A stretch of DNA of 64,000 nucleotides from Chelatococcus albus (GTDB lineage: Bacteria > Pseudomonadota > Alphaproteobacteria > Rhizobiales > Beijerinckiaceae), in NCBI RefSeq assembly GCF_030067675.1, contig NZ_JASJEV010000006.1, forward strand, positions 124,001 through 188,000. Direction: 5' to 3'. A model generated the notes under the pieces. It ran no database searches and was not told where the DNA came from. It saw only the letters and a list, made by a program, of their open reading frames with translations. The position numbers and the translations under genes were made by a program. How positions within the stretch are numbered: the first letter of the stretch is position 1; the number at the start of each line of letters is the position of its first letter. This document shows positions 1-64,000 of this stretch, piece after piece.

Positions 1-57
1 GAGCCGCGACATCACCTCGAAGACGGTGGTCGGCAGGCCGGCGAGGATGGAATTCAT
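1..57 (-). CDS. PLP-dependent aminotransferase, N-terminal fragment
   Basis: The reverse strand opens with an ATG at 57 and reads 19 codons (MNSILAGLPTTVFEVMSRL) before leaving the window. This matches the characteristic start of class I/II aminotransferases of the methionine/kynurenine aminotransferase type, whose N-terminus carries an xLPTTxFExMSxLA motif followed by the INLGQGFPD segment (not visible here). It is transcribed away from the RND efflux genes, so the DNA between 58 and 320 is a divergent promoter region. The family call rests on 19 residues only and the exact substrate cannot be inferred. Confidence 0.6.
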   Translation of the reverse strand, partial: MNSILAGLPTTVFEVMSRL

Positions 58-174
58 GACGCGTGCTCCACTTGGCTCTGGCGACGCGCTTTAGCACGTG
101 GGCGCACCCGGTTAGAAGCCGTGTGTGCCAGCGCACATCGCGCGCGGGCGTTTCATGCCGCAGCGCACGATATC

Positions 175-202
175 GAGTGATGAAAATTGACATTCATCAC
201 TC
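175..202. promoter_or_regulatory. Candidate TetR operator upstream of the RND operon
   Basis: A perfect inverted repeat, GAGTGATGAA-N8-TTCATCACTC, has 10-base arms at 175-184 and 193-202. Its inner part TGATGAA-N8-TTCATCA has the same half-site pattern and the same 8-base spacer as TGACGAA-N8-TTCGTCA in front of the tetR gene at 12582. Size and spacing suit a TetR-family dimer. Binding by that TetR protein is inferred. Confidence 0.6.
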
Positions 203-214
203 ATCAGCTAACGT
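187..214 (+). promoter_or_regulatory. Candidate promoter of the RND efflux operon
   Basis: A perfect -35 hexamer TTGACA at 187-192 sits across the spacer of the inverted repeat. About 16 bases downstream TAACGT (209-214) is a weak -10 match. A repressor on the palindrome would block this promoter directly. The gene start at 321 leaves a leader of about 100 bases. Confidence 0.35.
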
Positions 215-320
215 CCCGGCAGACCGGCCCGGTGGCGCGGTCGGCGGGCGGGTCGCTCTCGGTGCCCCCCAACACCCCTCGCCGACCCCGCCGGGCTGGT
301 TCCCTCTCGGGAGCTTCTCC

Positions 321-1445
321 ATGGGCGCCGCCGTCTCCGCCGCGATCACCCCCCGTCTGGTTTCCGGCCTTCGCACCATCGCCGCCGCGGCGCTTCTGCC
401 GCTCGTCCTCGCCGCCTGCAACGATTCCGTCGCCGAGGTGAAACCGAGGAACGAGCGGCCCGTGCTCGTCGCCGCCGTGCGCTACGAGGCGCTGACGCCC
501 GAGCGCAGCTTCGTTGCCACCATCCGCCCGCGCATCGAGAGCGATCTCGGCTTTCGCGTCGCCGGCAAGGTGGCGCGCCGCCTCGTCCAGGTGGGCGACA
601 GGGTGGAGGCAGGCCAGGCGCTCGCCGTGCTGGACGAGACGGATCTGCGCCTGCAGGCCGAGCAGGCGGAGGCGGAGCGGCGCGCCGCGACCACGGTACT
701 TGCCCAGGCCACCGCCGACGAGCGGCGCGGCGAGGAGCTGCGCCGCCGCGGCTGGTCGACGGACGCCGCCTACGACCGGCAGAAGTCCGCGGCCGAGGAG
801 GCGCGCGGTCGCCTCGCCCGGGCCGAGAAGGCCGCGGAGCTCACCCGCAACAACCTCTCCTACGCCACGCTCGCGGCCGATGCCGCCGGTATCGTCACGG
901 CGACGATGATCGAACCGGGCCAGGTCGTCGGGGCCGGCCAGGCGGCGGTCCGCGTCGCCCGCTTAGGCGAGAAGGAGGCGGTGGTCGCCGTGCCGGAGGC
1001 GCTCGTGGAGCGCGCCCGCTCCGGTGCGGCCTCCGTCACCCTGTGGTCGAAGCCCGACAAGCGCTACGCCGCCACCTTGCGCGAGCTTGCGCCGGCGGCC
1101 GATCCGGCGACGCGCACCTACCAGGCGCGCTTCTCGATCCCGCAGGCAGACGAGGCGGTTTCGCTCGGCATGACGGCGACCCTGGTGCTCGCCGGCAGCG
1201 GCGAGGAGCGGGCGGCGCGCCTGCCCCTCTCGGCCCTGTTCAACCAGGGGGCCGGTCCGGCGCTCTGGGTGGTGGACGAGAAGACCGGCGCGCTCGCGCT
1301 GAAGCCCGTGACGGTGCGCGCCTATGAGGCGCGTGATGTGCTCGTCGCGGGCGGCGTCGCCGAGGGCGATCTCGTCGTCACGCTCGGCGTGCAGAAGCTC
1401 GATCCGGCCGACAAGGTGCGGATCGTCCAGGCCATGGCCTTCTGA
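321..1445 (+). CDS. RND efflux periplasmic adaptor subunit (membrane fusion lipoprotein)
   Basis: The product links an inner-membrane RND pump to an outer-membrane channel. I place the start at ATG 321 (374 aa), behind a GGGAG Shine-Dalgarno. The N-terminus is hydrophobic and ends in a lipobox, LAAC, with Cys33 as the likely lipidated residue. It is followed by the barrel-sandwich/lipoyl segment (ARIxxRVxGKVxRRLVQVGDxV type, the VEAGQALAVLDETDL motif) and an Arg/Ala-rich alpha-helical hairpin. Beta-barrel and membrane-proximal domains complete the usual HlyD/AcrA order. The pump gene follows directly. No outer-membrane factor lies nearby. Substrate range is unknown. The open frame extends upstream to 63, but that extension runs through the palindromic operator and is unlikely to be coding. 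Confidence 0.9.
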   Translation: MGAAVSAAITPRLVSGLRTIAAAALLPLVLAACNDSVAEVKPRNERPVLVAAVRYEALTPERSFVATIRPRIESDLGFRVAGKVARRLVQVGDRVEAGQALAVLDETDLRLQAEQAEAERRAATTVLAQATADERRGEELRRRGWSTDAAYDRQKSAAEEARGRLARAEKAAELTRNNLSYATLAADAAGIVTATMIEPGQVVGAGQAAVRVARLGEKEAVVAVPEALVERARSGAASVTLWSKPDKRYAATLRELAPAADPATRTYQARFSIPQADEAVSLGMTATLVLAGSGEERAARLPLSALFNQGAGPALWVVDEKTGALALKPVTVRAYEARDVLVAGGVAEGDLVVTLGVQKLDPADKVRIVQAMAF

Positions 1446-1500
1446 GGCGATGGCGGTGCCGCGGTCGGGGCTCCCGCCGCGAGCGGCATTCGAAGCAAGG

Positions 1501-4500
1501 ATGGTCGGGGCGATGCGCCGGTTCAACCTGTCGCACTGGGCGGTGACGCACCCCGCCCTGGTTCTCTTCTTCATCATCGCGCTCGCCGTCGGCGGCATCT
1601 TCTCCTACCTGCGCCTCGGCCGCGCCGAGGATCCCTCCTTCACCATCAAGGTCGCTGTCGTCACCGCCATCTGGCCGGGCGCGACGGCAAAGGAGATGCA
1701 GGACCAGGTCGCCGACCGCATCGAGAAGAAGCTGCAGGAGCTGCCCTTCTTCGACAAGGTGCAGACCTATACGAAGCCCTCCTTCACGGCGATGCAGGTG
1801 TCGTTCCGCGACTACACTCCGCCCAAGGAGGTGCCCGAGCTCTTCTACCAGCTGCGCAAGAAGCTCACCGACCTGAAGCCCGAGCTGCCGCGCGAGCTCC
1901 TCGGGCCCAACGTCAATGACGAATATGGCGACGTCGATTCCCTCCTCTACATGCTCACCGGCGACGGGGCCGACTACGCCCAGCTGAAGCGCGTCGCCGA
2001 GGCCATGCGCCAGCGCCTGCTCAAGGTGCCGAACGTCACCAAGGTCAATCTCTACGGCGTGCAGGACGAGCGCATCTGGGTGGAGTTCAGCCACGCCAAG
2101 CTCGCGACCCTGGGTATCTCGCCGCAGGCGATCTTCGATTCGCTCGCGAGGCAGAACAGCGTCAATCCGGCGGGCGTGGTGGAGACCGGGGCCCAGCGCG
2201 TCTCCCTGCGCGTCACCGGCGCCCTCGACGGCGCCAGGGCGGTGGCCGAGACGCCGGTGGAGGCGAACGGCCGCGTCTTCCGTCTGGGCGACATCGCCAC
2301 CGTGACGCGCGGCTTCGAGGACCCCTCGGACTATATGGTGCGCCAGCGCGGCAAACCGGCGCTGGGCGTCGGCGTCGTCATGGCCAAGGGCGCCAACATC
2401 CTCAAGCTCGGCGAGGACCTGAAGGCGGCGGTGGCCGAATTCACCGCCGCCCTGCCGCAGGGCATCGACGTCGAGCAGATCGCCGACCAGCCGCTCGTCG
2501 TCGACCACGCCGTCGGCGAGTTCGTGCGCTCCTTCGGCGAGGCGCTCGCCATCGTGCTCTTCGTCTCCTTCCTGTCGCTCGGCTGGCGCACGGGCATCGT
2601 CGTGGCGCTCTCCGTGCCGCTCGTGCTCGCCATGGTCTTCATGGTGATGCTGGCCATGGGGCTCGACCTGCACCGCATCACGCTCGGCGCCCTCATCATC
2701 GCCCTCGGCCTCCTGGTCGACGACGCCATCATCGCCGTCGAGATGATGGTGGTGAAGATGGAGCAGGGCTGGGACCGGGTGAGGGCGGCCTCCTACGCCT
2801 GGACGTCCACCGCCTTCCCCATGCTCACCGGCACGCTCGTGACCGCGGCGGGCTTCCTGCCCATCGGCTTCGCCAATTCCGGCGTCGGCGAATATGCGGG
2901 CGGCATCTTCTGGGTGGTGGCGCTCGCCCTCCTCGCCTCCTGGGTGGTCGCGGTGATCTTCACGCCCTATCTCGGCATGAAGCTCCTGCCGAACTTCGCC
3001 GACAGGCACGGCCACAGCGTCCACGCCGACCCGAACGCCATCTACCACACGCGTCTGTACGAGGCGCTGCGCCGCGTCATCGTCTGGTGCGTGCGCTGGC
3101 GCGGGCTGACCGTGATCGCCACGGTGCTCGTCTTCGTCGCCTCGGTCGTCGCCTTCGGCCGCGTGCAGCAGCAGTTCTTCCCGCTGTCCGAGCGGCCGGA
3201 GCTGTTCTTCCAGATGCGCCTGCCCGAGGGGACGGCCATCGGCGTCACGACCGAGACGGCGAAGACGGCGGAGAAGCTCCTGGGCGACGACCCGGACATC
3301 GCCACCTACACGAGCTACATTGGCCAGGGCTCGCCGCGTTTCTGGCTCGGCCTCAACCCCCAGCTCCCCAACGAGGCCTTCGCCGAGATCGTCATCGTGG
3401 CGAAGGACGTGGAGGCGCGCGAGCGCATCAAGGCGCGCATCGAGAAGGCGGTGGCGAACGGCGCCCTGGCCGAGGCACGCGTGCGCGTCGACCGCTTCAA
3501 CTTCGGCCCGCCGGTGGGCTTCCCTGTGCAATTCCGGGTCGTCGGCCCCGATCCCAACACCGTGCGCGACATCGCCTTCAAGGTGCGCGACGTCATGCGC
3601 GCGAACCGCAACACCGTCGATCCGCATCTCGACTGGAACGAGCAGACGCCCTCCGTCCAGCTCGTCGTTGACCAGGAGCGCGCGCGCTCTCTCGGCCTCA
3701 ACGTGCAGGACGTGGCGCAGGCGCTGCAGACGCTCATCTCCGGCGCGCCGGTGACGACGGTGCGCGACGGCACGGAGAAGGTCGAGGTCGTCGCCCGCGC
3801 GGTCGCCGTCGAGCGGCTCGACCTCGGGCGCATCGGCGACCTCACCGTCACGAGCCGCAACGGCGTCGCCGTGCCCCTGTCGCAGGTGGCGAAGATCGAA
3901 TACGGGCATGAGGAGCCGATCCTGTGGCGGCGCAACCGCGACATGGCCATCACCGTCCGTTCCGACATTGTCGACGGCGTGCAGGCGCCGGACGTCACCA
4001 ACCAGATCTGGCCGAAGCTCGCCGATATCCGCAAGGAGCTGAGGCCGGGCTATCGCCTCGAGGTCGGCGGCGCCATCGAGGAATCGCAGAAGGGAAACGC
4101 CTCGATCTTCGCGCTCTTCCCGCTGATGCTGATCCTCATGCTCACCATCCTCATGGTGCAGCTGCAGAGCTTCTCGCGGCTCGCCCTCGTCTTCCTCACC
4201 GCGCCGCTGGGCATCGTCGGCGCCTCGCTCGGGCTCAACCTCGCCAACAAGCCCTTCGGCTTCGTGGCCCTGCTCGGCCTCATCGCGCTTGCCGGCATGA
4301 TCATGCGCAACACCGTCATCCTCGTCGACCAGATCGAGGCGGACGTGGCGCAGGGCATGATGCGGCGCGAGGCGATCGTCGAGGCGACCGTGCGGCGCGC
4401 GCGCCCCGTGATCCTCACGGCGCTCGCCGCCATCCTCGCCATGATCCCCCTGTCGCGCTCGGCCTTCTGGGGGCCGATGGCGATCACCATCATGGGCGGC

Positions 4501-4659
4501 CTTTTCGTCGCCACCTTCCTCACCCTGCTCTTCCTGCCGGCGCTCTATGCCCTCTGGTTCCGCAAGCGCCTCGACGAGCGCGGCGAAGGCACGCCGGCCG
4601 ACGATGCGGCGCCGCACGGGGCGGAGGCGCCCGTGCCGCTGCGCATGGCGGCCGAGTGA
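1501..4659 (+). CDS. RND multidrug efflux permease subunit
   Basis: This is an AcrB/MdtB-like (HAE1-type) proton-driven inner-membrane efflux pump. It is about 1050 residues, the normal family length. The first transmembrane helix follows FNLSHWAVTHPALVLFFII. Two large periplasmic loops follow, and the TM4 proton-relay pair Asp-Asp is visible in the LGLLVDDAIIAVEMMV segment. The C-terminal half repeats the six-helix pattern. Start alternatives in frame are ATG 1450, 1501 and 1513. The conserved N-terminus begins MRRFNLS, favouring 1501 or 1513. It is co-transcribed with the adaptor (gap of 55 bases or fewer). The candidate TetR operator at 175-202 suggests repression by the regulator at 12582. 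Substrate not predictable. Confidence 0.92.
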   Translation: MVGAMRRFNLSHWAVTHPALVLFFIIALAVGGIFSYLRLGRAEDPSFTIKVAVVTAIWPGATAKEMQDQVADRIEKKLQELPFFDKVQTYTKPSFTAMQVSFRDYTPPKEVPELFYQLRKKLTDLKPELPRELLGPNVNDEYGDVDSLLYMLTGDGADYAQLKRVAEAMRQRLLKVPNVTKVNLYGVQDERIWVEFSHAKLATLGISPQAIFDSLARQNSVNPAGVVETGAQRVSLRVTGALDGARAVAETPVEANGRVFRLGDIATVTRGFEDPSDYMVRQRGKPALGVGVVMAKGANILKLGEDLKAAVAEFTAALPQGIDVEQIADQPLVVDHAVGEFVRSFGEALAIVLFVSFLSLGWRTGIVVALSVPLVLAMVFMVMLAMGLDLHRITLGALIIALGLLVDDAIIAVEMMVVKMEQGWDRVRAASYAWTSTAFPMLTGTLVTAAGFLPIGFANSGVGEYAGGIFWVVALALLASWVVAVIFTPYLGMKLLPNFADRHGHSVHADPNAIYHTRLYEALRRVIVWCVRWRGLTVIATVLVFVASVVAFGRVQQQFFPLSERPELFFQMRLPEGTAIGVTTETAKTAEKLLGDDPDIATYTSYIGQGSPRFWLGLNPQLPNEAFAEIVIVAKDVEARERIKARIEKAVANGALAEARVRVDRFNFGPPVGFPVQFRVVGPDPNTVRDIAFKVRDVMRANRNTVDPHLDWNEQTPSVQLVVDQERARSLGLNVQDVAQALQTLISGAPVTTVRDGTEKVEVVARAVAVERLDLGRIGDLTVTSRNGVAVPLSQVAKIEYGHEEPILWRRNRDMAITVRSDIVDGVQAPDVTNQIWPKLADIRKELRPGYRLEVGGAIEESQKGNASIFALFPLMLILMLTILMVQLQSFSRLALVFLTAPLGIVGASLGLNLANKPFGFVALLGLIALAGMIMRNTVILVDQIEADVAQGMMRREAIVEATVRRARPVILTALAAILAMIPLSRSAFWGPMAITIMGGLFVATFLTLLFLPALYALWFRKRLDERGEGTPADDAAPHGAEAPVPLRMAAE

Positions 4660-4795
4660 GGAGTTCGGAGGGCTGGTCGACGCCGGGCGGAGCGGCTGTT
4701 TCGAGCCGGTTCGGAGCCGCGCTGTCCGGCCATCGTCAGCCGTGCCGTGTCTCGGCCGGCTTGCCAACGGGCGGCGGTCGTGAGACGCCTCGCGC

Positions 4796-5311
4796 ATGGC
4801 CGACGATCCCCGCACCCATCTCGTCCTCGGCGGCGCCCGCTCCGGCAAGAGCCGTTACGCCGAAGAGGTGATTCGCGCCCGTCCGGCGCCGTGGATCTAC
4901 GTCGCCACCGCAGAGGCGATGGATGCGGAGATGGAAACCCGCATCGCCCGCCACAGAGCCGAGCGCGGCGCGGGCTGGGAGACCTGCGAGGCCCCGCTCG
5001 ATCTGGCCGGGGCGCTCGCCCGCGCCCCCGCCGGCGCGGCCGTGCTTGTCGACTGCCTGACGCTGTGGCTCACCAACGTGCTCCTGGCCGAACGCGACGT
5101 GCCGGCGGAGATCGACCGGCTCGTCGCGCTCGTCGCGGGCGAGACGCGGCCACTCGTCCTCGTCGCCAATGAGGTGGGCCTCGGCATCGTGCCGGACAAC
5201 GCGCTCGCGCGCGCCTTCCGCGATCACGCGGGCATTCTCAACCAGCGTCTTGCCGCCGTCGTCGACCGGGTGGTCTTCACGGTGGCGGGCGTCCCCATGG
5301 TGGTGAAATGA
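4796..5311 (+). CDS. cobP: Adenosylcobinamide kinase / adenosylcobinamide-phosphate guanylyltransferase
   Basis: The bifunctional enzyme of nucleotide-loop assembly phosphorylates adenosylcobinamide and transfers GMP to give adenosyl-GDP-cobinamide (called CobU in enteric bacteria). At 171 aa it has the normal length. A P-loop GGARSGKS lies at residues 12-19, followed by the family's CLTLWLTN segment and a VANEVGLGIVPDN motif. It is the first of three adjacent cobalamin genes (cobP, cobO, cobQ; gap of 7 bases, then a 1-base overlap). I see no cobalamin riboswitch in the 136 bases before it. Confidence 0.95.
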   Translation: MADDPRTHLVLGGARSGKSRYAEEVIRARPAPWIYVATAEAMDAEMETRIARHRAERGAGWETCEAPLDLAGALARAPAGAAVLVDCLTLWLTNVLLAERDVPAEIDRLVALVAGETRPLVLVANEVGLGIVPDNALARAFRDHAGILNQRLAAVVDRVVFTVAGVPMVVK

Positions 5312-5318
5312 GGGCCAG

Positions 5319-5933
5319 ATGAGCGAAATCAGCGAGGAAGAAGCCGCCCGCCACCGCGAGAAGATGAAAAAGCGCAAGGCGGTGCAGGATGCCGAGGTCG
5401 CCGCCAGGACGATCGAGAAGGGCCTGCTCGTCGTCAACACGGGGCCGGGCAAGGGCAAGACCACGGCCGCCTTCGGCCTGATGCTGCGTGCCCTCGGGCA
5501 CGGCTGGAAGGTGGGCGTGGTGCAGTTCATCAAGGGCCATTGGGCGACGGGCGAGCGCACAGCCTTCGAACGCTTCTCCGACCTTGTCGAATGGCACACG
5601 ATGGGCGAGGGCTTCACCTGGGAGACACAGGACAAGGCGCGCGACGTCGCCGCCGCTGCCCGCGCCTGGGAGAGGGCGGTCGAGCTCATGGGGCGCAAGG
5701 ACATCCGCCTCATCGTGCTCGACGAGCTCAATATCGCGTTGCGCTACGACTATCTGCCGCTCGCCGAGGTCGTCGAGACGCTGAAGGCGCGACGGCCGGA
5801 CCTGCACGTCGTCGTCACCGGGCGCAATGCCAAGCCCGAGCTCATCGCCGCCGCCGATCTCGTCACCGAGATGATTCCCGTGAAACACCACTTCGATGCC
5901 GGCGTGAAGGCGCAGGCGGGGATAGAGTTCTGA
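5319..5933 (+). CDS. cobO: Cob(I)yrinic acid a,c-diamide adenosyltransferase
   Basis: This CobA/CobO/BtuR-type corrinoid adenosyltransferase attaches the 5'-deoxyadenosyl group of ATP to Co(I) corrinoid. It is 204 aa. The N-terminus is a charged helix rich in Glu, Lys and Arg, and the P-loop GPGKGKTT is at residues 42-49. The family's [12 protein letters not shown] and [15 protein letters not shown] segments follow. The stop overlaps the cobQ start (TGATG). In the aerobic pathway it acts after cobalt insertion by CobNST, before amidation by CobQ. Confidence 0.96.
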
Positions 5934-7399
5934 TGCGTCCTGCCGCGGTGATGATCCAGGGCACGGGCTCGAACGTCGGCAAGTCGCTGCTCGTCGCAGG
6001 TCTCTGCCGCCATTTCGCCCGCCGGGGCCTCGCCGTGCACCCGTTCAAGGCGCAGAACATGTCGAACAACGCCGCCGCCGTGGAGGGCGGCGAGATCGGC
6101 CGGGCCCAGGCGCTGCAGGCGCGCGCCGCGCGCGTCCCGGCCTGCGTGCACATGAATCCGGTGCTCCTCAAGCCCGAGACGGACAAGGGCTCCCAGCTCG
6201 TCGTCCAGGGGCGGCGCTTCGGGCGCCTCGCTGCGCGCGATTTCGGTGCGAAGCGCGAGGCGCTTATGCCCTATGTGATGGAGAGCTTCGCCAGGGTCGG
6301 CGAGGGGGCCGATCTCGTGATCGTCGAGGGCGCGGGCAGCCCGGCCGAGGTCAACCTGCGCGCCGGTGACATCGCCAACATGGGCTTTGCGCGCGCGGCG
6401 CAAGTGCCCGTGATTCTCGTCGGCGACATCGACCGCGGCGGCGTCATCGCGAGCCTCGTCGGCACCCATGCCGTGCTCGACGCGGACGACCGGGCCATGA
6501 TCCGCGCCTTCCTCGTCAACAAGTTCCGCGGCGAGGCGAGTCTCTTCGCCGCGGGCGTGGCGGCCGTCGAGGCGCGCACGGGATGGCCGGGGCTCGGGGT
6601 CGTGCCATGGTTTGCCGAGGCGCACCGCCTGCCGGCGGAGGACGCCCTCGACCTGAACGCGACGGGCGCCAAGCCCGGCGCGCGCCTCAAGGTCGCGGTG
6701 CCCATCCTGCCGCGCATCGCCAATTTCGACGATCTCGATCCGCTGCGGCTCGAGCCGTCGGTGTCGCTCGTGCTGGTGCCGCGCGGCGAGCCCCTGCCTG
6801 CCGATGCCGACCTCGTCGTCCTGCCCGGCTCGAAGGCCACCGTGGCGGATCTTGCCGCCCTGCGAGCCGAGGGCTGGGACATCGACATCATGGCACACCG
6901 GCGCCGCGGCGGGCGCGTGCTCGGCCTGTGCGGCGGCTACCAGATGCTCGGCCGCAGCATCGCTGACCCTGAGGGACACGAAGGGGCGCCCGGCACCGTG
7001 CCGGGGCTCGGCCTTCTCGCCGTCGACACGGTGCTCACCGGCGACAAGACGGTGCGGCAGGTCACGGCCGCCCATGCAGCCACGGACCTCGCCGTGCCCG
7101 GCTACGAGATCCACCTCGGCGTCAGCAAAGGGCCGGACACGGCGCGCGCCCCCTTCCGCCTCGACGGGCGGCCGGAGGGAGCGGCTTCCGCCGACGGGCG
7201 CGTCGTCGGCACCTATCTGCACGGCCTCTTCTCGGCCGATGCCTTCCGTCGTGCCTTCCTCGCGAGCCTCGGGGCGGAGGCGGGGCGGGACCTCGCCTAC
7301 GAGGCGAGCATCGAGGCGACGCTCGACGCCCTCGCCGATCATCTGGCGGCGCATCTCGACACCGAGGCGATCCTCGCCCTCGCCCGCTCGCGCGCCTGA
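5933..7399 (+). CDS. cobQ: Adenosylcobyric acid synthase (glutamine-hydrolysing)
   Basis: The enzyme performs the four remaining side-chain amidations (b, d, e, g) of adenosylcobyrinic acid a,c-diamide. The start at 5933 overlaps the cobO stop and gives 488 aa, a typical length. The N-terminal synthetase domain has the DRTG-like P-loop GTGSNVGKS (residues 10-18) and the [10 protein letters not shown] segment. The C-terminal class I glutamine amidotransferase-like domain has the nucleophile Cys in [10 protein letters not shown] and a distal His in GTYLHGLF. It is the last gene of the small cobP-cobO-cobQ unit and converges on the binding-protein gene at 7421. Confidence 0.96.
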
Positions 7400-7420
7400 A
7401 CCAGGTGGCGGTCAGGAGCG

Positions 7421-8281
7421 TCAGCGCAGCTTGGCGCGAATCTCGGCAGCAAGCGCGTCGATGGCGGCGGGCGTCGAGGGGCCGCCGCAGATGGTGAGGC
7501 GGCCGGGCAGGACGAGACGGCGCTCCGGCGGCACGGCGGCCTTGAGGGCCGGATGCACGAGGAGGGCGGTGCCGTTGTCGATGGCCGCAGCGTCCGACTC
7601 GTCGAGGAGGACGTAGTCGGGCGGCATCGCGACGACGCGCTCGAGCCGCACCAGGCCGCCCTGCGGCAGCCCGAGGCGCGCCTGCATCGGCTCGAGCCCC
7701 ATGTGGCGCAGGAACTCGGCGACGAGGCTCGCCTCGCCCGGCACCCAGCCGCGCCGGTAGAGCACGAGCACGCTGCGTGGCTCGCGCGCGACGTTGTGGC
7801 TGCGCGCGAGCGCCGCGTCGATCGCCGCGATCAGCGCCTCGCCCCGCACCGGGTGGCCGAGCCGGGCGGCGAGGTCGCGGATCTGCGCCCGGCCCTGGTC
7901 GAGGTCGCGCCACGGGTCGAGCACCGCGACCGGCACACCCCGTCGCTCGATCAATTCCCGCCGCGCCCGGCTGCCGTAGCGCCCGGCGAGCACGAGGTCG
8001 GCACCCTCGGTCAGAATCACCTCGCCGCTGCCGCCGTTCACGGGCAGGCTCTGCGCCTCTTGCGCAAGGAAGGACATCGACGCGTCGCGGGCGAGGGGGC
8101 TCAGCGAGGCGATCTGGTTGCGGTCGGCGAGGGCGATGAGGAGCTGGTCGGCGCAGAGATTGAGCGACACGACCCGGCGCGGCGGGGCTTCCTGGGCAAG
8201 CACGGGCGGCGCGGCGAGGCCTAGCACAAGGACGAGGGCGAGCGCACGGCCCAGCCGGAATTTGCGAGCGAAAGGCGACAT
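7421..8281 (-). CDS. btuF: Periplasmic corrinoid-binding protein (ABC importer, BtuF-like)
   Basis: A cleavable signal peptide (Arg/Lys start, then LALVLVLGLAAPPVLAQ) leads into a class III periplasmic-binding fold: RRVVSLNLCADQLLIAL at the N-terminus, then the EVILTEGADLVLAGR and GVPVAVLDPW segments typical of BtuF/FecB-like proteins. I chose ATG 8281 (286 aa). A GTG at 8290 would add three residues. The gene points away from the btuB-btuC-btuD operon, whose riboswitch begins about 100 bases away. Context makes corrinoid the likely ligand, but the fold alone would also fit haem or siderophore. No cobalamin riboswitch is visible on its own side. Confidence 0.8.
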   Translation of the reverse strand: MSPFARKFRLGRALALVLVLGLAAPPVLAQEAPPRRVVSLNLCADQLLIALADRNQIASLSPLARDASMSFLAQEAQSLPVNGGSGEVILTEGADLVLAGRYGSRARRELIERRGVPVAVLDPWRDLDQGRAQIRDLAARLGHPVRGEALIAAIDAALARSHNVAREPRSVLVLYRRGWVPGEASLVAEFLRHMGLEPMQARLGLPQGGLVRLERVVAMPPDYVLLDESDAAAIDNGTALLVHPALKAAVPPERRLVLPGRLTICGGPSTPAAIDALAAEIRAKLR

Positions 8282-8382
8282 GGCCGGCACGCTACGCGGC
8301 TACGCCTGCCCTGTCACCCGCGACGTACTGGGCCAAATGTAGGGCCTTGTGCCCGTCTCGGCAGCGACATATAGATCGCACC

Positions 8383-8594
8383 GACGTTGGTGCCCCGGTA
8401 CGCCCTGGGGTGAAACGGGAACACGGTGGGGATGCGGCCCGACGGCCGGGCGTCCGAATCCGTGGCTGCCCCCGCAACTGTGAGCGGCGAGCGGCGGTCC
8501 GACGAACCACTGGCCCCTGAAGCGCCTGGCGCGGCGGGGTTCGGGAAGGTGGGCCGCCCGCAGGGACCCGCGAGCCAGGAGACCGGCCGGCGTC
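8383..8594 (+). promoter_or_regulatory. Cobalamin riboswitch upstream of btuB
   Basis: The aptamer landmarks appear in order: GGTGCCCCGG near 8389, GGTGAAACGGGAACAC near 8409, GCTGCCCCCGCAACTGTGA near 8464, GGGAAGGTGGG near 8541, and the B12 box GCGAGCCAGGAGACC at about 8571-8585. A closing stem P1 pairs GACGTTGG (8383-8390) with CCGGCGTC (8587-8594), including two G-U pairs. It precedes a TonB receptor and vitamin transporter, the classical target. Adenosylcobalamin or another corrinoid would switch expression off. Confidence 0.95.
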
Positions 8595-8607
8595 AGGCTC
8601 GATGGAC

Positions 8608-8632
8608 GTCCGCCGGTGGGGCGGACAGGAGG
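8608..8632 (+). promoter_or_regulatory. Riboswitch expression platform: hairpin abutting the btuB ribosome-binding site
   Basis: A hairpin GTCCGCC-GGTGG-GGCGGAC (8608-8626) ends directly at the Shine-Dalgarno AGGAGG (8627-8632), six bases before ATG 8638. There is no T-tract, so control is more likely at translation than by termination. The same 14-base core, CGCCGGTGGGGCGG, occurs at the equivalent place before cbtB. Confidence 0.6.
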
Positions 8633-8637
8633 CTCGC

Positions 8638-10623
8638 ATGACGTTCCCGTTGCGGCGCCGCGTGGCGGCGGCCGGCCCGTTGTTCCTTGCGCTTTCCCTA
8701 TCGCTTCCTCTCTCGGCCAAGGCCGATCCGGCCGCAGGCACTGATGCTGCGCTGCCCGAGATCGTGGTCACCGCCACGCGCGGCCCGACCGCGATCGGGC
8801 GCGTGGGCAGCGCCATCTCGGTGATCACCGGCGAGGAGATCCGCCGCGCGAGCCCCAAGAGCGTCGCCGACGTGCTGCGGCGCGTGCCCGGCCTTTCGGT
8901 CGTCGAGACGGGCGGACCGGGCGGCACCACCCTGGTGCGCCTGCGCGGCAGCGAGCCGCGGCACACACTCGTGCTCGTCGACGGCATCCGCGTCAACGAT
9001 CCGTCGGCGGCCGCCGGCGAGTTCGACTTCGTCAATCTCATCCCCACCGATATCGAGCGCATCGAGGTCCTGCGCGGGCCGCAGTCGGCGCTCTACGGGT
9101 CGGATGCCATCGGCGGCGTGATCAACGTCATCACCCGCAGGGGCAAGGGTCCGACCAGGGTGCAGGCGGACGGCGAGGCCGGCAGCTACGGCTCGAAGGG
9201 CCTGCGCGGCGCCGTCTCCGGCGCGAGCGGGCGGCTCTTCTACGCCTTGTCCCTGACGGGCTATGACACGGCCGGCTTCTCGCGCTATGGCGACCGCATC
9301 GGCCGCATTACCCGCGCCTACGGCCGCCCGCTCGAGGCCGACGCCACCGCCCGCTTCGCCGCGACGGGGCGCCTCGGCGTTGCCCTGTCCGACGACGTCG
9401 AGACGGAGCTCGGCGGCTCGACGGCGGTGACCCGGGCGCAGTACGACGCCGCCTTCGGCCCCTATCCGGACACGCCCTCCGCGAGCCTCCAGCGCCTGTC
9501 CCAGGTCTTCTCGCGCACCACGGCCCATGCCTTCGATCATCAACTGAAGAACACGCTGACCGTCTTCGCCAACCGCACGGAGCGCGACTATCGCGACATC
9601 TCCTACGGCTTCGGCCCCCAGCCGCGGGCCGAGTGGCTGAAGAGCGCCTATGTGGGCGACCGCATCGGCGCCGAGTACCAGGGGGACCTCTCCCTCGACC
9701 GCTGGGGCCTCTTCACGGTCGGCCTGCGCACCGAGGAGGAGAGGCTCGTCTCGCACCAGCAGTCCGTCCTGCCGCAGCCGACGCCGCGCATGAAGACGAA
9801 CGACGCACGCCAGACGACGCGCTCCCTCTTCGCCCTCTATCAGGTGTCGCCGGCAGACAATCTCTCCCTCTCCCTCGGCGGCCGCCTCGACGACGTCGCG
9901 AATGCCGACCGCTTCGCCACCTGGCGTGCCACCCTCGCCTACGAGATCCCCGAAAGCGAGACGGTGTTCCGCACCAGCGCCGGCACGGGCGCCAAGGCCC
10001 CCTCGCTCTTCCAGCTCTACGACCCGACCTACGGCACGCCGGGCCTCGCGCCGGAGCGTTCCTTCGGCGTCGATGCCGGCGTCGACCAGACCCTCTTCGA
10101 CGGGCGCCTGAAGCTCTCGGGCACCCTCTTCCTCAACCGCTACCGCGACCTCATCGCCTTCGCGACCGGCGTGTGCCCCGTGACGCAGCCGTGGGGCTGC
10201 TACTTCAACGTGGCCCGCGCCCAGACGAGCGGCTTCGAGCTCGCCGCCGACGCCGAGCTCGTGCCGGCGCTGCTGCGCCTCAAGCTCGCCTATACCAATC
10301 TCGACGCCGTCGACCGCACCACCGACAAGGCCCTGCCGCGCCGCCCGGCGAACGAGGGGCGCCTCGGCTTCGTGCTGACGCCCGCCGCAGGCCTCTCCAT
10401 CGAGCCGAGCGTGGTCTTCGTCGGCGAGCGCTTCTCCTCGCCGGACGAGCGGGACCGCCTCGCCCCCTATGCCCGCCTCGACCTCCTCGCCGAATACGAC
10501 CTGTCGCCGACGGCCTCCCTCTTCCTGCGCGCAGAAAACCTGACGAACGCGCGCTATGAAGAGGTGAGGAACTACGCTACGCCGGGCCGCTCGTTCTACG
10601 CCGGCCTGCGCACGACCTGGTGA
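8638..10623 (+). CDS. btuB: TonB-dependent corrinoid receptor
   Basis: This is an outer-membrane beta-barrel receptor for vitamin B12 or other corrinoids, driven by TonB. The start at 8638 has a strong AGGAGG site and gives 661 aa. A signal peptide ends near residue 29 and a TonB box, PEIVVTATR, lies at about 40-48. The plug domain contains VADVLRRVPGLSVVETG, RIEVLRGPQSALYGSDAIGGVINVI-type motifs, and the C-terminus ends in an aromatic residue (Trp), as barrel proteins do. The cobalamin riboswitch immediately upstream supports the substrate call. It is followed after 7 bases by the permease gene. Confidence 0.93.
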   Translation: MTFPLRRRVAAAGPLFLALSLSLPLSAKADPAAGTDAALPEIVVTATRGPTAIGRVGSAISVITGEEIRRASPKSVADVLRRVPGLSVVETGGPGGTTLVRLRGSEPRHTLVLVDGIRVNDPSAAAGEFDFVNLIPTDIERIEVLRGPQSALYGSDAIGGVINVITRRGKGPTRVQADGEAGSYGSKGLRGAVSGASGRLFYALSLTGYDTAGFSRYGDRIGRITRAYGRPLEADATARFAATGRLGVALSDDVETELGGSTAVTRAQYDAAFGPYPDTPSASLQRLSQVFSRTTAHAFDHQLKNTLTVFANRTERDYRDISYGFGPQPRAEWLKSAYVGDRIGAEYQGDLSLDRWGLFTVGLRTEEERLVSHQQSVLPQPTPRMKTNDARQTTRSLFALYQVSPADNLSLSLGGRLDDVANADRFATWRATLAYEIPESETVFRTSAGTGAKAPSLFQLYDPTYGTPGLAPERSFGVDAGVDQTLFDGRLKLSGTLFLNRYRDLIAFATGVCPVTQPWGCYFNVARAQTSGFELAADAELVPALLRLKLAYTNLDAVDRTTDKALPRRPANEGRLGFVLTPAAGLSIEPSVVFVGERFSSPDERDRLAPYARLDLLAEYDLSPTASLFLRAENLTNARYEEVRNYATPGRSFYAGLRTTW

Positions 10624-10630
10624 GGCGCCC

Positions 10631-11656
10631 ATGAGGAAAACGACGGGGGAGGCTGCGGGGCGCGGCGGCTGGCTCGTGCCCGCGCTCGTGCTTCTCGTCC
10701 TCATCCTCGTCGTCCTGTCCCTCGCGCTCGGGCCCGTGCGGTTGTCGCTCGGCGAGGCGGCAGCGGCCCTCGTCGCGGACCGGGGCGGCGCAAGCCTCAT
10801 CGTGCGCGAGATCCGCCTGCCGCGGGCGCTGCTCGCCGTGATGATCGGCGCCGTCTTCGGCCTCGCGGGCGGGGCATTGCAGGGGCTCCTTCGCAATCCG
10901 CTGGCGGAGCCTTCCGTCTTCGGCGCCTCGCAGTCGGCTGCGCTCGGCGCGGTCGTCGTACTCTACTTCGGCATCGCCGAGGTCTATTCCGCCCTTCTAC
11001 CCGTGGCGGCCATCGCGGGCGCCTTCCTGTCGGTCGCGCTGGTGGTGCTCGCCGCCGGCCCGCGCGCCGGCACGGTGCTCCTCGTCCTCGCCGGCCTCGT
11101 TATCTCGAGCCTCGCGGGGGCTGCGACGGCGCTTGCCATCAGCCTGTCGCCGAACCCCTTTGCGGTCACCGAGATCGTCTTCTGGCTGATGGGCTCGCTG
11201 GAGGACCGTACCATGCGCCACGTGGCGCTCGCCGCGCCCTTCGCGGCGGTGGCCGTCACCATGCTGCTCGCCTGCGGCGGGGGCCTGCGCGCGCTGGCGC
11301 TCGGCGAGGATGCGGCCGCAAGCCTCGGCGTCGACCTGCGCCGCCTGCGCCTGCTCGTCGTCGCCGGCTCCGCCGTCGGCGTGGGCGCGAGCGTTGCCGT
11401 GGCGGGCTCCATCGGCTTCGTCGGCCTCGTGGCGCCGCATCTGGTGCGCCCGCTCGTCGGCCACGACCCGAAGCGCGCGCTCCTGCCCTCGGCGCTCGCG
11501 GGCGCCGCCCTGCTGACGGCGGCCGATTGCGTCGTTCGGCTCGTGCCCTCCACGACCGAGGTCAAGCTCGGCGTCCTGACGGCTCTCGTCGGCGTGCCCT
11601 TCTTCCTCTGGATCATCCTGCGCCGGCGCGCCGAGCTCGCGGAGATGCCCGCATGA
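10631..11656 (+). CDS. btuC: Corrinoid ABC importer permease (FecCD/BtuC family)
   Basis: This 341-residue polytopic membrane protein has the FecCD-family hallmarks: an IRLPRALLAVMIGAVFGLAGG segment after the first helix, GLLRNPLAEPSVFGAS, and the late segment GSIGFVGLVAPHLVRPLVGHDPK, which contacts the ATPase. About ten transmembrane helices are expected. It sits between btuB and btuD, overlapping the latter by ATGA, so the three genes form one riboswitch-controlled unit. The partner binding protein is the divergent gene at 7421-8281. Confidence 0.92.
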   Translation: MRKTTGEAAGRGGWLVPALVLLVLILVVLSLALGPVRLSLGEAAAALVADRGGASLIVREIRLPRALLAVMIGAVFGLAGGALQGLLRNPLAEPSVFGASQSAALGAVVVLYFGIAEVYSALLPVAAIAGAFLSVALVVLAAGPRAGTVLLVLAGLVISSLAGAATALAISLSPNPFAVTEIVFWLMGSLEDRTMRHVALAAPFAAVAVTMLLACGGGLRALALGEDAAASLGVDLRRLRLLVVAGSAVGVGASVAVAGSIGFVGLVAPHLVRPLVGHDPKRALLPSALAGAALLTAADCVVRLVPSTTEVKLGVLTALVGVPFFLWIILRRRAELAEMPA

Positions 11657-12450
11657 GCGCCGGCACGCCTTCCGCCCATTCGCTCACGGCGCAGGACCTC
11701 GCGGTGTCGCTCGCGGGTCGAGCCATCCTGTCGGAGGTCGACTGCGCGCTCCATCCGGGCGAGCTCCTCGCGCTCCTGGGTCCGAACGGCGCCGGCAAGA
11801 CGACCCTTGTCAGGGCGCTCGCCGGGCTTCTTCCTCCCGCTGCGGGGCAGGTGCGGCTCGGCGGGCGCGATCTCGCGGCGCTCGGCCGGCACGAGCGGGC
11901 CCGCGCCATCGCCTATCTGCCGCAGGGCGGTACGGTCGCCTGGCCGCTGCCGGTGAAGGCCGTGGTGGCCCTCGGTCGCCTGCCGCACGGGGCGGAGCCC
12001 GATGCTCTCGCGCCGGGCGACCACGCGGCGGTCGCGCGCGCCATGCGGGCGACCGACATCGAAGCGCTGGCGGAGCGTTCCGTCCTCGCCCTGTCCGGCG
12101 GCGAGCGGGCGCGCGTGCTGCTCGCCCGTGCGCTCGCGGTCGAGGCGGGCGTGCTCCTCTGCGACGAGCCCGTGGCGACGCTCGACCCGCAGCATCAGCT
12201 CGCGGTGATGGACGTCCTCAAGGCGGAGGCGCGGCAGGGGCGGGCGGTGGCCGTGGTGATGCACGATCTCGCGCTCGCCGCCCGTTTCGCCGACCGGATC
12301 GCCATCCTGAAGGGCGGCCGGCTCGTGGCGCAGGGGGCCCCGCGCGAGGTCCTGACGCGGGCGGGCGTCGCGCATGCCTTCGCCGTCGAGGCCCTCGTCG
12401 AGGAGCGCGACGACGGCCTCCTCGTCCTGCCCTGGCGTCTGCCGCGGTGA
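11653..12450 (+). CDS. btuD: Corrinoid ABC importer ATP-binding protein
   Basis: The 265-residue ATPase starts at ATG 11653, overlapping the btuC stop. Motifs are intact: Walker A GPNGAGKTT, Q-loop in AYLPQGG, signature LSGGERARVLLARAL, Walker B VLLCDEP and an H-loop His in VVMHDLALAARF. The FepC/HmuV-like arrangement is typical for FecCD-type importers. It is the last gene of the btuBCD unit. The tetR promoter begins within about 75 bases of its stop. Confidence 0.92.
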   Translation: MSAGTPSAHSLTAQDLAVSLAGRAILSEVDCALHPGELLALLGPNGAGKTTLVRALAGLLPPAAGQVRLGGRDLAALGRHERARAIAYLPQGGTVAWPLPVKAVVALGRLPHGAEPDALAPGDHAAVARAMRATDIEALAERSVLALSGGERARVLLARALAVEAGVLLCDEPVATLDPQHQLAVMDVLKAEARQGRAVAVVMHDLALAARFADRIAILKGGRLVAQGAPREVLTRAGVAHAFAVEALVEERDDGLLVLPWRLPR

Positions 12451-12524
12451 GGATCCGGGCCGGCGCAACGCCCGCTGCGGATCTCCATGCCCCGACGCGT
12501 CTCCGTGAAGCGGCGAGGCGCGTT

Positions 12525-12546
12525 TGACGAATGATGAATTTCGTCA
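12525..12546. promoter_or_regulatory. Candidate TetR operator within the tetR promoter
   Basis: The inverted repeat TGACGAA-N8-TTCGTCA has 7-base arms at 12525-12531 and 12540-12546. It lies downstream of a -35-like TTGACG (12524-12529), and possible -10 elements TACTTA (12547-12552) or TATAAA (12551-12556) follow it. A repressor bound here would occlude the promoter, the usual autoregulatory layout. The half-site and spacer match the palindrome at 175-202. Confidence 0.6.
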
Positions 12547-12581
12547 TACTTATAAACGCGGCCATCTAGAACACGTTCATC

Positions 12582-13178
12582 ATGCGCGACCGCCCTCAGA
12601 GCGATACGCGGGAGCGCATCATCACCGCGGCAGACCGGCTCTTCCGCGAAATCGGCTACCAGAAGACCACGGTCGCGGACATCGCCAGGACGCTCGGCAT
12701 GAGTCCGGCGAATGTCTACCGCTTCTTTTCCTCCAAGAAGGCGATCAACGAGGCCGTCACGGCCCGCTGCACGGCGGAGATCCGCATGCGGCTGGAGGCG
12801 GTCGCGGCTTCCGGCAGGCCGGCGGCGGAGCGCATGCGCGCTCTGCTTCTCACGGCGCACCAGTCCGTGCTCGAGCTCGGCGTCACCGACGCCAAGATGC
12901 AGGAGATGATCGCCGTGGCGATGGCCGAGAGCTGGGGTGTCATCCGCGCCCATATCGAGGAGGTCGACGCGATCATCACGCGCGTACTGCGCGACGGCGT
13001 TGCCTCGGGCGAGTTCGTCCCCTCGGATCCTGAGGTGACGGGTCCCTGCATCCGGGCCGCCATGATGCGCTTCTGCCACCCGGGGCTCCTGACCCAGTGT
13101 CACGACATCCCGCGACCGACGGTCGAGCAGCAGGCCGACTTCATCCTGTCGGCGCTCGGTCACCACGCCCGGTCCTGA
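12582..13178 (+). CDS. TetR/AcrR-family transcriptional repressor
   Basis: This 198-residue regulator has an N-terminal helix-turn-helix, with [20 protein letters not shown] placed where TetR proteins put it (about residues 28-47), followed by KKAINEAV. The C-terminal ligand domain is variable, as usual. The operator in its own promoter and the matching site before the RND genes suggest it represses both. TetR regulators that control RND pumps are a common pairing, though here they are separated by the cobalamin genes. No strong ribosome-binding site precedes the ATG. Its 3' end overlaps the 3' end of rfbA by 19 bases on the opposite strand. Confidence 0.88.
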
Positions 13179-14038
13179 CGGGCGATTCGGCTGAGATAGG
13201 CCCCGTAGCTCGACTTCGCCACCGCCTCGGCCAGCCGCAGCAGCTGCGCGGTGTCGATATAGCCCATGCGCCAGGCGATCTCCTCGATGCAGCCGATGCG
13301 CAGGCCCTGACGCTCCTCGACGACGCGCACGTACTGCGCCGCCTGCAGCAGGCTCTCGTGCGTCCCGGTGTCGAGCCAGGCATAGCCGCGCCCGAGCTTC
13401 TCCACCATGAGGTCGCCGGCCGCGAGATAGGCGCGGTTGACGTCGGTGATCTCGAGTTCGCCGCGAGCCGAGGGCGAGAGGCCTGCGGCGATGTCGACGA
13501 CGCGGTTGTCATAGAAATAGAGCCCCGTCACCGCCCAGTTGGAGGCAGGCTCCTTCGGCTTCTCGATGATGTCGGCGGCGCGCCCGATCTCGTCGAAGGT
13601 CACGACGCCGAAGGCTTCCGGGTTCGACACCCAATAGGCGAAGATGGTGGCGCCCGAGCGCCGCCGCGCCGCCGCCTGGACGCGCTCGACGAGGCCGTGG
13701 CCGTGGAAGATGTTGTCGCCGAGCACGAGGGCGACGCTGTCGTCGCCGATGAAGTGGCGGCCGATGCGGAAGGCCTCGGCGATGCCGTTCGGCTCGGCCT
13801 GCGCGGCATAGGCGAGGGAAAGGCCGAGCTGCGAGCCGTCGCCGAGGAGCGCCTGGAACAGCGGCAGGTCGCGGGGGGTGGAGATGACGAGCATCTCGCG
13901 GATCCCGGCGAGCATCAGCGTCGACAGGGGATAGTAGATCATCGGCTTGTCGTAGACGGGCATGATCTGCTTCGAGACCACCGCCGTCACCGGGTGCAGC
14001 CGGGTGCCGGAGCCGCCTGCGAGCACGATGCCCTTCAT
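13160..14038 (-). CDS. rfbA: Glucose-1-phosphate thymidylyltransferase
   Basis: The enzyme makes dTDP-glucose from dTTP and glucose-1-phosphate, the first step of dTDP-L-rhamnose synthesis. At 292 aa it has the expected length. The nucleotide-binding start [16 protein letters not shown] is followed by [20 protein letters not shown], and [10 protein letters not shown] is also present. It lies downstream of rfbD, rfbB and rfbC on the same strand (43 bases after rfbD), making a four-gene dTDP-rhamnose operon. Its stop codon lies inside the 3' end of tetR. Confidence 0.96.
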
Positions 14039-14080
14039 GCCGTTTCTCCTGTGATCGCGCCGGGCCTGCGCCGCGTCCGC

Positions 14081-15007
14081 TCAGGAAGCGGGGCGGCCCG
14101 GGGTGGGGATGGGGCCGAGAAGCCGGTCGAGCGTCAGCGCGAGATCGGCCTCGAAGCGGTCGAGCCTGATGCCGTGTGCGCGCGCGGCGAGTCCGGGGTC
14201 GAGCTCCGCGTTGAGCGGGCGCCTGGCCGGCGTCGGAAAGTCACGAGTCAGGACGGGCTTGACCGCGGCCCGTGGGCCGCCGCGGGCGGTCGCGCCCTCC
14301 ATGACGGCGAGCGCCTGCTCGTAGCGCGTCATGAGGCTCGCGCCGGCAAGATGCAGAAGCCCCCGTGGCGCTGCAGGCCCTCCCGCCGCCATGCGCTCGG
14401 CGAGCGTCAGAAGCGCCGCTGCCAGGCCGGGGGAGTAGGTCGGCCGGCCGCGTTGGTCGCTGACGATGGAGAGCTCGCCGCGCTCCCGGGCCCAGGTGAG
14501 GAGCTTCTTGACGAAATTGTCCCCCGAGGGGCCGAAGACCCAGGACACGCGCACGACGACATGGTCGGAAAGCGCGGTCGCCACCGCCTCCTCGCCCGCA
14601 AGCTTCGAGCGCGCGTAAACGCCGAGGGGGTTCGTCCGGTCCGTCTCCACATAGGCGCTGTCCTTCGTGCCGTCGAAGACCATGTCGGTCGACACGTGGA
14701 CGAGCGGAATGCCGGCCGCGGCGCAGGCCATGGCAAGCCGCGCGGGGCCGTCGCGGTTCAGAGCGAAGGCAAGCTCGGGCTCCGATTCCGCCCTGTCCAC
14801 ATTCGTGTAGGCGGCAGCGTTGACAACGGCGCGCGGGTGGAGGGCGGCGATGACCCGCGCGGCGGAGGAAGCATCGGTCAGATCAAGGTCAGGTCGGCCG
14901 AGGGCGACGGCGGGCAGATTGCGCGCCGCCGCCGCGGCGGCGAGATCGGTCGCGAGCTGGCCGGCCCGTCCAACGATGAGATAGGGCCGCTGCGTGTCCG
15001 TGCTCAT
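14081..15007 (-). CDS. rfbD: dTDP-4-dehydrorhamnose reductase
   Basis: This is the last enzyme of dTDP-L-rhamnose synthesis, an NAD(P)H-dependent extended SDR. The start ATG 15007 overlaps the rfbB stop (ATGA) and gives 308 aa. The nucleotide-binding loop reads VGRAGQLATDL, where the family usually has GxxGQLG. The active-site region shows STDMVFDG and the Tyr-x3-Lys pair in YARSKLAGE. AYTNVDRAE is typical of the family. It sits between rfbB and rfbA. Confidence 0.94.
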   Translation of the reverse strand: MSTDTQRPYLIVGRAGQLATDLAAAAAARNLPAVALGRPDLDLTDASSAARVIAALHPRAVVNAAAYTNVDRAESEPELAFALNRDGPARLAMACAAAGIPLVHVSTDMVFDGTKDSAYVETDRTNPLGVYARSKLAGEEAVATALSDHVVVRVSWVFGPSGDNFVKKLLTWARERGELSIVSDQRGRPTYSPGLAAALLTLAERMAAGGPAAPRGLLHLAGASLMTRYEQALAVMEGATARGGPRAAVKPVLTRDFPTPARRPLNAELDPGLAARAHGIRLDRFEADLALTLDRLLGPIPTPGRPAS

Positions 15008-16056
15008 CGCGCGACGAGCCCCAGGCGTTCCCCGCCGTAAACGCGCTGACGCAGGGGCTGCCACCAGTCCTCGTTGTCGAGATACCAGCGCACGGTCGTC
15101 CTCAGACCGCGCTCGAAGTCCATCCGCGGCCGCCAGCCGAGCTCGCGCTCGATCTTGGCGGGGTCGATGGCGTAGCGCCGGTCATGGCCCGGCCTGTCGG
15201 GAACGGCGGTGACGAGGCGGGCGTGAGGCGCCCCATCCGGGCGCAGCTCATCCATCGCCGCGCAGATCGCCTCGACCACGACGCGGTTCGTTCGCTCGGC
15301 CCGCGCGCCGACGTTGTAGCTCTCGCCGGGGCGACCGCCTTCGAGGATGGCGACGAGGGCGCGCGCGTGATCCTCGACGTGCAGCCAGTCGCGCACGTTG
15401 AGGCCGTCGCCGTAGAGCGGCAGCGGCTTGCCCTCGAGCGCGTTGAGGATCATCAGCGGCACGAGCTTCTCGGGAAACTGCCGCGGCCCGTAGTTGTTCG
15501 AGCAGTTGGAGACGAGCACCGGCAGGCCGTAGGTGTGGCCCCAGGCGGAGACGAGGTGGTCGGACGCCGCCTTCGAGGCCGAATAGGGCGAGCGCGGGTC
15601 GTAGGGCGTCGCCTCGGTGAAGAGGCCGCTGTCGCCGAGCGAGCCGTACACCTCGTCCGTCGAGACGTGCAGGAAGCGGAAGCGCTCCCGCTCGGACGCG
15701 TCGAGACGGTCGAACAGGGTGCGCGCGGCCTCGAGCAGGACGTGCGTGCCGAGCACATTGGTGCGCACGAAGGCGCCCGAGCCCGAGATCGAGCGGTCCA
15801 CATGGCTCTCGGCCGCAAGATGCACGATCGCCTGCGGCTTCGTCTCGGAAACGAGGGCACGCATGCGCGCCGCGTCGCAGATGTCGGCCTCCACGAGGCG
15901 ATGGTGCGGGTTGCCGGCGAGCGGCGCGAGCGAGCGCGGATTGGCCGCATAGGTCAGGGCGTCGACGGTGACGACCTCGTGCCCGAGATCCTGCACGAGA
16001 TGCAGCACCAGGGCCGATCCGATGAAACCCGCTCCGCCCGTCACCAGGATGCGCAC
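15004..16056 (-). CDS. rfbB: dTDP-glucose 4,6-dehydratase
   Basis: This SDR enzyme converts dTDP-glucose to dTDP-4-keto-6-deoxyglucose. It is 350 aa. The Rossmann motif TGGAGFIGSALV is at the N-terminus. The catalytic Thr/Asp/Glu triad is seen in STDEVYG and the Tyr-x3-Lys in YSASKAASDH. The NNYGPRQFPEKL segment is characteristic of RfbB. It is separated by 12 bases from rfbC and overlaps rfbD. Confidence 0.97.
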   Translation of the reverse strand: MRILVTGGAGFIGSALVLHLVQDLGHEVVTVDALTYAANPRSLAPLAGNPHHRLVEADICDAARMRALVSETKPQAIVHLAAESHVDRSISGSGAFVRTNVLGTHVLLEAARTLFDRLDASERERFRFLHVSTDEVYGSLGDSGLFTEATPYDPRSPYSASKAASDHLVSAWGHTYGLPVLVSNCSNNYGPRQFPEKLVPLMILNALEGKPLPLYGDGLNVRDWLHVEDHARALVAILEGGRPGESYNVGARAERTNRVVVEAICAAMDELRPDGAPHARLVTAVPDRPGHDRRYAIDPAKIERELGWRPRMDFERGLRTTVRWYLDNEDWWQPLRQRVYGGERLGLVAR

Positions 16057-16068
16057 GACGTCGGCTCC

Positions 16069-16623
16069 TCACACGAAGATGGGGGGAAGCTCGGCGAGGA
16101 GTGGCAGCGCCCGGTCCTTGTCGGACACGACCGCCTCCGCCACGCCGACCGGCCAGGCGATGCCGAGCGCCGGATCGTTCCAGGAAATGCCGCCGTCGCA
16201 TTCGGGCGCATAGGTGTCCGACACCTTGTAGAAGACCGTCGTCGCGTCACTCAGCGTGCAGAAGCCGTGGGCGAAGCCCACGGGCACGTAGAGCATCGTG
16301 CCCTCGTCGGCGCTCAGTTCGACCGTGAGATGGCGGCCGTAATGGGGCGAGGAGCGGCGCAGGTCGACCACCACGTCGAGGAGGGAGCCGGTCAGGGCGC
16401 CGACGAGCTTGGCCTGGGCATGCGGCGGCCGCTGGAAGTGCAGGCCGCGCACCGTGCCGCGCCTGGCCGAGAACGAGCGGTTGTCCTGCACGAAATCGTC
16501 CGTGATGCCCTGCGCGGCGAAGCGGTCGCGCCGCCAGGTCTCCATGAACCAGCCGCGGGTGTCGCCGTGGCGCCGCGGCCGGACGAGGCGGACGTCGGGA
16601 ATGTCGAGAGAGACGATGTCCAT
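16069..16623 (-). CDS. rfbC: dTDP-4-dehydrorhamnose 3,5-epimerase
   Basis: The start ATG 16623 gives a 184-residue cupin-fold epimerase, the normal size. Family motifs include RGWFMETWR near the N-terminus, QDNRSFSARRGTVRGLHFQ with the catalytic His, DLRRSSPHYGR, and YVPVGFAHGFCTLSD. It is the first gene of the rfbC-rfbB-rfbD-rfbA unit. The open frame continues far upstream on this strand, but that part is antisense to the CapD-like gene and not coding. Confidence 0.95.
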   Translation of the reverse strand: MDIVSLDIPDVRLVRPRRHGDTRGWFMETWRRDRFAAQGITDDFVQDNRSFSARRGTVRGLHFQRPPHAQAKLVGALTGSLLDVVVDLRRSSPHYGRHLTVELSADEGTMLYVPVGFAHGFCTLSDATTVFYKVSDTYAPECDGGISWNDPALGIAWPVGVAEAVVSDKDRALPLLAELPPIFV

Positions 16624-16923
16624 GCTTGCGCGAGGGGCCTGATGGATGGTCCGCTCACCTACATGTCTGCCGCGCGGATGGCAAATCGGCGGTTTGCCGA
16701 GGCGTCGGGCACCCTGTGCACGCCCTCGGTGCTGCGTCCTCAGGCGAGCTCCGGGGCTGGACATGCCGTCCGGCGGATATTGGATGGGCGCAGGCTCGCC
16801 TTTCTTTCGCCCATCGGCCGGGATTGCTCGCCCCCTCGCCGGTCTGGCTCCAGATCCGCAGTCGACGTCGACAGGATCATGGACCGTTGAATTTGGCGGG
16901 CCGGTCGGATACCCCCTTCGCCC
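16624..16923. other. Divergent intergenic region between rfbC and the CapD-like gene
   Basis: No gene is supported here. The region must hold the promoters of both divergent units. Visible structure: an inverted repeat GGCAAA-N7-TTTGCC near 16681-16699 and a perfect 12-base palindrome GTCGACGTCGAC at 16861-16872. TTGAAT lies about 35 bases before the CapD-like ATG. No convincing Shine-Dalgarno precedes that ATG, so the message may be leaderless or the start slightly misplaced. Confidence 0.4.
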
Positions 16924-18930
16924 ATGCTGCGCTTGACGACGCCTCAAGGTTTCAAGAAGACGCTCGTCGTCGTCCACGATCTCGTGGCGACGGCGGCGGC
17001 CGTCCTGCTGGCGTTCCTCGTGCGCTTCGACCAGCCTGGCCTGGCGATCCGCTTCGACGTCCTGACGGCGGTCCTGCCGCTCTTCGTCGCCTATGCCGGC
17101 ATCGTCTACCGGTTCTGCGGCCTCTATCGCTCGCGCTGGCGCTTCGCGTCCCTGCCGGACCTGTCGAACATCGTGCGCGCGGCAACGGTGCTGGCGCTGA
17201 CGCTGCTCGTCGTCGACTACGTGCTTGGTTCCTCCTCTTTCTACGGCTCCTTCTTCTTCGGCAAGATCACCATCGCCCTCTACTGGGTGCTGCAGATGTT
17301 CCTGCTGGGGGGCGCGCGCCTCGCCTACCGCTACCTGCGCTATCTGCGCTCGCGGCAGGTGGTGGAACGGGAGAACACGACGCCGACGCTGCTGATCGGG
17401 CGTGCCTCTGATGCCGAGATCGTGCTGCGCGCCGTCGAGACGGGGGCGATCAGGAAGCTGCGGGTCAGGGGCATTCTGGCGCCGCGCGCCACCGATCTCG
17501 GGCAGTCCATCCGCGGCGTGCCCGTGCTCGGCACCATCGACGACCTCGAGCAGGTCGTGAACGACTTCGCCGAGCGCAGCATCGCCATTCGCCGCCTCGT
17601 GCTTCTGCCCAGCGCCCTGTCGCCGGAGGCGGAGCCCGAGCGCACGCTCGCCCGGGCGCGGCGCCTCGGGCTGCCGCTGTCGCGCCTGCAGAGCCTCGAG
17701 GAGGGCATGCGGGGCTCCGCCCTCGCTCCCGTCGAAATCGAGGATCTCCTGCTGCGGCCGACGGTCGAGATCGATCGGCCGCGCCTCGCCCGCTTCATCG
17801 AGGGCAAGCGCGTGGTCGTGACGGGCGGCGGCGGGTCCATCGGCAGCGAGATCTGCTCGCGCGTGATCGCCTTTGGCGCCTCCGATCTCCTCGTCGTGGA
17901 GAATTCGGAGCCCGCCCTCCACCACGTCACGGAGGAGGCCGGGGCCCAGGGCGGGAACACCCGCATCACAGGGGTCATCGCCGACATCCGCGACCGCGCC
18001 CGCATCGAGCGGGTGCTCGAGGAATTCAAGCCCGACGTCGTGTTCCACGCCGCCGCGCTCAAGCACGTGCCCTATCTCGAGCAGGACTGGACCGAGGGCA
18101 TCAAGACGAACGTGTTCGGTTCGGTCAACGTCGCCGATGCGGCGGTGGCGGCGGGTGCGCGGGCGCTCGTCATGATCTCCACCGACAAGGCGATCGAACC
18201 GGTGTCGATGCTCGGCGCCACCAAGCGCTTCGCCGAGATGTACGCCCAGGCGCGCGACGCGGAGATCGCGGCGGGCGAGATCGGCGGCACGCGCCTCATC
18301 GCGGTGCGCTTCGGCAACGTGCTCGGCTCGGTCGGTTCGGTCGTGCCGAAGTTCAAGGCGCAGATCGCCCGCGGCGGCCCGATCACCGTCACGCACCCGG
18401 ACATGGTGCGCTATTTCATGACCATCCGCGAAGCCTGCGATCTCGTGCTGACGGCCGCCTCGCACGCCGATGGCGAGGCGCGTCGGGCGAGCCTCGACGG
18501 CCCTGGCGCGCTGGACCGGACGGCGGTCTACGTGCTCAAGATGGGCCAGCCGGTGCGCATCTACGATCTCGCCGAGCGCATGATTCGTCTCGCCGGCTTC
18601 GAGCCCGGTGTCGACATCGAGATCGCCGTCACGGGCATGCGGCCCGGCGAACGCCTGCACGAGATCCTCTTCGCGCGGGAGGAGCCGATGGCCGAGACGG
18701 GCATCGACGGCATCATGGCGGCCAAGCCGATCTTCGCCGACAAGCCGCGGCTCGATGTTTGGCTCGCTGCCCTGGCGAAAGCGGTCGCGCGCGAGGACCG
18801 GACGCTCGCCGAGGCGGTGATGGAGGAGGCGATCCCCGATTTCGCCCGACGCAAGACCGCCGCAGGGAATGCGCCCGCGGCAGCGGCTCCCGTGCCCGTC
18901 GTGGCAATCGCCCGCGCGGCCGGAGCCTGA
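16924..18930 (+). CDS. Membrane-anchored nucleoside-diphosphate sugar dehydratase/epimerase (CapD/WbpM/PglF-like)
   Basis: The 668-residue protein has four N-terminal transmembrane helices (about 12-130), a CoA-binding-like Rossmann segment, then an SDR domain with VVVTGGGGSIGSEIC near residue 300. Downstream are FHAAALKHVP, MISTDKAIEPVSMLGATKR and RFGNVLGSVGSVVPKF. As in other members of this class, Met replaces the SDR active-site Tyr (MLGATK). Relatives are UDP-GlcNAc 4,6-dehydratases or related epimerases that start bacillosamine- or QuiNAc-type sugars for surface glycans. The surrounding dTDP-rhamnose genes and the sugar epimerase support a role in polysaccharide. The exact substrate is not inferable. 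Confidence 0.9.
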   Translation: MLRLTTPQGFKKTLVVVHDLVATAAAVLLAFLVRFDQPGLAIRFDVLTAVLPLFVAYAGIVYRFCGLYRSRWRFASLPDLSNIVRAATVLALTLLVVDYVLGSSSFYGSFFFGKITIALYWVLQMFLLGGARLAYRYLRYLRSRQVVERENTTPTLLIGRASDAEIVLRAVETGAIRKLRVRGILAPRATDLGQSIRGVPVLGTIDDLEQVVNDFAERSIAIRRLVLLPSALSPEAEPERTLARARRLGLPLSRLQSLEEGMRGSALAPVEIEDLLLRPTVEIDRPRLARFIEGKRVVVTGGGGSIGSEICSRVIAFGASDLLVVENSEPALHHVTEEAGAQGGNTRITGVIADIRDRARIERVLEEFKPDVVFHAAALKHVPYLEQDWTEGIKTNVFGSVNVADAAVAAGARALVMISTDKAIEPVSMLGATKRFAEMYAQARDAEIAAGEIGGTRLIAVRFGNVLGSVGSVVPKFKAQIARGGPITVTHPDMVRYFMTIREACDLVLTAASHADGEARRASLDGPGALDRTAVYVLKMGQPVRIYDLAERMIRLAGFEPGVDIEIAVTGMRPGERLHEILFAREEPMAETGIDGIMAAKPIFADKPRLDVWLAALAKAVAREDRTLAEAVMEEAIPDFARRKTAAGNAPAAAAPVPVVAIARAAGA

Positions 18931-18951
18931 GGCGGAGCCCCCGCCGCCCCG

Positions 18952-19971
18952 TCACAGGCCGTGGTAGGTCCGGTACCAGGCGACGAAACGGCCGACACCT
19001 TCTTCGAGTGACGTCGATGGGGCGAAGCCCACGTCCCGTTGCAAGTCGGTGATGTCGGCCCTGGTTTCGAGCACGTCGCCGGGCGGCAGGGCAACGTCGA
19101 TGCGCTGCGCACGGCGGTTGAGCGCGCGCTCGATCAGCGAGACGAGGCGGTCGAGCTTTTCCGGGCGATTGTTGCCGATGTTGTAGACCCTGTGGGGTGC
19201 GGCGCTGGTGGCCGGATCGGCCTGCACGGCGTCCCAGGCGGGGTCGGGTTGCGGCACGCGGTCGAGAACGCGTACCACGCCCTCGGCGATGTCGTCGATG
19301 TAGGTGAAGTCGCGCCACACGGCGCCGGCGTTCGCCACCTCGATCGGCCGGCCTTTCGCGATGGCGTCGGTGAAGGCGTAGACGGCCATGTCGGGACGGC
19401 CCCAGGGGCCGTAGACGGTGAAGAAGCGCAGGCCCGTCGCCGGCAGGCCGAAGAGATGGGCATAGGAATGCGCCATCAGCTCGTTCGCCTTCTTGGTCGC
19501 CGCGTAGAGGCTCACGGGATGGTCGACGCCGTCGTGCTCCGAGAAGGGGAGCTTGCGGTTGGCGCCATAGACCGAGCTCGACGAGGCATAGACGAGATGC
19601 TCCGCGCCGCCGTGCCGGCAGCCCTCCAGCATGTTGAGGAAGGCGACGACGTTGCTGTCGACATAGGGGCGGGGTTCGATGAGGGCGCGCCGCACCCCGG
19701 GTTGGGCGGCGAGATGCACCACGCGCGTCGGCCGGTGCTCGGCGAACAGCCGGCTCGTCGCCTCGGCGTCGGCCAGATTGACATGGACGAAGGTGAAATC
19801 GGCCGCGCCCGACAGTTCGCGCAGGCGCGCCTCCTTGAGGCCGACGTCGTAGTAGGGCGTCAGGCAGTCGGCGCCGATGACACGCTCTGCGCGTGCGAGC
19901 AGCCGCTGGGCGACGTGGAACCCGATGAATCCGGCCACGCCGGTGACGAGGATCGGAGCGGATGTCGACAC
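18952..19971 (-). CDS. NAD-dependent sugar-nucleotide epimerase, UDP-glucuronate 4-epimerase-like
   Basis: This extended SDR is 339 aa from a GTG start at 19971, chosen because GGGAG lies 6 bases upstream. The Rossmann motif VTGVAGFIGFHVAQ is followed by YYDVGLKEARL, LAAQPGVRRALIEP, catalytic YASSSSVYG, Tyr-x3-Lys in YAATKKANE, and FFTVYGPWGRPDMA. These closely follow CapI/LpsL-type UDP-glucuronate 4-epimerases, which supply UDP-galacturonate for capsule or LPS. It converges on the CapD-like gene with a gap of 21 bases. A UDP-glucose or GDP-sugar epimerase cannot be excluded. Confidence 0.88.
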   Translation of the reverse strand: MSTSAPILVTGVAGFIGFHVAQRLLARAERVIGADCLTPYYDVGLKEARLRELSGAADFTFVHVNLADAEATSRLFAEHRPTRVVHLAAQPGVRRALIEPRPYVDSNVVAFLNMLEGCRHGGAEHLVYASSSSVYGANRKLPFSEHDGVDHPVSLYAATKKANELMAHSYAHLFGLPATGLRFFTVYGPWGRPDMAVYAFTDAIAKGRPIEVANAGAVWRDFTYIDDIAEGVVRVLDRVPQPDPAWDAVQADPATSAAPHRVYNIGNNRPEKLDRLVSLIERALNRRAQRIDVALPPGDVLETRADITDLQRDVGFAPSTSLEEGVGRFVAWYRTYHGL

Positions 19972-20040
19972 GATGAGCTCCCGGTGTCGCCGAGTCGGCC
20001 GGGACAATAGCTGTCGCGGCCGCGGCGGCAAGCGGGGTGT

Positions 20041-20910
20041 TCAGGCCGGCGCGAGGACGGGCGCGAGCGCGACGGTCTGGCCTTCCCGCGCCACGAAGGA
20101 TCCGGGCAGCGCCTCACGCAGGGTTCGATCGAGCGCCTCGAGGCAGGCATCGTCGGCGTGCGGATGCAGATGAAAGGCTGCGAGTGCCTTGGCACCGGCG
20201 CTCCGGCAGAGGGCCACCCCGGCCTGCCAGGTCGAATGGCCCCAGCCGCGGCAGCGGCAGAACTCGTCCTCGGAGAACATGGCGTCGTAGATGACGAGAT
20301 CGGCGCCCTGCACGAAACGCCGCAGGTTCTCCGGCGGCCACGCCTCGTCATGCTCGACGTCGCTGACGTAGCAGACAACGCGTCCCCGGTGCTCGAAGCG
20401 GAAGGCCGTCGCGCCGGAGGGATGCTGCAGCGGGCAGGTGGGCACTGTGAAGCCGTCGGCGAAATGCAATGTCTCGCCGGCATGGAAGCCCACATGTTCG
20501 AAGCGGGCGGGAAGCTGGTCGAGCCTCACCGGAAAGAGCGGCGGCGAGAACAGTCGATCGAGCGCGGCCTTGGCGCTCTCGCCACCGAGATTGCCGCAAT
20601 GGAGCCGCACGGTGCGCGTCGATTTGAGCGCGGGCTTGAAGAACGGCAGGCCCGTCACGTGGTCATGGTGGAGATGGCTGAGCAGGATGTTGATCTCGGC
20701 CGGTGCCTGATCGCCCAGCGAAAGGCCCAGGGCGGTGATCCCCGTCCCCGCATCGACGATGAAGAGCCGTTCGCCGCAGCGCACCTCGACACAAGCTGTG
20801 TGGCCGCCGAAAACTCGCATGTCCGGTCCGGAAGCCGGATGCGATCCGCGGACACCCCAGAAGCGGACCTGGAGCGTGTCCTCGGCGGTGGGCGACGTCA
20901 TGCACATCAT
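20041..20910 (-). CDS. MBL-fold metallo-hydrolase
   Basis: This 289-residue metallo-beta-lactamase-fold protein has the dinuclear metal motif SHLHHDHVTG, a further metal-site Asp in VSDVEHDE and a late His in AFHLHPHADD. The N-terminus reads RFWGVRGSHPASGPD, the signature of the cyclic-phosphate phosphodiesterase/PhnP-RNase Z-like branch that often carries a GxRGS motif. Three ATGs lie close together (20910, 20907, 20901), none with a clear ribosome-binding site. It is 85 bases downstream of the degenerate ABC gene on the same strand. Substrate unknown. Confidence 0.85.
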   Translation of the reverse strand: MMCMTSPTAEDTLQVRFWGVRGSHPASGPDMRVFGGHTACVEVRCGERLFIVDAGTGITALGLSLGDQAPAEINILLSHLHHDHVTGLPFFKPALKSTRTVRLHCGNLGGESAKAALDRLFSPPLFPVRLDQLPARFEHVGFHAGETLHFADGFTVPTCPLQHPSGATAFRFEHRGRVVCYVSDVEHDEAWPPENLRRFVQGADLVIYDAMFSEDEFCRCRGWGHSTWQAGVALCRSAGAKALAAFHLHPHADDACLEALDRTLREALPGSFVAREGQTVALAPVLAPA

Positions 20911-20995
20911 TTATCGCTACCGCAAAAAAGCCGCAAAGGAGGTGCGCTGGCGCACATGTTGGTGACCCGATCGGGCTCCGTCCGCACCCCGGCCA

Positions 20996-23527
20996 TCATG
21001 CGTCTGCCGTGGATCGGGTGGAAATCTGCCCCACCAATCCACCCCGTGCGAACGCCAGCGTCCGGTCGAACCCGTCCCGGTCCAGGCCCTCGGGGAGGAC
21101 GGCGAGGAGCGTGCGGCCCTTCAGCGCCGCCCGCAGGCGGGCCACGAGGGCATCGGCCTGGGCCGTGGAGAGACCCTCGAACACGCGGTCGACGATGAGG
21201 ATGTCCGGCTGCCGCACGAGGCAGCGCGCCAGGTCGATCACGGCCGGCGACAGGCTCAGGAGCTCGCCGTCGCGGGGGGCGACATGCGCCTCGAGACCGA
21301 TGCGGAAGACATCGGCGTCGAGTTCCTGGGCGGCGAGCACCTTGCGGATCATCGTGTGCACGCGCTCCCCTGCGCCGGCAACGTCATAGGCGATGCGCCC
21401 GAAGAGCAGATTGTCGCTCAACGACGCGGCCGTGCACAGGCGGTCGGGATCGTAGAATTCGACGGCAGGCTGCAGGCCTGCGGGAAGCAGCTTGGCGAAG
21501 GTGGCGCGCGCAGCGACGACGCGCGCCTCGAGCCGCTCGTCGAGCAGGCCGAGCCGGTGCCGCGTCTCGACGTAGCGCAGGGCGAGCGCGATGAGACGAT
21601 CGCGGTCGCGTCCCGCCTCGTGCCCCCGCCGCCGCTCGGTGCGCCGCGCCACGAGCTCCTCGTAGAGGCTGCGCTCGCCGGGGGCGAAGAAGGAGAACTG
21701 CGCGAAGAGCGGATGGCCCTCGGAAATGCCGGCGAAGATCTCCACCATGCTGGTGGCGATGGCAAGGCCCATGTCCACGAGCGGTTTGGTCAGCTCCTCC
21801 GCCTCGAGCACCGCCCGCAGGAAGGGATGGGCGGCGAGATGGGCTTCGCCGAAGGTATCACCGACGGCGACTCCGAAGAGCAGGTTCTCCGCCACGGTCG
21901 CGTGGCGGTTGTATCGCTCGGGCGCGAACGGATCGACGAGGCCGTCGAGGCCTTCGGCCGAGAGCGTCCGGCGCACGGCGCGCCGCGCCTCGACGATGGC
22001 CTCGGCGAGTCGCGGTTCACGCCGCGGATCGACGGTGTGCTCGAGACCGAGGGCATAGACCTCCGCGTCGAGCCCTGCGACCGTTACGGCCGCGATCAGC
22101 CGCTCGTCGAGCGCCGCCGCCTCGCGCGCATCGACCGGGGCCACGCCGTAGAGAAGGTTGTCGCGCAGGCGCGCGTCGAGCAGCACTGGATCGCATCCCG
22201 TGTAGGCGATGCGCCGCGCGCGCAGGTGGGCCGGGACGCTTGCGAGGTCGGTTCCATCCACCAGAATCTGGCCGGCAGTCGGCTCGACGGCTCCGCCGAG
22301 GGCGGCGCCGAACGCCCGCGCTCCCTCGCCGACGAGTGCGACGTGCTGGGCGAGAGCGAGCTTCACGTCCACGCCGGCGACGCGTTCCGTGGCCCGTGGA
22401 TCGAGGGCGCCGAGTTGCACCGTCTCGACGGTGCCGAGCGTCGCGGGCAGGGCGCCCGTCAGCGGCCGGCGGGCTGCGCGGGCTTGAAGCGCGCCCACGC
22501 AGCGCCCGATCTCGTCGAACACGGCCCGGGCGGCCGCGGCATCGCGGCGCCATCGCGCCAGCGCCGTCGCGGGACGGGCCACGGCGATCACGGCGATGCT
22601 GGCGGCGACGAGGCCGCCCGGGCTCAGATCGCCGGCGGCGACGAGCCAGGCACCGATGGCGACGACCGCAGCCGGCGCCCCTTCGCGCAGCAGCCGCGCA
22701 GCCGCGCGCAGGGCGAGACGCCAGGTCAGCGCATCCCGCTCCGCCCGGCCCTCCTTGCGCAGCTGGGCGGCAAAGGCCGTGCGCTCGACCTGGGCCGTGC
22801 CGTGGGCGCGGATCGCCGGCAGGCGTCGCACGGCTTCCCGGGCGGCGCGGGCGGTCCTGCGATCCATGCGCCCGCCGTCTTCCGCGACCCTGCGCTCGGC
22901 GTCCTCGCGAGCGGCCGGGAGCAGCATCTGGAGGATCACGGCGACGAGAAGCGTGAGGCCGAGCCAGCGATGCAGGACGAAGCCGAAGAGGAGGACCGTC
23001 GCCATGTCCGCGCCGGCCGCGAGGGGCGTGAGGAGGGCTCGGCCCAGGAAGGGCGAAACGGTGGCGAGATTGCCGATCTGTGCGGCTGCAGCCGTCGCCT
23101 CGTCCTGTGCCGAAGGACGCGCCGAGACGATGCGCTGGAAAAGTCCCGTGCGCAGGTCGTGGCCGAGGTCCGTGGCCAGTCGGTCGCCGACAGACCGCAG
23201 GGAGGTGATGAGGGCGGTGCGCAGCGCGACGAGGCCGAACAGGCCCGCCGCCGCCGCGATGGCAAAGGTCTCGCGCGGCAGGACGAACCCCTCGAAGAGC
23301 ATCCAGGGCCGGCCGAACGCGCGCGGCGGCGTCACTTCGACGGCGAGGAGGGCGGCGGCCGCCTGTCCATCCGCGAAGGCGCGCCCGAGCGCGGCATCGT
23401 CGACCAACGTGCGCAGCAGCGCGAGAGAGGACCAGGACGCGGGCACCAGCGCGAGCACGAGCAGGCCCGCGACGAGATGCATGATGCGGGTCTTCTGCCA
23501 GACGTAGCGGATGGGGTCGCGTTCCAT
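20996..23527 (-). CDS. ABC transporter-like membrane protein with degenerate nucleotide-binding domain
   Basis: The 843-residue protein has an exporter-type membrane domain (helices about 16-40, 88-110, 160-205, 285-320) fused to an enlarged ATP-binding region. Every ATPase motif is altered. The Walker A site reads GEGARAFG (about 400-407) with no Lys-Ser/Thr. The Q-loop position reads AYTGCDP. The signature is LSLSP (757-761) instead of LSGGQ. Walker B ends VDR (Asp780-Arg781), lacking the catalytic Glu, and the H-loop His is missing (LAVLPEG). About 250 extra residues lie between the Q-loop region and the signature. The frame is otherwise intact. It may be a non-hydrolysing ABC protein or need a partner half. 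Function unknown. Confidence 0.75.
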   Translation of the reverse strand: MERDPIRYVWQKTRIMHLVAGLLVLALVPASWSSLALLRTLVDDAALGRAFADGQAAAALLAVEVTPPRAFGRPWMLFEGFVLPRETFAIAAAAGLFGLVALRTALITSLRSVGDRLATDLGHDLRTGLFQRIVSARPSAQDEATAAAAQIGNLATVSPFLGRALLTPLAAGADMATVLLFGFVLHRWLGLTLLVAVILQMLLPAAREDAERRVAEDGGRMDRRTARAAREAVRRLPAIRAHGTAQVERTAFAAQLRKEGRAERDALTWRLALRAAARLLREGAPAAVVAIGAWLVAAGDLSPGGLVAASIAVIAVARPATALARWRRDAAAARAVFDEIGRCVGALQARAARRPLTGALPATLGTVETVQLGALDPRATERVAGVDVKLALAQHVALVGEGARAFGAALGGAVEPTAGQILVDGTDLASVPAHLRARRIAYTGCDPVLLDARLRDNLLYGVAPVDAREAAALDERLIAAVTVAGLDAEVYALGLEHTVDPRREPRLAEAIVEARRAVRRTLSAEGLDGLVDPFAPERYNRHATVAENLLFGVAVGDTFGEAHLAAHPFLRAVLEAEELTKPLVDMGLAIATSMVEIFAGISEGHPLFAQFSFFAPGERSLYEELVARRTERRRGHEAGRDRDRLIALALRYVETRHRLGLLDERLEARVVAARATFAKLLPAGLQPAVEFYDPDRLCTAASLSDNLLFGRIAYDVAGAGERVHTMIRKVLAAQELDADVFRIGLEAHVAPRDGELLSLSPAVIDLARCLVRQPDILIVDRVFEGLSTAQADALVARLRAALKGRTLLAVLPEGLDRDGFDRTLAFARGGLVGQISTRSTADA

Positions 23528-23690
23528 GGGGCCTGGATCTGGGGGCGTCGGCGCCGACCGTAGCGGAGGCCGTGCGGCCTTGCCAGTCGGGACCGCGCAT
23601 AGCCGCCGCTTGCCACCGCCGGCGTGTTGGGGCGCACTTCGCCTGAGAACGGCGGCCCGATTCCGGGAAGGCCGCCCGGGGAGGAAGCCG

Positions 23691-25328
23691 ATGAACGATG
23701 CGCCGCGCGAGATGGGCCGGTTCGACTATGTGATCGTGGGCGCCGGATCGGCTGGCTGCGTGCTCGCCAATCGCCTCTCCGCGGACCCGGGCAAGCGCGT
23801 ACTCGTGCTGGAGGCCGGCGGCAGCGACGACTGGATCTGGTTCCACATCCCTGTCGGCTATCTCTTCGCCATCGGCAATCCGCGCGCCGACTGGATGTTC
23901 CGCACCGAGACGGAGCCGGGCTTGAACGGTCGCGCCCTCGCCTATCCGCGCGGCAAGGTGATCGGCGGGTCATCGGCCATCAACGGCATGATCTACATGC
24001 GCGGCCAGGCGGCCGACTACGACGGCTGGCGCCAGCTCGGCCTCGCCGGGTGGGGCTGGGACGACGTGCTGCCCTACTTCCTGCGCATGGAGGATCATGC
24101 GAGCCCACCCAATGTCCTGCACGGCACGGGCGGGGAATGGCGCGTGGAATACCCCCGCGTGCGTTGGGACCTGCTCGACGCCGTGCGTGATGCCGCCGAG
24201 AGCATCGGCATCCCCAAGGTCGAGGATTTCAACACCGGCGACAACGAGGGATGCTCCTATTTCCAGGTGAACCAGAAGAACGGCCGTCGCTGGAGCGCGG
24301 CGCGCGGCTTCCTGAAGCCGGTGCTGCGCCGCCCCAACCTCGCGCTGGAGACGGGCGTGCGCGTCGAGCGCGTGCTCTTCGAAGGCCGGCGGGCCACGGG
24401 CGTGGTCTTCGCGCGGGGCGGCGAACGCCTGTTCGCGCGGGCCGAGGGAGAGGTGATCCTCGCCGCCGGTGCGATCGGTTCGCCGCAACTCCTCGAGCTC
24501 TCCGGGCTCGGTCAGGGCGCGCGGCTCGCGGGCCTCGGCATCCCGGTGCTGCACGACCTGCCGGGTGTCGGCGAGAATCTGCAGGACCATCTGCAGCTTC
24601 GGCCGATCTACAAGGTCACCGGCGTGCGCACGCTCAACACCGACTACCGGAAACTCTGGAAGCGGGCCCTGATGGGACTCGAATATGCGCTGCGCCGCAC
24701 CGGGCCCCTGACCGCGGCCCCGTCCCAGCTCGGCATCTTCACCCGCTCGTCGGCGGACTACGCCACGCCGAATCTCGAGTACCACGTGCAGCCTCTGTCG
24801 CTCGAGAAATTCGGCGGCGCCCTGCACCCCTTCCCCGCCTTCACGGCGAGCGTGTGCAATCTGCGCCCCACGAGTCGCGGCTCCGTCCACGCCGGCGGGC
24901 CCGATCCGGCGATCCCGCCCGCGATCCGCCCGAACTATCTCTCGACGGACGCCGACCGGCGCGTGGCGGTTGACGCCATCCGCCTGACGCGCCGCCTCGT
25001 TGCCGCCCCGCCCCTGGCGCGCTTCCGGCCGGAGGAGTTCAAGCCCGGCGCGCATGTCGTCTCCGACGACGATCTGGTGATCGCCGCGGGCGACATCGGC
25101 ACGACCATCTTCCACCCGGTCGGCACGGCGAAGATGGGGACGGACGGTGATCCGGGCGCCGTGCTCGACGCCCGCCTCAGGGTGCGTGGCATCGAGGCGC
25201 TGCGCGTCGTCGACGCTTCGGCCATGCCCCTCATCACCTCCGGCAATACCAACTCGCCGACAATGATGATCGCCGAGAAGGGGGCGGAGATGATTCTCGC
25301 CGATGCGCGCGGCGGCGCGGTGCGCTAA
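23691..25328 (+). CDS. GMC-family FAD oxidoreductase (choline/alcohol dehydrogenase-like)
   Basis: The 545-residue flavoprotein starts at ATG 23691 behind GGAGGAAG. The FAD-binding motif DYVIVGAGSAGCVLANRLS is followed by VLVLEAGG. GMC signature 1 lies in YPRGKVIGGSSAINGMIYMRG, and signature 2 in GAIGSPQLLELSG. The C-terminal active-site segment has TTIFHPVGTAKMG, the catalytic His, and SGNTNSPTMMIAEKG. Such enzymes oxidise alcohols, choline or aromatic alcohols to aldehydes. The nearby genes do not reveal the substrate. It is divergent from the degenerate ABC gene. Confidence 0.93.
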   Translation: MNDAPREMGRFDYVIVGAGSAGCVLANRLSADPGKRVLVLEAGGSDDWIWFHIPVGYLFAIGNPRADWMFRTETEPGLNGRALAYPRGKVIGGSSAINGMIYMRGQAADYDGWRQLGLAGWGWDDVLPYFLRMEDHASPPNVLHGTGGEWRVEYPRVRWDLLDAVRDAAESIGIPKVEDFNTGDNEGCSYFQVNQKNGRRWSAARGFLKPVLRRPNLALETGVRVERVLFEGRRATGVVFARGGERLFARAEGEVILAAGAIGSPQLLELSGLGQGARLAGLGIPVLHDLPGVGENLQDHLQLRPIYKVTGVRTLNTDYRKLWKRALMGLEYALRRTGPLTAAPSQLGIFTRSSADYATPNLEYHVQPLSLEKFGGALHPFPAFTASVCNLRPTSRGSVHAGGPDPAIPPAIRPNYLSTDADRRVAVDAIRLTRRLVAAPPLARFRPEEFKPGAHVVSDDDLVIAAGDIGTTIFHPVGTAKMGTDGDPGAVLDARLRVRGIEALRVVDASAMPLITSGNTNSPTMMIAEKGAEMILADARGGAVR

Positions 25329-25369
25329 CCTCTCGCGACGATCGGCCCGCGGGCACCGGAGAGGAGACG

Positions 25370-26023
25370 ATGATCGCAACCGTCCTGACGCCCGAGATCA
25401 TGGCACCCGAGACATGGGCGGCCTTTGTCGCGACTTCGGCGGTGCTTCTCGTCATTCCCGGTCCGACCATCCTGCTCGTGGTGTCCTATGCGCTCGGCCA
25501 GGGGCGGAGGGCGGCCATGCCGCTCGTCGCCGGTGTGGCCCTCGGCGATGCCACGGCCATGACCCTGTCGATGCTCGGCCTCGGCGCGCTCCTCGCGACA
25601 TCGGCGACCCTGTTCACGGCGCTCAAATGGGCGGGCGCGGCCTATCTCGTCTATCTCGGCGTGAAGCTGTGGCGTGCCGACCCGACCGGTCTGGCCGAAG
25701 CGGCGCCGGAGGGGCGGTGGCCGCTGGGGATGCTGGCGCATGCCTGGCTCGTCACCTCGCTCAATCCGAAGAGCATCGTCTTCTTCGTCGCCTTCCTGCC
25801 GCAGTTCCTCGACGTGTCGCGGCCGGTCCTGCCGCAGATGGCCGTCTTCGAGGCAACCTTCGTCGCGCTCGCGGCGCTCAATGCGTTCATCTACGCGTTT
25901 GTTGCGGCGAGCGCGCGCCGCGCGGTGCGCCACCCCGCCGCCCTCAAGGTGGTGAACCGCACGGCCGGTGGCCTGCTGGTCGGCGCGGCGATCGCCGCCG
26001 TCGCCTGGAAGCGCGCGCAATGA
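25370..26023 (+). CDS. LysE/RhtB-family amino-acid exporter
   Basis: This 217-residue inner-membrane protein has about six transmembrane segments. The N-terminal signature FVATSAVLLVIPGPTILLV and the GVALGDATAM and SLNPKSIVFFVAFLPQFL motifs are those of LysE/RhtB translocators, which export amino acids or related metabolites. An AGGAGACG sequence precedes the ATG by a few bases. The stop overlaps the start of mmcB by ATGA, so the two are likely co-transcribed with the GMC gene. Substrate unknown. Confidence 0.92.
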   Translation: MIATVLTPEIMAPETWAAFVATSAVLLVIPGPTILLVVSYALGQGRRAAMPLVAGVALGDATAMTLSMLGLGALLATSATLFTALKWAGAAYLVYLGVKLWRADPTGLAEAAPEGRWPLGMLAHAWLVTSLNPKSIVFFVAFLPQFLDVSRPVLPQMAVFEATFVALAALNAFIYAFVAASARRAVRHPAALKVVNRTAGGLLVGAAIAAVAWKRAQ

Positions 26024-26505
26024 GCCTTCTCGTCGCCCGTCCCTCGCCGCTCGACGACGGCCGCCAGTCACCCGCCGCGGCGAGCCTGCAGCGGGGCGTG
26101 CGCCGGCTCTTCGCCGGCCTTGGCCATGCGAGCGTCACCGAATTGACGCTCGCCTCGGGCCGACGCGCCGACGTAGTCGCCCTCGCGCCCGACGGCACGC
26201 TGACGATCGTGGAGATCAAGTCGAGCGTCGTCGATTTCCGCACCGACGGAAAATGGCACACCTACCGCGATTTCTGCGATCGGCTGCACTTCGCCGTCGG
26301 GCATGATTTCCCCACCGAGATCCTGCCCGAGGACGTCGGGATCATCGTGGCCGACGCCTATGGCGCCGCCATCCTTCGGGAGGCGCCGGTGCATCCGCTC
26401 GCCGGTGCACGGCGCAAGGCCGTCACCCTGCGCTTCGCGCAGGCTGCGGCGGCAAGGCTCCACGCCCTCTCCGATCCGGAGGCCGCTGCCGGGCTCGGTC
26501 TCTAG
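26020..26505 (+). CDS. mmcB: MmcB-family DNA repair protein
   Basis: The 161-residue protein has a PD-(D/E)xK nuclease-like core: ELTLASGRRADVVAL, then TIVEIKSSVVDFRTDGKWHTY and DFCDRLHFAV. These are the conserved blocks of the MmcB family, described in Caulobacter as a DNA-damage-inducible repair protein restricted largely to alphaproteobacteria. The start at 26020 overlaps the LysE-type stop. I see no SOS box immediately upstream, since the region is coding. Confidence 0.88.
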   Translation: MSLLVARPSPLDDGRQSPAAASLQRGVRRLFAGLGHASVTELTLASGRRADVVALAPDGTLTIVEIKSSVVDFRTDGKWHTYRDFCDRLHFAVGHDFPTEILPEDVGIIVADAYGAAILREAPVHPLAGARRKAVTLRFAQAAAARLHALSDPEAAAGLGL

Positions 26506-26536
26506 CAGCCGCTGCGGCGACCGCCACCCCGGTGCC

Positions 26537-27091
26537 TCAGCGCGGGGCGCGTTTGGCGAGGATGCGCTGCAGGGTGCGGCGGTGCATGTTGAGCCGCCGC
26601 GCCGTCTCCGAGACGTTGCGCCCGCACAGCTCGTAGACGCGCTGGATGTGCTCCCAGCGCACGCGGTCGGCCGACATCGGGTTTTCCGGCGGCAGCGCCC
26701 GGCTGCCGGGCTGGGCCATGAGCGTGGCGTGGATCTCGTCAGCGTCGGCGGGCTTGGCGAGATAGTCGTAGGCGCCGAGCTTCACGGCAGTCACGGCCGT
26801 TGCGATATTGCCGTAGCCCGTCAGGATGACGCCGCGCGCATCGGGACGCCGGTCCTTGAGCCTGGTGATGACATCGAGGCCGTTGCCGTCGGTCAGGCGC
26901 ATGTCGATGACGGCGAAGGCTGGCGGCTGCTCGTCGATGGCGGCGAGGCCGTCGGCCACGGTCTCGGCGGTGCGCACGACGTAGCCGCGCGCTTCCATCG
27001 CGCGCGCGAGGCGCGTGAGGAAGGGGCGGTCGTCGTCCACGATCAGGAGGCTGCGGTCCGCGACAGCCTCGCCCAGCTGAGTGTCCGTCAT
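26537..27091 (-). CDS. actR: ActR/RegA/PrrA redox response regulator
   Basis: Starting at ATG 27091 gives 184 aa, the usual ActR length. The receiver domain has the acidic pair LLIVDDD at 16-21, the phosphoryl-acceptor Asp63 in VIDMRLTDG, and Lys in YLAKPAD. The short Fis-like C-terminal helix-turn-helix NVSETARRLNMHRRTLQRIL is almost invariant in the RegA family. Partner of the kinase gene 72 bases upstream. In relatives the pair controls respiration, carbon and nitrogen fixation, and acid tolerance in response to redox state. Confidence 0.96.
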   Translation of the reverse strand: MTDTQLGEAVADRSLLIVDDDRPFLTRLARAMEARGYVVRTAETVADGLAAIDEQPPAFAVIDMRLTDGNGLDVITRLKDRRPDARGVILTGYGNIATAVTAVKLGAYDYLAKPADADEIHATLMAQPGSRALPPENPMSADRVRWEHIQRVYELCGRNVSETARRLNMHRRTLQRILAKRAPR

Positions 27092-27163
27092 CATGTCCTC
27101 GTCGGCTCGGTAATGAGTTTGTCTATGCAACGGCTGGAATTCTGCCTGAATAGATAGGCATTT

Positions 27164-28516
27164 TCACGCGTCTGTCACATGCAGGAGGCGCGTCGCCCGT
27201 GCCGCCGGCGGGAGATCGCGCTCGAAGGCCGCCCGCGGCCAGGCCACGGTCACCACCGCACCGTGCTCGGGCGCGGCGGCGTTCGTGAAGGTGATGCTCG
27301 CCCCCGAGCGCTCGAGCAGCGTCTTGGCGATGAACAGCCCGAGGCCGAGGCCGCTGCCGGCGTCCTCGGTGCCGCGCCGGTGCGCCCCGCGCGTGGTGAC
27401 ATAGGGCTCGCCGAGGCGCAGCAGCACCTCCGGCGCGAAGCCGGGGCCGTCGTCGTGCACTGTGACGCTGACGCTGTCGCTCGTCCACCGCGCCTCGATG
27501 CCGACGCCGGCGCGGGCGAAGTCGAGCGCATTGTCCACGAGATTGCCGAGGCCGTAGAGGATGCCTGGATTGCGCCGGCAGACGGGCTCCGGTGCCTCCC
27601 CTTGCCGGACCACCGTGATGGGCACGCCGAAGGGGCGCTGGGGGCCGGCCACTTCCTCGATGAGGTGGCTGAGCGTCATGTGCTCGAGCGGCCCTGCCTC
27701 CTCCGTGCTGAGCGAGGTGAGCTTGCCCAGGATCTCGCGGCAGCGATCCACCTGGTCGCGCAAGAGGGCGATGTCCTCGGTGAAGGGGCCTTCCTTGGGT
27801 GCGAGGCGGCTCAGCTCCTTGGCGACGAGCGTGATGGTGGCCAGCGGCGTGCCGAGCTCGTGCGCGGCCGCGGCCGCGAGCCCATCGAGCTGCGACAGGT
27901 GCTGCTCGCGCGCCAGCACGAGCTCGGTCGCCGTGAGCGCCGCTGCGAGGTCGCGCGCCTCCTCCGCCACGCGCCAGGCATAGACGCCGGTGAAGGCGAG
28001 GCCGAGCAGGATCGCGCACCAGATGCCTGCCACGTAGAGGAAGGGGAGCTGCAGGGTTTCTCCGGGGATCCACGGCAGCGGGCGATGATAGAAGACGAGC
28101 GCCGTGGCGCTGATCACCGCCAGGATGCCGAGGACGAGCGTGCGCCCGGGGGGCAGGGCCGTCGCCGAGATCAGGACCGGCGCGAGGAAGAGCAGCGCGA
28201 AGGGGTTTTCGAGCCCGCCGGTGAGATAGAGGAGCGCCGCGAGCTGTAGGATGTCGTAGCCGAGCAGGATCGACGCCGCCGTGTCGCCGAGGCGGTAGCT
28301 CACGGGGTAGCGGATGCGCAGGGCGATGTTCAGCCAAGCGGAAATGGCGATGGCGAGGAAGCAGAGCCCGAAGGGCAGCGGGAAGCCGAGGCCGAAATGC
28401 ACCCCGGCGACCGCCGTACTCTGGCCGATCACGGCGAGCCAGCGCAGCCTGACCAGGGTGTCGAGCCGCAGATGCTGGGCGTCGCGGCCCGGATCGGTCA
28501 CAGCCGTATCGGCCAT
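27164..28516 (-). CDS. actS: ActS/RegB/PrrB redox sensor histidine kinase
   Basis: The start ATG 28516 follows GGAGGGAGG and gives 450 aa. Six transmembrane helices occupy the first 180 residues. The quinone-sensing motif GGLENPF lies at about 100-106. The H-box AAAAHELGTPLATITLVAKEL carries the phospho-His near 219 and is nearly identical across RegB proteins. N and G boxes are present (LGNLVDNALDFA, GSGLGLGLFIAKTLLE). It precedes actR in the same direction. Confidence 0.96.
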   Translation of the reverse strand: MADTAVTDPGRDAQHLRLDTLVRLRWLAVIGQSTAVAGVHFGLGFPLPFGLCFLAIAISAWLNIALRIRYPVSYRLGDTAASILLGYDILQLAALLYLTGGLENPFALLFLAPVLISATALPPGRTLVLGILAVISATALVFYHRPLPWIPGETLQLPFLYVAGIWCAILLGLAFTGVYAWRVAEEARDLAAALTATELVLAREQHLSQLDGLAAAAAHELGTPLATITLVAKELSRLAPKEGPFTEDIALLRDQVDRCREILGKLTSLSTEEAGPLEHMTLSHLIEEVAGPQRPFGVPITVVRQGEAPEPVCRRNPGILYGLGNLVDNALDFARAGVGIEARWTSDSVSVTVHDDGPGFAPEVLLRLGEPYVTTRGAHRRGTEDAGSGLGLGLFIAKTLLERSGASITFTNAAAPEHGAVVTVAWPRAAFERDLPPAARATRLLHVTDA

Positions 28517-28964
28517 GTCGCCTCCCTCCAGCGCTTTCGCCCGGCACCATCGCCCGGCGTGATCGGCGGTGATTCTTGCCGCTAAACCCTCGGCAGTCGC
28601 CCCACAAGCCTCCTTCGACACGTCCGGAGCATGCTCCCGGCGTTTCACGGCCCGGTTATCGACAGGTTTTCCACCGCCTTCCGGCACCCTTCTCCGAGCC
28701 GTCGGCGCAACAGGGCGCTCTTGCGGCAAATTAACGCTGTTTTTCATCGACTTGCAGCGGAATGTGACGCGTCACGGAGCTTTGCTGCGGAGCATCATTC
28801 CGCCCGACTTACGCACCGGAAGTTGGGCAACGCTCAGGATTCATTAGCCTTTCGTAGGTTTGAATCGTTTCATTGAAACGTTACATTGCACGCCGGTTTG
28901 TGCGTTGCACCCAACGGGGTCGATTCGCTTGGACGGAGGGCCCCGCCCGAATAAGGGGGTGGGA
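28517..28964. promoter_or_regulatory. Divergent control region between actS and phaZ with several palindromes
   Basis: No gene is supported in these 448 bases. They hold a perfect 12-base palindrome GTGACGCGTCAC (28764-28775), a perfect 15-base palindrome CGTTTCA-T-TGAAACG (28866-28880), and a cluster TTGCAC-N8-GTGC-G-TTGCAC (28886-28910) resembling the TGC-rich sites of PHA regulators such as PhaR. The stretch is noticeably less GC-rich than its surroundings. Assignments to specific regulators are guesses. Confidence 0.5.
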
Positions 28965-30242
28965 ATGAACCTCGCCTACTACTGGTACGAAGCGGCGCAC
29001 GCCGCCGTCGGCCCGGCCCGCATGCTCTCGGATGCGACGCGGCTCCTGTTCAACAACCCGGCCAACCCGCTCACCTACACCACCTACGGCCGCACCATCT
29101 CGGCCGCCTGCGAGCTGTTCGAGCGCTCGACTCGCCGCTACAGCAAGCCGGAATTCGGCCTCTCGACGACGCTCGTCGGCGGCGAGCGCGTGGCTGTGCG
29201 CGAGCGCGTGGTGTGGGAGCGGCCGTTCTGCAGCCTCCTGCATTTCGAACGTGCGCTCGGGCACGCCAAGCCCGTACGCCAGCCGAAGCTGCTCATCGTG
29301 GCGCCGATGTCCGGCCACTACGCCACGCTGCTGCGCGGCACGGTGGAAGCCTTCCTGCCGACCCACGAGGTCTACATCACCGACTGGGCGGACGCCCGCA
29401 CGGTGCCGCTCGCGGAAGGGCGCTTCGACCTCGACGACTACATCGACTATGTCATCTCGATGCTGCATGTCCTCGGCCCCGACGTGCACGTGATGGCCGT
29501 GTGTCAGCCGGCAGTGCCGGTGATCGCCGCGGTGGCGCGCGTGGAGGCGGAGGGCGATTCGCGGGCGCCGCGCTCCATGATCCTGATGGGCGGGCCGATC
29601 GATACGCGCCGGTCGCCGACGGCCGTCAACCAGCTCGCCAAGGAGCGGGGGACGGACTGGTTCCGGCGCAACTGCATCGTCACCGTGCCGATGAGCTATC
29701 CGGGCTTCATGCGCGACGTCTATCCCGGATTCCTGCAGCTCTCGGGCTTCATGGCCATGAATCTCGACCGGCACCTCACGGCGCATTGGGAGATGTTCAA
29801 CCATCTCGTCGAGGGCGACGGCGATTCCGCCGAGAAGCACCGTGAATTCTACGACGAATATCTCGCGGTGATGGACCTGACCGCCGAGTTCTACCTGCAG
29901 ACGGTTGACACCGTCTTCGTGCGGCATGCCCTGCCCAAGGGGCGCATGATGCACCGCGACAAGCCCGTCGATCTCGCCGCCATCCGCCGCACGGCCCTGA
30001 TGACCGTCGAGGGCGAGAAGGACGACATCTCGGGTGTCGGCCAGACGAAGGCGGCGCACGACCTGTGCGTGAACCTGCCCGACGATCTCAAGGTGCACCA
30101 CCTGCAGAAGGGCGTCGGGCACTACGGCGTCTTCAACGGCTCGCGCTTCCGCGCCGAGATCGCGCCGCGCATCGCCGACTTCATCGCCACCATCGAGGCC
30201 GAGGCGGGCGGCCGCAAGGGTCGCCGGCTGGCGGCGGAGTGA
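28965..30242 (+). CDS. phaZ: Intracellular polyhydroxyalkanoate depolymerase
   Basis: This PhaZ1-type enzyme mobilises intracellular PHB granules. The start ATG 28965 follows AAGGGGGTGGG and gives 425 aa, the usual length. The N-terminus MNLAYYWYEAAHAAVGPARM is typical of the family. The alpha/beta-hydrolase core has APMSGHYATLLRGTVEAFLP, ITDWADAR, and the nucleophile elbow VMAVCQPAVP, with Cys in place of Ser as in this class. Late Asp and His residues appear in VEGEKDDISG and KGVGHYGVFNG. Implies carbon storage as PHB. Confidence 0.95.
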   Translation: MNLAYYWYEAAHAAVGPARMLSDATRLLFNNPANPLTYTTYGRTISAACELFERSTRRYSKPEFGLSTTLVGGERVAVRERVVWERPFCSLLHFERALGHAKPVRQPKLLIVAPMSGHYATLLRGTVEAFLPTHEVYITDWADARTVPLAEGRFDLDDYIDYVISMLHVLGPDVHVMAVCQPAVPVIAAVARVEAEGDSRAPRSMILMGGPIDTRRSPTAVNQLAKERGTDWFRRNCIVTVPMSYPGFMRDVYPGFLQLSGFMAMNLDRHLTAHWEMFNHLVEGDGDSAEKHREFYDEYLAVMDLTAEFYLQTVDTVFVRHALPKGRMMHRDKPVDLAAIRRTALMTVEGEKDDISGVGQTKAAHDLCVNLPDDLKVHHLQKGVGHYGVFNGSRFRAEIAPRIADFIATIEAEAGGRKGRRLAAE

Positions 30243-30267
30243 GCACCGGTCGCTGCCGCGGCACCGG

Positions 30268-31047
30268 ATGACAGGCTTTCGCCGCCACCGCATCATGCCG
30301 GCCATGCGGGTCAGTCTCTTCCGGCGCGCGGCGCCCGATCCCGACCACATCAGCGTCGTGCACGGCGGAGAGCTGTTCCGGGTCGCCGTGCGGCGACGCG
30401 CGGCCGCACGGCGCTTCACCTTGCGCGTGTCAAACGCGACCGGCGAGATTGTCCTGACGCTGCCGGTGGGGGGCGACCTCAAGGCTGCAACCCGGTTCGT
30501 CGAGGCGCATGGGGCCTGGATCGCGGCGCGCCTCCAGCGTCTGCCCGAGCGCATCCTTCTCCGGCCGGGCGATACGGTGCCCCTGCGCGGCGTTCCCCAC
30601 CGCATCCTGCACCGGGTCGGCGAGCGCGGGCCCGTCGCCGCGGGTACGGATGGCGAGGGCCGCGCGGTCATCGCGGTTTCGGGCGAGGCGCCGCATGTGC
30701 CGCGCCGGGTGCGCGACTTCCTGCGCCGCGAGGCCGAGCGCGACCTCGCCGAGGCGGTGGCGCGCCACACCGCGGCCCTCGGCCGGCGCGGCAGGGCGAT
30801 CACGGTGCGCGACACCACGAGCCGCTGGGGCTCGTGCACGGCGAGCGGGCGCCTCAATTTCTCCTGGCGGCTGATCCTCGCACCACCCTTCGTCCTCGAC
30901 TATCTCGCCGCTCACGAGGTTGCTCATCTTGCGGAGATGAACCATTCGCATCGCTTCTGGCGCGTCGTGCACGGGCTCTGCCCCCGCACGCAGGAGGCGG
31001 AGCGCTGGCTCAAGCGCCACGGCGCCGAACTGCACCGCTACGGCTGA
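30268..31047 (+). CDS. YgjP-like M48-family zinc metallopeptidase (DUF45)
   Basis: The C-terminal half contains the zinc motif HEVAHLAEMNHSHRFW, with the third ligand supplied by the downstream His, and the WGSCTASGRLNFSWRLILAP segment typical of DUF45/YgjP proteins. It is 259 aa from ATG 30268. ATG 30304 would shorten it by 12 residues and neither start has a strong ribosome-binding site. No signal peptide is visible, so a cytoplasmic location is likely. It lies 25 bases after phaZ and may be co-transcribed. Substrate unknown. Confidence 0.87.
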   Translation: MTGFRRHRIMPAMRVSLFRRAAPDPDHISVVHGGELFRVAVRRRAAARRFTLRVSNATGEIVLTLPVGGDLKAATRFVEAHGAWIAARLQRLPERILLRPGDTVPLRGVPHRILHRVGERGPVAAGTDGEGRAVIAVSGEAPHVPRRVRDFLRREAERDLAEAVARHTAALGRRGRAITVRDTTSRWGSCTASGRLNFSWRLILAPPFVLDYLAAHEVAHLAEMNHSHRFWRVVHGLCPRTQEAERWLKRHGAELHRYG

Positions 31048-31188
31048 CGGCCGCCCGACCTGCGCGGGCCGGCGCGACGGCCGGTGTCGGCTCGACAGGC
31101 CGCCGCCTGCCGGTTACACCCGCAACCATCTCGCGGCCGGCGTCGCGCCGCCGTGTCCCGTCCCTCGAGCCCGAGAGCCCGGAGCTTC

Positions 31189-32382
31189 ATGCGCCTTCGT
31201 CCCGACACGCTCGCCATGACGGCGGTGCTCGCCCTGCTCACCGCGCTCGGGCCCCTGTCGACGGATATGTATCTGCCCTCGCTCCCGGCCATCGCGCGGG
31301 ATTTCGGCACGACGACCGCCGCCGTGCAGGCGACGCTCTCGGCCTTCCTCTTCGGCTTCGCCGCCGGCCAGCTCGTCTACGGTCCCCTCTCCGACAAGTT
31401 CGGCCGCAAGCCCGTCCTCCTCGGCGGCCTCGCCCTCTTCATCGCGGCGACGGCCGCCTGCGCCTTCGCGCCCAATGTGGAGGCGCTGATCCTCGCGCGC
31501 TTTTTCCAGGCGCTCGGCGGCTCCGGACCCATCGTGCTCGCCCGCGCCGTCGTGCGGGATCTCTACGAGGGGCCGCGCGCGGGGCGCGAGCTGTCGCGCA
31601 TGGGCACCATCATGGGCCTCGTGCCGGCCCTGGCGCCGGTCCTCGGCGGCTTCCTGCAGACGTGGTTCGGCTGGCGCTCGGTCTTCCTCGCGAGCCTCCT
31701 CTTCAGCCTGGGCCTCGGGGCGACGGTCGTCCTCACCCTGCCCGAAACGCTGCGTGCCCGTTCGCAGGACCCCCTGTCGCTGCTCGGGGTGGCGCGCGGT
31801 TTCGCCGTGCTGCTGCAGCATCGCGGCTATCGCCTGTACGTCGCCCTGTCGGCACTCACCTATACAGGGCTCTTCGCCTTCATCTCCGGTTCGTCCTTCG
31901 TGCTGCAGGGGGTCTATGGCCTCGGCGAGATCGCCTTCGGCCTGTCCTTCGCCTCTGTCGTCCTCGGCTACATCGCCGGAACGGTCGTGGCGCAGCGCCT
32001 CGTCGGCCGGCTGGGCCTCGACGGCACCATCGGGCTCGGTGTCGCCTGCCTGTGCGCCGGCGGGCTCGTCATGCTGGGCCTCGTGCTCGTCGGCACCGGC
32101 TCTTCCTTCGAGATCACCCTGCCGATGGCGCTCTACACGATGGGGGTCGGCCTCACGATGCCCCAGGCGGCCGCGGCCGCGATGATGCCCTTTCCGGAGC
32201 GTGCCGGCGCAGCCTCGTCCCTGCTCGGTATCTGCCAGATGACGCTGGCGGCCCTCGTCGGCCTCTTCGTCGGCCACATGCTGCGCGGCTCGGCGGTGCC
32301 GCTGCCGGCAACCATCGCCGCCTTGGGCGTCGTCGCCTTCCTGATCAACCGCTTCGGCAGCCGGATCGGCGCGGCCACGTGA
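31189..32382 (+). CDS. Bcr/CflA-family drug resistance MFS transporter
   Basis: The 397-residue protein has 12 transmembrane helices. It starts at ATG 31189 with GGAG five bases upstream. The DHA1 motif LGPLSTDMYLPSLPAIARDF and the loop GPLSDKFGRKPVLLGG (motif A) identify the Bcr/CflA branch. ARAVVRDLY and GFLQTWFGWRSVF, also conserved, follow. Members export bicyclomycin, sulfonamides, chloramphenicol or cysteine. The substrate here is unknown. It converges with the PBP gene at a gap of 12 bases. Confidence 0.93.
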   Translation: MRLRPDTLAMTAVLALLTALGPLSTDMYLPSLPAIARDFGTTTAAVQATLSAFLFGFAAGQLVYGPLSDKFGRKPVLLGGLALFIAATAACAFAPNVEALILARFFQALGGSGPIVLARAVVRDLYEGPRAGRELSRMGTIMGLVPALAPVLGGFLQTWFGWRSVFLASLLFSLGLGATVVLTLPETLRARSQDPLSLLGVARGFAVLLQHRGYRLYVALSALTYTGLFAFISGSSFVLQGVYGLGEIAFGLSFASVVLGYIAGTVVAQRLVGRLGLDGTIGLGVACLCAGGLVMLGLVLVGTGSSFEITLPMALYTMGVGLTMPQAAAAAMMPFPERAGAASSLLGICQMTLAALVGLFVGHMLRGSAVPLPATIAALGVVAFLINRFGSRIGAAT

Positions 32383-32394
32383 GACGAGGCGCGA

Positions 32395-34803
32395 CTATCC
32401 CCCGAAGAGCTGTTCCAGAAGGCCGCGCTCGCGCCGTGGCGGCGGCACGGCTCGTTGACCGGCGACCGCGCCTGGAGGCCGCAGGCCGCCGTCCGCCGGC
32501 TGGGTGATCGCCTGCGCGGGTGCGGAGCCCTGCGCAGCCGGCGGCAGCGGCTGGGTCAGGGGCGCCGCCCCTTCTCCATCGTCCACCGGCGCGGCCTGGC
32601 GGCGCCACGGCTCGCCGGGGAGCGGCGCCGGTGTCTGGCCCTGCAGGGCGACCTTCATGAACTGCGTCCACGCTTCGAGCGGCAGGTTCGAGCCCGTGAC
32701 GCGCTTCATCGGCGTGTTGTCGTCGTTACCGAGCCAGACGCCGGTGACGAGCCTGCTCGAGAAGCCGACGAACCACGCATCGCGGTATTCCTGCGTGGTG
32801 CCGCTCTTGCCGGCGAGCTCCCAGCCGGGGATGTTGCCCTTGCGCCCCGTGCCCGAGGCCATGACCTCGTGCAGCATGCCGTTGATCATGCCGACATAGG
32901 GAGGGTCGATCACGCGGCCGAGGTCGGTCGGCGTGCGCTTGTAGACGACCTCTCCGTCGGTCGTCTTCACCTGCCTGATGACATAGGGGATGACGCCGGT
33001 GCCGCCGTTGGCGAAGGCAGCATAGGCGGCGACGAGCTCGATGGGCCGCACCTCCGACGTGCCGAGGGCAAGCGCCGGCGTCGCCTGCAACGACGAGGTG
33101 ACACCGAGGCGTTGGGCCGTGCGCACCGCCGCCTGCGGCCCCATCTCCAGGATGAGCCGGGCCGTCACCGTGTTGATCGAGTGGGCGAGCGCAGTGGTCA
33201 GCGTCATCGGTCCGCTGTAGCGGCGCGAATAGTTCTCCGGCTGCCAGCCCTTGTAGTTGATCGGGGCGTCCTCCCGCACGCTGTCCGGCGTCAGGCCGTT
33301 CTCCAGGGCGGCGAGGAAGACGAAGGGCTTGAAGGAGGAGCCGGGCTGGCGCTTGGCGGCGGTGGCGCGGTTGAACTGGCTCTCGCCGTAGTTGCGTCCA
33401 CCGACGAGGGCCTTGATGGCGCCGTCCGGCGCCAGCGAGACGAGGGCGCCCTGCCGCACGCCGAACTTGGCGCCGTTGCGGTCGAGCTCCTCGACGATGG
33501 CGCGCTCGGCCGCGGCCTGCAGGCGGTTGTCCACCGTCGTCTCGACGACGATGTCCTTTTCCACCGTGCCGATGAAGTCATCCAGCACATCCATGACGTA
33601 ATCGGCGGCGTAGTTGACCGATCCGGCGCCGCGCGGCCGCACGGCGGTGGCAGGATTGCTGAGCGCCGTCTTCGCCTCGGCCGCGCTGATGAAGCCCTCC
33701 TCTGCCATCGCGGTGAGCACGAGCTGGCCGCGCGCCTGCGCTGCGTCGGGGTTGCGGTTGGGGGCAAGCCGCGACGGCGCCTGCACGAGGCCGGCGAGCA
33801 CCGCGGCTTCGGACAGCGTCACGTCCTTCGCAGGCTTCCCGAAGTAGCGCAGCGCCGCCGCCTCCACGCCGTAGGAGCCAGCGCCGAAATAGACGCGGTT
33901 GAGATAGAGCTCGAGGATCTGGGCCTTGCTGAATTTCTGCTCTAGCCAGAGCGCCAGGATCGCCTCCTGGATCTTGCGCGAGGCGGTGCGCTCCTGCGTC
34001 AGGAAGAGGTTCTTGGCGAGCTGTTGCGTCAGCGTCGAGCCGCCCTGCGCAACCCCGCGCGATGTCACGTTGCGCACGACCGCGCGGGCGATGCCCATGG
34101 GATCAATGCCGAAGTGGCTGTAGAAGCGCCGGTCCTCGATGGCGATGAAGGCCTTCGGCAGGTAGGGCGGCAGATCCTTGAGCGACACCGCCTGGCCGCC
34201 CGTGTCGCCGCGGTTGGCGAGGAGCGAGCCGTCGGCGGACAGAATAGCGACGTTCGGGGGGCGCTTGGGCACCGCGAGCTGGTCGATGGGCGGCAGCTGT
34301 GCGAAGTGATAGGCGACGACGCCGGCGATGCCGATGATGCCCCACAGGCCGATGACGCAGGCGATGTAGACGAGATGGCCGAGGAAGGAGCGCTGGCGCC
34401 GGCCGCCGCCGCGCCGCCCCGCCCCGCCGCTGCGGCGCCCACCGCTGCCGCCGTTCCTGGCGCTCCTGCGAGGGCTCATGGCCGCCTCCTCGTGGCTGTG
34501 GCGCGCCGTGGGCGCCGGGTGCTGTGCCGCCCGCTCCGTGGCGTCACGCCGGGCGGCCGGGCGGTGGCTCGCGGCAAGCGGGTCGTCGACCGGCGCGATC
34601 GTCGGCTCGAAGGTCGGCTCGCGCCGCCGACCGGATCTGGCGGCGGCCGCCGTCTCGCGGCTGCGCGTTCCGGGGCGCGCCGGGCCGGCCGAGGCACGGT
34701 CCGCGTGCGAGAGACCGAAATCGAGCGTCTCGGGCGCGTGGTCCCAGGCTGCTTCGCCGAAGCCCGGCTCGCGCCGCCGTCCCGTGCCGTAACCCTCAGC
34801 CAT
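32395..34803 (-). CDS. Class A penicillin-binding protein (PBP1A family)
   Basis: A bifunctional peptidoglycan transglycosylase/transpeptidase. A cytoplasmic Arg/Gly-rich segment and one transmembrane helix (LVYIACVIGLWGIIGIAGVV) precede the GT51 domain (EDRRFYSHFGID, GGSTLTQQLAKN, LWLEQKFSKAQILELYLN). The transpeptidase domain has SSFK, a Ser-Ile-Asn triad and KSGTT. The C-terminus is a Pro/Gln-rich tail. Two starts compete. ATG 34803 gives 802 aa and an N-terminal REPxF...LSHADR stretch resembling relatives. ATG 34479 gives 694 aa and has a strong AGGAGG. It lacks the neighbours amiC and rne often seen beside the main pbp1A of alphaproteobacteria, so it may be a paralogue. Confidence 0.92.
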   Translation of the reverse strand: MAEGYGTGRRREPGFGEAAWDHAPETLDFGLSHADRASAGPARPGTRSRETAAAARSGRRREPTFEPTIAPVDDPLAASHRPAARRDATERAAQHPAPTARHSHEEAAMSPRRSARNGGSGGRRSGGAGRRGGGRRQRSFLGHLVYIACVIGLWGIIGIAGVVAYHFAQLPPIDQLAVPKRPPNVAILSADGSLLANRGDTGGQAVSLKDLPPYLPKAFIAIEDRRFYSHFGIDPMGIARAVVRNVTSRGVAQGGSTLTQQLAKNLFLTQERTASRKIQEAILALWLEQKFSKAQILELYLNRVYFGAGSYGVEAAALRYFGKPAKDVTLSEAAVLAGLVQAPSRLAPNRNPDAAQARGQLVLTAMAEEGFISAAEAKTALSNPATAVRPRGAGSVNYAADYVMDVLDDFIGTVEKDIVVETTVDNRLQAAAERAIVEELDRNGAKFGVRQGALVSLAPDGAIKALVGGRNYGESQFNRATAAKRQPGSSFKPFVFLAALENGLTPDSVREDAPINYKGWQPENYSRRYSGPMTLTTALAHSINTVTARLILEMGPQAAVRTAQRLGVTSSLQATPALALGTSEVRPIELVAAYAAFANGGTGVIPYVIRQVKTTDGEVVYKRTPTDLGRVIDPPYVGMINGMLHEVMASGTGRKGNIPGWELAGKSGTTQEYRDAWFVGFSSRLVTGVWLGNDDNTPMKRVTGSNLPLEAWTQFMKVALQGQTPAPLPGEPWRRQAAPVDDGEGAAPLTQPLPPAAQGSAPAQAITQPADGGLRPPGAVAGQRAVPPPRRERGLLEQLFGG

Positions 34804-35307
34804 GCGTCCTGCTCGAAGTCTCGCGTCAGTTCCGCCGGAGGGCGCCCGGCAGTGTCCGATCTCCGTTCCATCGCGCGGGCCTGCGCGTCCGTGCGTTCCA
34901 GCACCGCCCATCCGTCCGACACGCTCTTGCGAGGGTAAATATGGCGGATTAAGGGGCGGTTACGGCTGCGTGACCGCCTTTCCGCCGCAGGATTGTTGTG
35001 CGGCGCACGCGTCCGCGGCGAAAATCGCCCTGAGCGCCCGAATCTTTCAGCTTTCGCCCGAATTTGGGCAAGCTCGGTTGCGATCTCATCCTCGCGATTC
35101 GGTTTCCACGGGAATTCCCCGGTTTCCGGGAGAGGTTCGTGCCGCGATCCTCGCCGGCGGGCGTCCGGGCGGCGCGCGGCCCGGGCTGTCCCGCGGAAGC
35201 GGTCGGGGCTCGGGTGGACGCAAGGCTCGCAGGCCAACCCCACGGGTTGGCCTTTCGTTCCGCCGGGGCGGCGATAGACGTCGGGCGAAAGGTGGGTTCA
35301 GGGGCGG
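34804..35307. other. Intergenic region with two terminator-like hairpins (candidate small RNA locus)
   Basis: No protein gene is supported in this 504-base stretch between divergent genes. Two plus-strand hairpins stand out. One is GGCGGTTACG-GCTG-CGTGACCGCC followed by TTTCC (34955-34982). The other is GGCCAACCC-CAC-GGGTTGGCC followed by TTTCGTT (35232-35259), which resembles an intrinsic terminator although no plus-strand gene precedes it. A direct repeat CGCCCGAAT also occurs (near 35036 and 35060). A small RNA ending at 35259 is possible. Nothing shows it is transcribed. Confidence 0.35.
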
Positions 35308-37179
35308 ATGGATAGCATCTCTCTCGTCAATTCACTGCTCCTGTTCGGGGCGGGCCTCGTCGTCCTCGGCATCGCCTCGAGCCTCATCGCCTCGCGCTTC
35401 GGCGCGCCGCTCCTCCTCGTCTTCCTCGTCCTTGGCATGGCGGCGGGCGAGAACGGCCCGGGCGGCATCGCCTTCAGCGACTATCGCACCACCTATCTCA
35501 TCGGCTCGCTGGCGCTGGCCATCATCCTGTTCGACGGCGGCCTCAGGACGCGCCTTGCCGGCGTGCGCGGCGCCGTGGCGCCCGCGACGCTTCTCGCCAC
35601 CGCCGGCGTGGTGCTGACGGCGGGGCTCACCGGCTTCGTCGCCAAGCTGGTGCTCGGCCTCGGCTGGCTGGAGGGTCTGCTCGTCGGCTCGGTCGTCGCC
35701 TCGACCGACGCCGCGGCCGTCTTCTTCCTCATGCGCGCCGGCGGCCTGCAGCTGCGGCGCCGCGTCAACGCCACGCTCGAGATCGAATCGGCGACGAACG
35801 ATCCCGTCGCCGTGTTCCTCGTCGTGCTGCTGGTCGAGCTCGTGCTCGCCGGGGAAGGGGCCCCCACCTGGGAGGTGGCCAATCTCCTCGTCCGCCAGGG
35901 GCTCGTCGGGGCCGCGCTCGGCCTCTCGGCCGGGCTCGGCATGTCGTGGGTGCTGAACCGCATCGCCTTTCCCGCCGGCCTCCACCCGCTGCTCGTCGTC
36001 GCATCCGCCGTATTCATCTACGCGCTCGCGGCGATCGCCGACGGGTCGGGCTTCCTCGCTGTCTATCTGGCGGGACTCGTCCTTGGCAACCGGCCGGTAC
36101 GCGCCTTCGCTTCCATCCTGAGCTTCCATGACGCGGCGACCTGGCTGTGCCAGATCGTCATGTTCCTTGTCCTCGGTCTGCTCGTCACGCCGGCGAAGCT
36201 CGTCGGCTACGCGCTGCCGGCGCTCGTCATCGCGCTCTTCCTCATCCTCGTCGGCCGGCCCGTCGCCGTGTGGCTCTGCCTCACGCCCTTCCGCTTCTCG
36301 CGCATGGAGAAGGCCTTCGTCTCCTGGGTGGGGCTGCGCGGGGCGGTCTCCATCTTCCTGGCCGCCATCCCGACGCTCTCGGGCGTGCCGAACGCCGAGG
36401 TCTATTTCAACGTCGCCTTCTTCGTCGTCCTGGTCTCCCTGCTCGTACAGGGTTGGAGCGTGACGGTCGCCGCCCGGCGCTCGGGCGTGGCGCTCGCCGA
36501 CCCGGCGCCGGAGGTGAGCCGCGTCGAGATCGACCTGCCCGGCCAGCTCGATCTCGAAATGGTCGGCTACCCCATCCTCGCCGACAGCCCGGTCATGGAC
36601 CGCGGCACGCTGCCCTCCTGGGCGCGGGCGGTGCTCATCGTGCGCGGCGGGGAGGTGCTGACGCCGGAGCAGGCGGGCGTCCTGCGCATTGGCGACTACG
36701 GCTATTTTCTCGCGCCGCCCGAGCGAGTGAAGCGCCTTGACCGTCTCTTCGCCGCCTTCGAAGGGCATCACGACAGGGCCCTCTCCGGCGTCTTCATATT
36801 CGGCCCCGAGGTCAAGCTCGGCGACCTCGCTGGCGCCTACGGCATCCCCGTGGCGGAGGACATGGGCGACATGTCGCTCGGCGCGCTCTTCGCCGATACC
36901 TTCGAGGAAGGCGTGCGCGAGGGCGACCGGATCGCACTCGGACCCGTGACCCTGGTGGCGCGGGGCGCCGACGACGGTGTCGTGACGACGGTGGCGCTCA
37001 TCCCGGAGGAGCCGCCCGAAGGGGCTTCGGCAACGGCGACCCCCGGCCTGGACCGCAGCCTCGCCCTGGCCGAGCGTCTCGGTGATCTGGTCATGCGGAT
37101 GTCGCGCGAAGCCGTGCGGCGGTCGGGAGAGGTCCTTCGCCGCACGTGGTGGGCTGTCAGCCGGCGCCGGTTGGGCTGA
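35308..37179 (+). CDS. Potassium/proton antiporter of the CPA1 family (NhaP2/CvrA-like)
   Basis: The 623-residue protein has about 12 transmembrane helices, with GSVVASTDAAAVFFLMR and IESATNDPVAVFLV carrying the conserved ion-path Asp residues and VGLRGAVSIFLAAIPTL near the end of the membrane domain. A C-terminal cytoplasmic part (about 400-560) resembles TrkA-C plus a CorC/HlyC-like module, as in NhaP2-type K+/H+ antiporters. The role would be K+ or Na+ extrusion and pH homeostasis. No clear Shine-Dalgarno beyond GGGGCGG precedes ATG 35308. Confidence 0.92.
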   Translation: MDSISLVNSLLLFGAGLVVLGIASSLIASRFGAPLLLVFLVLGMAAGENGPGGIAFSDYRTTYLIGSLALAIILFDGGLRTRLAGVRGAVAPATLLATAGVVLTAGLTGFVAKLVLGLGWLEGLLVGSVVASTDAAAVFFLMRAGGLQLRRRVNATLEIESATNDPVAVFLVVLLVELVLAGEGAPTWEVANLLVRQGLVGAALGLSAGLGMSWVLNRIAFPAGLHPLLVVASAVFIYALAAIADGSGFLAVYLAGLVLGNRPVRAFASILSFHDAATWLCQIVMFLVLGLLVTPAKLVGYALPALVIALFLILVGRPVAVWLCLTPFRFSRMEKAFVSWVGLRGAVSIFLAAIPTLSGVPNAEVYFNVAFFVVLVSLLVQGWSVTVAARRSGVALADPAPEVSRVEIDLPGQLDLEMVGYPILADSPVMDRGTLPSWARAVLIVRGGEVLTPEQAGVLRIGDYGYFLAPPERVKRLDRLFAAFEGHHDRALSGVFIFGPEVKLGDLAGAYGIPVAEDMGDMSLGALFADTFEEGVREGDRIALGPVTLVARGADDGVVTTVALIPEEPPEGASATATPGLDRSLALAERLGDLVMRMSREAVRRSGEVLRRTWWAVSRRRLG

Positions 37180-37409
37180 GGCGCACGGTGCCCCCTCGCC
37201 GAAGAGCCGTCCGGTGTCCCGCCCAGGCGCCGACGGCGACATCGCGATCGGCCCCCTTACATTGAAATAAGTATAAATTATTGATTTTTCTTGATATTTT
37301 CCGCCATGGCCGTTAGCGACGAGGAGGGCGCGCGGACAATGTCCGGGAGCCCTGCAAGACAGGCCTTGGCGCGGGGCCTTGAACCCCGGTCGGGCAAGGA
37401 GGTCATGTC
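37180..37409. other. AT-rich intergenic stretch after the antiporter gene
   Basis: I see no gene here. A sharply AT-rich patch at 37257-37300 contains TTGAAA (37263), TATAAA (37272) and two TTGAT repeats, in strong contrast to the GC-rich flanks. It may contain a promoter for the small open frame at 37410. The next unassigned part, 37671-37834, shows nothing I can interpret. Confidence 0.3.
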
Positions 37410-37670
37410 ATGTCGTTCGTCGCCCTGCCGCGCGCCCCCTATCGGGTGGCGCCCTTCGAATTCGTTCTGTGTCTGCTCGCGAGCCTCGTCGCCTTCGCCG
37501 GTTTGGCCGCCTCGGCCAGGGGCGGCAGGGCAATGGTCGAGGTCACCGACATCACCGGCCGCCCGATGACGGGGCGTGAGGAGGCCATGAGCGGGGCGGC
37601 GCTTCGCACGCTTGCGGGCTCGCCGGCCGGGGCGAGCCATCGGCCGGGAGCCGCAGTGACGCGCCGGTGA
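37410..37670 (+). CDS. Hypothetical small single-helix membrane protein
   Basis: An 86-codon frame starts at ATG 37410 behind AAGGAGG with ideal 7-base spacing. Residues 12-36 form one hydrophobic helix (VAPFEFVLCLLASLVAFAGLAA) followed by a basic, Ala/Gly-rich tail. I recognise no family. The strong ribosome-binding site and the plausible promoter-like AT-rich patch upstream support it. The low-complexity GC-rich tail argues for caution. Confidence 0.4.
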   Translation: MSFVALPRAPYRVAPFEFVLCLLASLVAFAGLAASARGGRAMVEVTDITGRPMTGREEAMSGAALRTLAGSPAGASHRPGAAVTRR

Positions 37671-37834
37671 TGGTACTCGGCGCCGGCCTCACCGCATGGA
37701 GGCCCGGCTCGCCCCGCCCGGCGGGTCGCAAGGCGCGCCTCCCGCCGGTGGACAGGCGCTACCGGGGCAGTCCGGAGCGTCGCAGACCTTCGCCCCGCCG
37801 CGCGCCGACCCGCGGCCCCCCGGGGGCGTGCACC

Positions 37835-39034
37835 TCAGTCCGGCCAGCGCATCAGCGCCTCGGCGCGGCGGTTGCGGCGGCGTTCGAGCGGCGTGGCGAT
37901 GATCTCGTTGGAGCGCTGGGCCTTGTCGAGTTCCTCGCCGAGGCGCCTTGCCACGATCGTCTCCTCGCCCGGGTGCAGGTTGCACGGGTCGAGATAGAAG
38001 TAGCCGTGCTCGATCTCGTGGTCGCGCACGATGATCGGGACCTCGCCGGCGGCGAGGGCGTCGGCGAGGTCCCAGGCCGTGATGTGTGCCTCCTCCGGCC
38101 GCAGGTTGACGCGCAGGCGCTCGAGCGGGTTGTGGGTCGGGTCGGGCTCGATCGCGGCGCTGACGCCGGGCCGCCCGGCGAGCGTCCGTTCCCAGAGCTC
38201 CAGATGCGCCGTCTCGCGGGCGCGCACGGCGGCGTGGTCGCGCCGCTCCCAGGCCTCGAGCGCGGCCATGGTGCCGAACATGCTCTCCTTGCCGACCTTC
38301 ATGCCGCGACCGATGCCGAGGTTCTGCAGGAACGAGGCGCGCACCAGGTCCTTCCGCCCGGCCACGATGCCCGCCGTCGGCCCGCCGAGGAATTTGTGGG
38401 CCGAATAGAGCGCAAGGTCGGCGCCCTGCGCCAGAAAGCCCCGGAGATCATATTCGGAGGCGGCGTCGACGATGACCGGCACACCCTTGCCGTGACAGAC
38501 GGCGACGAACTCGTCGAGCGGCACGAGGCCGTACTGCACCGTGTGATGCGAGACGACGTAGACGGCCGCCGCCGTGCGCTCGGTGATGGCGCCCTCGAGA
38601 TGGTAGCGCCGGGCCGAGGTCGCCTGGCCGACGGGCACGACCTTCGCACCGGCGAGGCGGATCGCCTGGTCGATCGGCGCGCCGTAGCTCACCACATGGC
38701 CCATCTGGATGACGACTTCGTTCCTGAGGCCGGTGGTATCGGGCAGGCGTTCGATGGCGGCGAGATCCGGCCCGGTCATGGCTGCGGCGACGGCCAGCGT
38801 GATGCCGGCCGAGCAGGAGGCGGTGACGAAGCCCGCCTCCCCGCCCGTCAGCCGGGCGATGACGGGGCTCACCTTTCGCTGCAGGTCGTCGATCTCGACG
38901 AACTGCGGCAGGATGGCGGTCATCGCCGCGATCGCCTCCGGGACCGCTATGGAAGCGCCGAGCGAGGTCATCGTCCCCGACACGTTGATGACGGGGCGCA
39001 GGCCCAATGTCACACGGATGTCCTGATCGCTCAT
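37835..39034 (-). CDS. SelA-like PLP-dependent enzyme (COG1921, DgaE/selenocysteine-synthase-related)
   Basis: The 399-residue fold-type I PLP enzyme starts at ATG 39034 behind GAGAGGAGAG. The N-terminus [14 protein letters not shown] replaces the RPVINATGTVLHTNLG of true SelA. The Schiff-base Lys is Lys214 in [13 protein letters not shown] and the ring-binding Asp is Asp190 in VPVIVDAAS. Non-selenium relatives include D-glucosaminate-6-phosphate ammonia-lyase, and this group is often encoded beside COG3964 amidohydrolases, as here. I infer an elimination or ammonia-lyase reaction on an amino-acid-like product of the neighbouring hydrolase. It is not a selenocysteine synthase on this evidence. 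Confidence 0.85.
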
Positions 39035-39091
39035 GCTGCTCTCCTCTCGGACAGGCTGCCGCCCGTGATGTTCCGGTCCGTTGGAATGCCT

Positions 39092-39106
39092 GACATTATT
39101 GTGTAG
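39092..39106. promoter_or_regulatory. Candidate IclR-family operator in the SelA-like/iclR divergent promoter
   Basis: The sequence GACATTATTGTGTAG matches TACATTATTATGTAA before the ABC operon at 12 of 15 positions, including the ACA-N6-TGT dyad and the TATT centre. It lies 58 bases before the SelA-like ATG and 57 bases before the regulator's GTG, a good place to control both. Binding by the adjacent regulator is inferred. Confidence 0.5.
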
Positions 39107-39162
39107 TGGTGGTGTATGATTGCCCGGCCAGATCGCTGCCGGAACGGGGAAGGAGCCCGCCC

Positions 39163-39981
39163 GTGGATGTGAGAACACCGCACAGCCGCGCCACCGCCGA
39201 TAGCCAGGAGACGCAGGGCGCCCGCCGTTCGCGCGTGAGCGGCATCGACCGGGCCCTGCAGGTACTCGACCATCTGCTCGAGACAGGCACACCCGCCGGC
39301 GCCTATGCCATCGCCAAGGCGATCGGCGCGCCCCTGTCGACGGCCTACGTCATCATCGACGATCTCGTCGAGAAGGGCCTGCTCAGCCGGCGCGGCGACG
39401 GCTGCGTCTGGCTGGGGCCGCGGCTCTATCACTACGGCCTCGCCTATGCCCGCTCGCTCGACTTCCTCGACGTCGCGACCCGCGAGATGCACGAGCTCTG
39501 CCGCCTGTCGGAGGAGACCGTGCAGGTCTGCGGCCGCGACGGCGACCATATGGTCGTGCTCGCCATGGCTGACGGCCCCGGCCATTTCCGCGTCACGTCG
39601 CGCATCGGCACGCGCGTGCCGCTGAACTGGACGGCGTCGGGGCGCCTCCTCGTCGGTCACCTGCCGGAGGCGGAGCGCCTGGCCTTGTTCACGCGCTGTG
39701 CCAAGGCCTCGCCCACCGGCCGCGCCGAGACCGATCCTGCGACGCTCGCGCGCGCAGCGGGCGTGGCGCTCGGCGAGCGTCTGTCGATCCAGGCAGGCGA
39801 ATCCGACTATGCGGTGGCCTGCGTCGCCTCGCCCATCGTCGACGCGAGCGGGGCCTGCGTCGCCACGATCTCCATCGTCCTGCCCGAGCACAAGGTCGCG
39901 CAGGACAGCGCGCGCTACACCGATGCCGTCAAGGCGGCGGCGGAGCGCATCGAGACGACACTCGGCTGGCGCGGGCATTAG
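39163..39981 (+). CDS. IclR-family transcriptional regulator
   Basis: The 272-residue regulator starts at GTG 39163, behind GGGGAAGGAG. The winged helix-turn-helix lies at about 27-80 ([36 protein letters not shown]). The C-terminal effector domain shows typical IclR blocks: [20 protein letters not shown] and [13 protein letters not shown]. It is divergent from the SelA-like gene and converges on the seven-gene transport/hydrolase operon. Two similar operator candidates mark it as the likely local regulator. Effector unknown, probably an intermediate of the pathway. Confidence 0.9.
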
Positions 39982-40006
39982 GAGCCGCTCCCTCGGCAGG
40001 GGCGCA

Positions 40007-40528
40007 TCAATCCCTCACTGCCACGATCGCCTCGATCTCGACGGTGATGTTGCCCGGCAGCGAGCCGAAGCCGACGGCGGAGCGCGCGTGCCGCCCCGCC
40101 TCTCCGAAGACGGCGACGAAGAGATCGGAGCAGCCGTTGATCACCTGTGGATGATCCGCAAAGTCGGGCGTGCCGTTGACCATGCCGAGGAGCTTCACGA
40201 CGCGCCTGACACGACCGAGGTCGCCGAGCGCCGCATGCATGACGGCGATGAGATTGAGACCGGCGAGCCGTGCATGGGCATAGGCCTCCTCGACGCTCAC
40301 GTCGGCGCCGACCTTGCCGGCATGGAGATGGCCGTCCGCCTCGCGCGGGCCCTGGCCGGAGAGGAAGAGCAGATCGCCCTCGCGCACGTGGGTGACGAAG
40401 TTGGCGATCGGCGGCGGCGCCTTCGGCAGCGCGAGGCCGAGCGCCGCGAGCCGCGCGTAGGGCGTGTCGGCGGCAGCGCGGTCCATCTGGTCGACGGCGT
40501 GGGTCACACGAAACTCCTGAAAGGTCAT
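40007..40528 (-). CDS. RidA-family (YjgF/YER057c/UK114) enamine/imine deaminase-like protein
   Basis: This 173-residue protein begins at ATG 40528, overlapping the stop of the upstream ATPase gene. The C-terminal RidA blocks are present: [72 protein letters not shown], with the Arg that binds the substrate carboxylate and the Glu near the end. Archetypal RidA hydrolyses reactive 2-aminoacrylate-type enamines released by PLP enzymes. Its place as last gene of the amidohydrolase/ABC operon, near a PLP lyase-like gene, fits that role. Confidence 0.88.
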
Positions 40529-41526
40529 GCGGCGAGTTCGGCCTGGCGGATGCAGGCGACGACATGATCGGGGCCGACCGCCTCGGCCGGTGGCACGACT
40601 TGGGCGCAGGCGCCGATGGCGTGCGGGCAGCGGGTGCGGAAGACACAGCCGGACGGCGGGTCGAGAGGACTCGGGATATCGCCCCGGAGTACGACGCGCT
40701 CCCGGCGCGCCCTGGGGTCGGGCACCGGCGAGGTGGAGAGGAGCGCACGCGTGTAGGGGTGGCGCGGGTTGGCGTAGACGCGGCGGCTCGGGCCGCGTTC
40801 CATGACGCGGCCGAGATACATCACCACCACCTCGTCGCAGAGACATTCGACGACCGAGAGGTCATGGGCGATGAACAGCATCGTCAGGCCATGGGCCTGC
40901 TGCAGGTCCTGGATCAGGTTGAGGATCTGCGCCTGCACCGAAACGTCGAGCGCCGACACGGGCTCGTCGGCGACGATGAATTCCGGCTCGACGGCGAGCG
41001 CCCGGGCGATGCCGATGCGCTGGCGCTGGCCGCCGGAGAACTCGTGCGGGTAGCGGCGCGCATGCTCCGGGTTGAGGCCCACGCGCGTCAGCAGCTCGGC
41101 GATGCGCTCGCGGCGCGCGGCGCCGCGGGCGAGACCGTGGGTGTCGAGGGCCTCGCTGATGATGTCCTCGACTCTGAGGCGCGGATTGAGGCTCGAATAG
41201 GGGTCCTGGAACACAATCTGCAGGCGCCGGCGACAGGTGCGCATCTGTCGCTCGGAGAGAGCGAACAGGTCGACGCCGTCGAACACGGCGCGGCCGCCGG
41301 ACGGCTCGATGAGCCGCAACAGGCAGCGCCCGACCGTCGTCTTGCCCGAGCCCGACTCGCCCACGAGCCCGACGATCGTGCCGCGCCTGATCGTGAAGCT
41401 CACGTCGTCGACGGCCTTCACGAGGCCGGACTTGGCCGGGAACTGCTTGCACAGGTGCTCGACGGAGAGCAGCGTGCCGCCCTGCCGCGCGCGCACGTCG
41501 CTCTCGGGATGGGTCACGACAGTCAT
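40525..41526 (-). CDS. Oligopeptide/dipeptide-type ABC importer ATP-binding protein (DppF/OppF-like)
   Basis: The 333-residue ATPase starts at ATG 41526 (ATGA overlap with the previous gene). Motifs are complete: Walker [11 protein letters not shown]-loop [13 protein letters not shown], signature [15 protein letters not shown], Walker [13 protein letters not shown], and H-loop FIAHDLSVV. The C-terminal oligopeptide-binding extension ends in a Cys-rich region ([14 protein letters not shown]), which in relatives holds an iron-sulfur cluster. It is the second ATPase of the five-part importer. Confidence 0.93.
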
Positions 41527-42542
41527 AGCGCCTCGTGCCTCCAGCAACGGGAGAGATGGGCGACCTCGGCTGCGACGAGGGGCGGGCCGGGATCCTTCGT
41601 GCAGACGTCGACGACATAGGGGCAGCGCGCCGCGAAGCTGCAGCCCGCAGGCAGCGCCGTCACGTTGGGCACGTTGCCCGGGATCGGGTTGAGGCGCAGG
41701 CGCTCGCCCGCCGCGCCGCGGTCGCGGCTCGCGTCGGGAATGCAGGCGAGGAGGCCCCTGGTGTAGGGGTGCTTCTGGCGCTCGAAGAGCCGGGTGACCG
41801 GGGCCTGCTCGACGACGCGGCCGGCATACATGACGACGACCTCGTGCGCGATCTCGGCGACGACGCCGAGATTGTGCGTGACGAAGAGGATCGACATGCC
41901 GATCTGCGCCTGCAGACGCCGCAGCAGATCGAGGATCTGCGCCTGGATCGTCACGTCGAGGGCGGTCGTCGGCTCGTCGGCGATGAGGAGCGAGGGGGTG
42001 CAGGCGAGGGCGAGGGCGATCATGACGCGCTGGCGCATGCCCCCGGACATCTGGTGCGGATAGTCATCGAGGCGCCGCTCCGCCGCCGGGATCTCGACGA
42101 GTTCGAGCATGCGCTTCGCCCGCGCGCGGGCGGCCGCGCGCCCGACCGGCTCGTGCAGGAGGATCATCTCGCTGATCTGGTCGCCGACGGTGAAGAGCGG
42201 GTTGAGGCTCGTCATCGGCTCCTGGAAGATCATGGCGATCTCCCGGCCGCGCACGGCGCGCATCGCCTTCTCGGGGAGCTCAGCGATGTCGACCATGCTG
42301 CCGTCCCGCCGGCGGTAGAGGATGCGCCCGCCGATGATGCGCCCCGGAGGAGCGAGGAGCCGCATGATCGACAGGCTCGTCACCGACTTGCCCGACCCCG
42401 ACTCGCCGACGACGGCGACCGTCTCGCCCCGGCGCACGGAAAAGCTCACGCCGTCGACGGATTTCGCCACCCGGCGGCCCAGTTCGAAATGGGTCCTCAG
42501 GTCCTCGACCTGCAGGACGACATCCGCAGCGAGCTCGGTCAT
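41523..42542 (-). CDS. Oligopeptide/dipeptide-type ABC importer ATP-binding protein (DppD/OppD-like)
   Basis: The 339-residue ATPase is best started at ATG 42542, which overlaps the amidohydrolase stop. An upstream in-frame GTG would add five residues. Motifs are Walker [10 protein letters not shown]-loop [14 protein letters not shown], signature [15 protein letters not shown], Walker [13 protein letters not shown] and H-loop FVTHNLGVV. The C-terminal [14 protein letters not shown] segment resembles the Cys-rich motif of its partner. It pairs with the DppF-like gene downstream. Confidence 0.93.
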
Positions 42543-43765
42543 CGCGACAACACCCATCCGCAGTGAGGGCAGGCCGAGCCGTTCAATGAGCCGCCGCGGG
42601 CCTCGTAGCGGCCGGCGCGGATCGCCTCGGCGCCGAGGATCGTCCAGCGCGGTTCGATGAGCCGGCTCAAGGTCGCCGCGTCGCCCATCGAATCGACGAT
42701 CCTGAGATCGGCGTCCCGGACCTCGAAGACGGTGAATTCCGCGCGCGCGCCCGGCCCGAGGAGCCCGTCCGTCGGCAGGCCGATCACGCTCGCGGGCGCG
42801 AGCGTCGTCGCTTCCACCACCTTGTCGAAGGGCATGCCGATGGCGAGGAGCTTCGACATGGTGGTGGCGAGATCCCAGACGGGATTGTCGAGCGAGCGGT
42901 TGTGCAGGTCGGTCGAGATGGAGAAGGGCAGAAGCCCCCTTTTGATGGCGACCTCCGCCACGCGGAAGGAGAAGGACGCCCCGCCGTGGCCGACGTCGAG
43001 GCGGATGCCCTCGCCGGCGCAGCGCTCGGCGAGCGCGAAGAGATCCTCGTCCTCGATGAGGCTGCCGCCGGCCTTGCCGTTGAAGCAGTGGGTCACGACG
43101 TCGCCGGGTCCGAGCACCCCGAGCACCTCGTCGTAGAGCGGCGGCGGCTCGCCCACGTGCACCATCAGAGGCAGCTTGAGGATCTTGGCGACCTTCTTTG
43201 CCACCTTGACGGGGGTGATGCCCCAGGAGCCGAGGATGACGTGGCTTGCGCGCACCTTCAGGCCGACGATGACGTCGCGATGCTTCTCGACGCAGGCGAT
43301 GGTGCGGTCGATGTCGATCGAGCGGATGTCGATGAGCTCGCTCACGCGGTTGCAGGCGACGAGGCCGATCGAGCCGATGTTGAGAAAGGCCCTGATGCGC
43401 TCACGCGCCCTGTCGATGACGAACTCGCGGAAGCCCTCGAAACTCGCCTCGCCCGCCGAGCCCGCGTCGACGATGGTCGCGACCCCGCGCTCGACGCCGC
43501 AGAGCGACGGGCGGATCGAGATGTCGGTGCCGCCGTGCCAGACATGGGCGTGCAGGTCGATCCAGCCGGGCGATACCCAGGCGCCCTTGCCGTCGATGCG
43601 CGTCACGCCCGCCGGCGCGGCGAGCGACGGTCCGACCGCCGCGATGCGCCCGTCGCCGCCGACGAGGATGTCGAGGGGGCCGCGGGGCGTGCCGGGGCCG
43701 AAGGCGACCGGCCTGACGTCGGCGAGGAGAAGGGGCCCGGGGGCGGTGGACATGGCGGTGCTCAC
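42539..43765 (-). CDS. COG3964-type amidohydrolase/deacetylase
   Basis: This 408-residue amidohydrolase-superfamily protein carries the full dinuclear metal set: HAH at 72 and 74 (GWIDLHAHVWHGG), the probable carbamylated Lys170 in GLKVRAS, His203 in MVHVGEPP, His226 in THCFNG, and Asp286 in STDLHNRS. The pattern is that of COG3964, often misannotated as dihydroorotase or adenine deaminase. Characterised members deacetylate acetyl-(R)-mandelate and related (R)- or D-configured N- or O-acetyl compounds. It sits inside an ABC importer operon with a SelA-like enzyme nearby. The C-terminus ends with CPHCG (Cys399, Cys402), which I do not expect in the family. The native substrate is unknown. Confidence 0.85.
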   Translation of the reverse strand: MSTAMSTAPGPLLLADVRPVAFGPGTPRGPLDILVGGDGRIAAVGPSLAAPAGVTRIDGKGAWVSPGWIDLHAHVWHGGTDISIRPSLCGVERGVATIVDAGSAGEASFEGFREFVIDRARERIRAFLNIGSIGLVACNRVSELIDIRSIDIDRTIACVEKHRDVIVGLKVRASHVILGSWGITPVKVAKKVAKILKLPLMVHVGEPPPLYDEVLGVLGPGDVVTHCFNGKAGGSLIEDEDLFALAERCAGEGIRLDVGHGGASFSFRVAEVAIKRGLLPFSISTDLHNRSLDNPVWDLATTMSKLLAIGMPFDKVVEATTLAPASVIGLPTDGLLGPGARAEFTVFEVRDADLRIVDSMGDAATLSRLIEPRWTILGAEAIRAGRYEARGGSLNGSACPHCGWVLSR

Positions 43766-43820
43766 TGTGCGTCGAAGGCGGCGGGGCGGCGGCGCCCGCC
43801 TCTGAAGGTCGCGGCGCGCA

Positions 43821-44690
43821 TCACAGGTCCTTCCTCAGGCGCGGATCGAGCACGTCGCGCAGGCCGTCGCCGACCATCTGCAGCGACAGCACCGAGAGCA
43901 CGATGGCGACGCCCGGGAAGAGGGTCATCCAGTCGGCCTGGCCGATGTATTGGCGGCCGGCGGCAATCATCGTGCCCCATGTCGGCACCTCGGGGCTGAC
44001 GCCGAGGCCGAGGAAGGAGAGCCCGGCCTCCGCCAGCATGGCGTAGGCGAAGATGAAGGTGCCCTGCACCAGGATGGGCGAGACAAGATTGCGCAGCACG
44101 TGCCGCGTCATGATGCGCGGCGTGGAAACGCCCAGCGCCCGGGCCGCCTCCACATAGGGCAGCTCGCGGATGACAAGCGTCGAGGCGCGCACGATGCGGG
44201 CGAGGCGCGGCGCATAGACGATGCCGAGCGCCACGATGACGGTGACGAGCGACGGCCCCAGGGCGGCGACGAGGGCGATGGCGAGCAGGATGTCGGGGAA
44301 GGCCATCATCGCGTCGATGATGCGCGCGATCGGCGTGTCGAGCCGGCGGAAGAAGCCGGCGCACAGGCCGAGCGTGACGCCGAGGACCGCCGCCATGACG
44401 ACGACCGCGCCGCCGACGAGGAGCGACAGGCGCCCGGCGTAGATGGTGCGCGAGAAGACGTCGCGGCCGAACTCGTCGGTGCCGAAGAGCCAGGTGCCGC
44501 CCGGCGGCTTCAGCCGGTTGACGACCGAAAGCTTGTTGGGCGCATAGGGAGCGATGAGCGGCGCGAGGATCGCGAGGGCGGCGATGAGGCCGAGCACGAC
44601 GAGGCCGACGACGACCGTCCTGCGCTTGAGGAGAAGGCCGAGGAGCCTCACGCGCTCGCTGTTACCGGCAGTGGGAGCGGACGCGGCCAT
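43821..44690 (-). CDS. Oligopeptide/dipeptide-type ABC importer permease (DppC-like)
   Basis: The 289-residue inner-membrane permease starts at ATG 44690, overlapping the stop of the DppB-like gene. About six helices are expected. The OppC N-terminal block LKPPGGTWLFGTDEFGRDVFSR and the ATPase-coupling EAA loop (EAARALGVSTPRIMTRHVLRN) are clear. The C-terminus VGDGLRDVLDPRLR is also typical. It pairs with the DppB-like permease to form the channel of the importer. Confidence 0.94.
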   Translation of the reverse strand: MAASAPTAGNSERVRLLGLLLKRRTVVVGLVVLGLIAALAILAPLIAPYAPNKLSVVNRLKPPGGTWLFGTDEFGRDVFSRTIYAGRLSLLVGGAVVVMAAVLGVTLGLCAGFFRRLDTPIARIIDAMMAFPDILLAIALVAALGPSLVTVIVALGIVYAPRLARIVRASTLVIRELPYVEAARALGVSTPRIMTRHVLRNLVSPILVQGTFIFAYAMLAEAGLSFLGLGVSPEVPTWGTMIAAGRQYIGQADWMTLFPGVAIVLSVLSLQMVGDGLRDVLDPRLRKDL

Positions 44691-45631
44691 CAGTAGCGCA
44701 CCCTCGGATCGACGACGAGGTAGAGCATGTCGATCGCGAAATTGATGAGAACGTAGAGCGCGGCGATGACGAGCAGCGCTCCCTGGATGACGGGATAGTC
44801 GCGGCGCAGCACGGCCGAGACGACGAGATTGCCGACGCCGGGCAGGCCGAAGACCGTCTCGGTGATGACCGCTCCCGAGACGAGGAGCGCGGCGGTGAGG
44901 CCGATGACGGTGAGGATCGGGATAAGGGCGTTCTTGAAGGCGTGGCGCATGACCACGCGGAACTCGCCCATGCCCTTGGAGCGCGCGGTGCGCACGTAAT
45001 CGTCGCCGAGCACGTCGAGCATCGAGGCGCGGGTGAAGCGCAGGATGAGCGCCGAGGAGACGACGCCGAGCGCGAGTGCCGGCAGGGCGAGATGCTGCAG
45101 GCGGACGAGGAAGCCGGCATCCGGCCCGCCATAGCCCGAGACGGGGAAGAGGCCGAAGCGCACGGCGAAGAACTGGATGAAGATGAGGCCGAGCCAGAAG
45201 CTCGGGATGCTCGCGGCGAGCATCGCCGCCGTCGTCGCCGCCTGGTCGAACAGCGAACCGCGCCGGTAGGCGGCGTAGATGCCGATCGGCAGCGCGATCA
45301 GGCTCGCGATCAGGATCGAGAACAGTGTCAGGAAGAAGGTCGGCTCGGCCCGCTCGGCGAGTGCGGTCGTCACCGGGCGGTCAAGGAAGATCGACTGGCC
45401 GAGGTCGCCCTGCAGGAGCTGCCCGAGGAAATAGACATACTGGACGACGAGCGGCTGATCGAGGCCGAGGCGGGCACGCAGGGTCGCCACGTCCTGCGCC
45501 GTGGCGTCGGGCCCGAGCATGACGGCGGCGGGATCGCCTGGCGCGACGCGGACGATGACGAAGACGATCGTCACCACCACGAACATCACGGCGAGCATGC
45601 CGAGGAAGCGTTGAAGGATGTAGCGGGCCAT
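44690..45631 (-). CDS. Oligopeptide/dipeptide-type ABC importer permease (DppB-like)
   Basis: The 313-residue permease begins at ATG 45631. Family features are the RFLGMLAVMFVVVTIVFVIV first helix, RVAPGDPA, LGLDQPLVVQYVYFL, and the coupling loop VRTARSKGMGEFRVVMRHAF. It ends VDPRVRY, the usual DppB C-terminus. The gene lies 92 bases after the binding-protein gene and overlaps the DppC-like gene (TGATG). Confidence 0.94.
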   Translation of the reverse strand: MARYILQRFLGMLAVMFVVVTIVFVIVRVAPGDPAAVMLGPDATAQDVATLRARLGLDQPLVVQYVYFLGQLLQGDLGQSIFLDRPVTTALAERAEPTFFLTLFSILIASLIALPIGIYAAYRRGSLFDQAATTAAMLAASIPSFWLGLIFIQFFAVRFGLFPVSGYGGPDAGFLVRLQHLALPALALGVVSSALILRFTRASMLDVLGDDYVRTARSKGMGEFRVVMRHAFKNALIPILTVIGLTAALLVSGAVITETVFGLPGVGNLVVSAVLRRDYPVIQGALLVIAALYVLINFAIDMLYLVVDPRVRY

Positions 45632-45723
45632 CTGCCTGTCGCGTGCCGCTCGAGGGGCCTGCCGCCCCGGATGCACGCGAGGCGCGGGTGTCCGGGGCGC
45701 AGATGCGGGTAAGGGGCGGGCGC

Positions 45724-47256
45724 CTACTTCTTGAGCGAGGCGTTCCAGAAATAGGGCCACGGGGCCGGCACGACGCCCTCGAGCTTCGGCGCCTTGGCCG
45801 AGAGGGCGTTGAAGTCGCCGATCTTGATGAAGGGCACATCCGCCGCGATCACCCTCTGCACCTCGCCCCACAGCGCCTCGCGCTTCTTCGGGTCGGCCTC
45901 GCTGTTGAAGGCGTCGACGACGGCCCTGCGCTGCGGCGTGTCCCACCAGCCGGGCGCGCTCGTCGACAGCATGCCGATGAGCGCCGGCTCCGGCAGGAAG
46001 GGGCTGTGCGTGATGTAGATGTCCCACAGCGCAGGGTCGGCGCGGCGCTGGGTCAGCGTCGCCCAGTCGACGACCTGCAGGTCGACCTTGAAGCCCGCGG
46101 CCTTGAGATATTCGGCCGCCACCTGCGCCATCTTGTAGTGGAACTCGTACTGGCGGCTCGTCAGGATGCGCAGCGGCTTGCCGTCGTAGCTCGCCTTCTT
46201 GAGGAGGGCGGCCGCCTTCTCCGGATCGCCGACGTTGTAGGCGCCCTCCGTGCCCTTGTCCGTGCTCCACACGTAGGACTTCGGATACATGGCCGCGTCG
46301 AGGGCGAAGAACTCCTTGTTGCCGAAGGCGGCCGCCAGCATGTCCTCCATGTTGAGGGCGGAGCGCACGGCGAGCCGCACGTCCCTGCTCTCGGTCAGAC
46401 CCTGCTTGGTGTTCATGACGAAGACCGGCCAACCGAACGGCTTGAGCAGGACGGGCTCCGTCGCCTTCTGCCCCTTCAGGCGGTCGAAGGCCTCGACCGG
46501 CAGGGCGTCGACATAGTCGTACTGGCCGGACAGCGCGCCCTCGATGCGCGTGTTGGCATCGGGCACGGGCACGAAGCGGATTTCGTCGAGATACTGCTTG
46601 CGGGCCCCGCCGTAGCCGTCCGGCTCGCCGGGCAAGGACTTGTAGCCGTCGAAGCGCACGAGCTGGATGTACTGATCGGGCTTGCGCTCCTTGAGCTTGT
46701 AGGGGCCGGTGCCGACCGGCTCCTTCATGGGATTGTCCTGCTTCTCGGCCGGCAGGATGACGGCGGCCGAGTTGTTGAAGGCGAGCAGCGCGGTGAGCGG
46801 CGCATAGGGCGCGACGAGCGTGATGCGCACCGTCGCCGGGTCGACGGCCTCGATCGCGGCGATGTTGCCCGCCGTCTGCTTGCCGCGCGAGGCCACCTGC
46901 GTCCAACGCTTCAACGAGGCGACCACGTCCTCCGCCGTCATGTCGCTGCCGTCGTGGAACGTCACCCCGGTCCGCAGCCTGATCGTGTAGACCTTGCCGT
47001 CGGGCGAGATCTCCGGGAGCTTCTCGGCGAGGAGGGGCGTCACCTTCCAGTTCTTGTCGAAGGTGTAGAGGGTCTCGAGGACGTGCTGCGTGATGATGCC
47101 CACGAGGTCGGCGGTGGACACCATCGGGTCGAGCGTCGGCGGCTCGCCCACGGTGGCGACATTGACGACGCCGCCCTTTTGCTGGGCAAGGGCGGGGCCT
47201 GCGGCGAGGGCGGCGAGCCCGGCACCGACGAGAAGCGCGCATTTCAAAGGCGACAT
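45724..47256 (-). CDS. ABC importer solute-binding protein, family 5 (DppA/OppA-like)
   Basis: The 510-residue periplasmic protein has a signal peptide (SPLKCALLVGAGLAALAAGPALAQ) and then VNVATVGEPPTLDPMVST, the characteristic SBP family 5 start. The signature region LAEKLPEISPDGKVYTIRLR and GVTFHDGSDMTAEDVV follows. A strong GAGGGGGG ribosome-binding site precedes ATG 47256. It is the first gene of the seven-gene operon running down to the RidA gene. Family 5 proteins bind peptides, opines, glutathione, nickel and other ligands, so the ligand is open. The amidohydrolase downstream suggests an acylated amino-acid-like compound. Confidence 0.93.
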   Translation of the reverse strand: MSPLKCALLVGAGLAALAAGPALAQQKGGVVNVATVGEPPTLDPMVSTADLVGIITQHVLETLYTFDKNWKVTPLLAEKLPEISPDGKVYTIRLRTGVTFHDGSDMTAEDVVASLKRWTQVASRGKQTAGNIAAIEAVDPATVRITLVAPYAPLTALLAFNNSAAVILPAEKQDNPMKEPVGTGPYKLKERKPDQYIQLVRFDGYKSLPGEPDGYGGARKQYLDEIRFVPVPDANTRIEGALSGQYDYVDALPVEAFDRLKGQKATEPVLLKPFGWPVFVMNTKQGLTESRDVRLAVRSALNMEDMLAAAFGNKEFFALDAAMYPKSYVWSTDKGTEGAYNVGDPEKAAALLKKASYDGKPLRILTSRQYEFHYKMAQVAAEYLKAAGFKVDLQVVDWATLTQRRADPALWDIYITHSPFLPEPALIGMLSTSAPGWWDTPQRRAVVDAFNSEADPKKREALWGEVQRVIAADVPFIKIGDFNALSAKAPKLEGVVPAPWPYFWNASLKK

Positions 47257-47276
47257 GACATCCCCCCTCTGCGGAT

Positions 47277-47294
47277 ATTACATTATTATGTAAT
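47277..47294. promoter_or_regulatory. Palindromic operator before the ABC/amidohydrolase operon
   Basis: The perfect inverted repeat ATTACAT-TATT-ATGTAAT lies 21 bases before the binding-protein ATG, in an AT-rich island that also contains TAATAAT on the minus strand as a possible -10. A closely similar sequence sits in the promoter of the IclR regulator and SelA-like gene. Control by that IclR protein is inferred from the shared motif and proximity. Confidence 0.6.
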
Positions 47295-47455
47295 TTAGAT
47301 CTTTATTCTGGAATGATAGGGGAGGCGGGACGGAGCGTCAACGGTCTCCTGTCGAGGCGCGCGGCCAAGGGAAACCGGTTGGTGCCGGCGTTTCCGCACT
47401 TGTGCTCGACGAAGGCGGCATTGACTTGCCGCGGCGAAACGCCCAAACGAGAGAG

Positions 47456-47627
47456 CGACGGTCCTCTGTGAGGTGAAAAGGGAATCCGGTGCGGGCCTCG
47501 CGCCCAAGACCGGAGCTGCCCCCGCAACTGTGAGCGGCGAGCCTGGTGCCGAGAAAAGCCACTGGATCCTCGGGATCCGGGAAGGTGGTGCCAGGCAGCG
47601 ACCCGCGAGCCAGGAGACCTGCCGTCG
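47456..47627 (+). promoter_or_regulatory. Cobalamin riboswitch upstream of cbtB
   Basis: Landmarks in order: GAGGTGAAAAGGGAATCCGGTG near 47470, GCTGCCCCCGCAACTGTGA near 47517, GCCACTGGATCC near 47559, GGGAAGGTGG near 47578, and the B12 box GCGAGCCAGGAGACCTGCC near 47606. A closing stem pairs CGACGG (47456-47461) with CCGTCG (47622-47627). It leads the cobalt uptake and corrin synthesis genes, so cobalamin would repress the start of this block. Confidence 0.95.
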
Positions 47628-47643
47628 GAGATTGTACCCGCAG

Positions 47644-47669
47644 GGTCGCCGGTGGGGCGGCCAAGGAGG
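47644..47669 (+). promoter_or_regulatory. Riboswitch expression platform: hairpin abutting the cbtB ribosome-binding site
   Basis: The hairpin GGTCGCC-GGTGG-GGCGGCC (47644-47662, one G-U pair) ends at the Shine-Dalgarno AAGGAGG (47663-47669), five bases before ATG 47675. It shares the 14-base core CGCCGGTGGGGCGG with the btuB leader and has nearly the same spacing to the start codon. There is no T-tract, which fits translational control. Confidence 0.6.
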
Positions 47670-47674
47670 TCGAA

Positions 47675-47863
47675 ATGACTGGTTTGTCGATTGCCGGCGC
47701 CAAGACCGCCAGCGCCAGGACGCGCGCCGAGGCGCTCAGGGTCGCGCTCGTCGCCTTCTTCATCGGCGCCGCGCTCGTCTTCGTCTCGGGCTTCGCCCAT
47801 CCCGAGGCCATCCACAACGCGGCGCACGACACGCGCCACGCCCTCAGCTACCCCTGCCACTGA
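47675..47863 (+). CDS. cbtB: Cobalt transporter small subunit CbtB
   Basis: This 62-residue protein has one transmembrane helix (about 22-42) followed by a His-rich C-terminus: FAHPEAIHNAAHDTRHALSY, then PCH. That is the hallmark of CbtB, a predicted cobalt-uptake component regulated by B12 riboswitches. It begins at ATG 47675 with AAGGAGG and is followed by cbtA after 7 bases. Confidence 0.92.
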   Translation: MTGLSIAGAKTASARTRAEALRVALVAFFIGAALVFVSGFAHPEAIHNAAHDTRHALSYPCH

Positions 47864-47870
47864 GCCGGCG

Positions 47871-48605
47871 ATGCTCAATCGCGTGCTCGTGGTCGGCCTT
47901 CTGGCCGGCCTCGTTGCCGGGCTTGCGGTGGCGGTCCTGCAGCATTTCACCACGACACCGCTGATTCTGGCGGCGGAAACCTACGAGACGGCGGGCAAGA
48001 CGGCGGCCCTCGCCGGCCCCGACTTCGGCGGCGCGAGGATCGTGCTCGCCCACACGGGCCACGAGCCGGTGGCGGGCGCCGAAGCCGAGGGCTGGAAGCC
48101 CGAGGACGGGCTGGCGCGCACCTTCTTCACGGGGCTGACCACGGTCGTCTCGGCCATCGGCTTCGCCCTCGTGCTGCTCGCCGGCATGATCGCGGCAGGA
48201 GACGAGATCGATGCCCGCCGGGCGCTCGCCTGGGCGGCTGCGGCCTTCCTCGCCACGGGCCTTGCACCGGCGCTCGGCCTCGCGCCCGAACTCCCCGGCG
48301 CTGCGGCCGGGCCGCTCGTTGCCCGCCAGGCCTGGTGGGTGGCGACGGCCGTGGCCACCGCCGCCTCCCTGTGGCTCTTCCTGCGCACGGAGGCGGCCTG
48401 GGCGAAGGTACTCGCCGCCCTCCTGCTCGTCGCGCCGCACGCCGTCGGGGCGCCCCATCCGGCCGGCTTCGAGAGCCGCGTGCCGGCCGAGCTCGCGGCG
48501 CAGTTCGCCGCCAGGTCGCTCGCCGTGCAGGCGGCCCTGTGGCTCCTCACCGGGCTTGCCGTCGGCCTTATCTGGACCCGTTTTGCCCGGCGCGTGGCGG
48601 CCTGA
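47871..48605 (+). CDS. cbtA: Cobalt transporter subunit CbtA
   Basis: The 244-residue membrane protein has five or more hydrophobic segments. The N-terminal LVVGLLAGLVAGLAVAVLQ, then TTTPLILAAETYE, and the later GLAPALGLAPELPGA and LLLVAPHAVGAPHPAGFES with His residues are typical of CbtA. It pairs with CbtB for cobalt uptake feeding CobN-dependent chelation. The start at ATG 47871 lies 7 bases after cbtB. Confidence 0.92.
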   Translation: MLNRVLVVGLLAGLVAGLAVAVLQHFTTTPLILAAETYETAGKTAALAGPDFGGARIVLAHTGHEPVAGAEAEGWKPEDGLARTFFTGLTTVVSAIGFALVLLAGMIAAGDEIDARRALAWAAAAFLATGLAPALGLAPELPGAAAGPLVARQAWWVATAVATAASLWLFLRTEAAWAKVLAALLLVAPHAVGAPHPAGFESRVPAELAAQFAARSLAVQAALWLLTGLAVGLIWTRFARRVAA

Positions 48606-48622
48606 CGGCGGCCTGCCGCGCC

Positions 48623-48672
48623 GGAGCGGGATCGATCGCAGCGGACGCAGGTCCGGCGCCCGATCCCGCTCC
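48623..48672 (+). repeat. Long inverted repeat with nested hairpin between cbtA and the DUF1636 gene
   Basis: A perfect 12-base inverted repeat, GGAGCGGGATCG (48623-48634) and CGATCCCGCTCC (48661-48672), encloses a second hairpin CGGAC-GCAG-GTCCG (48642-48655). Transcribed, it would form a stable nested structure without a T-tract, 32 bases before the DUF1636 GTG start. Possible roles are transcript stabilisation, processing or partial attenuation. Confidence 0.5.
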
Positions 48673-48704
48673 CATCCACCGGACCCAGCGGTCGGGAGAG
48701 CGCC

Positions 48705-49109
48705 GTGAGCGAGCGATCCGACGTCACCATCTTCGTCTGCGTCGCCTGCCGGCGGCGGACGGGGGAGGGGGAGCGCGCCTTCGACGAGCCGGGCCGCGCC
48801 CTCGTCGCGGCCCTCGAGGAGAGGCTCGCGGGCGGGGCGGCGACCGGTGTCGTCGTCACACCCGTCGAGTGTCTGGCCGTCTGCTCGCGACCCTGCACCG
48901 TCGCCCTCTCGGGCGGCGGCAAGTGGACCTATCTCGTCGGCGACCTCGACGCCGAGGCGCATGCCGACGACATCCTCGCCGCGGCGAAGAGCTTCGCCGC
49001 CACGGACAACGGCATCATTCCCTGGAAGGAGCGGCCGCAGGCCTTCCGCAAGGGCGTCGTCGCCCGCGTGCCGCCGCTCGGCTTCCGGTCCTTCGGAGAT
49101 CCTTCATGA
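48705..49109 (+). CDS. DUF1636 protein, putative metal- or Fe-S-binding cobalamin-cluster protein
   Basis: The 134-residue protein resembles thioredoxin-like [2Fe-2S] ferredoxins. It has Cys in VCVACRRR (12, 15), then VECLAVCSRPC further on (about 55-63), spaced as in the DUF1636 family. These proteins are regularly encoded beside cobW and cobN. The biochemical role is not established and I infer metal or electron handling in corrin synthesis. The start is GTG 48705 and the stop overlaps the cobW start (ATGA). Confidence 0.82.
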   Translation: MSERSDVTIFVCVACRRRTGEGERAFDEPGRALVAALEERLAGGAATGVVVTPVECLAVCSRPCTVALSGGGKWTYLVGDLDAEAHADDILAAAKSFAATDNGIIPWKERPQAFRKGVVARVPPLGFRSFGDPS

Positions 49110-50137
49110 GCCTGCGCAAGGTCCCCTGCACCATCGTCACCGGCTTCCTCGGCGCCGGCAAGACGAGCCTCCTGCGCCACGTGCTGCAGAACGCCGACGG
49201 CCGGCGGCTCGCCGTCATCGTCAACGAGTTCGGCGATGTCGGCATCGACGGCGAGATCCTGAAGGGCTGCGGCATCGCGAGCTGCCCGGAGGAGAACGTC
49301 GTCGAGCTCGCCAACGGCTGCCTGTGCTGCACCGTGGCGGACGACTTCGTGCCCGCGCTCGAGAGCCTCATCGGCAGGCCGGACGCGCCCGAGCACATCC
49401 TGATCGAGACCTCCGGCCTCGCCCTGCCGAAGCCGCTGGTCAAGGCCTTCAACTGGCCGGCGATCGCCTCCCGCGTCACGGTCGACGGCGTCGTGGCCGT
49501 GGTCGACGGCCCGGCGGTCGCCGCCGGGCGCTTCGCCGACGATCCTGAGGCCCTCGCCGCCCAGCGCGCCGAGGACGCGAGCCTCGACCACGACAATCCG
49601 CTGGAGGAGGTCTACGAGGACCAGCTCCTCTGCGCCGACATGATCCTCCTCAACAAGGCCGATCTCCTGGACGAGGCGACGCTTGACACCGTGGAGCGCG
49701 ACATCCGCGCCGTCGTGCCGCGCGCCGTCAAGGTCCTCGCCACGCGCAACGGCGCTGTGGAGCCCAGGATCCTCCTCGGCCTCGGGGCCGCGGCGGAGGC
49801 CGATCTCGAAGCGCGCCCCTCCCACCACGATGACGAGGAGGAGCACGATCACGACGATTTCGAGAGCTTCGTCGTCGAGCTTCCCGAAACGGCGGACCCC
49901 GAGGCGGTGGTGGCGCGCCTGCGCCGGACCGCCGAGGCGCATGACATCCTGCGCATGAAGGGCTTCCTCGCCGTCGCCGGCAAGCCCATGCGCCTGCTCG
50001 TGCAGGGCGTCGGCGCGCGCTTCCAGCAGCAGTTCGACCGCGCCTGGGCCGCCGGTGAGGCGCGCCGCAGCCGCCTCGTCGTCATCGGTCGCAGCGGCCT
50101 CGACCGGGCCGCCATCGCGGCCGCCCTCGCCACCTGA
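49106..50137 (+). CDS. cobW: Cobalamin biosynthesis GTPase/metallochaperone CobW
   Basis: This G3E-family P-loop GTPase of 343 aa has Walker A GFLGAGKTS (13-21), the metal motif CLCC (72-75), and a Asp/Glu/His-rich segment (HHDDEEEHDHDD) before the C-terminal domain. COG0523 proteins deliver metal ions, and CobW is thought to supply Co2+ to cobaltochelatase CobNST. It lies immediately upstream of cobN (12-base gap) and downstream of cobalt uptake genes, exactly where such a chaperone would be useful. Confidence 0.95.
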   Translation: MSLRKVPCTIVTGFLGAGKTSLLRHVLQNADGRRLAVIVNEFGDVGIDGEILKGCGIASCPEENVVELANGCLCCTVADDFVPALESLIGRPDAPEHILIETSGLALPKPLVKAFNWPAIASRVTVDGVVAVVDGPAVAAGRFADDPEALAAQRAEDASLDHDNPLEEVYEDQLLCADMILLNKADLLDEATLDTVERDIRAVVPRAVKVLATRNGAVEPRILLGLGAAAEADLEARPSHHDDEEEHDHDDFESFVVELPETADPEAVVARLRRTAEAHDILRMKGFLAVAGKPMRLLVQGVGARFQQQFDRAWAAGEARRSRLVVIGRSGLDRAAIAAALAT

Positions 50138-50149
50138 GGAAGCGGGCCG

Positions 50150-53100
50150 ATGCATCTCCTGCCGGTGACGACGGTCGGGCTCGACGCCGCGGAAGCGCCC
50201 GTCGACCTCGGCCACTCGCCGGCGGAGATCGTCATCCTGTCCTTCACGGACACCGACCTGTCGGCCTTCGCCGCGGCCTGGACCCGCGACCGCGCCGTGC
50301 TGCCGAGCCTCAGGCTGGCCAATCTCCAGCGCCTGCGCCACCCTCTCTCGGTCGATCTCTATGTCGAGAGGGTGGTCGCCAGCGCCCGCTTCGTGCTCGT
50401 GCGCTGCCTCGGCGGCCTCGACTATCACCGCTACGGCCTCACCGAGATGGCACGCGCCTGCCGGGCGGGCGGCATCCCCTTCGTGGCGCTTGCCGGCGAC
50501 GACCGGCCCGACCCGCGGCTCAAGGCCCTGTGCACTGCCGATGCGGCGCTCTGCACCGAGCTCGACGCCTATGCCCGCGCCGGCGGTGTCGACAATCTGC
50601 GGCAGGCCCTGCGGCGCATCGCGGCCGAGCTCGGCGCCGACCTTGCCGTCGCCCCGCCGCGGCCCGTGCCGGCTGCGGGGGTGTGGGATCCCGGTGTTGG
50701 TGAGCCGATGGTGGCGGCCCGCGCGACCCGGCCCGTCGCCCTCGTCGTCTTCTACCGCTCCATCCTCCTCGCCGGCGATACGGCGCCGATCGAGGCGCTT
50801 GCCGCCGCGCTTGCCGCCCGCGGCATGGAGCCTGTCTGCCTCTACGTCCCAAGCCTCAAGGATGCCGCGGCGGCGGCCGAGGTCGAGCGGCTCCTCCTCC
50901 GCCGGCGGCCGCGCATCGTGCTCAATGCCACCGCCTTCTCGGCGCGCCGCGACGACGGCACGACCGTGCTCGATATGGCCGACTGCCCCGTGCTGCAGGT
51001 GGTGCTCGCCGGCGCCTCGCGCGATGCCTGGGCCGAGAGCGCCCGCGGCCTCGGCGCGGCCGACCTCGCCATGAACGTCGTGCTGCCGGAGCTCGACGGC
51101 CGCATCGGCACGACGCCGGTGTCCTTCAAGGGCGAGCGGACCTTCGATCCGGCGCTCGAATTCGCGCCCGTCCAGCATGTGCCGGACGACGCGCAGGTCG
51201 CCCTCATCGCCGACCGCGCCGCCGCCTGGCTGCGCCTTGCCGAGACGCCGCGGCGGGAGCGGCGCATCGCCCTCGTCCTCTCCGACTATCCCTCGCGCGA
51301 GGGCCGCGCCGGCTATGCCGTCGGCCTCGATACGGAGAGAAGCGCGGCCAGGATCGTGCGCTGGCTCGGGGAGGAGGGTTACGCGATCGGGCCGGGGCTG
51401 GCCGCAGACGGCGCCCTCGCCCGCCTCGCCGCAGGCGCCGAGACCGCCGCCGTCCCGCTCGCACGCTACCGGCAGTGGCTCGACGAGACGCCCGAGCCCT
51501 TCCGGCGGGCGCTCGCCGCGGCCTGGGGGCCGCCGGAGGAGGATCCGGCGCTCGTCGACGGCGCCTTCCGCTTTCCCGTCCTCACTGCCGGCAACGTCGT
51601 CGTCGCGCTGCAGCCCGACCGCGGCCGGGTGGCCGCCCGCAAGGCGGACTATCACGATCCGACGCTGCCGCCTCGCCATGCCTACGCGGCCTTCTATGCC
51701 TTCCTGCGCGCGGAGTTCGACGCCCACGCCCTCGTGCATCTCGGCACGCACGGCACGCTCGAGTGGCTGCCCGGCAAGGCGGCGGCGCTCTCGCCCGCCT
51801 GCGCGCCGCAGGTGCTCGCGGGGCCACTGCCCGTCGTCTACCCCTTCATCGTCAACAATCCGGGCGAGGCGGCGGTGGCGCGCCGGCGCATCGCCGCCGT
51901 CACGGTCGGCCATCTGACGCCGCCGCTCGTCCATGCCGGCCTGCACGGCGCCGCCGCCACGCTCGAGGGCCTCCTCGACGAATATGCCGTCGCCGACGGC
52001 CTCGACCGGCAGCGCCAGCGCCACCTGAAGGCGGCCATCGTGGCGGAGGCCCGGGCGAGCGGGCTCGCCGCCGAATGCGGCGCCGGGGAGGAGGACGACG
52101 ACGCCCTCGTGACGCGCCTCGACGCCTGGCTCTGCGACCTGAAGGAGCTCGCCATCCGTGACGGTCTGCACGTCTTCGGCGAGCCGCCGCCGCCGGAGGC
52201 CCGGAAGGCCATGCTCGCCGCCCTGGCGGCCGCCGCGCCTGGGACGCCGGCCGACCTGCTCGCGGCGCGGCTCGACGCCTGCGCCGCGGCCGAGCGGCGG
52301 GCGCTGCTTGCCGCCCTCGACGGCCGCTTCGTGCCGGCTGGGCCCGCGGGCGCACCGACGCGCGGCAGGCTCGACGTCCTGCCCACCGGGCGCAATCTCG
52401 CCACCGTCGATCCGCGCAGCATCCCGACGCGCACGGCGGCCCTCGTCGGCGAGCGCGCCGCCGCCGAGGTGCTGCGGCGCTACCTGCAGGATCACGGCGA
52501 CTGGCCGCGCGCCCTCCTCCTCGACCTGTGGGCCTCGGCCACGCTGCGCACGGGAGGCGACGACCTCGCCCAGGCGCTCTCCTTCCTCGGCGTGCGCCCG
52601 GTCTGGGACCACGCGTCGAACCGCGTCACCGGCGTCGAGGTCCTGCCGGCGGCGCGGCTCGACCGCCCGCGCATCGACGTGACCTTGCGCATCTCCGGCC
52701 TCTTCCGCGACGCCTTCGCCGCCCAGATCGCCCTCTTCGATCAGGCGGTGCGCGCCGTCGCGGCCCTCGACGAGGACGACGCCTTCAACCCCCTCGCCGC
52801 TGCCCGCCGTCGCGGCGAGGACCTCGCCCGCGTCTTCGGCGGCGCACCGGGCGCCTACGGTGCGGGCAGTGCTGTCGCAGCGCTTGACGGGCGCTGGGAC
52901 TGCCGCGCCGATCTGGGCGAGGCCTATCTCGCGGCCTCCGGTTTCGCCTATGCCGGAAGGGGCGAGGGCTGCGCGGCGGCGGAGGCCTTCCGCGAGCGGG
53001 TGCGGCGGGCGGACGCCCTCGTGCACGCGCAGGACGACCGCGAGCGGGACATTCTTGACGGTGACGGCGCGGCCGACTTCATTGGCGGCTTTGCGGCGGC

Positions 53101-53536
53101 GGCGGCGGCGCTCGGCGCCGCCCCCGCCCTCCTGCATCTCGACACGAGCTGGCCGGACGCACCGCGCGCCCGCACCGTGGCGGAGGAGATCGCCCGCCTC
53201 GTGCGCGGCCGCCTCACCCATCCGCGCTGGATCGCCGGCCAGATGCGCCACGGCTTCCGCGGGGCGGCGGAACTCGCCCAGGGCCTCGACGCGCTCTATG
53301 CCTTCGCGGCGACGAGCGACACCGCGGGCAGTGCGGCCTTCGAGGCCGTCTTCGACGCCTGGGTGGCGGACGAGGCGGTGTGGCGCACCCTGCGTGCCGC
53401 CAATCCGGGTGCGGCGCGCGCCATCGCCAGCCGCTTCGACGAAGCGCTCGCCCGCGGCCTGTGGGTGACGCGGCGCAACTCGGTGGCGCCGCGGCTCGCC
53501 GAAGCGCTCGGTCCGGAGCGGGGGAGGGCATCATGA
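50150..53536 (+). CDS. cobN: Cobaltochelatase subunit CobN
   Basis: The large subunit of the ATP-dependent aerobic cobaltochelatase inserts Co2+ into hydrogenobyrinic acid a,c-diamide. It is 1128 aa, somewhat shorter than the classical roughly 1275-residue CobN. Recognisable blocks are FVLVRCLGGLDYHRYGL near the N-terminus, ALVHLGTHGTLEWLPGKAAAL (residues about 525-545), the metal-tetrapyrrole chelatase-H segment, VYPFIVNNPGEAAVARRR and MRHGFRGAAELAQGLD. Its partners CobS and CobT are not in the window. The stop overlaps cobG (ATGA). Confidence 0.96.
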   Translation: MHLLPVTTVGLDAAEAPVDLGHSPAEIVILSFTDTDLSAFAAAWTRDRAVLPSLRLANLQRLRHPLSVDLYVERVVASARFVLVRCLGGLDYHRYGLTEMARACRAGGIPFVALAGDDRPDPRLKALCTADAALCTELDAYARAGGVDNLRQALRRIAAELGADLAVAPPRPVPAAGVWDPGVGEPMVAARATRPVALVVFYRSILLAGDTAPIEALAAALAARGMEPVCLYVPSLKDAAAAAEVERLLLRRRPRIVLNATAFSARRDDGTTVLDMADCPVLQVVLAGASRDAWAESARGLGAADLAMNVVLPELDGRIGTTPVSFKGERTFDPALEFAPVQHVPDDAQVALIADRAAAWLRLAETPRRERRIALVLSDYPSREGRAGYAVGLDTERSAARIVRWLGEEGYAIGPGLAADGALARLAAGAETAAVPLARYRQWLDETPEPFRRALAAAWGPPEEDPALVDGAFRFPVLTAGNVVVALQPDRGRVAARKADYHDPTLPPRHAYAAFYAFLRAEFDAHALVHLGTHGTLEWLPGKAAALSPACAPQVLAGPLPVVYPFIVNNPGEAAVARRRIAAVTVGHLTPPLVHAGLHGAAATLEGLLDEYAVADGLDRQRQRHLKAAIVAEARASGLAAECGAGEEDDDALVTRLDAWLCDLKELAIRDGLHVFGEPPPPEARKAMLAALAAAAPGTPADLLAARLDACAAAERRALLAALDGRFVPAGPAGAPTRGRLDVLPTGRNLATVDPRSIPTRTAALVGERAAAEVLRRYLQDHGDWPRALLLDLWASATLRTGGDDLAQALSFLGVRPVWDHASNRVTGVEVLPAARLDRPRIDVTLRISGLFRDAFAAQIALFDQAVRAVAALDEDDAFNPLAAARRRGEDLARVFGGAPGAYGAGSAVAALDGRWDCRADLGEAYLAASGFAYAGRGEGCAAAEAFRERVRRADALVHAQDDRERDILDGDGAADFIGGFAAAAAALGAAPALLHLDTSWPDAPRARTVAEEIARLVRGRLTHPRWIAGQMRHGFRGAAELAQGLDALYAFAATSDTAGSAAFEAVFDAWVADEAVWRTLRAANPGAARAIASRFDEALARGLWVTRRNSVAPRLAEALGPERGRAS

Positions 53537-54912
53537 GCGGCCCGCTCGCCTCCCTGCGCCGCGGCCGCTGCCCGGGGGCGCTGGCGCCCATGCGTACGGG
53601 CGACGGCCTGCTCGTCCGTCTGCGCCTCACCGGCGGCCGCCTCGCCGCCCCGGTCGCGGCGGCGGTGGCGGATCTCGCGCGCCGCCACGGCAACGGCGCC
53701 CTCGATCTCTCGGCGCGCGCCAATCTGCAGATCCGTGGCGTCGGCGCCGAAACCCTGGCGCCGGTCCAGGCCGAACTCGCCCGCCTCGGCCTTCTCGATG
53801 CGCACCCTGCGGCCGAGGCCGTGCGCAACGTGCTCGTCGGCCCGCTCGCCGGCCTCGACCCGGCGGCGCTCGCCGACGGGCTCGCCCACGCCGCCGCCCT
53901 CGAGCGCTGCCTCGCCGGCACGCCGGCGCTCCATGCCCTGCCGCCGAAGTTCGGCTGGCTGATCGACGACGGTGGCTTCTGCCCCATGGACGACGTGACG
54001 GCGGACGTGCGCTTCCGCGCCGTCTCGCGCGATGGCGAGGCCGCCTGGGCCGTCGGCTTCGAGACGGCCGAGGGCATCGACTGGGTCGGCGCCTGCGCGC
54101 GCGACGCGTTGCCTGCGGCGGCCGCAGCGCTGGGCGAGGCCTTCCTGGCGCTGCGCCCGTCTTCGCCGGAGCCGGCGCGGCGCATGCGGCAGATCCCGCC
54201 CGCCCTGCGCGCGCGCGTCGCCGAGGCGGCCGGGCTCGCGCCGCTCGCGGCCGTGCCGTCGCGGCGAGCAGGCGCGCTGTACCCGGGAGTCCTCGCTCTC
54301 GGCGACGGCTGTTGTGCCGTCGGCTTCGGGCTGGCCTACGGCCGCATCGGCAGCGAGGCGCTTGTGGCGCTCGCGCGCCTTGCGGCCGAGCGCGGCACGG
54401 GCGAGCTGCGCCTGACGCCGTGGCGCCTCCTCCTCCTTCCCGTGCCGGCGGGGGCGGATGTCGAGGCGATGCTGGCCACGGGACGGGACCTCGGCCTCGT
54501 GGTCGACGCACGGGACCCGCGCCTCGCCATCGCCGCCTGCCCGGGCGCGCCGGCCTGCGAGCAGGCGACGACGGTGACCCACGCCGACGCCGGGGCCATC
54601 GCCCGCGCCGCCGCGGCGCTGTTCGACGGCAGCGTCACGCTGCACGTCTCCGGCTGCGGCAAGGGCTGCGCCCGGCAGCGGCCGGCGACCCTGGTGCTCA
54701 CGGGCGAGGCGGGCCGCTACGGCCTCGCAAGGAACGCCGATGCGACCGCCGCACCGCTGTTCCGGGCGCCGCCTGCCGCCATCATCGCGGGCTTCGGGCG
54801 CCTTGCCGCGCAGCTCGCCGGCGGATCGGGCGGGACGGGTGCCGCCGAGGCCTTGCGCCGCATCGCCGATCGTGACATCGCGGCGCTCTTTGGACGGGAA
54901 CGAGATGACTGA
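53533..54912 (+). CDS. cobG: Precorrin-3B synthase
   Basis: This Fe-S monooxygenase uses O2 to make the gamma-lactone of precorrin-3B, the step that defines the aerobic pathway. It is 459 aa with two sulfite/nitrite-reductase-like halves. The 4Fe-4S ligands are Cys336, Cys342, Cys375 and Cys379 ([10 protein letters not shown] and [10 protein letters not shown]). The FGWLIDDGG segment is typical. The start at 53533 overlaps cobN, and the stop overlaps cobH by 8 bases. Its presence shows that this organism makes B12 in the presence of oxygen. Confidence 0.95.
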
Positions 54913-55537
54913 CCCGCGCGACTACATCCGCGAAGGCGACGAGATCTACCGGCGCTCCTTCGCCATCATCCGGGCGGAGGCGAACCTCGCCCGCTTCACG
55001 CCGGTGGAGGAGCGCGTGGCGGTGCGCATCGTGCATGCGAGCGGCATGGTGGAGGTGGCGGACGACGTCGTCATGTCGCCCGATTTCGCCGAGGCCGCGC
55101 GTGCGGCGCTCCGGCACGGCGCGCCGATCCTGTGCGACGCCCGCATGGTGGCGCATGGCATCACCCGCTCTCGCCTGCCGGCTGACAACGCCGTGGTCTG
55201 CACGCTCGATGATCCGGCCGTGCCGGAACTCGCGCGCCGCCTCAACAACACGCGCACCGCCGCCGCCATGGAGCTGTGGAGGGATCGCCTCGCCGGCTCC
55301 CTCGTGGTCATCGGCAACGCGCCGACGGCACTCTTCCGCCTGCTCGAGATGCTCGACGCCGGGGCGGCGCGGCCGGCGGCCGTCATCGGCGTGCCGGTCG
55401 GCTTCGTCGGCGCGGCGGAATCGAAGGAGGCGCTCGTCGCCGACGGGCGCGTGCCCTATCTCGTCGTGCGCGGCCGCAAGGGCGGCAGCGCCATGGCCGC
55501 GGCCGCCGTCAACGCCCTGGCGAGCGACCGCGAATGA
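54905..55537 (+). CDS. cobH: Precorrin-8X methylmutase
   Basis: The 210-residue enzyme moves the C-11 methyl group to C-12, giving hydrogenobyrinic acid. The catalytic His lies in [13 protein letters not shown] (about residue 43-45). Other family blocks are [28 protein letters not shown] and [17 protein letters not shown]. The ATG at 54905 lies inside cobG, and the gene overlaps cobI by ATGA. Confidence 0.97.
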
Positions 55538-56277
55538 GCCTCGGTCCCATCACGGGCGGCACGCTCTACGGCGTCGGCGTCGGGCCGGGCGAGCGCGACT
55601 ATCTCACCCTGCGCGCCGTCGCGGTCATCCGCGCGGCGGACGTCGTCGCCTTCTTCGCCAAGAAGGGCGGGGCCGGCACGGCGCGCACCATCGTTGGCGA
55701 CCTCGTGCCGAAGGGGCGGCGCGAACTGCCGCTCCACTATCCGATGACAACCGAGCGCCCGCCCCACGATCCGGTCTATCGCGAGGAGCTCGCGGCCTTC
55801 TACGAGGCCGCCTGCGCCCAGCTCGCGGACGAGCTCTCCGCCGGGCGCAGCGTCGCCGTGCTCGCCGAGGGCGATCCCTTCTTCTATGGCTCCTTCATGC
55901 ATCTGTGGCGCCGGCTCGTCGGGCGCTTCCCCGTCGAGATCGTGCCCGGGGTCACCGGCATGTCCGGTTGCTGGACGCGCGCCGGCGTGCCCATCACCTG
56001 GGGCGATGACGCGCTCGCCGTGCTGCCGGCGACGCTGCCGGCCGAGCGCCTGACGGCCAAGCTCCGGGACGCCGACGCCGCCGTTGTCATGAAGCTCGGC
56101 CGCAACCTGCCCAAGGTGCGCCGCGCCCTCGCCGAGGCGGGCCTGACCGAGCGCGCCGTCTATGTGGAGCGCGGCACCATGCACGGCGAGCGCGTGCTGC
56201 CCTTGAGCGAGAAGGAGGACGACGAGGCGCCCTATTTCTCCGTCGTGCTGGTGCCCGGCGAGGGGAGGCGGCCGTGA
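55534..56277 (+). CDS. cobI: Precorrin-2 C(20)-methyltransferase
   Basis: This SAM-dependent tetrapyrrole methylase has 247 aa. The N-terminal loop [20 protein letters not shown] and the [14 protein letters not shown] and [11 protein letters not shown] motifs are those of CobI/CbiL. Overlaps cobH (ATGA) and cobJ (GTGA). It produces precorrin-3A for CobG. Confidence 0.96.
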
Positions 56278-57035
56278 GCGGGGGCCTCACCGTCGTCGGC
56301 CTCGGGCCTGGCCCCGCCGCCTGGACGACGCCGGCCGCCACGGCGGCGCTTGCCGAGGCGACCGACCTCGTGGGCTACGGCCCCTATCTCGACAGGCTGC
56401 CCGACCGTCCGGGCCAGCGCCGGCACGCGAGCGACAACCGCGTGGAGCTGGAGCGCGCCCGCCACGCCCTCGCGCTCGCCGCCGGAGGCCGGCAGGTCGC
56501 CGTGGTCTCGGGGGGCGATCCCGGCGTCTTCGCCATGGCGGCGGCGGTCTTCGAGGCGGTCGAGACGGGCGATCCTGCCTGGCGCGGGCTCGACCTGCGC
56601 GTCGAGCCGGGCGTCACCGCGATGCTCGCCGCCGCCGCCCGCGTCGGCGCGCCCCTCGGCCACGACTTCGCCGCGCTCTCCCTCTCCGACAACCTGAAGC
56701 CGTGGGAGGTGATCGAGCGGCGGCTGCGGCTCGCCGCCGAGGCCGATCTCGTCCTCGCCCTCTACAATCCCGTGTCGCGGGCGCGGCCCCAGCAGCTCGC
56801 GCAGGCCTTCGCCGTCCTGGGGCAGATCCGCGACGCGGGGACGCCTGTCGTCTTCGCCCGCGCCGTCGGACGCGCGGACGAGCGCGTGACGCTCGCGACC
56901 CTCGCAGAGGTGACGGACATTGCCGCCGACATGGCGACGATGATCATCGTCGGTTCGTCCGAGACCCGGCTCGTTGCGCGCGCGGGGGGCGGCGCCTGGG
57001 TCTACACCCCCCGTCATTACGGAGGCGGGCGATGA
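56274..57035 (+). CDS. cobJ: Precorrin-3B C(17)-methyltransferase
   Basis: The 253-residue methylase contracts the ring while methylating C-17. It starts at GTG 56274, inside the cobI stop. Signature blocks: LTVVGLGPGPAAWTTPAA, DLVGYGPYLD, VVSGGDPGVFAMAAAV, LSDNLKPWEVIE and LYNPVSRARP. Its 3' end overlaps the 3' end of cobK by 19 bases on the opposite strand. Confidence 0.97.
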   Translation: MSGGLTVVGLGPGPAAWTTPAATAALAEATDLVGYGPYLDRLPDRPGQRRHASDNRVELERARHALALAAGGRQVAVVSGGDPGVFAMAAAVFEAVETGDPAWRGLDLRVEPGVTAMLAAAARVGAPLGHDFAALSLSDNLKPWEVIERRLRLAAEADLVLALYNPVSRARPQQLAQAFAVLGQIRDAGTPVVFARAVGRADERVTLATLAEVTDIAADMATMIIVGSSETRLVARAGGGAWVYTPRHYGGGR

Positions 57036-57793
57036 GCCTCGAGCCACGCCAGCACCGCCTCGACGGTGAGGAAGGTGTCAGCCGCGGGCTTTTCCGGGCG
57101 GCGGATGACGACGACCGGCAGGCCGAGGGCGCGTGCGGCCGCGAGCTTGCCGGCGGTCGCCGCGCCGCCCGAGTTCTTCGTCACCAGCACCTCGACGGCA
57201 TGTTCGCGCATGAGCGCCGTCTCGGCCTCGGCGGTGAAGGGCGGGCGCGCCGTGACGAGGGTGAGGTCCGGCAGGGCCGGCGGGGGATCCGGCGCGTCGA
57301 TGGTGCGCACGAGATAGCGGTGCTGCGGCGCGACCGTGAAGGCGTCGAGCGTCAGCCGGCCGACGGTGAGGAAGACGCGGCGCGGCGCCGCGCCGAGGGC
57401 GAGCGCGGCCGCACGCGCATCGGCAACCTCCTGCCAGCGGTCGCCCGGCTGCGGCGTCCAGGCCGGCCGGGTGAGGCGGGCGAGCGGCAGGCCGAGCGCG
57501 GCGCAGGCCGCCGCCGCATTGACCGAGATGCGCGCGGCGAAGGGATGCGTCGCATCGACGACGGCCGTGATCCGCTCCGCCGCGAGCCAGCGCATGAGCC
57601 CCTCGATGCCGCCGAATCCGCCGATGCGGCGCGGCAGCGCCGAGGGCGCGGCCTCGGCCGTGCGCCCGGCGAGCGACAGGATGGCGGCCATCTCCCGTCG
57701 CGCCGCGAGCGCCGCCGCGAGCCGGCCGGCCTCCGTCGTGCCGCCGAGGACGAGGATGCGTGAGGCCGATGGAGAGGCGATGAGCGAGGCCAT
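57017..57793 (-). CDS. cobK: Precorrin-6A reductase
   Basis: The 258-residue NADPH-dependent reductase has ILVLGGTTEAGRLAAAL at the N-terminus, VVDATHPFAARISVNAA, and VLVTKNSGGAATAGKLAAA near the C-terminus, all diagnostic of CobK/CbiJ. It is transcribed against the surrounding operon. Its 3' end overlaps cobJ by 19 bases and its start (57793) overlaps the cobL start (57780) by 14 bases. A promoter for it must therefore lie inside cobL, and the operon transcript from cobJ into cobL would be antisense to it. Confidence 0.95.
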   Translation of the reverse strand: MASLIASPSASRILVLGGTTEAGRLAAALAARREMAAILSLAGRTAEAAPSALPRRIGGFGGIEGLMRWLAAERITAVVDATHPFAARISVNAAAACAALGLPLARLTRPAWTPQPGDRWQEVADARAAALALGAAPRRVFLTVGRLTLDAFTVAPQHRYLVRTIDAPDPPPALPDLTLVTARPPFTAEAETALMREHAVEVLVTKNSGGAATAGKLAAARALGLPVVVIRRPEKPAADTFLTVEAVLAWLEAHRPPP

Positions 57794-59051
57794 GCGCGAA
57801 CGGTCCAATCCCCTGCCGGATGCTGCGCCGGACCATGGACCGGCCGGCCGCTGGCTGTCCATCGTCGGCATCGGCGAGGACGGCGTCGCCGGCCTGTCGG
57901 AGGCGGCGCGGCGCCTCCTCGGCGATGCGGAGCTCGTCGTCGGCGGCCGCCGCCATCTCGCCCTCGCCGCCGCGCTCGTGCGGGGGGAGACGCTCGCCTG
58001 GCCGAGCCCGCTCGACGGCGCCTTTCCCGCAATCCTCGCGCGCCGCGGCCGGCCGGTTTGCGTGCTCGCGAGCGGCGACCCCTTCTGCTACGGCATCGGC
58101 AAGCAGCTCGCAGCCCTCGTCGGCCCCGACGCCTTCGTCTGCCTGCCGCAGCCCTCCGCCTTCAGCCTCGCGGCCGCGCGCCTCGGCTGGCCGCTCGCCG
58201 ATGTCGCCTGTCTCACCCTGCACGGTCGGCCGCTTCAGCGCATCGTGCCGCATCTGCAGCCGGGCGCCCGCCTTCTCGCCCTGTCGTGGGACGGCACGAC
58301 GCCGGAGAAGCTCGCGCGCCATCTGACGGCGCACGGCTTCGGCGGGTCGCGATTCACGGTGCTCGAATGCCTCGGCGGCCCGCGCGAGCGCATCCGTGCC
58401 GCGACGGCAGGGACCTTCGATCTCGACGCGGTCGAGGCCCTCAACACCATCGCGATCGAGGTCGTGGCTGCGCCGGGCGCCCTCGTGCTGCCCTTCGCCG
58501 CCGGGCTGGACGACGCGTTCTTCGAGCACGACGGGCAGATCACCAAGCGGGAGCTGCGCGCCGTGGCCCTCTCCGCGCTCGCGCCGCGTCTCGGCGAAAC
58601 CCTGTGGGATGTCGGCGCGGGCTCGGGCGCGGTCGGCATCGAATGGCTCCTGCGCCATCCCTCCCTGCGCGCCGTCGCCGTCGAGGCGCGAGCCGGGCGC
58701 GCCGCCCGCATCGCCCGCAACGCCGCCCATCTCGGCGTGCCGGATCTCGCCGTCGTCGAGGGGCGGGCGCCGGGCGCACTCGACGGCCTGCCGCGCCCCG
58801 ACGCCGTTTTCGTCGGCGGCGGTGCGACGCGGCCGGGCGTGTTCGAGGCCTGCTGGCAGGCGCTGCCGTCCGGCGGGCGCCTCGTCGTCCATGCCGTGAC
58901 CCTGGAGACCGAGGCGCTTCTCGCCGCCTGGTTCCGCAGCCACGGCGGCGAGCTCACCCGCCTCGAGCTGCAGCGGGCCGAGCCGCTCGGCTCCTTCTTC
59001 GCCTGGCGGCCGGCCCTGCCCGTGACGCAGTGGCGCGTGGTGAAGCCGTGA
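57780..59051 (+). CDS. cobL: Precorrin-6Y C(5,15)-methyltransferase (decarboxylating)
   Basis: The fused 423-residue CobL has an N-terminal CbiE-like methylase ([52 protein letters not shown]) and a C-terminal CbiT-like part ([47 protein letters not shown]). It methylates C-5 and C-15 and decarboxylates C-12. The start ATG 57780 has GGAGAGG just upstream. ATG 57792 is an in-frame alternative that would nearly remove the overlap with cobK. The stop overlaps the cobE start (GTGA). Confidence 0.96.
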
Positions 59052-59431
59052 TCGTGGCGGGGTTCGGCTTTCGCAAGGACGCCACCGCCGCCGATCTCGC
59101 GGCGGTGCTTGCGATGGCGCTCGGACGGGCTTCGCTCACGCAAGCCGAGGTCGGCGCGCTCGCCGTGCCGGAGGCGAAGGCGGGGAAGGGGGCGGCCGGC
59201 GCCCTGGCGGCCGACCTGGGCTGCCCGGTGCTTGCCGTCCCGACGGCCGCCATGCAGGCCGCAGCCCACGGCTGCCTCACACGCTCGGCGCGGAGCGAGG
59301 CGGCATATGGCGTTCCCTCCGTCGCCGAAGCGGTGGCGCTCGCCGCCGCCGGGCCCGGGGCGCGCCTGATCCGGCCGCGCGTGGCGACGGCGAAAGCGAC
59401 CTGTGCCTTCGCGCAAGGGGACGGTCCATGA
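59048..59431 (+). CDS. cobE: CobE, CbiG C-terminal-like cobalamin biosynthesis protein
   Basis: This 127-residue protein starts at GTG 59048, inside the cobL stop. It has [19 protein letters not shown] at the N-terminus and a [14 protein letters not shown] segment, matching CobE and the C-terminal domain of CbiG. Its role in the aerobic pathway is not clearly established. It has been proposed to help handle or hydrolyse a pathway intermediate. The stop overlaps the cobM start (ATGA). Confidence 0.88.
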
Positions 59432-60189
59432 CCGTGCATTTCATCGGCGCCGGTCCGGGCGCCCCGGACCTCATCACCCTGCGTGGCCGCGACCTCGTGG
59501 CGCGCTGTCCCGTGTGCCTCTATGCGGGCTCGCTGGTGCCGCGCGAGATCCTGTCCTGGTGCCCGCCGGGCGTGCGCCTCGTCGACACGGCGCCGCTGTC
59601 GCTCGACGCCATCATTGCCGAATGCAGGACGGCGCACGAGGCCGGGCTCGAGGTGGCGCGGCTCCATTCGGGCGACCTCTCCATCTGGAGCGCCATGGGC
59701 GAGCAGATCCGCCGGCTGGAGGCGCTAGGCATTCCCTATACCGTGACGCCCGGCGTGCCGGCCTTCGCAGCTGCCGCTGCGGCGCTGAAGCGCGAGCTCA
59801 CCCTGCCGGAGGTGGCCCAGTCGGTCGTGCTGACGCGCACGCCCGGCCGTGCCTCGGCGATGCCGGAGAAGGAAAGGCTCGCGGCCTTTGCCGCGACCGG
59901 GGCGACGCTTGCCATCCACCTCTCCATTCACGTGCTCGCAGACGTGGTGGCGGAACTTGCGCCGCATTACGGGCCGCAGTGCCCCGTCGCCGTCGTGGCG
60001 CGGGCGAGCTGGCCGGACGAGCAGATCGTCACCGGCACGCTCGCCGACATCGTCGGCCGCATGGCTGAACGACCGGTGGAACGCACGGCGACGATCCTCG
60101 TCGGGCCGGCGCTCGCGGCGCGCGACTTCGCCGACAGCGCGCTCTACGGCGCCCACTACCTGCGCCGCTTCCGGGGGATGGATCAGTGA
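59428..60189 (+). CDS. cobM: Precorrin-4 C(11)-methyltransferase
   Basis: The 253-residue SAM methylase has [20 protein letters not shown], then [34 protein letters not shown] and [20 protein letters not shown], all typical of CobM/CbiF. It yields precorrin-5, the substrate of the C-1 methylation step (CobF or CbiD). The 3' end overlaps the 3' end of the reversed cbiD gene by 7 bases. Confidence 0.97.
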
Positions 60190-61286
60190 GCCGGCGTGAA
60201 ATCCTTGCGGCCGACGAGCAGGCCGTCCCGGTCGAACACCGTGATCTCGAGCGCCATGCCCGTCCCGGCGATCACCTTCGCCGCCGTGCGCCAGGCGTGC
60301 CCGGCCACGATGTCGCCGACGGCGAGACCCTCGGCCGCGGCCTCGCGCAGCACCTGGAGGGCCGTGTTGGCGCGGGCCGCCCGGGCGACGAGGCCGGCCG
60401 GCGCATCGGCCTCGGCGAGGCGTTCGGCGAGCCAGGCGAGGTCGACCTCCCCGGCGCGCGAATGAAGGTCGAGCAGCCCCTGCCCGAGCTTCGTCATCTT
60501 GGCGAAGCCGCCGGCGATGGTGACGCGGGGGACAGGGTGCCGGCGCAGGTACTTCAGCATGCCGCCGGCGAAGTCACCCATGTCGATGAGCGCCTGTTCG
60601 GGAAGGCTGTGCAGGCGCTGCACCGCGGCCTCGGAGGTGGAGCCGGTGGCGCCGGCGACGTGGTCGAGCCCCACGGCGCGCGCCACGTCGATGCCGCGGT
60701 AGATCGAGTGGATCCACGCCGCGCAGGAGAAGGGCACGACGATGCCCGTGGTGCCGAGGATGGAGAGCCCCCCGAGGATGCCGAGGCGGGGGTTGAGCGT
60801 CTTGCGGGCGAGCGCCTCGCCGCCGGGTATGGCGATCTCGACGATGGCGTCGCCCGTGGCGCCCGTCGCCTCCGCCACCTCGCGCAGGGCCGTGCGGATC
60901 ATGGCGCGCGGCACCGGATTGATGGAGGGCTCGCCCGGCGGCAGCGGCAGGCCGGGGCGCGTCACCGTGCCGACGCCCGGCCCGGCGCGGAAGGTGACAC
61001 CTGTCCCCCGCGGGCCGTGGCTGACGGTCGCGAGGACGAGCGCGCCGTGCGTCACGTCCGGGTCGTCGCCCGCGTCCTTGACGATGCCCGCTTTCGCCCA
61101 GCCCCCGCCCCGCTCTTCGAGGGCGAGCGCGAAGGCCGGGCGCTCGCCGCCCGGAAGGCTGACGGGGACGGGATCGGGAAAGCGGCCGGTCACCAGCGCC
61201 TCGTAGGCGGCGCGCGCGGCGGCGGCGGCGCAGGTGCCGGTCGTCCATCCGCGGCGGAGCGGCCGTTGCGGTGCCTTCTCGTCCAT
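60183..61286 (-). CDS. cbiD: Cobalt-precorrin-5B C(1)-methyltransferase CbiD
   Basis: Starting at ATG 61286 gives 367 aa. The N-terminal signature [31 protein letters not shown], and [22 protein letters not shown] are diagnostic of CbiD. CbiD is best known from the anaerobic pathway, where it methylates C-1 after opening of the lactone. Here, with CobG and no CobF in the window, it most likely takes the place of CobF. The gene is reversed relative to cobM and cobA and shares a 56-base divergent promoter region with cobA. Confidence 0.95.
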
Positions 61287-61342
61287 GCATCTTTCTGTAG
61301 CGTTCCCACGTTCGGCGGTCACCTTCGGAGGGAGGTTCGGCG

Positions 61343-62164
61343 ATGAGTCGGCCGGCGCTCGCATCGCTCACCCCGCCGTTTCGGCCGGGCGAGGTCTGGC
61401 TGGTCGGCGCCGGGCCCGGCGATCCGGGCCTCCTGACGCTGCACGCCCTCAATGCCCTGCAGGCGGCGGACGTCATCGTCTACGACGCCCTCGTCGACGA
61501 GCGTGTGCTCAAGCTCGCCCGCCCCGAGGCGCGCCTGGAATATGCCGGCAAGCGCGGTGGCAAGCCCTCGCCGAGACAGGCCGACATCACGCTGCGCCTC
61601 ATCGCTCTGGCGCGCGAGGGCCTGCGCGTGCTCCGGCTCAAGGGCGGCGATCCCTTCGTCTTCGGCCGCGGCGGCGAGGAGGCGCTGGCGCTCGTCAGGG
61701 CGCACGTGCCCTTCCGCCTCGTGCCGGGGGTGACCGCCGGCCTCGGCGGGCTGGGCGCCGCCCTCATCCCGGCGACGACGCGCGGCACCAACCAGGCGCT
61801 CGTCCTCGCCACCGGCCACACCGCCGACGGCGGCCCCGCCGATCTCGACTGGGCGGCGCTTGCCAGGCTGGGCCAGCCCATCGTGCTCTACATGGCCATG
61901 AAGAACCTGCCGCACATCACTGCCGAGCTGATGGCGGGGGGCATGAGCGCGGACACGCCGCTCGCCGTCGTCGCCGCGGCGACAACGGCCGAGGAGCGCG
62001 TGCTTGAGACGACGCTCGGCCGCGCGGTCGCGGATGCAGCGGCCGCCGGGCTCGGCGCGCCCGCCATCGTCGCCATCGGCTCCATCGTGCGGCTGCGCGC
62101 GAAGCTCCGCGGGCTCGCCGCCCAGATCGAGGCCGAGAGCGGCGCCGTGGGAGGAAAACGATGA
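61343..62164 (+). CDS. cobA: Uroporphyrinogen-III C-methyltransferase (SUMT)
   Basis: The 273-residue enzyme converts uroporphyrinogen III to precorrin-2, the first committed step. It is a single-domain SUMT without the CysG dehydrogenase part. Motifs: VWLVGAGPGDPGLLTLHAL, YDALVDERVL, LRLKGGDPFVFGRGGEE, VPGVTAGLGGLGAALIPATT. A GGAGGGAGG site precedes ATG 61343. The stop overlaps cobB (ATGA). Confidence 0.97.
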   Translation: MSRPALASLTPPFRPGEVWLVGAGPGDPGLLTLHALNALQAADVIVYDALVDERVLKLARPEARLEYAGKRGGKPSPRQADITLRLIALAREGLRVLRLKGGDPFVFGRGGEEALALVRAHVPFRLVPGVTAGLGGLGAALIPATTRGTNQALVLATGHTADGGPADLDWAALARLGQPIVLYMAMKNLPHITAELMAGGMSADTPLAVVAAATTAEERVLETTLGRAVADAAAAGLGAPAIVAIGSIVRLRAKLRGLAAQIEAESGAVGGKR

Positions 62165-63495
62165 CGTTGCCCACCGTCCCCGGCCTCCTCGTCGCCGCGC
62201 CGCGCTCGGGCGCCGGCAAGACGACCGTCGCGCTCGGCCTCATGCGCGCCCTGGCGCGCGACGGGCTCGCCGTGGCGGCGGCGAAATGCGGGCCGGACTA
62301 CATCGACCCCGCCTTCCACGCTCGCGCCACGGGCCGGCCGGGCGTCAATCTCGACAGCTGGGCGATGGAGGACGATCTGATCGCTGCGCTCGTCGCGCTG
62401 GGAACGGCCGGGGCCGACCTCGTCATCGCCGAAGGGCTGATGGGTCTCTTCGACGGCGTGCCGGGCGCGGCGGGGCGCACGGGTGCGAGCACGGACGTCG
62501 CGGCGCTCACCGGCTGGCCGGTGCTCCTCGTCATCGACGTGTCGGGCCAGTCGCAGTCGGCAGCGGCGGTCGCCCTCGGCTGCGCCCGCTATGACCCGCG
62601 CATCCGCATCGGCGGCGTGGTGCTCAACAAGGTCGGCAGCGAGCGGCATCGCCGGCTCGTGACGGCGGCGATAGAGGCGCTCGGCCTGACCGTGGTCGGT
62701 GCCCTGCCGCGCGAAGGCGCCGTCTCCCTGCCCGAGCGCCATCTCGGCCTCGTGCAGGCGCGCGAGACGGCGGCGCTCGACGATCACCTCGACCGCCTCG
62801 CCGGTTTCGTCGCCGCCCATGTCGACCTTGGTGCCGTGCGCCGCCTCGCCGCGCCGACGCGGGCCCTGCCGCAGGCGGCCCCGTCGCGCGCCGCCGTGCC
62901 GCCACCCGGCGGGCGCATCGCGCTCGCCGACGATGCGGCCTTCTCCTTCGTCTATCCGCACGTCATCGCCGGCTGGCGGGCGGCGGGGGCGGAGATCGTG
63001 CCCTTCTCGCCGCTCGCCGACGAGGCGCCGCCCACCGATTGCGACATGTGCTGGCTGCCCGGCGGCTATCCCGAGCTGCACGCCGGCCGGCTCGCGGCCA
63101 ACCGGCGCTTCCTCGGCGGCCTCGCCGCCTTTGCGGCCGGCGGCGCCGTGCATGGCGAATGCGGCGGCTACATGGTGCTGGGCGAGACCCTGGAGGATGC
63201 GGCCGGCGTGACGCATCGCATGGCGGGGCTCCTGCCGCTCGCCACGAGCTTTGCGGAGCGCAAGCTCCATCTCGGCTATCGCGCCGTGGAGCTCCTGGCG
63301 GATACGCCGCTCGGGCGGCGTGGCACGCGGGCGCGCGGCCACGAGTTCCACTATGCGAGCATCGTCGCGGCCGGCGGCGCCGCACCGCTCGCCCGCGTCA
63401 CGGACGCCTACGGCAACGACCTCGGCCCGGCCGGCCAGGTGGCCGGCCGGGTCAGTGGCTCGTTCATCCACGTCATCGCCACCACGCCGGACTGA
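62161..63495 (+). CDS. cobB: Hydrogenobyrinic acid a,c-diamide synthase (CobB)
   Basis: The 444-residue glutamine-dependent amidotransferase amidates the a and c side chains. The N-terminal P-loop APRSGAGKTTVALGLMRAL and the CGPDYIDPAFHARATGRP segment are typical of CobB/CbiA. The C-terminal glutaminase-like domain has the nucleophile Cys in GECGGYMVLGETLED and PGGYPELHAGRLAAN before it. Last gene of the second cobalamin block, followed by a hairpin at 63506. Confidence 0.97.
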   Translation: MTLPTVPGLLVAAPRSGAGKTTVALGLMRALARDGLAVAAAKCGPDYIDPAFHARATGRPGVNLDSWAMEDDLIAALVALGTAGADLVIAEGLMGLFDGVPGAAGRTGASTDVAALTGWPVLLVIDVSGQSQSAAAVALGCARYDPRIRIGGVVLNKVGSERHRRLVTAAIEALGLTVVGALPREGAVSLPERHLGLVQARETAALDDHLDRLAGFVAAHVDLGAVRRLAAPTRALPQAAPSRAAVPPPGGRIALADDAAFSFVYPHVIAGWRAAGAEIVPFSPLADEAPPTDCDMCWLPGGYPELHAGRLAANRRFLGGLAAFAAGGAVHGECGGYMVLGETLEDAAGVTHRMAGLLPLATSFAERKLHLGYRAVELLADTPLGRRGTRARGHEFHYASIVAAGGAAPLARVTDAYGNDLGPAGQVAGRVSGSFIHVIATTPD

Positions 63496-63505
63496 TGCCT
63501 GATCC

Positions 63506-63523
63506 GGGCGGCAGGCACCGCCC
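63506..63523. terminator. Hairpin between convergent cobB and azoreductase genes
   Basis: A perfect stem GGGCGG-N6-CCGCCC lies in the 33-base gap between the two convergent stop codons. It could serve both directions. There is no T-tract on either side, so strong intrinsic termination is uncertain. Confidence 0.35.
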
Positions 63524-63528
63524 TGCAG

Positions 63529-64000
63529 TCAGGCCGCCCAGGCCGCGTTCTCGGCAATCGACCGGCGCGCGGCCGAAATGGCCTGTTCCTTGTGCTCGGG
63601 GCTGAGGTTGACGCCCTCGGCGCGCACGAACTCGACGTCCGAAATGCCGAAGAAGCCGAAGATGCTGCGCAGGTAGCGCTCCTGGTGGTCGATCGCCTCC
63701 AGCGGCGAGCCGGCGCTGTAGACGCCGCCGCGCGAGGACACGACGATAACCTTCTTGCCGCCGGCGAGGCCCTCTGGCCCCTTCTCCGTGTAGCGGAAGG
63801 TCTTGCCCGCCACGGCCAGGCGGTCGATCCAGGCCTTGAGCTGGCTCGGGATGCTGAAGTTGTACATCGGCGCTCCGATGACGACGACGTCGGCGGCGAG
63901 GAACTCCGCGAGCGCACGGTCGCTCGCATCGATCTCCGCCTGCTGCTCGGCGCTGCGCTTGGCCGCTTCGGTCGCGCGCGCGGCGAAATGGGCCGAGGAG
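63529..64000 (-). CDS. azoR: FMN-dependent NADH-azoreductase, 3' part
   Basis: The reverse strand is open to the window edge and its start lies outside. The visible 156 residues hold the flavodoxin-like core: [52 protein letters not shown], and [16 protein letters not shown], all typical of AzoR, a quinone/azo-reducing FMN enzyme that protects against electrophilic quinones. The N-terminal phosphate-binding loop is missing from the window. It converges on cobB. Confidence 0.92.

Follow-up and report, generated by a model that had tools for sequence, protein, structure and literature searches.

A shared operator predicted to join a TetR-family regulator and a distant MexK-like RND pump in Chelatococcus albus

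A TetR-family regulator of Chelatococcus albus very probably represses both its own promoter and that of a MexK-like RND efflux pump through one and the same operator, TGAYGAA-N8-TTCRTCA, a reading that we draw from sequence comparison. The window, the whole 64,000-nucleotide stretch analysed (contig NZ_JASJEV010000006.1, positions 124,001 to 188,000), contains exact copies of this pattern at 178-199 and 12525-12546, and hence both palindromes claimed by an earlier sequence-only reading are real.

Genes and operators of the window

Profile searches upheld the earlier calls of the adaptor, RND, cob, btu and tetR genes. The window opens with a divergent PLP aminotransferase gene, of which it includes the 5' end (1-57, minus strand), the remainder lying to the left of the window edge; the gene was assigned to the PRK08912 type (L106 3904-5058; NF006488 675 bits, cut-off 498). 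The pump is encoded on the plus strand by genes for an RND periplasmic adaptor (MFP; 321-1445; TIGR01730 215 bits, cut-off 94.9), the start codon of which is our choice, and a permease (1447-4659; PF00873), which scored below the cut-off of every NCBIfam RND permease model. As expected of a MexJK-type pump, the permease was closest to MexK among solved structures (9xwg_A 1094 bits, 20yy_A 1093, next 6vej_A 911). The cobU, cobO and cobQ genes (4796-7399, plus strand, profile matches) follow, with cobU, on the same strand as RND, starting 136 bp 3' of it, and a crude scan predicted no terminator between the two in the window. Beyond them lie a btuF-like binding protein gene (7421-8290, minus strand, PF01497), a cobalamin riboswitch 5' of btuB (8371-8605, plus strand, RF00174 96.2 bits) and the btuB, btuC and btuD-like B12 uptake genes (8602-12450, plus strand), whose names rest on context because their best models fell below the NCBIfam cut-offs. 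The tetR gene (12582-13178, plus strand) encodes the TetR_N helix-turn-helix (PF00440 52.1 bits, cut-off 24) and the C-terminal ligand domain (PF17935 TetR_C_27, 77.9 bits, cut-off 26.1) that define a TetR-type regulator.

Operator 1 (core 178-199; no strand is assigned to any of the palindromes) reads TGATGAA-AATTGACA-TTCATCA and lies within a perfect palindrome having 10-bp arms (175-202). Its spacer contains the TTGACA (187-192) of a predicted plus-strand pump promoter (187-214), in which 16 nt separate this hexamer from TAACGT (209-214), and thus the operator covers the -35 element. Operator 2 (12525-12546), TGACGAA-TGATGAAT-TTCGTCA or, written otherwise, TGACGAA-TGATGAA-T-TTCGTCA, is separated by 35 bp from the tetR ATG (12582) and sits between the predicted tetR -35 (TTGACG, 12524-12529) and -10 (TACTTA, 12547-12552) elements. 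The pump promoter was read from the letters; a generic promoter scan of 1-13300 found no promoter. A second palindrome, TGTGTGCCAGCGCACA (122-137), lies 40 bp 5' of operator 1 and is unrelated to it; this element recurs with 13-16 of its 16 letters at four Chelatococcus pump loci (the window counted) and four cobU loci of a genus group that we call g16.

In the mechanism we propose TetR would bind the operator at both promoters and shut off itself and the pump. Given that the operator overlaps the -35 hexamer at the pump and fills the -35/-10 spacer at tetR, bound TetR would be expected to block RNA polymerase at both, and a ligand that frees TetR from the operator would induce both promoters.

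Specificity and conservation of the operator

The whole-genome scan that the sequence-only reading had proposed proved favourable. Across the 37 contigs (4,005,401 bases) exact matches occurred only at these two promoters, with no place at one mismatch and eight at two mismatches (a reversed-pattern control gave four in all). Seven of the eight fall within open frames longer than 300 codons, which led us to reject them as extra targets; the eighth (C31:93896) falls between MFS-like and LysR-like genes, as judged from their translations. An operator shared by the regulator and pump promoters and unique to them in the genome is the behaviour of an autoregulated local repressor, as is the retention of the pump-regulator pairing in relatives. 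Had we considered the window alone, the palindromes could have been chance inverted repeats, as its two matches at up to three mismatches, both exact, do not exceed the number in shuffles (mean 2.07). However, the genome-wide uniqueness of the exact pattern and its conservation at 65 of 65 loci in relatives leave chance with hardly any probability, and we discarded that explanation.

The conservation was established in the best-scoring 80 of 556 loci, a set that is not independent (29 belong to one Bosea-type clade and many to Bradyrhizobium). A site, defined as at least 4/7 arm pairs within 420 bp 5' of the target gene, precedes the target in every one of the 65 relatives with a readable target. 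At least 6/7 arm pairs were present in 57/65 target sites versus 5/1300 shuffles (0.4%) and 2/1895 other windows. The operator spacer has TTGACA at the matching place in 56 of the 65 relatives, and all 36 tetR sites of relatives have TTGACG at the matching position. These comparisons, together with the two unique genome sites, support the shared operator, from which we infer binding by TetR. The symmetric T/C change between the half-sites, which had been part of the original claim, carries no weight: position 4 (C/T) and position 19 (G/A) vary almost freely in relatives. Among the 65 target sites 34 were symmetric (19 C/G, 15 T/A), 29 were mixed (16 T/G, 13 C/A) and two had A at position 4, which led us to reject the idea that the two operators are linked by a symmetric one-base code.

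When 100 genomes were scanned with the degenerate pattern, the 27 having a TetR homologue (E <= 1e-30) gave 19 places, 14 of which precede tetR, the adaptor or the aminotransferase/cobQ pair. The remaining 73 genomes gave 18 places, and the 14 loci read among these held no TetR, adaptor, RND, aminotransferase, cob or btu genes. Of 30 TetR translations, 29 contain the motif S-x-x-N-[VI]-Y-R, which we take to be part of the TetR recognition helix. A paralogue could bind the pump operator, since two TetRs share it in three Bosea genomes, where a pump with this operator is followed by a second TetR (40-41% identical). That such a paralogue, rather than the window TetR, is the main binder seems improbable, as the window genome has a single match to the window TetR at E <= 1e-30 and sites near pump, tetR and cobQ genes follow the presence of the window-type TetR across genomes.

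Comparison of gene order, also put forward in the sequence-only reading, placed tetR with the pump. In the best 80 of 556 loci tetR directly 3' of RND is the commonest arrangement (41/80, in the order operator-adaptor-RND-tetR), and at 12 more distant loci tetR heads a tetR-adaptor-RND operon, each with a TGA-N16-TCA site no more than 90 bp 5' of the TetR match (at least 4/7 arm pairs in 12/12, at least six in 6/12). Within the same 80 of 556 loci tetR has its own site at 33/33 loci where it stands behind B12 genes (cobQ or btuD), at 3/41 where it stands directly behind RND and at 0/6 in Methylobacterium; the six Methylobacterium TetRs, with no site and no pump in the stretch covered, speak against the model. 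The pump and tetR of C. sambhunathii, C. caeni and C. composti lie on separate contigs with a site at both, although the tetR-side site has only 5/7 arm pairs. In relatives tetR most often closes an adaptor-RND-tetR operon, and the window promoters would be split because tetR came to stand behind the B12 genes with its own promoter and operator copy.

The B12 genes and a structured leader RNA

The B12 genes had been regarded as a neutral spacer, a view that found no support in that form: the promoter in front of cobQ in Bosea is overlapped by this operator too. There the operator pair flanks cobQ and the pump is absent between the two sites. At Bosea-type loci showing both genes the site precedes cobQ in 27/27, with TTGACA in the spacer in 27/27 and at least 6/7 arm pairs in 26/27. 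The Bosea cobQ transcript also has a predicted structured leader at its start, with compensatory changes in 11 of 23 pairs. Given this operator pair and leader, the B12 genes may belong to the TetR regulon. As cobU-cobO-cobQ follow RND on the same strand with no terminator predicted, they are probably co-transcribed, and thus co-repressed, with the pump.

We give a little less than an even chance to the alternative that TetR regulates nothing beyond its own gene and the pump. In that case the cob and btu genes would be separately controlled bystanders, and the Bosea cobQ arrangement would be a relic left when the pump was deleted. Such a deletion is plausible, as the window shares the aminotransferase on one side with Bosea-type loci and Microvirga massiliensis, and polysaccharide-type genes are found on the far side of tetR in the window, at locus L144 and at the single Bosea locus checked for this (L137). 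Moreover, btuB carries its own riboswitch, and of the 30 cobU loci read after searching 199 family genomes the window is the only one with RND next to cobU. In addition, cobU is not behind the pump in C. sambhunathii, C. caeni and C. composti, and cobU of g16 is faced by the aminotransferase, with pump and operator both missing. However, a relic would be expected to decay and the site before cobQ is kept at all 27 Bosea-type loci that show both genes, and the crude scan that predicted no RND-cobU terminator in the window also speaks for more than bystanders. The literature matches listed, which were mostly abstract openings with subscription journals thinly covered, gave no report of a TetR controlling cobQ together with an RND pump.

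The Bosea cobQ leader is previously undescribed and, given its strong covariation and its location before a B12 biosynthesis gene, is a candidate regulatory RNA. A similarly laid-out hairpin precedes the window pump and also cobU in g16, which lacks the operator there; the leaders are about 75-80 nt long. In the window the hairpin predicted for the 5' leader of the pump transcript occupies 222-301 (plus strand; fold of 219-312, z -3.64), and its apical stretch CGCTCTCGGTGCCCCCC (254-270) is identical in four Chelatococcus sequences. R2, a model of the Chelatococcus and g16 leaders in which the outer stem alone was imposed and the inner-stem alignment is poor, matched the window at 225-305, the window sequence itself being part of the model. 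A congener stretch cut within the stem (L060:1356-1460) folded no better than shuffles (z -0.28); recut congener stretches gave the hairpin, without a shuffle control, and the fold of L058 and L060 depended on the length supplied. R2 matched none of seven Bosea-type loci and none of the Microvirga loci. We therefore abandoned a single model for the Bosea and Chelatococcus leaders, the homology of which is argued from position and layout only. Rfam searches of three Chelatococcus loci and one Bosea locus (E <= 5) gave no match, and those of four g16 loci (E <= 10) gave four matches, none at the leader and none at gathering score; a known riboswitch or curated Rfam family was not supported. C. 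composti has an additional hairpin copy between convergent genes with no adjoining cob gene, which counts against a purely cob-specific role.

It is conceivable, if unlikely, that operator, leader RNA and TetR form a control module of corrinoid metabolism. TetR would then sense a corrinoid-related compound, the pump would export this compound or a by-product, and the leader would be a new cis-regulatory RNA of the cob genes, carried along when the pump came before cobU and when it was lost in Bosea.

Implications and comparison with known systems

Repression of tetR and the pump through a shared operator, the reading we prefer, makes a precise operator available for a family of Hyphomicrobiales RND-pump repressors. 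The loci suggest a shift of repressor target among a pump operon (Bradyrhizobium-type), the pump plus B12 genes (window) and cobQ without the pump (Bosea-type). Should an efflux-pump repressor indeed govern B12 synthesis, this would be a layer of control additional to the cobalamin riboswitch. Like that riboswitch (RF00174) the leader lies 5' of B12 genes, but the new leaders run to about 75-80 nt and gave no Rfam match.

MexL acts with the MexJK RND pump, and its gene adjoins that of its pump. The system resembles ours in pairing a TetR regulator with an adaptor-RND pair lacking an outer-membrane gene alongside and in that the nearest solved permease is MexK; it differs in that the window regulator lies 12 kb from the pump, behind B12 genes, and the likeness is drawn from layout and permease. 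MexL of Pseudomonas aeruginosa is reported to be a TetR-family member and MexJK to be without its own outer-membrane gene (PMC6018408). In Bradyrhizobium japonicum the TetR protein FrrA adjoins the RND pump FreCAB (PMC4070704). This is also a rhizobial TetR with an RND pump, compared here by gene arrangement alone, but FrrA sits beside its pump, whereas the window TetR does not. QacR-type TetR regulators are described as a dimer of dimers (PMC6018408), and the present operator, judged from half-site spacing only, is likewise long with a wide spacer and has letters conserved 7 bp outside the arms. In contrast to QacR-type sites, the tetR-side site here also holds a half-site-N1-half-site palindrome, the ordinary TetR form.

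The proposed operator and its targets

The window opens inside an aminotransferase gene of the PRK08912 type that diverges from the pump, and operator 1 (178-199) occupies the intergenic region between this gene and the RND adaptor. The adaptor, RND permease, cobU, cobO and cobQ follow in that order on the + strand, then a btuF-like gene on the opposite strand and, in order, a cobalamin riboswitch, btuB, btuC and a btuD-like gene. Operator 2 (12525-12546) and tetR come next, beyond which translations on the other strand read as the polysaccharide-type genes rfbA, rfbD and rfbB. A second cobalamin riboswitch lies at 47442-47640 (RF00174, 122.2 bits).

The sequence-only reading held that one TetR probably controls both itself and the distant pump through a shared TGAYGAA-N8-TTCRTCA, and as far as sequence can tell this was borne out. 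Beyond these two promoters the genome (4.0 Mb) has no exact copy of the pattern; allowing one mismatch adds no place, and two mismatches add eight. An operator-like palindrome with two mismatches (G000:C31:93896, locus L007) is flanked by MFS-like and LysR-like genes.

Relatives were scanned with an alignment of eight TetRs and the best 80 of 556 loci were taken. In these a target gene was visible in 65, the adaptor in 38 and the aminotransferase plus cobQ in 27; the 15 left out were three Chelatococcus loci (pump elsewhere), two Bosea-type and four other loci that end early, and six Methylobacterium loci with neither pump nor cob gene within the stretch read. When 4 or more of the 7 arm pairs were required, 65/65 targets had a TGA-N16-TCA site in the 420 bp ahead of them, versus 63/1300 shuffles and 31/1895 other windows. 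At 6 or more arm pairs the figures were 57/65, 5/1300 and 2/1895 (other windows in the same loci).

With 4 or more of the 7 arm pairs required and a distance limit of 220 bp, tetR had its own site in 29/29 loci behind cobQ and 4/4 behind btuD (best 80 of 556), and in 0/6 Methylobacterium loci. The gene order in relatives also agrees with the proposed partnership: tetR stands directly behind RND in 41 of the best 80 of 556 loci. Only 3 of these 41 have an own site, as expected if the pump promoter reads tetR in a compact operon. Microvirga massiliensis has the order operator-adaptor-RND-btuC-btuD-operator-tetR. In C. caeni, C. sambhunathii and C. composti, which belong to the genus group of the window genome, tetR is on one contig and the pump and aminotransferase on another. 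These congeners keep a site at both places, with only 5 of 7 arm pairs in the tetR-side copies and likewise in the C. composti pump-side site.

The wider pattern TGAYRAA-N8-TTYRTCA was scanned over 100 genomes, TetR presence being a homologue at E ≤ 1e-30. It gave 19 places in 27 TetR-bearing genomes, 18 in the 73 lacking TetR, and 4 altogether for the reversed-pattern control. In TetR genomes 14 of the 19 places precede tetR, an adaptor or an aminotransferase/cobQ pair; loci were read at four of the other five (the fifth, on G063:C13, fell outside the reading) and had none of these genes. Loci were available for 14 of the 18 places in genomes without TetR, and these also had no genes of these types. 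This wider pattern, still a strict one, found no match in 12 of the 27 TetR genomes, including that of C. composti, whose sites deviate.

Operator anatomy

TTGACA closes the operator spacer in 56/65 target sites among relatives (best 80 of 556), so that the -35 element of target promoters lies beneath the operator. At tetR sites the left arm overlaps TTGACG (36/36) and the spacer is the half-site itself, TGAYGAA plus A or T (31/36), giving a half-site-N1-half-site palindrome with one extra half-site. A T lies seven bases ahead of the left arm in 65/65 target sites; a second TCA lies seven bases past the right-arm TCA in 27/27 cobQ sites and less strictly in adaptor sites. These conserved outer letters look as if more than one dimer may bind the target operator. 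One-base-centred operators and the QacR two-dimer type are both described for the TetR family (PMC6018408).

Forty bp upstream of the operator is another palindrome, TGTGYGCCAGCGCACA (122-137), conserved in four Chelatococcus pump loci, four cobU loci of genus group g16 and two Hyphomicrobiales MAGs (L135, L143). It recurs at 20941-20956 with a 13/16 match and resembles a binding site for some other regulator.

A possible link to cobalamin genes

In 27/27 Bosea-type loci showing both genes (best 80 of 556) the operator lies between the divergent aminotransferase and cobQ, and none of the 27 has an adaptor or RND gene there. TetR was found at E ≤ 1e-40 in 54 of 61 Bosea-group genomes, and exact TGAYGAW-N8-TTCRTCA in 52 of these 54 versus one of the seven without TetR. 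An RND relative of at least 70% identity is present in 7/61 (42/61 at E ≤ 1e-100). In three of the seven this relative is part of a standalone operator-adaptor-RND-tetR2 module that has the same operator; in the remaining four a TetR precedes the pump and no site of at least 5 of 7 arm pairs was found. One Bosea genome has the operator and aminotransferase (G014:C51:35473) and cobQ with tetR (start of G014:C12) on two contigs, the pieces being near contig ends beside DNA resembling an insertion sequence.

Ninety-seven TetRs were placed in a quick maximum-likelihood tree (SH-aLRT support only), rooted on 12 TetRs that lead a tetR-adaptor-RND operon; a branch with support 96 sets these 12 apart from the rest. 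The window TetR groups with its counterparts in the three congeners (99), and one clade (99) holds all 29 TetRs of the Bosea-type cobQ loci. B12-associated forms are surrounded by pump-associated ones, and several long branches leave the deeper joins unsure.

RND adjoins cobU in the window alone among the 30 cobU loci read (drawn from 158 cobU-bearing genomes out of 199), and cob genes were absent from the stretches read around Bradyrhizobium-type pump loci, which extended to as much as 7 kb per side. Both observations speak against a deep functional link between pump and B12; hence, descent from one rearranged locus suffices to account for the gene neighbourhood. The operator kept before cobQ still calls for a reason.

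Predicted leader RNAs

About 36 nt past the start of TTGACA the Bosea cobQ leader has a long predicted hairpin (for example L125:5128-5205, a Bosea locus) with an apical CUUCGCCCCUUUG invariant in 27/27 sequences. Pairing-preserving changes on both sides occur in 11/23 pairs, and 98.2% of cells pair. The covariation score was 0.442 versus 0.270 shuffled (0/500 as high) and 0.065-0.099 slid, although related sequences can score above shuffles of this kind and the structure prediction used the very alignment that was scored. Folded singly, four sequences gave z -3.87 to -5.93. A covariance model of this leader is matched in 53/61 Bosea-group genomes, some of them model sources; the eight negatives are the seven without TetR and one 310-contig genome with TetR. 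Outside Bosea it gave one weak match (E 0.094) among 149 relatives, two further matches there being Bosea.

The window pump leader (219-312) outfolds its own shuffles (z -3.64), and its 17-base apical stretch is identical in the three congeners. A similar stretch lies within a hairpin before cobU in four g16 genomes (L237, L238, L240, L247), where the aminotransferase is directly divergent from cobU, followed by cobO and, if the stretch read extends that far, cobQ. These g16 cobU loci yielded no TGA-N16-TCA candidate, and TetR at E ≤ 1e-30 was absent from the two g16 genomes searched. A model built from these eight sequences matched, among 298 family genomes, only the same eight genomes, which match by construction, plus an extra C. 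composti copy. That hairpin (G003:C12:15251-15318, L269/L281) lies between convergent NagA-like and dihydroxyacetone-kinase-like genes. No Rfam family matches the Bosea, Chelatococcus or g16 leaders. We read the Chelatococcus and g16 hairpin as a putative 5' leader belonging to the aminotransferase/cob region and conserved there, apparently not tied to TetR; it may bind a ligand or a protein, or only protect the mRNA.

The extension of the operator to cobQ and the leader RNA merit a second look. Insofar as sequence can establish it, the system itself would belong to a familiar class, in which a TetR represses both its own gene and an RND pump, here in a split form.
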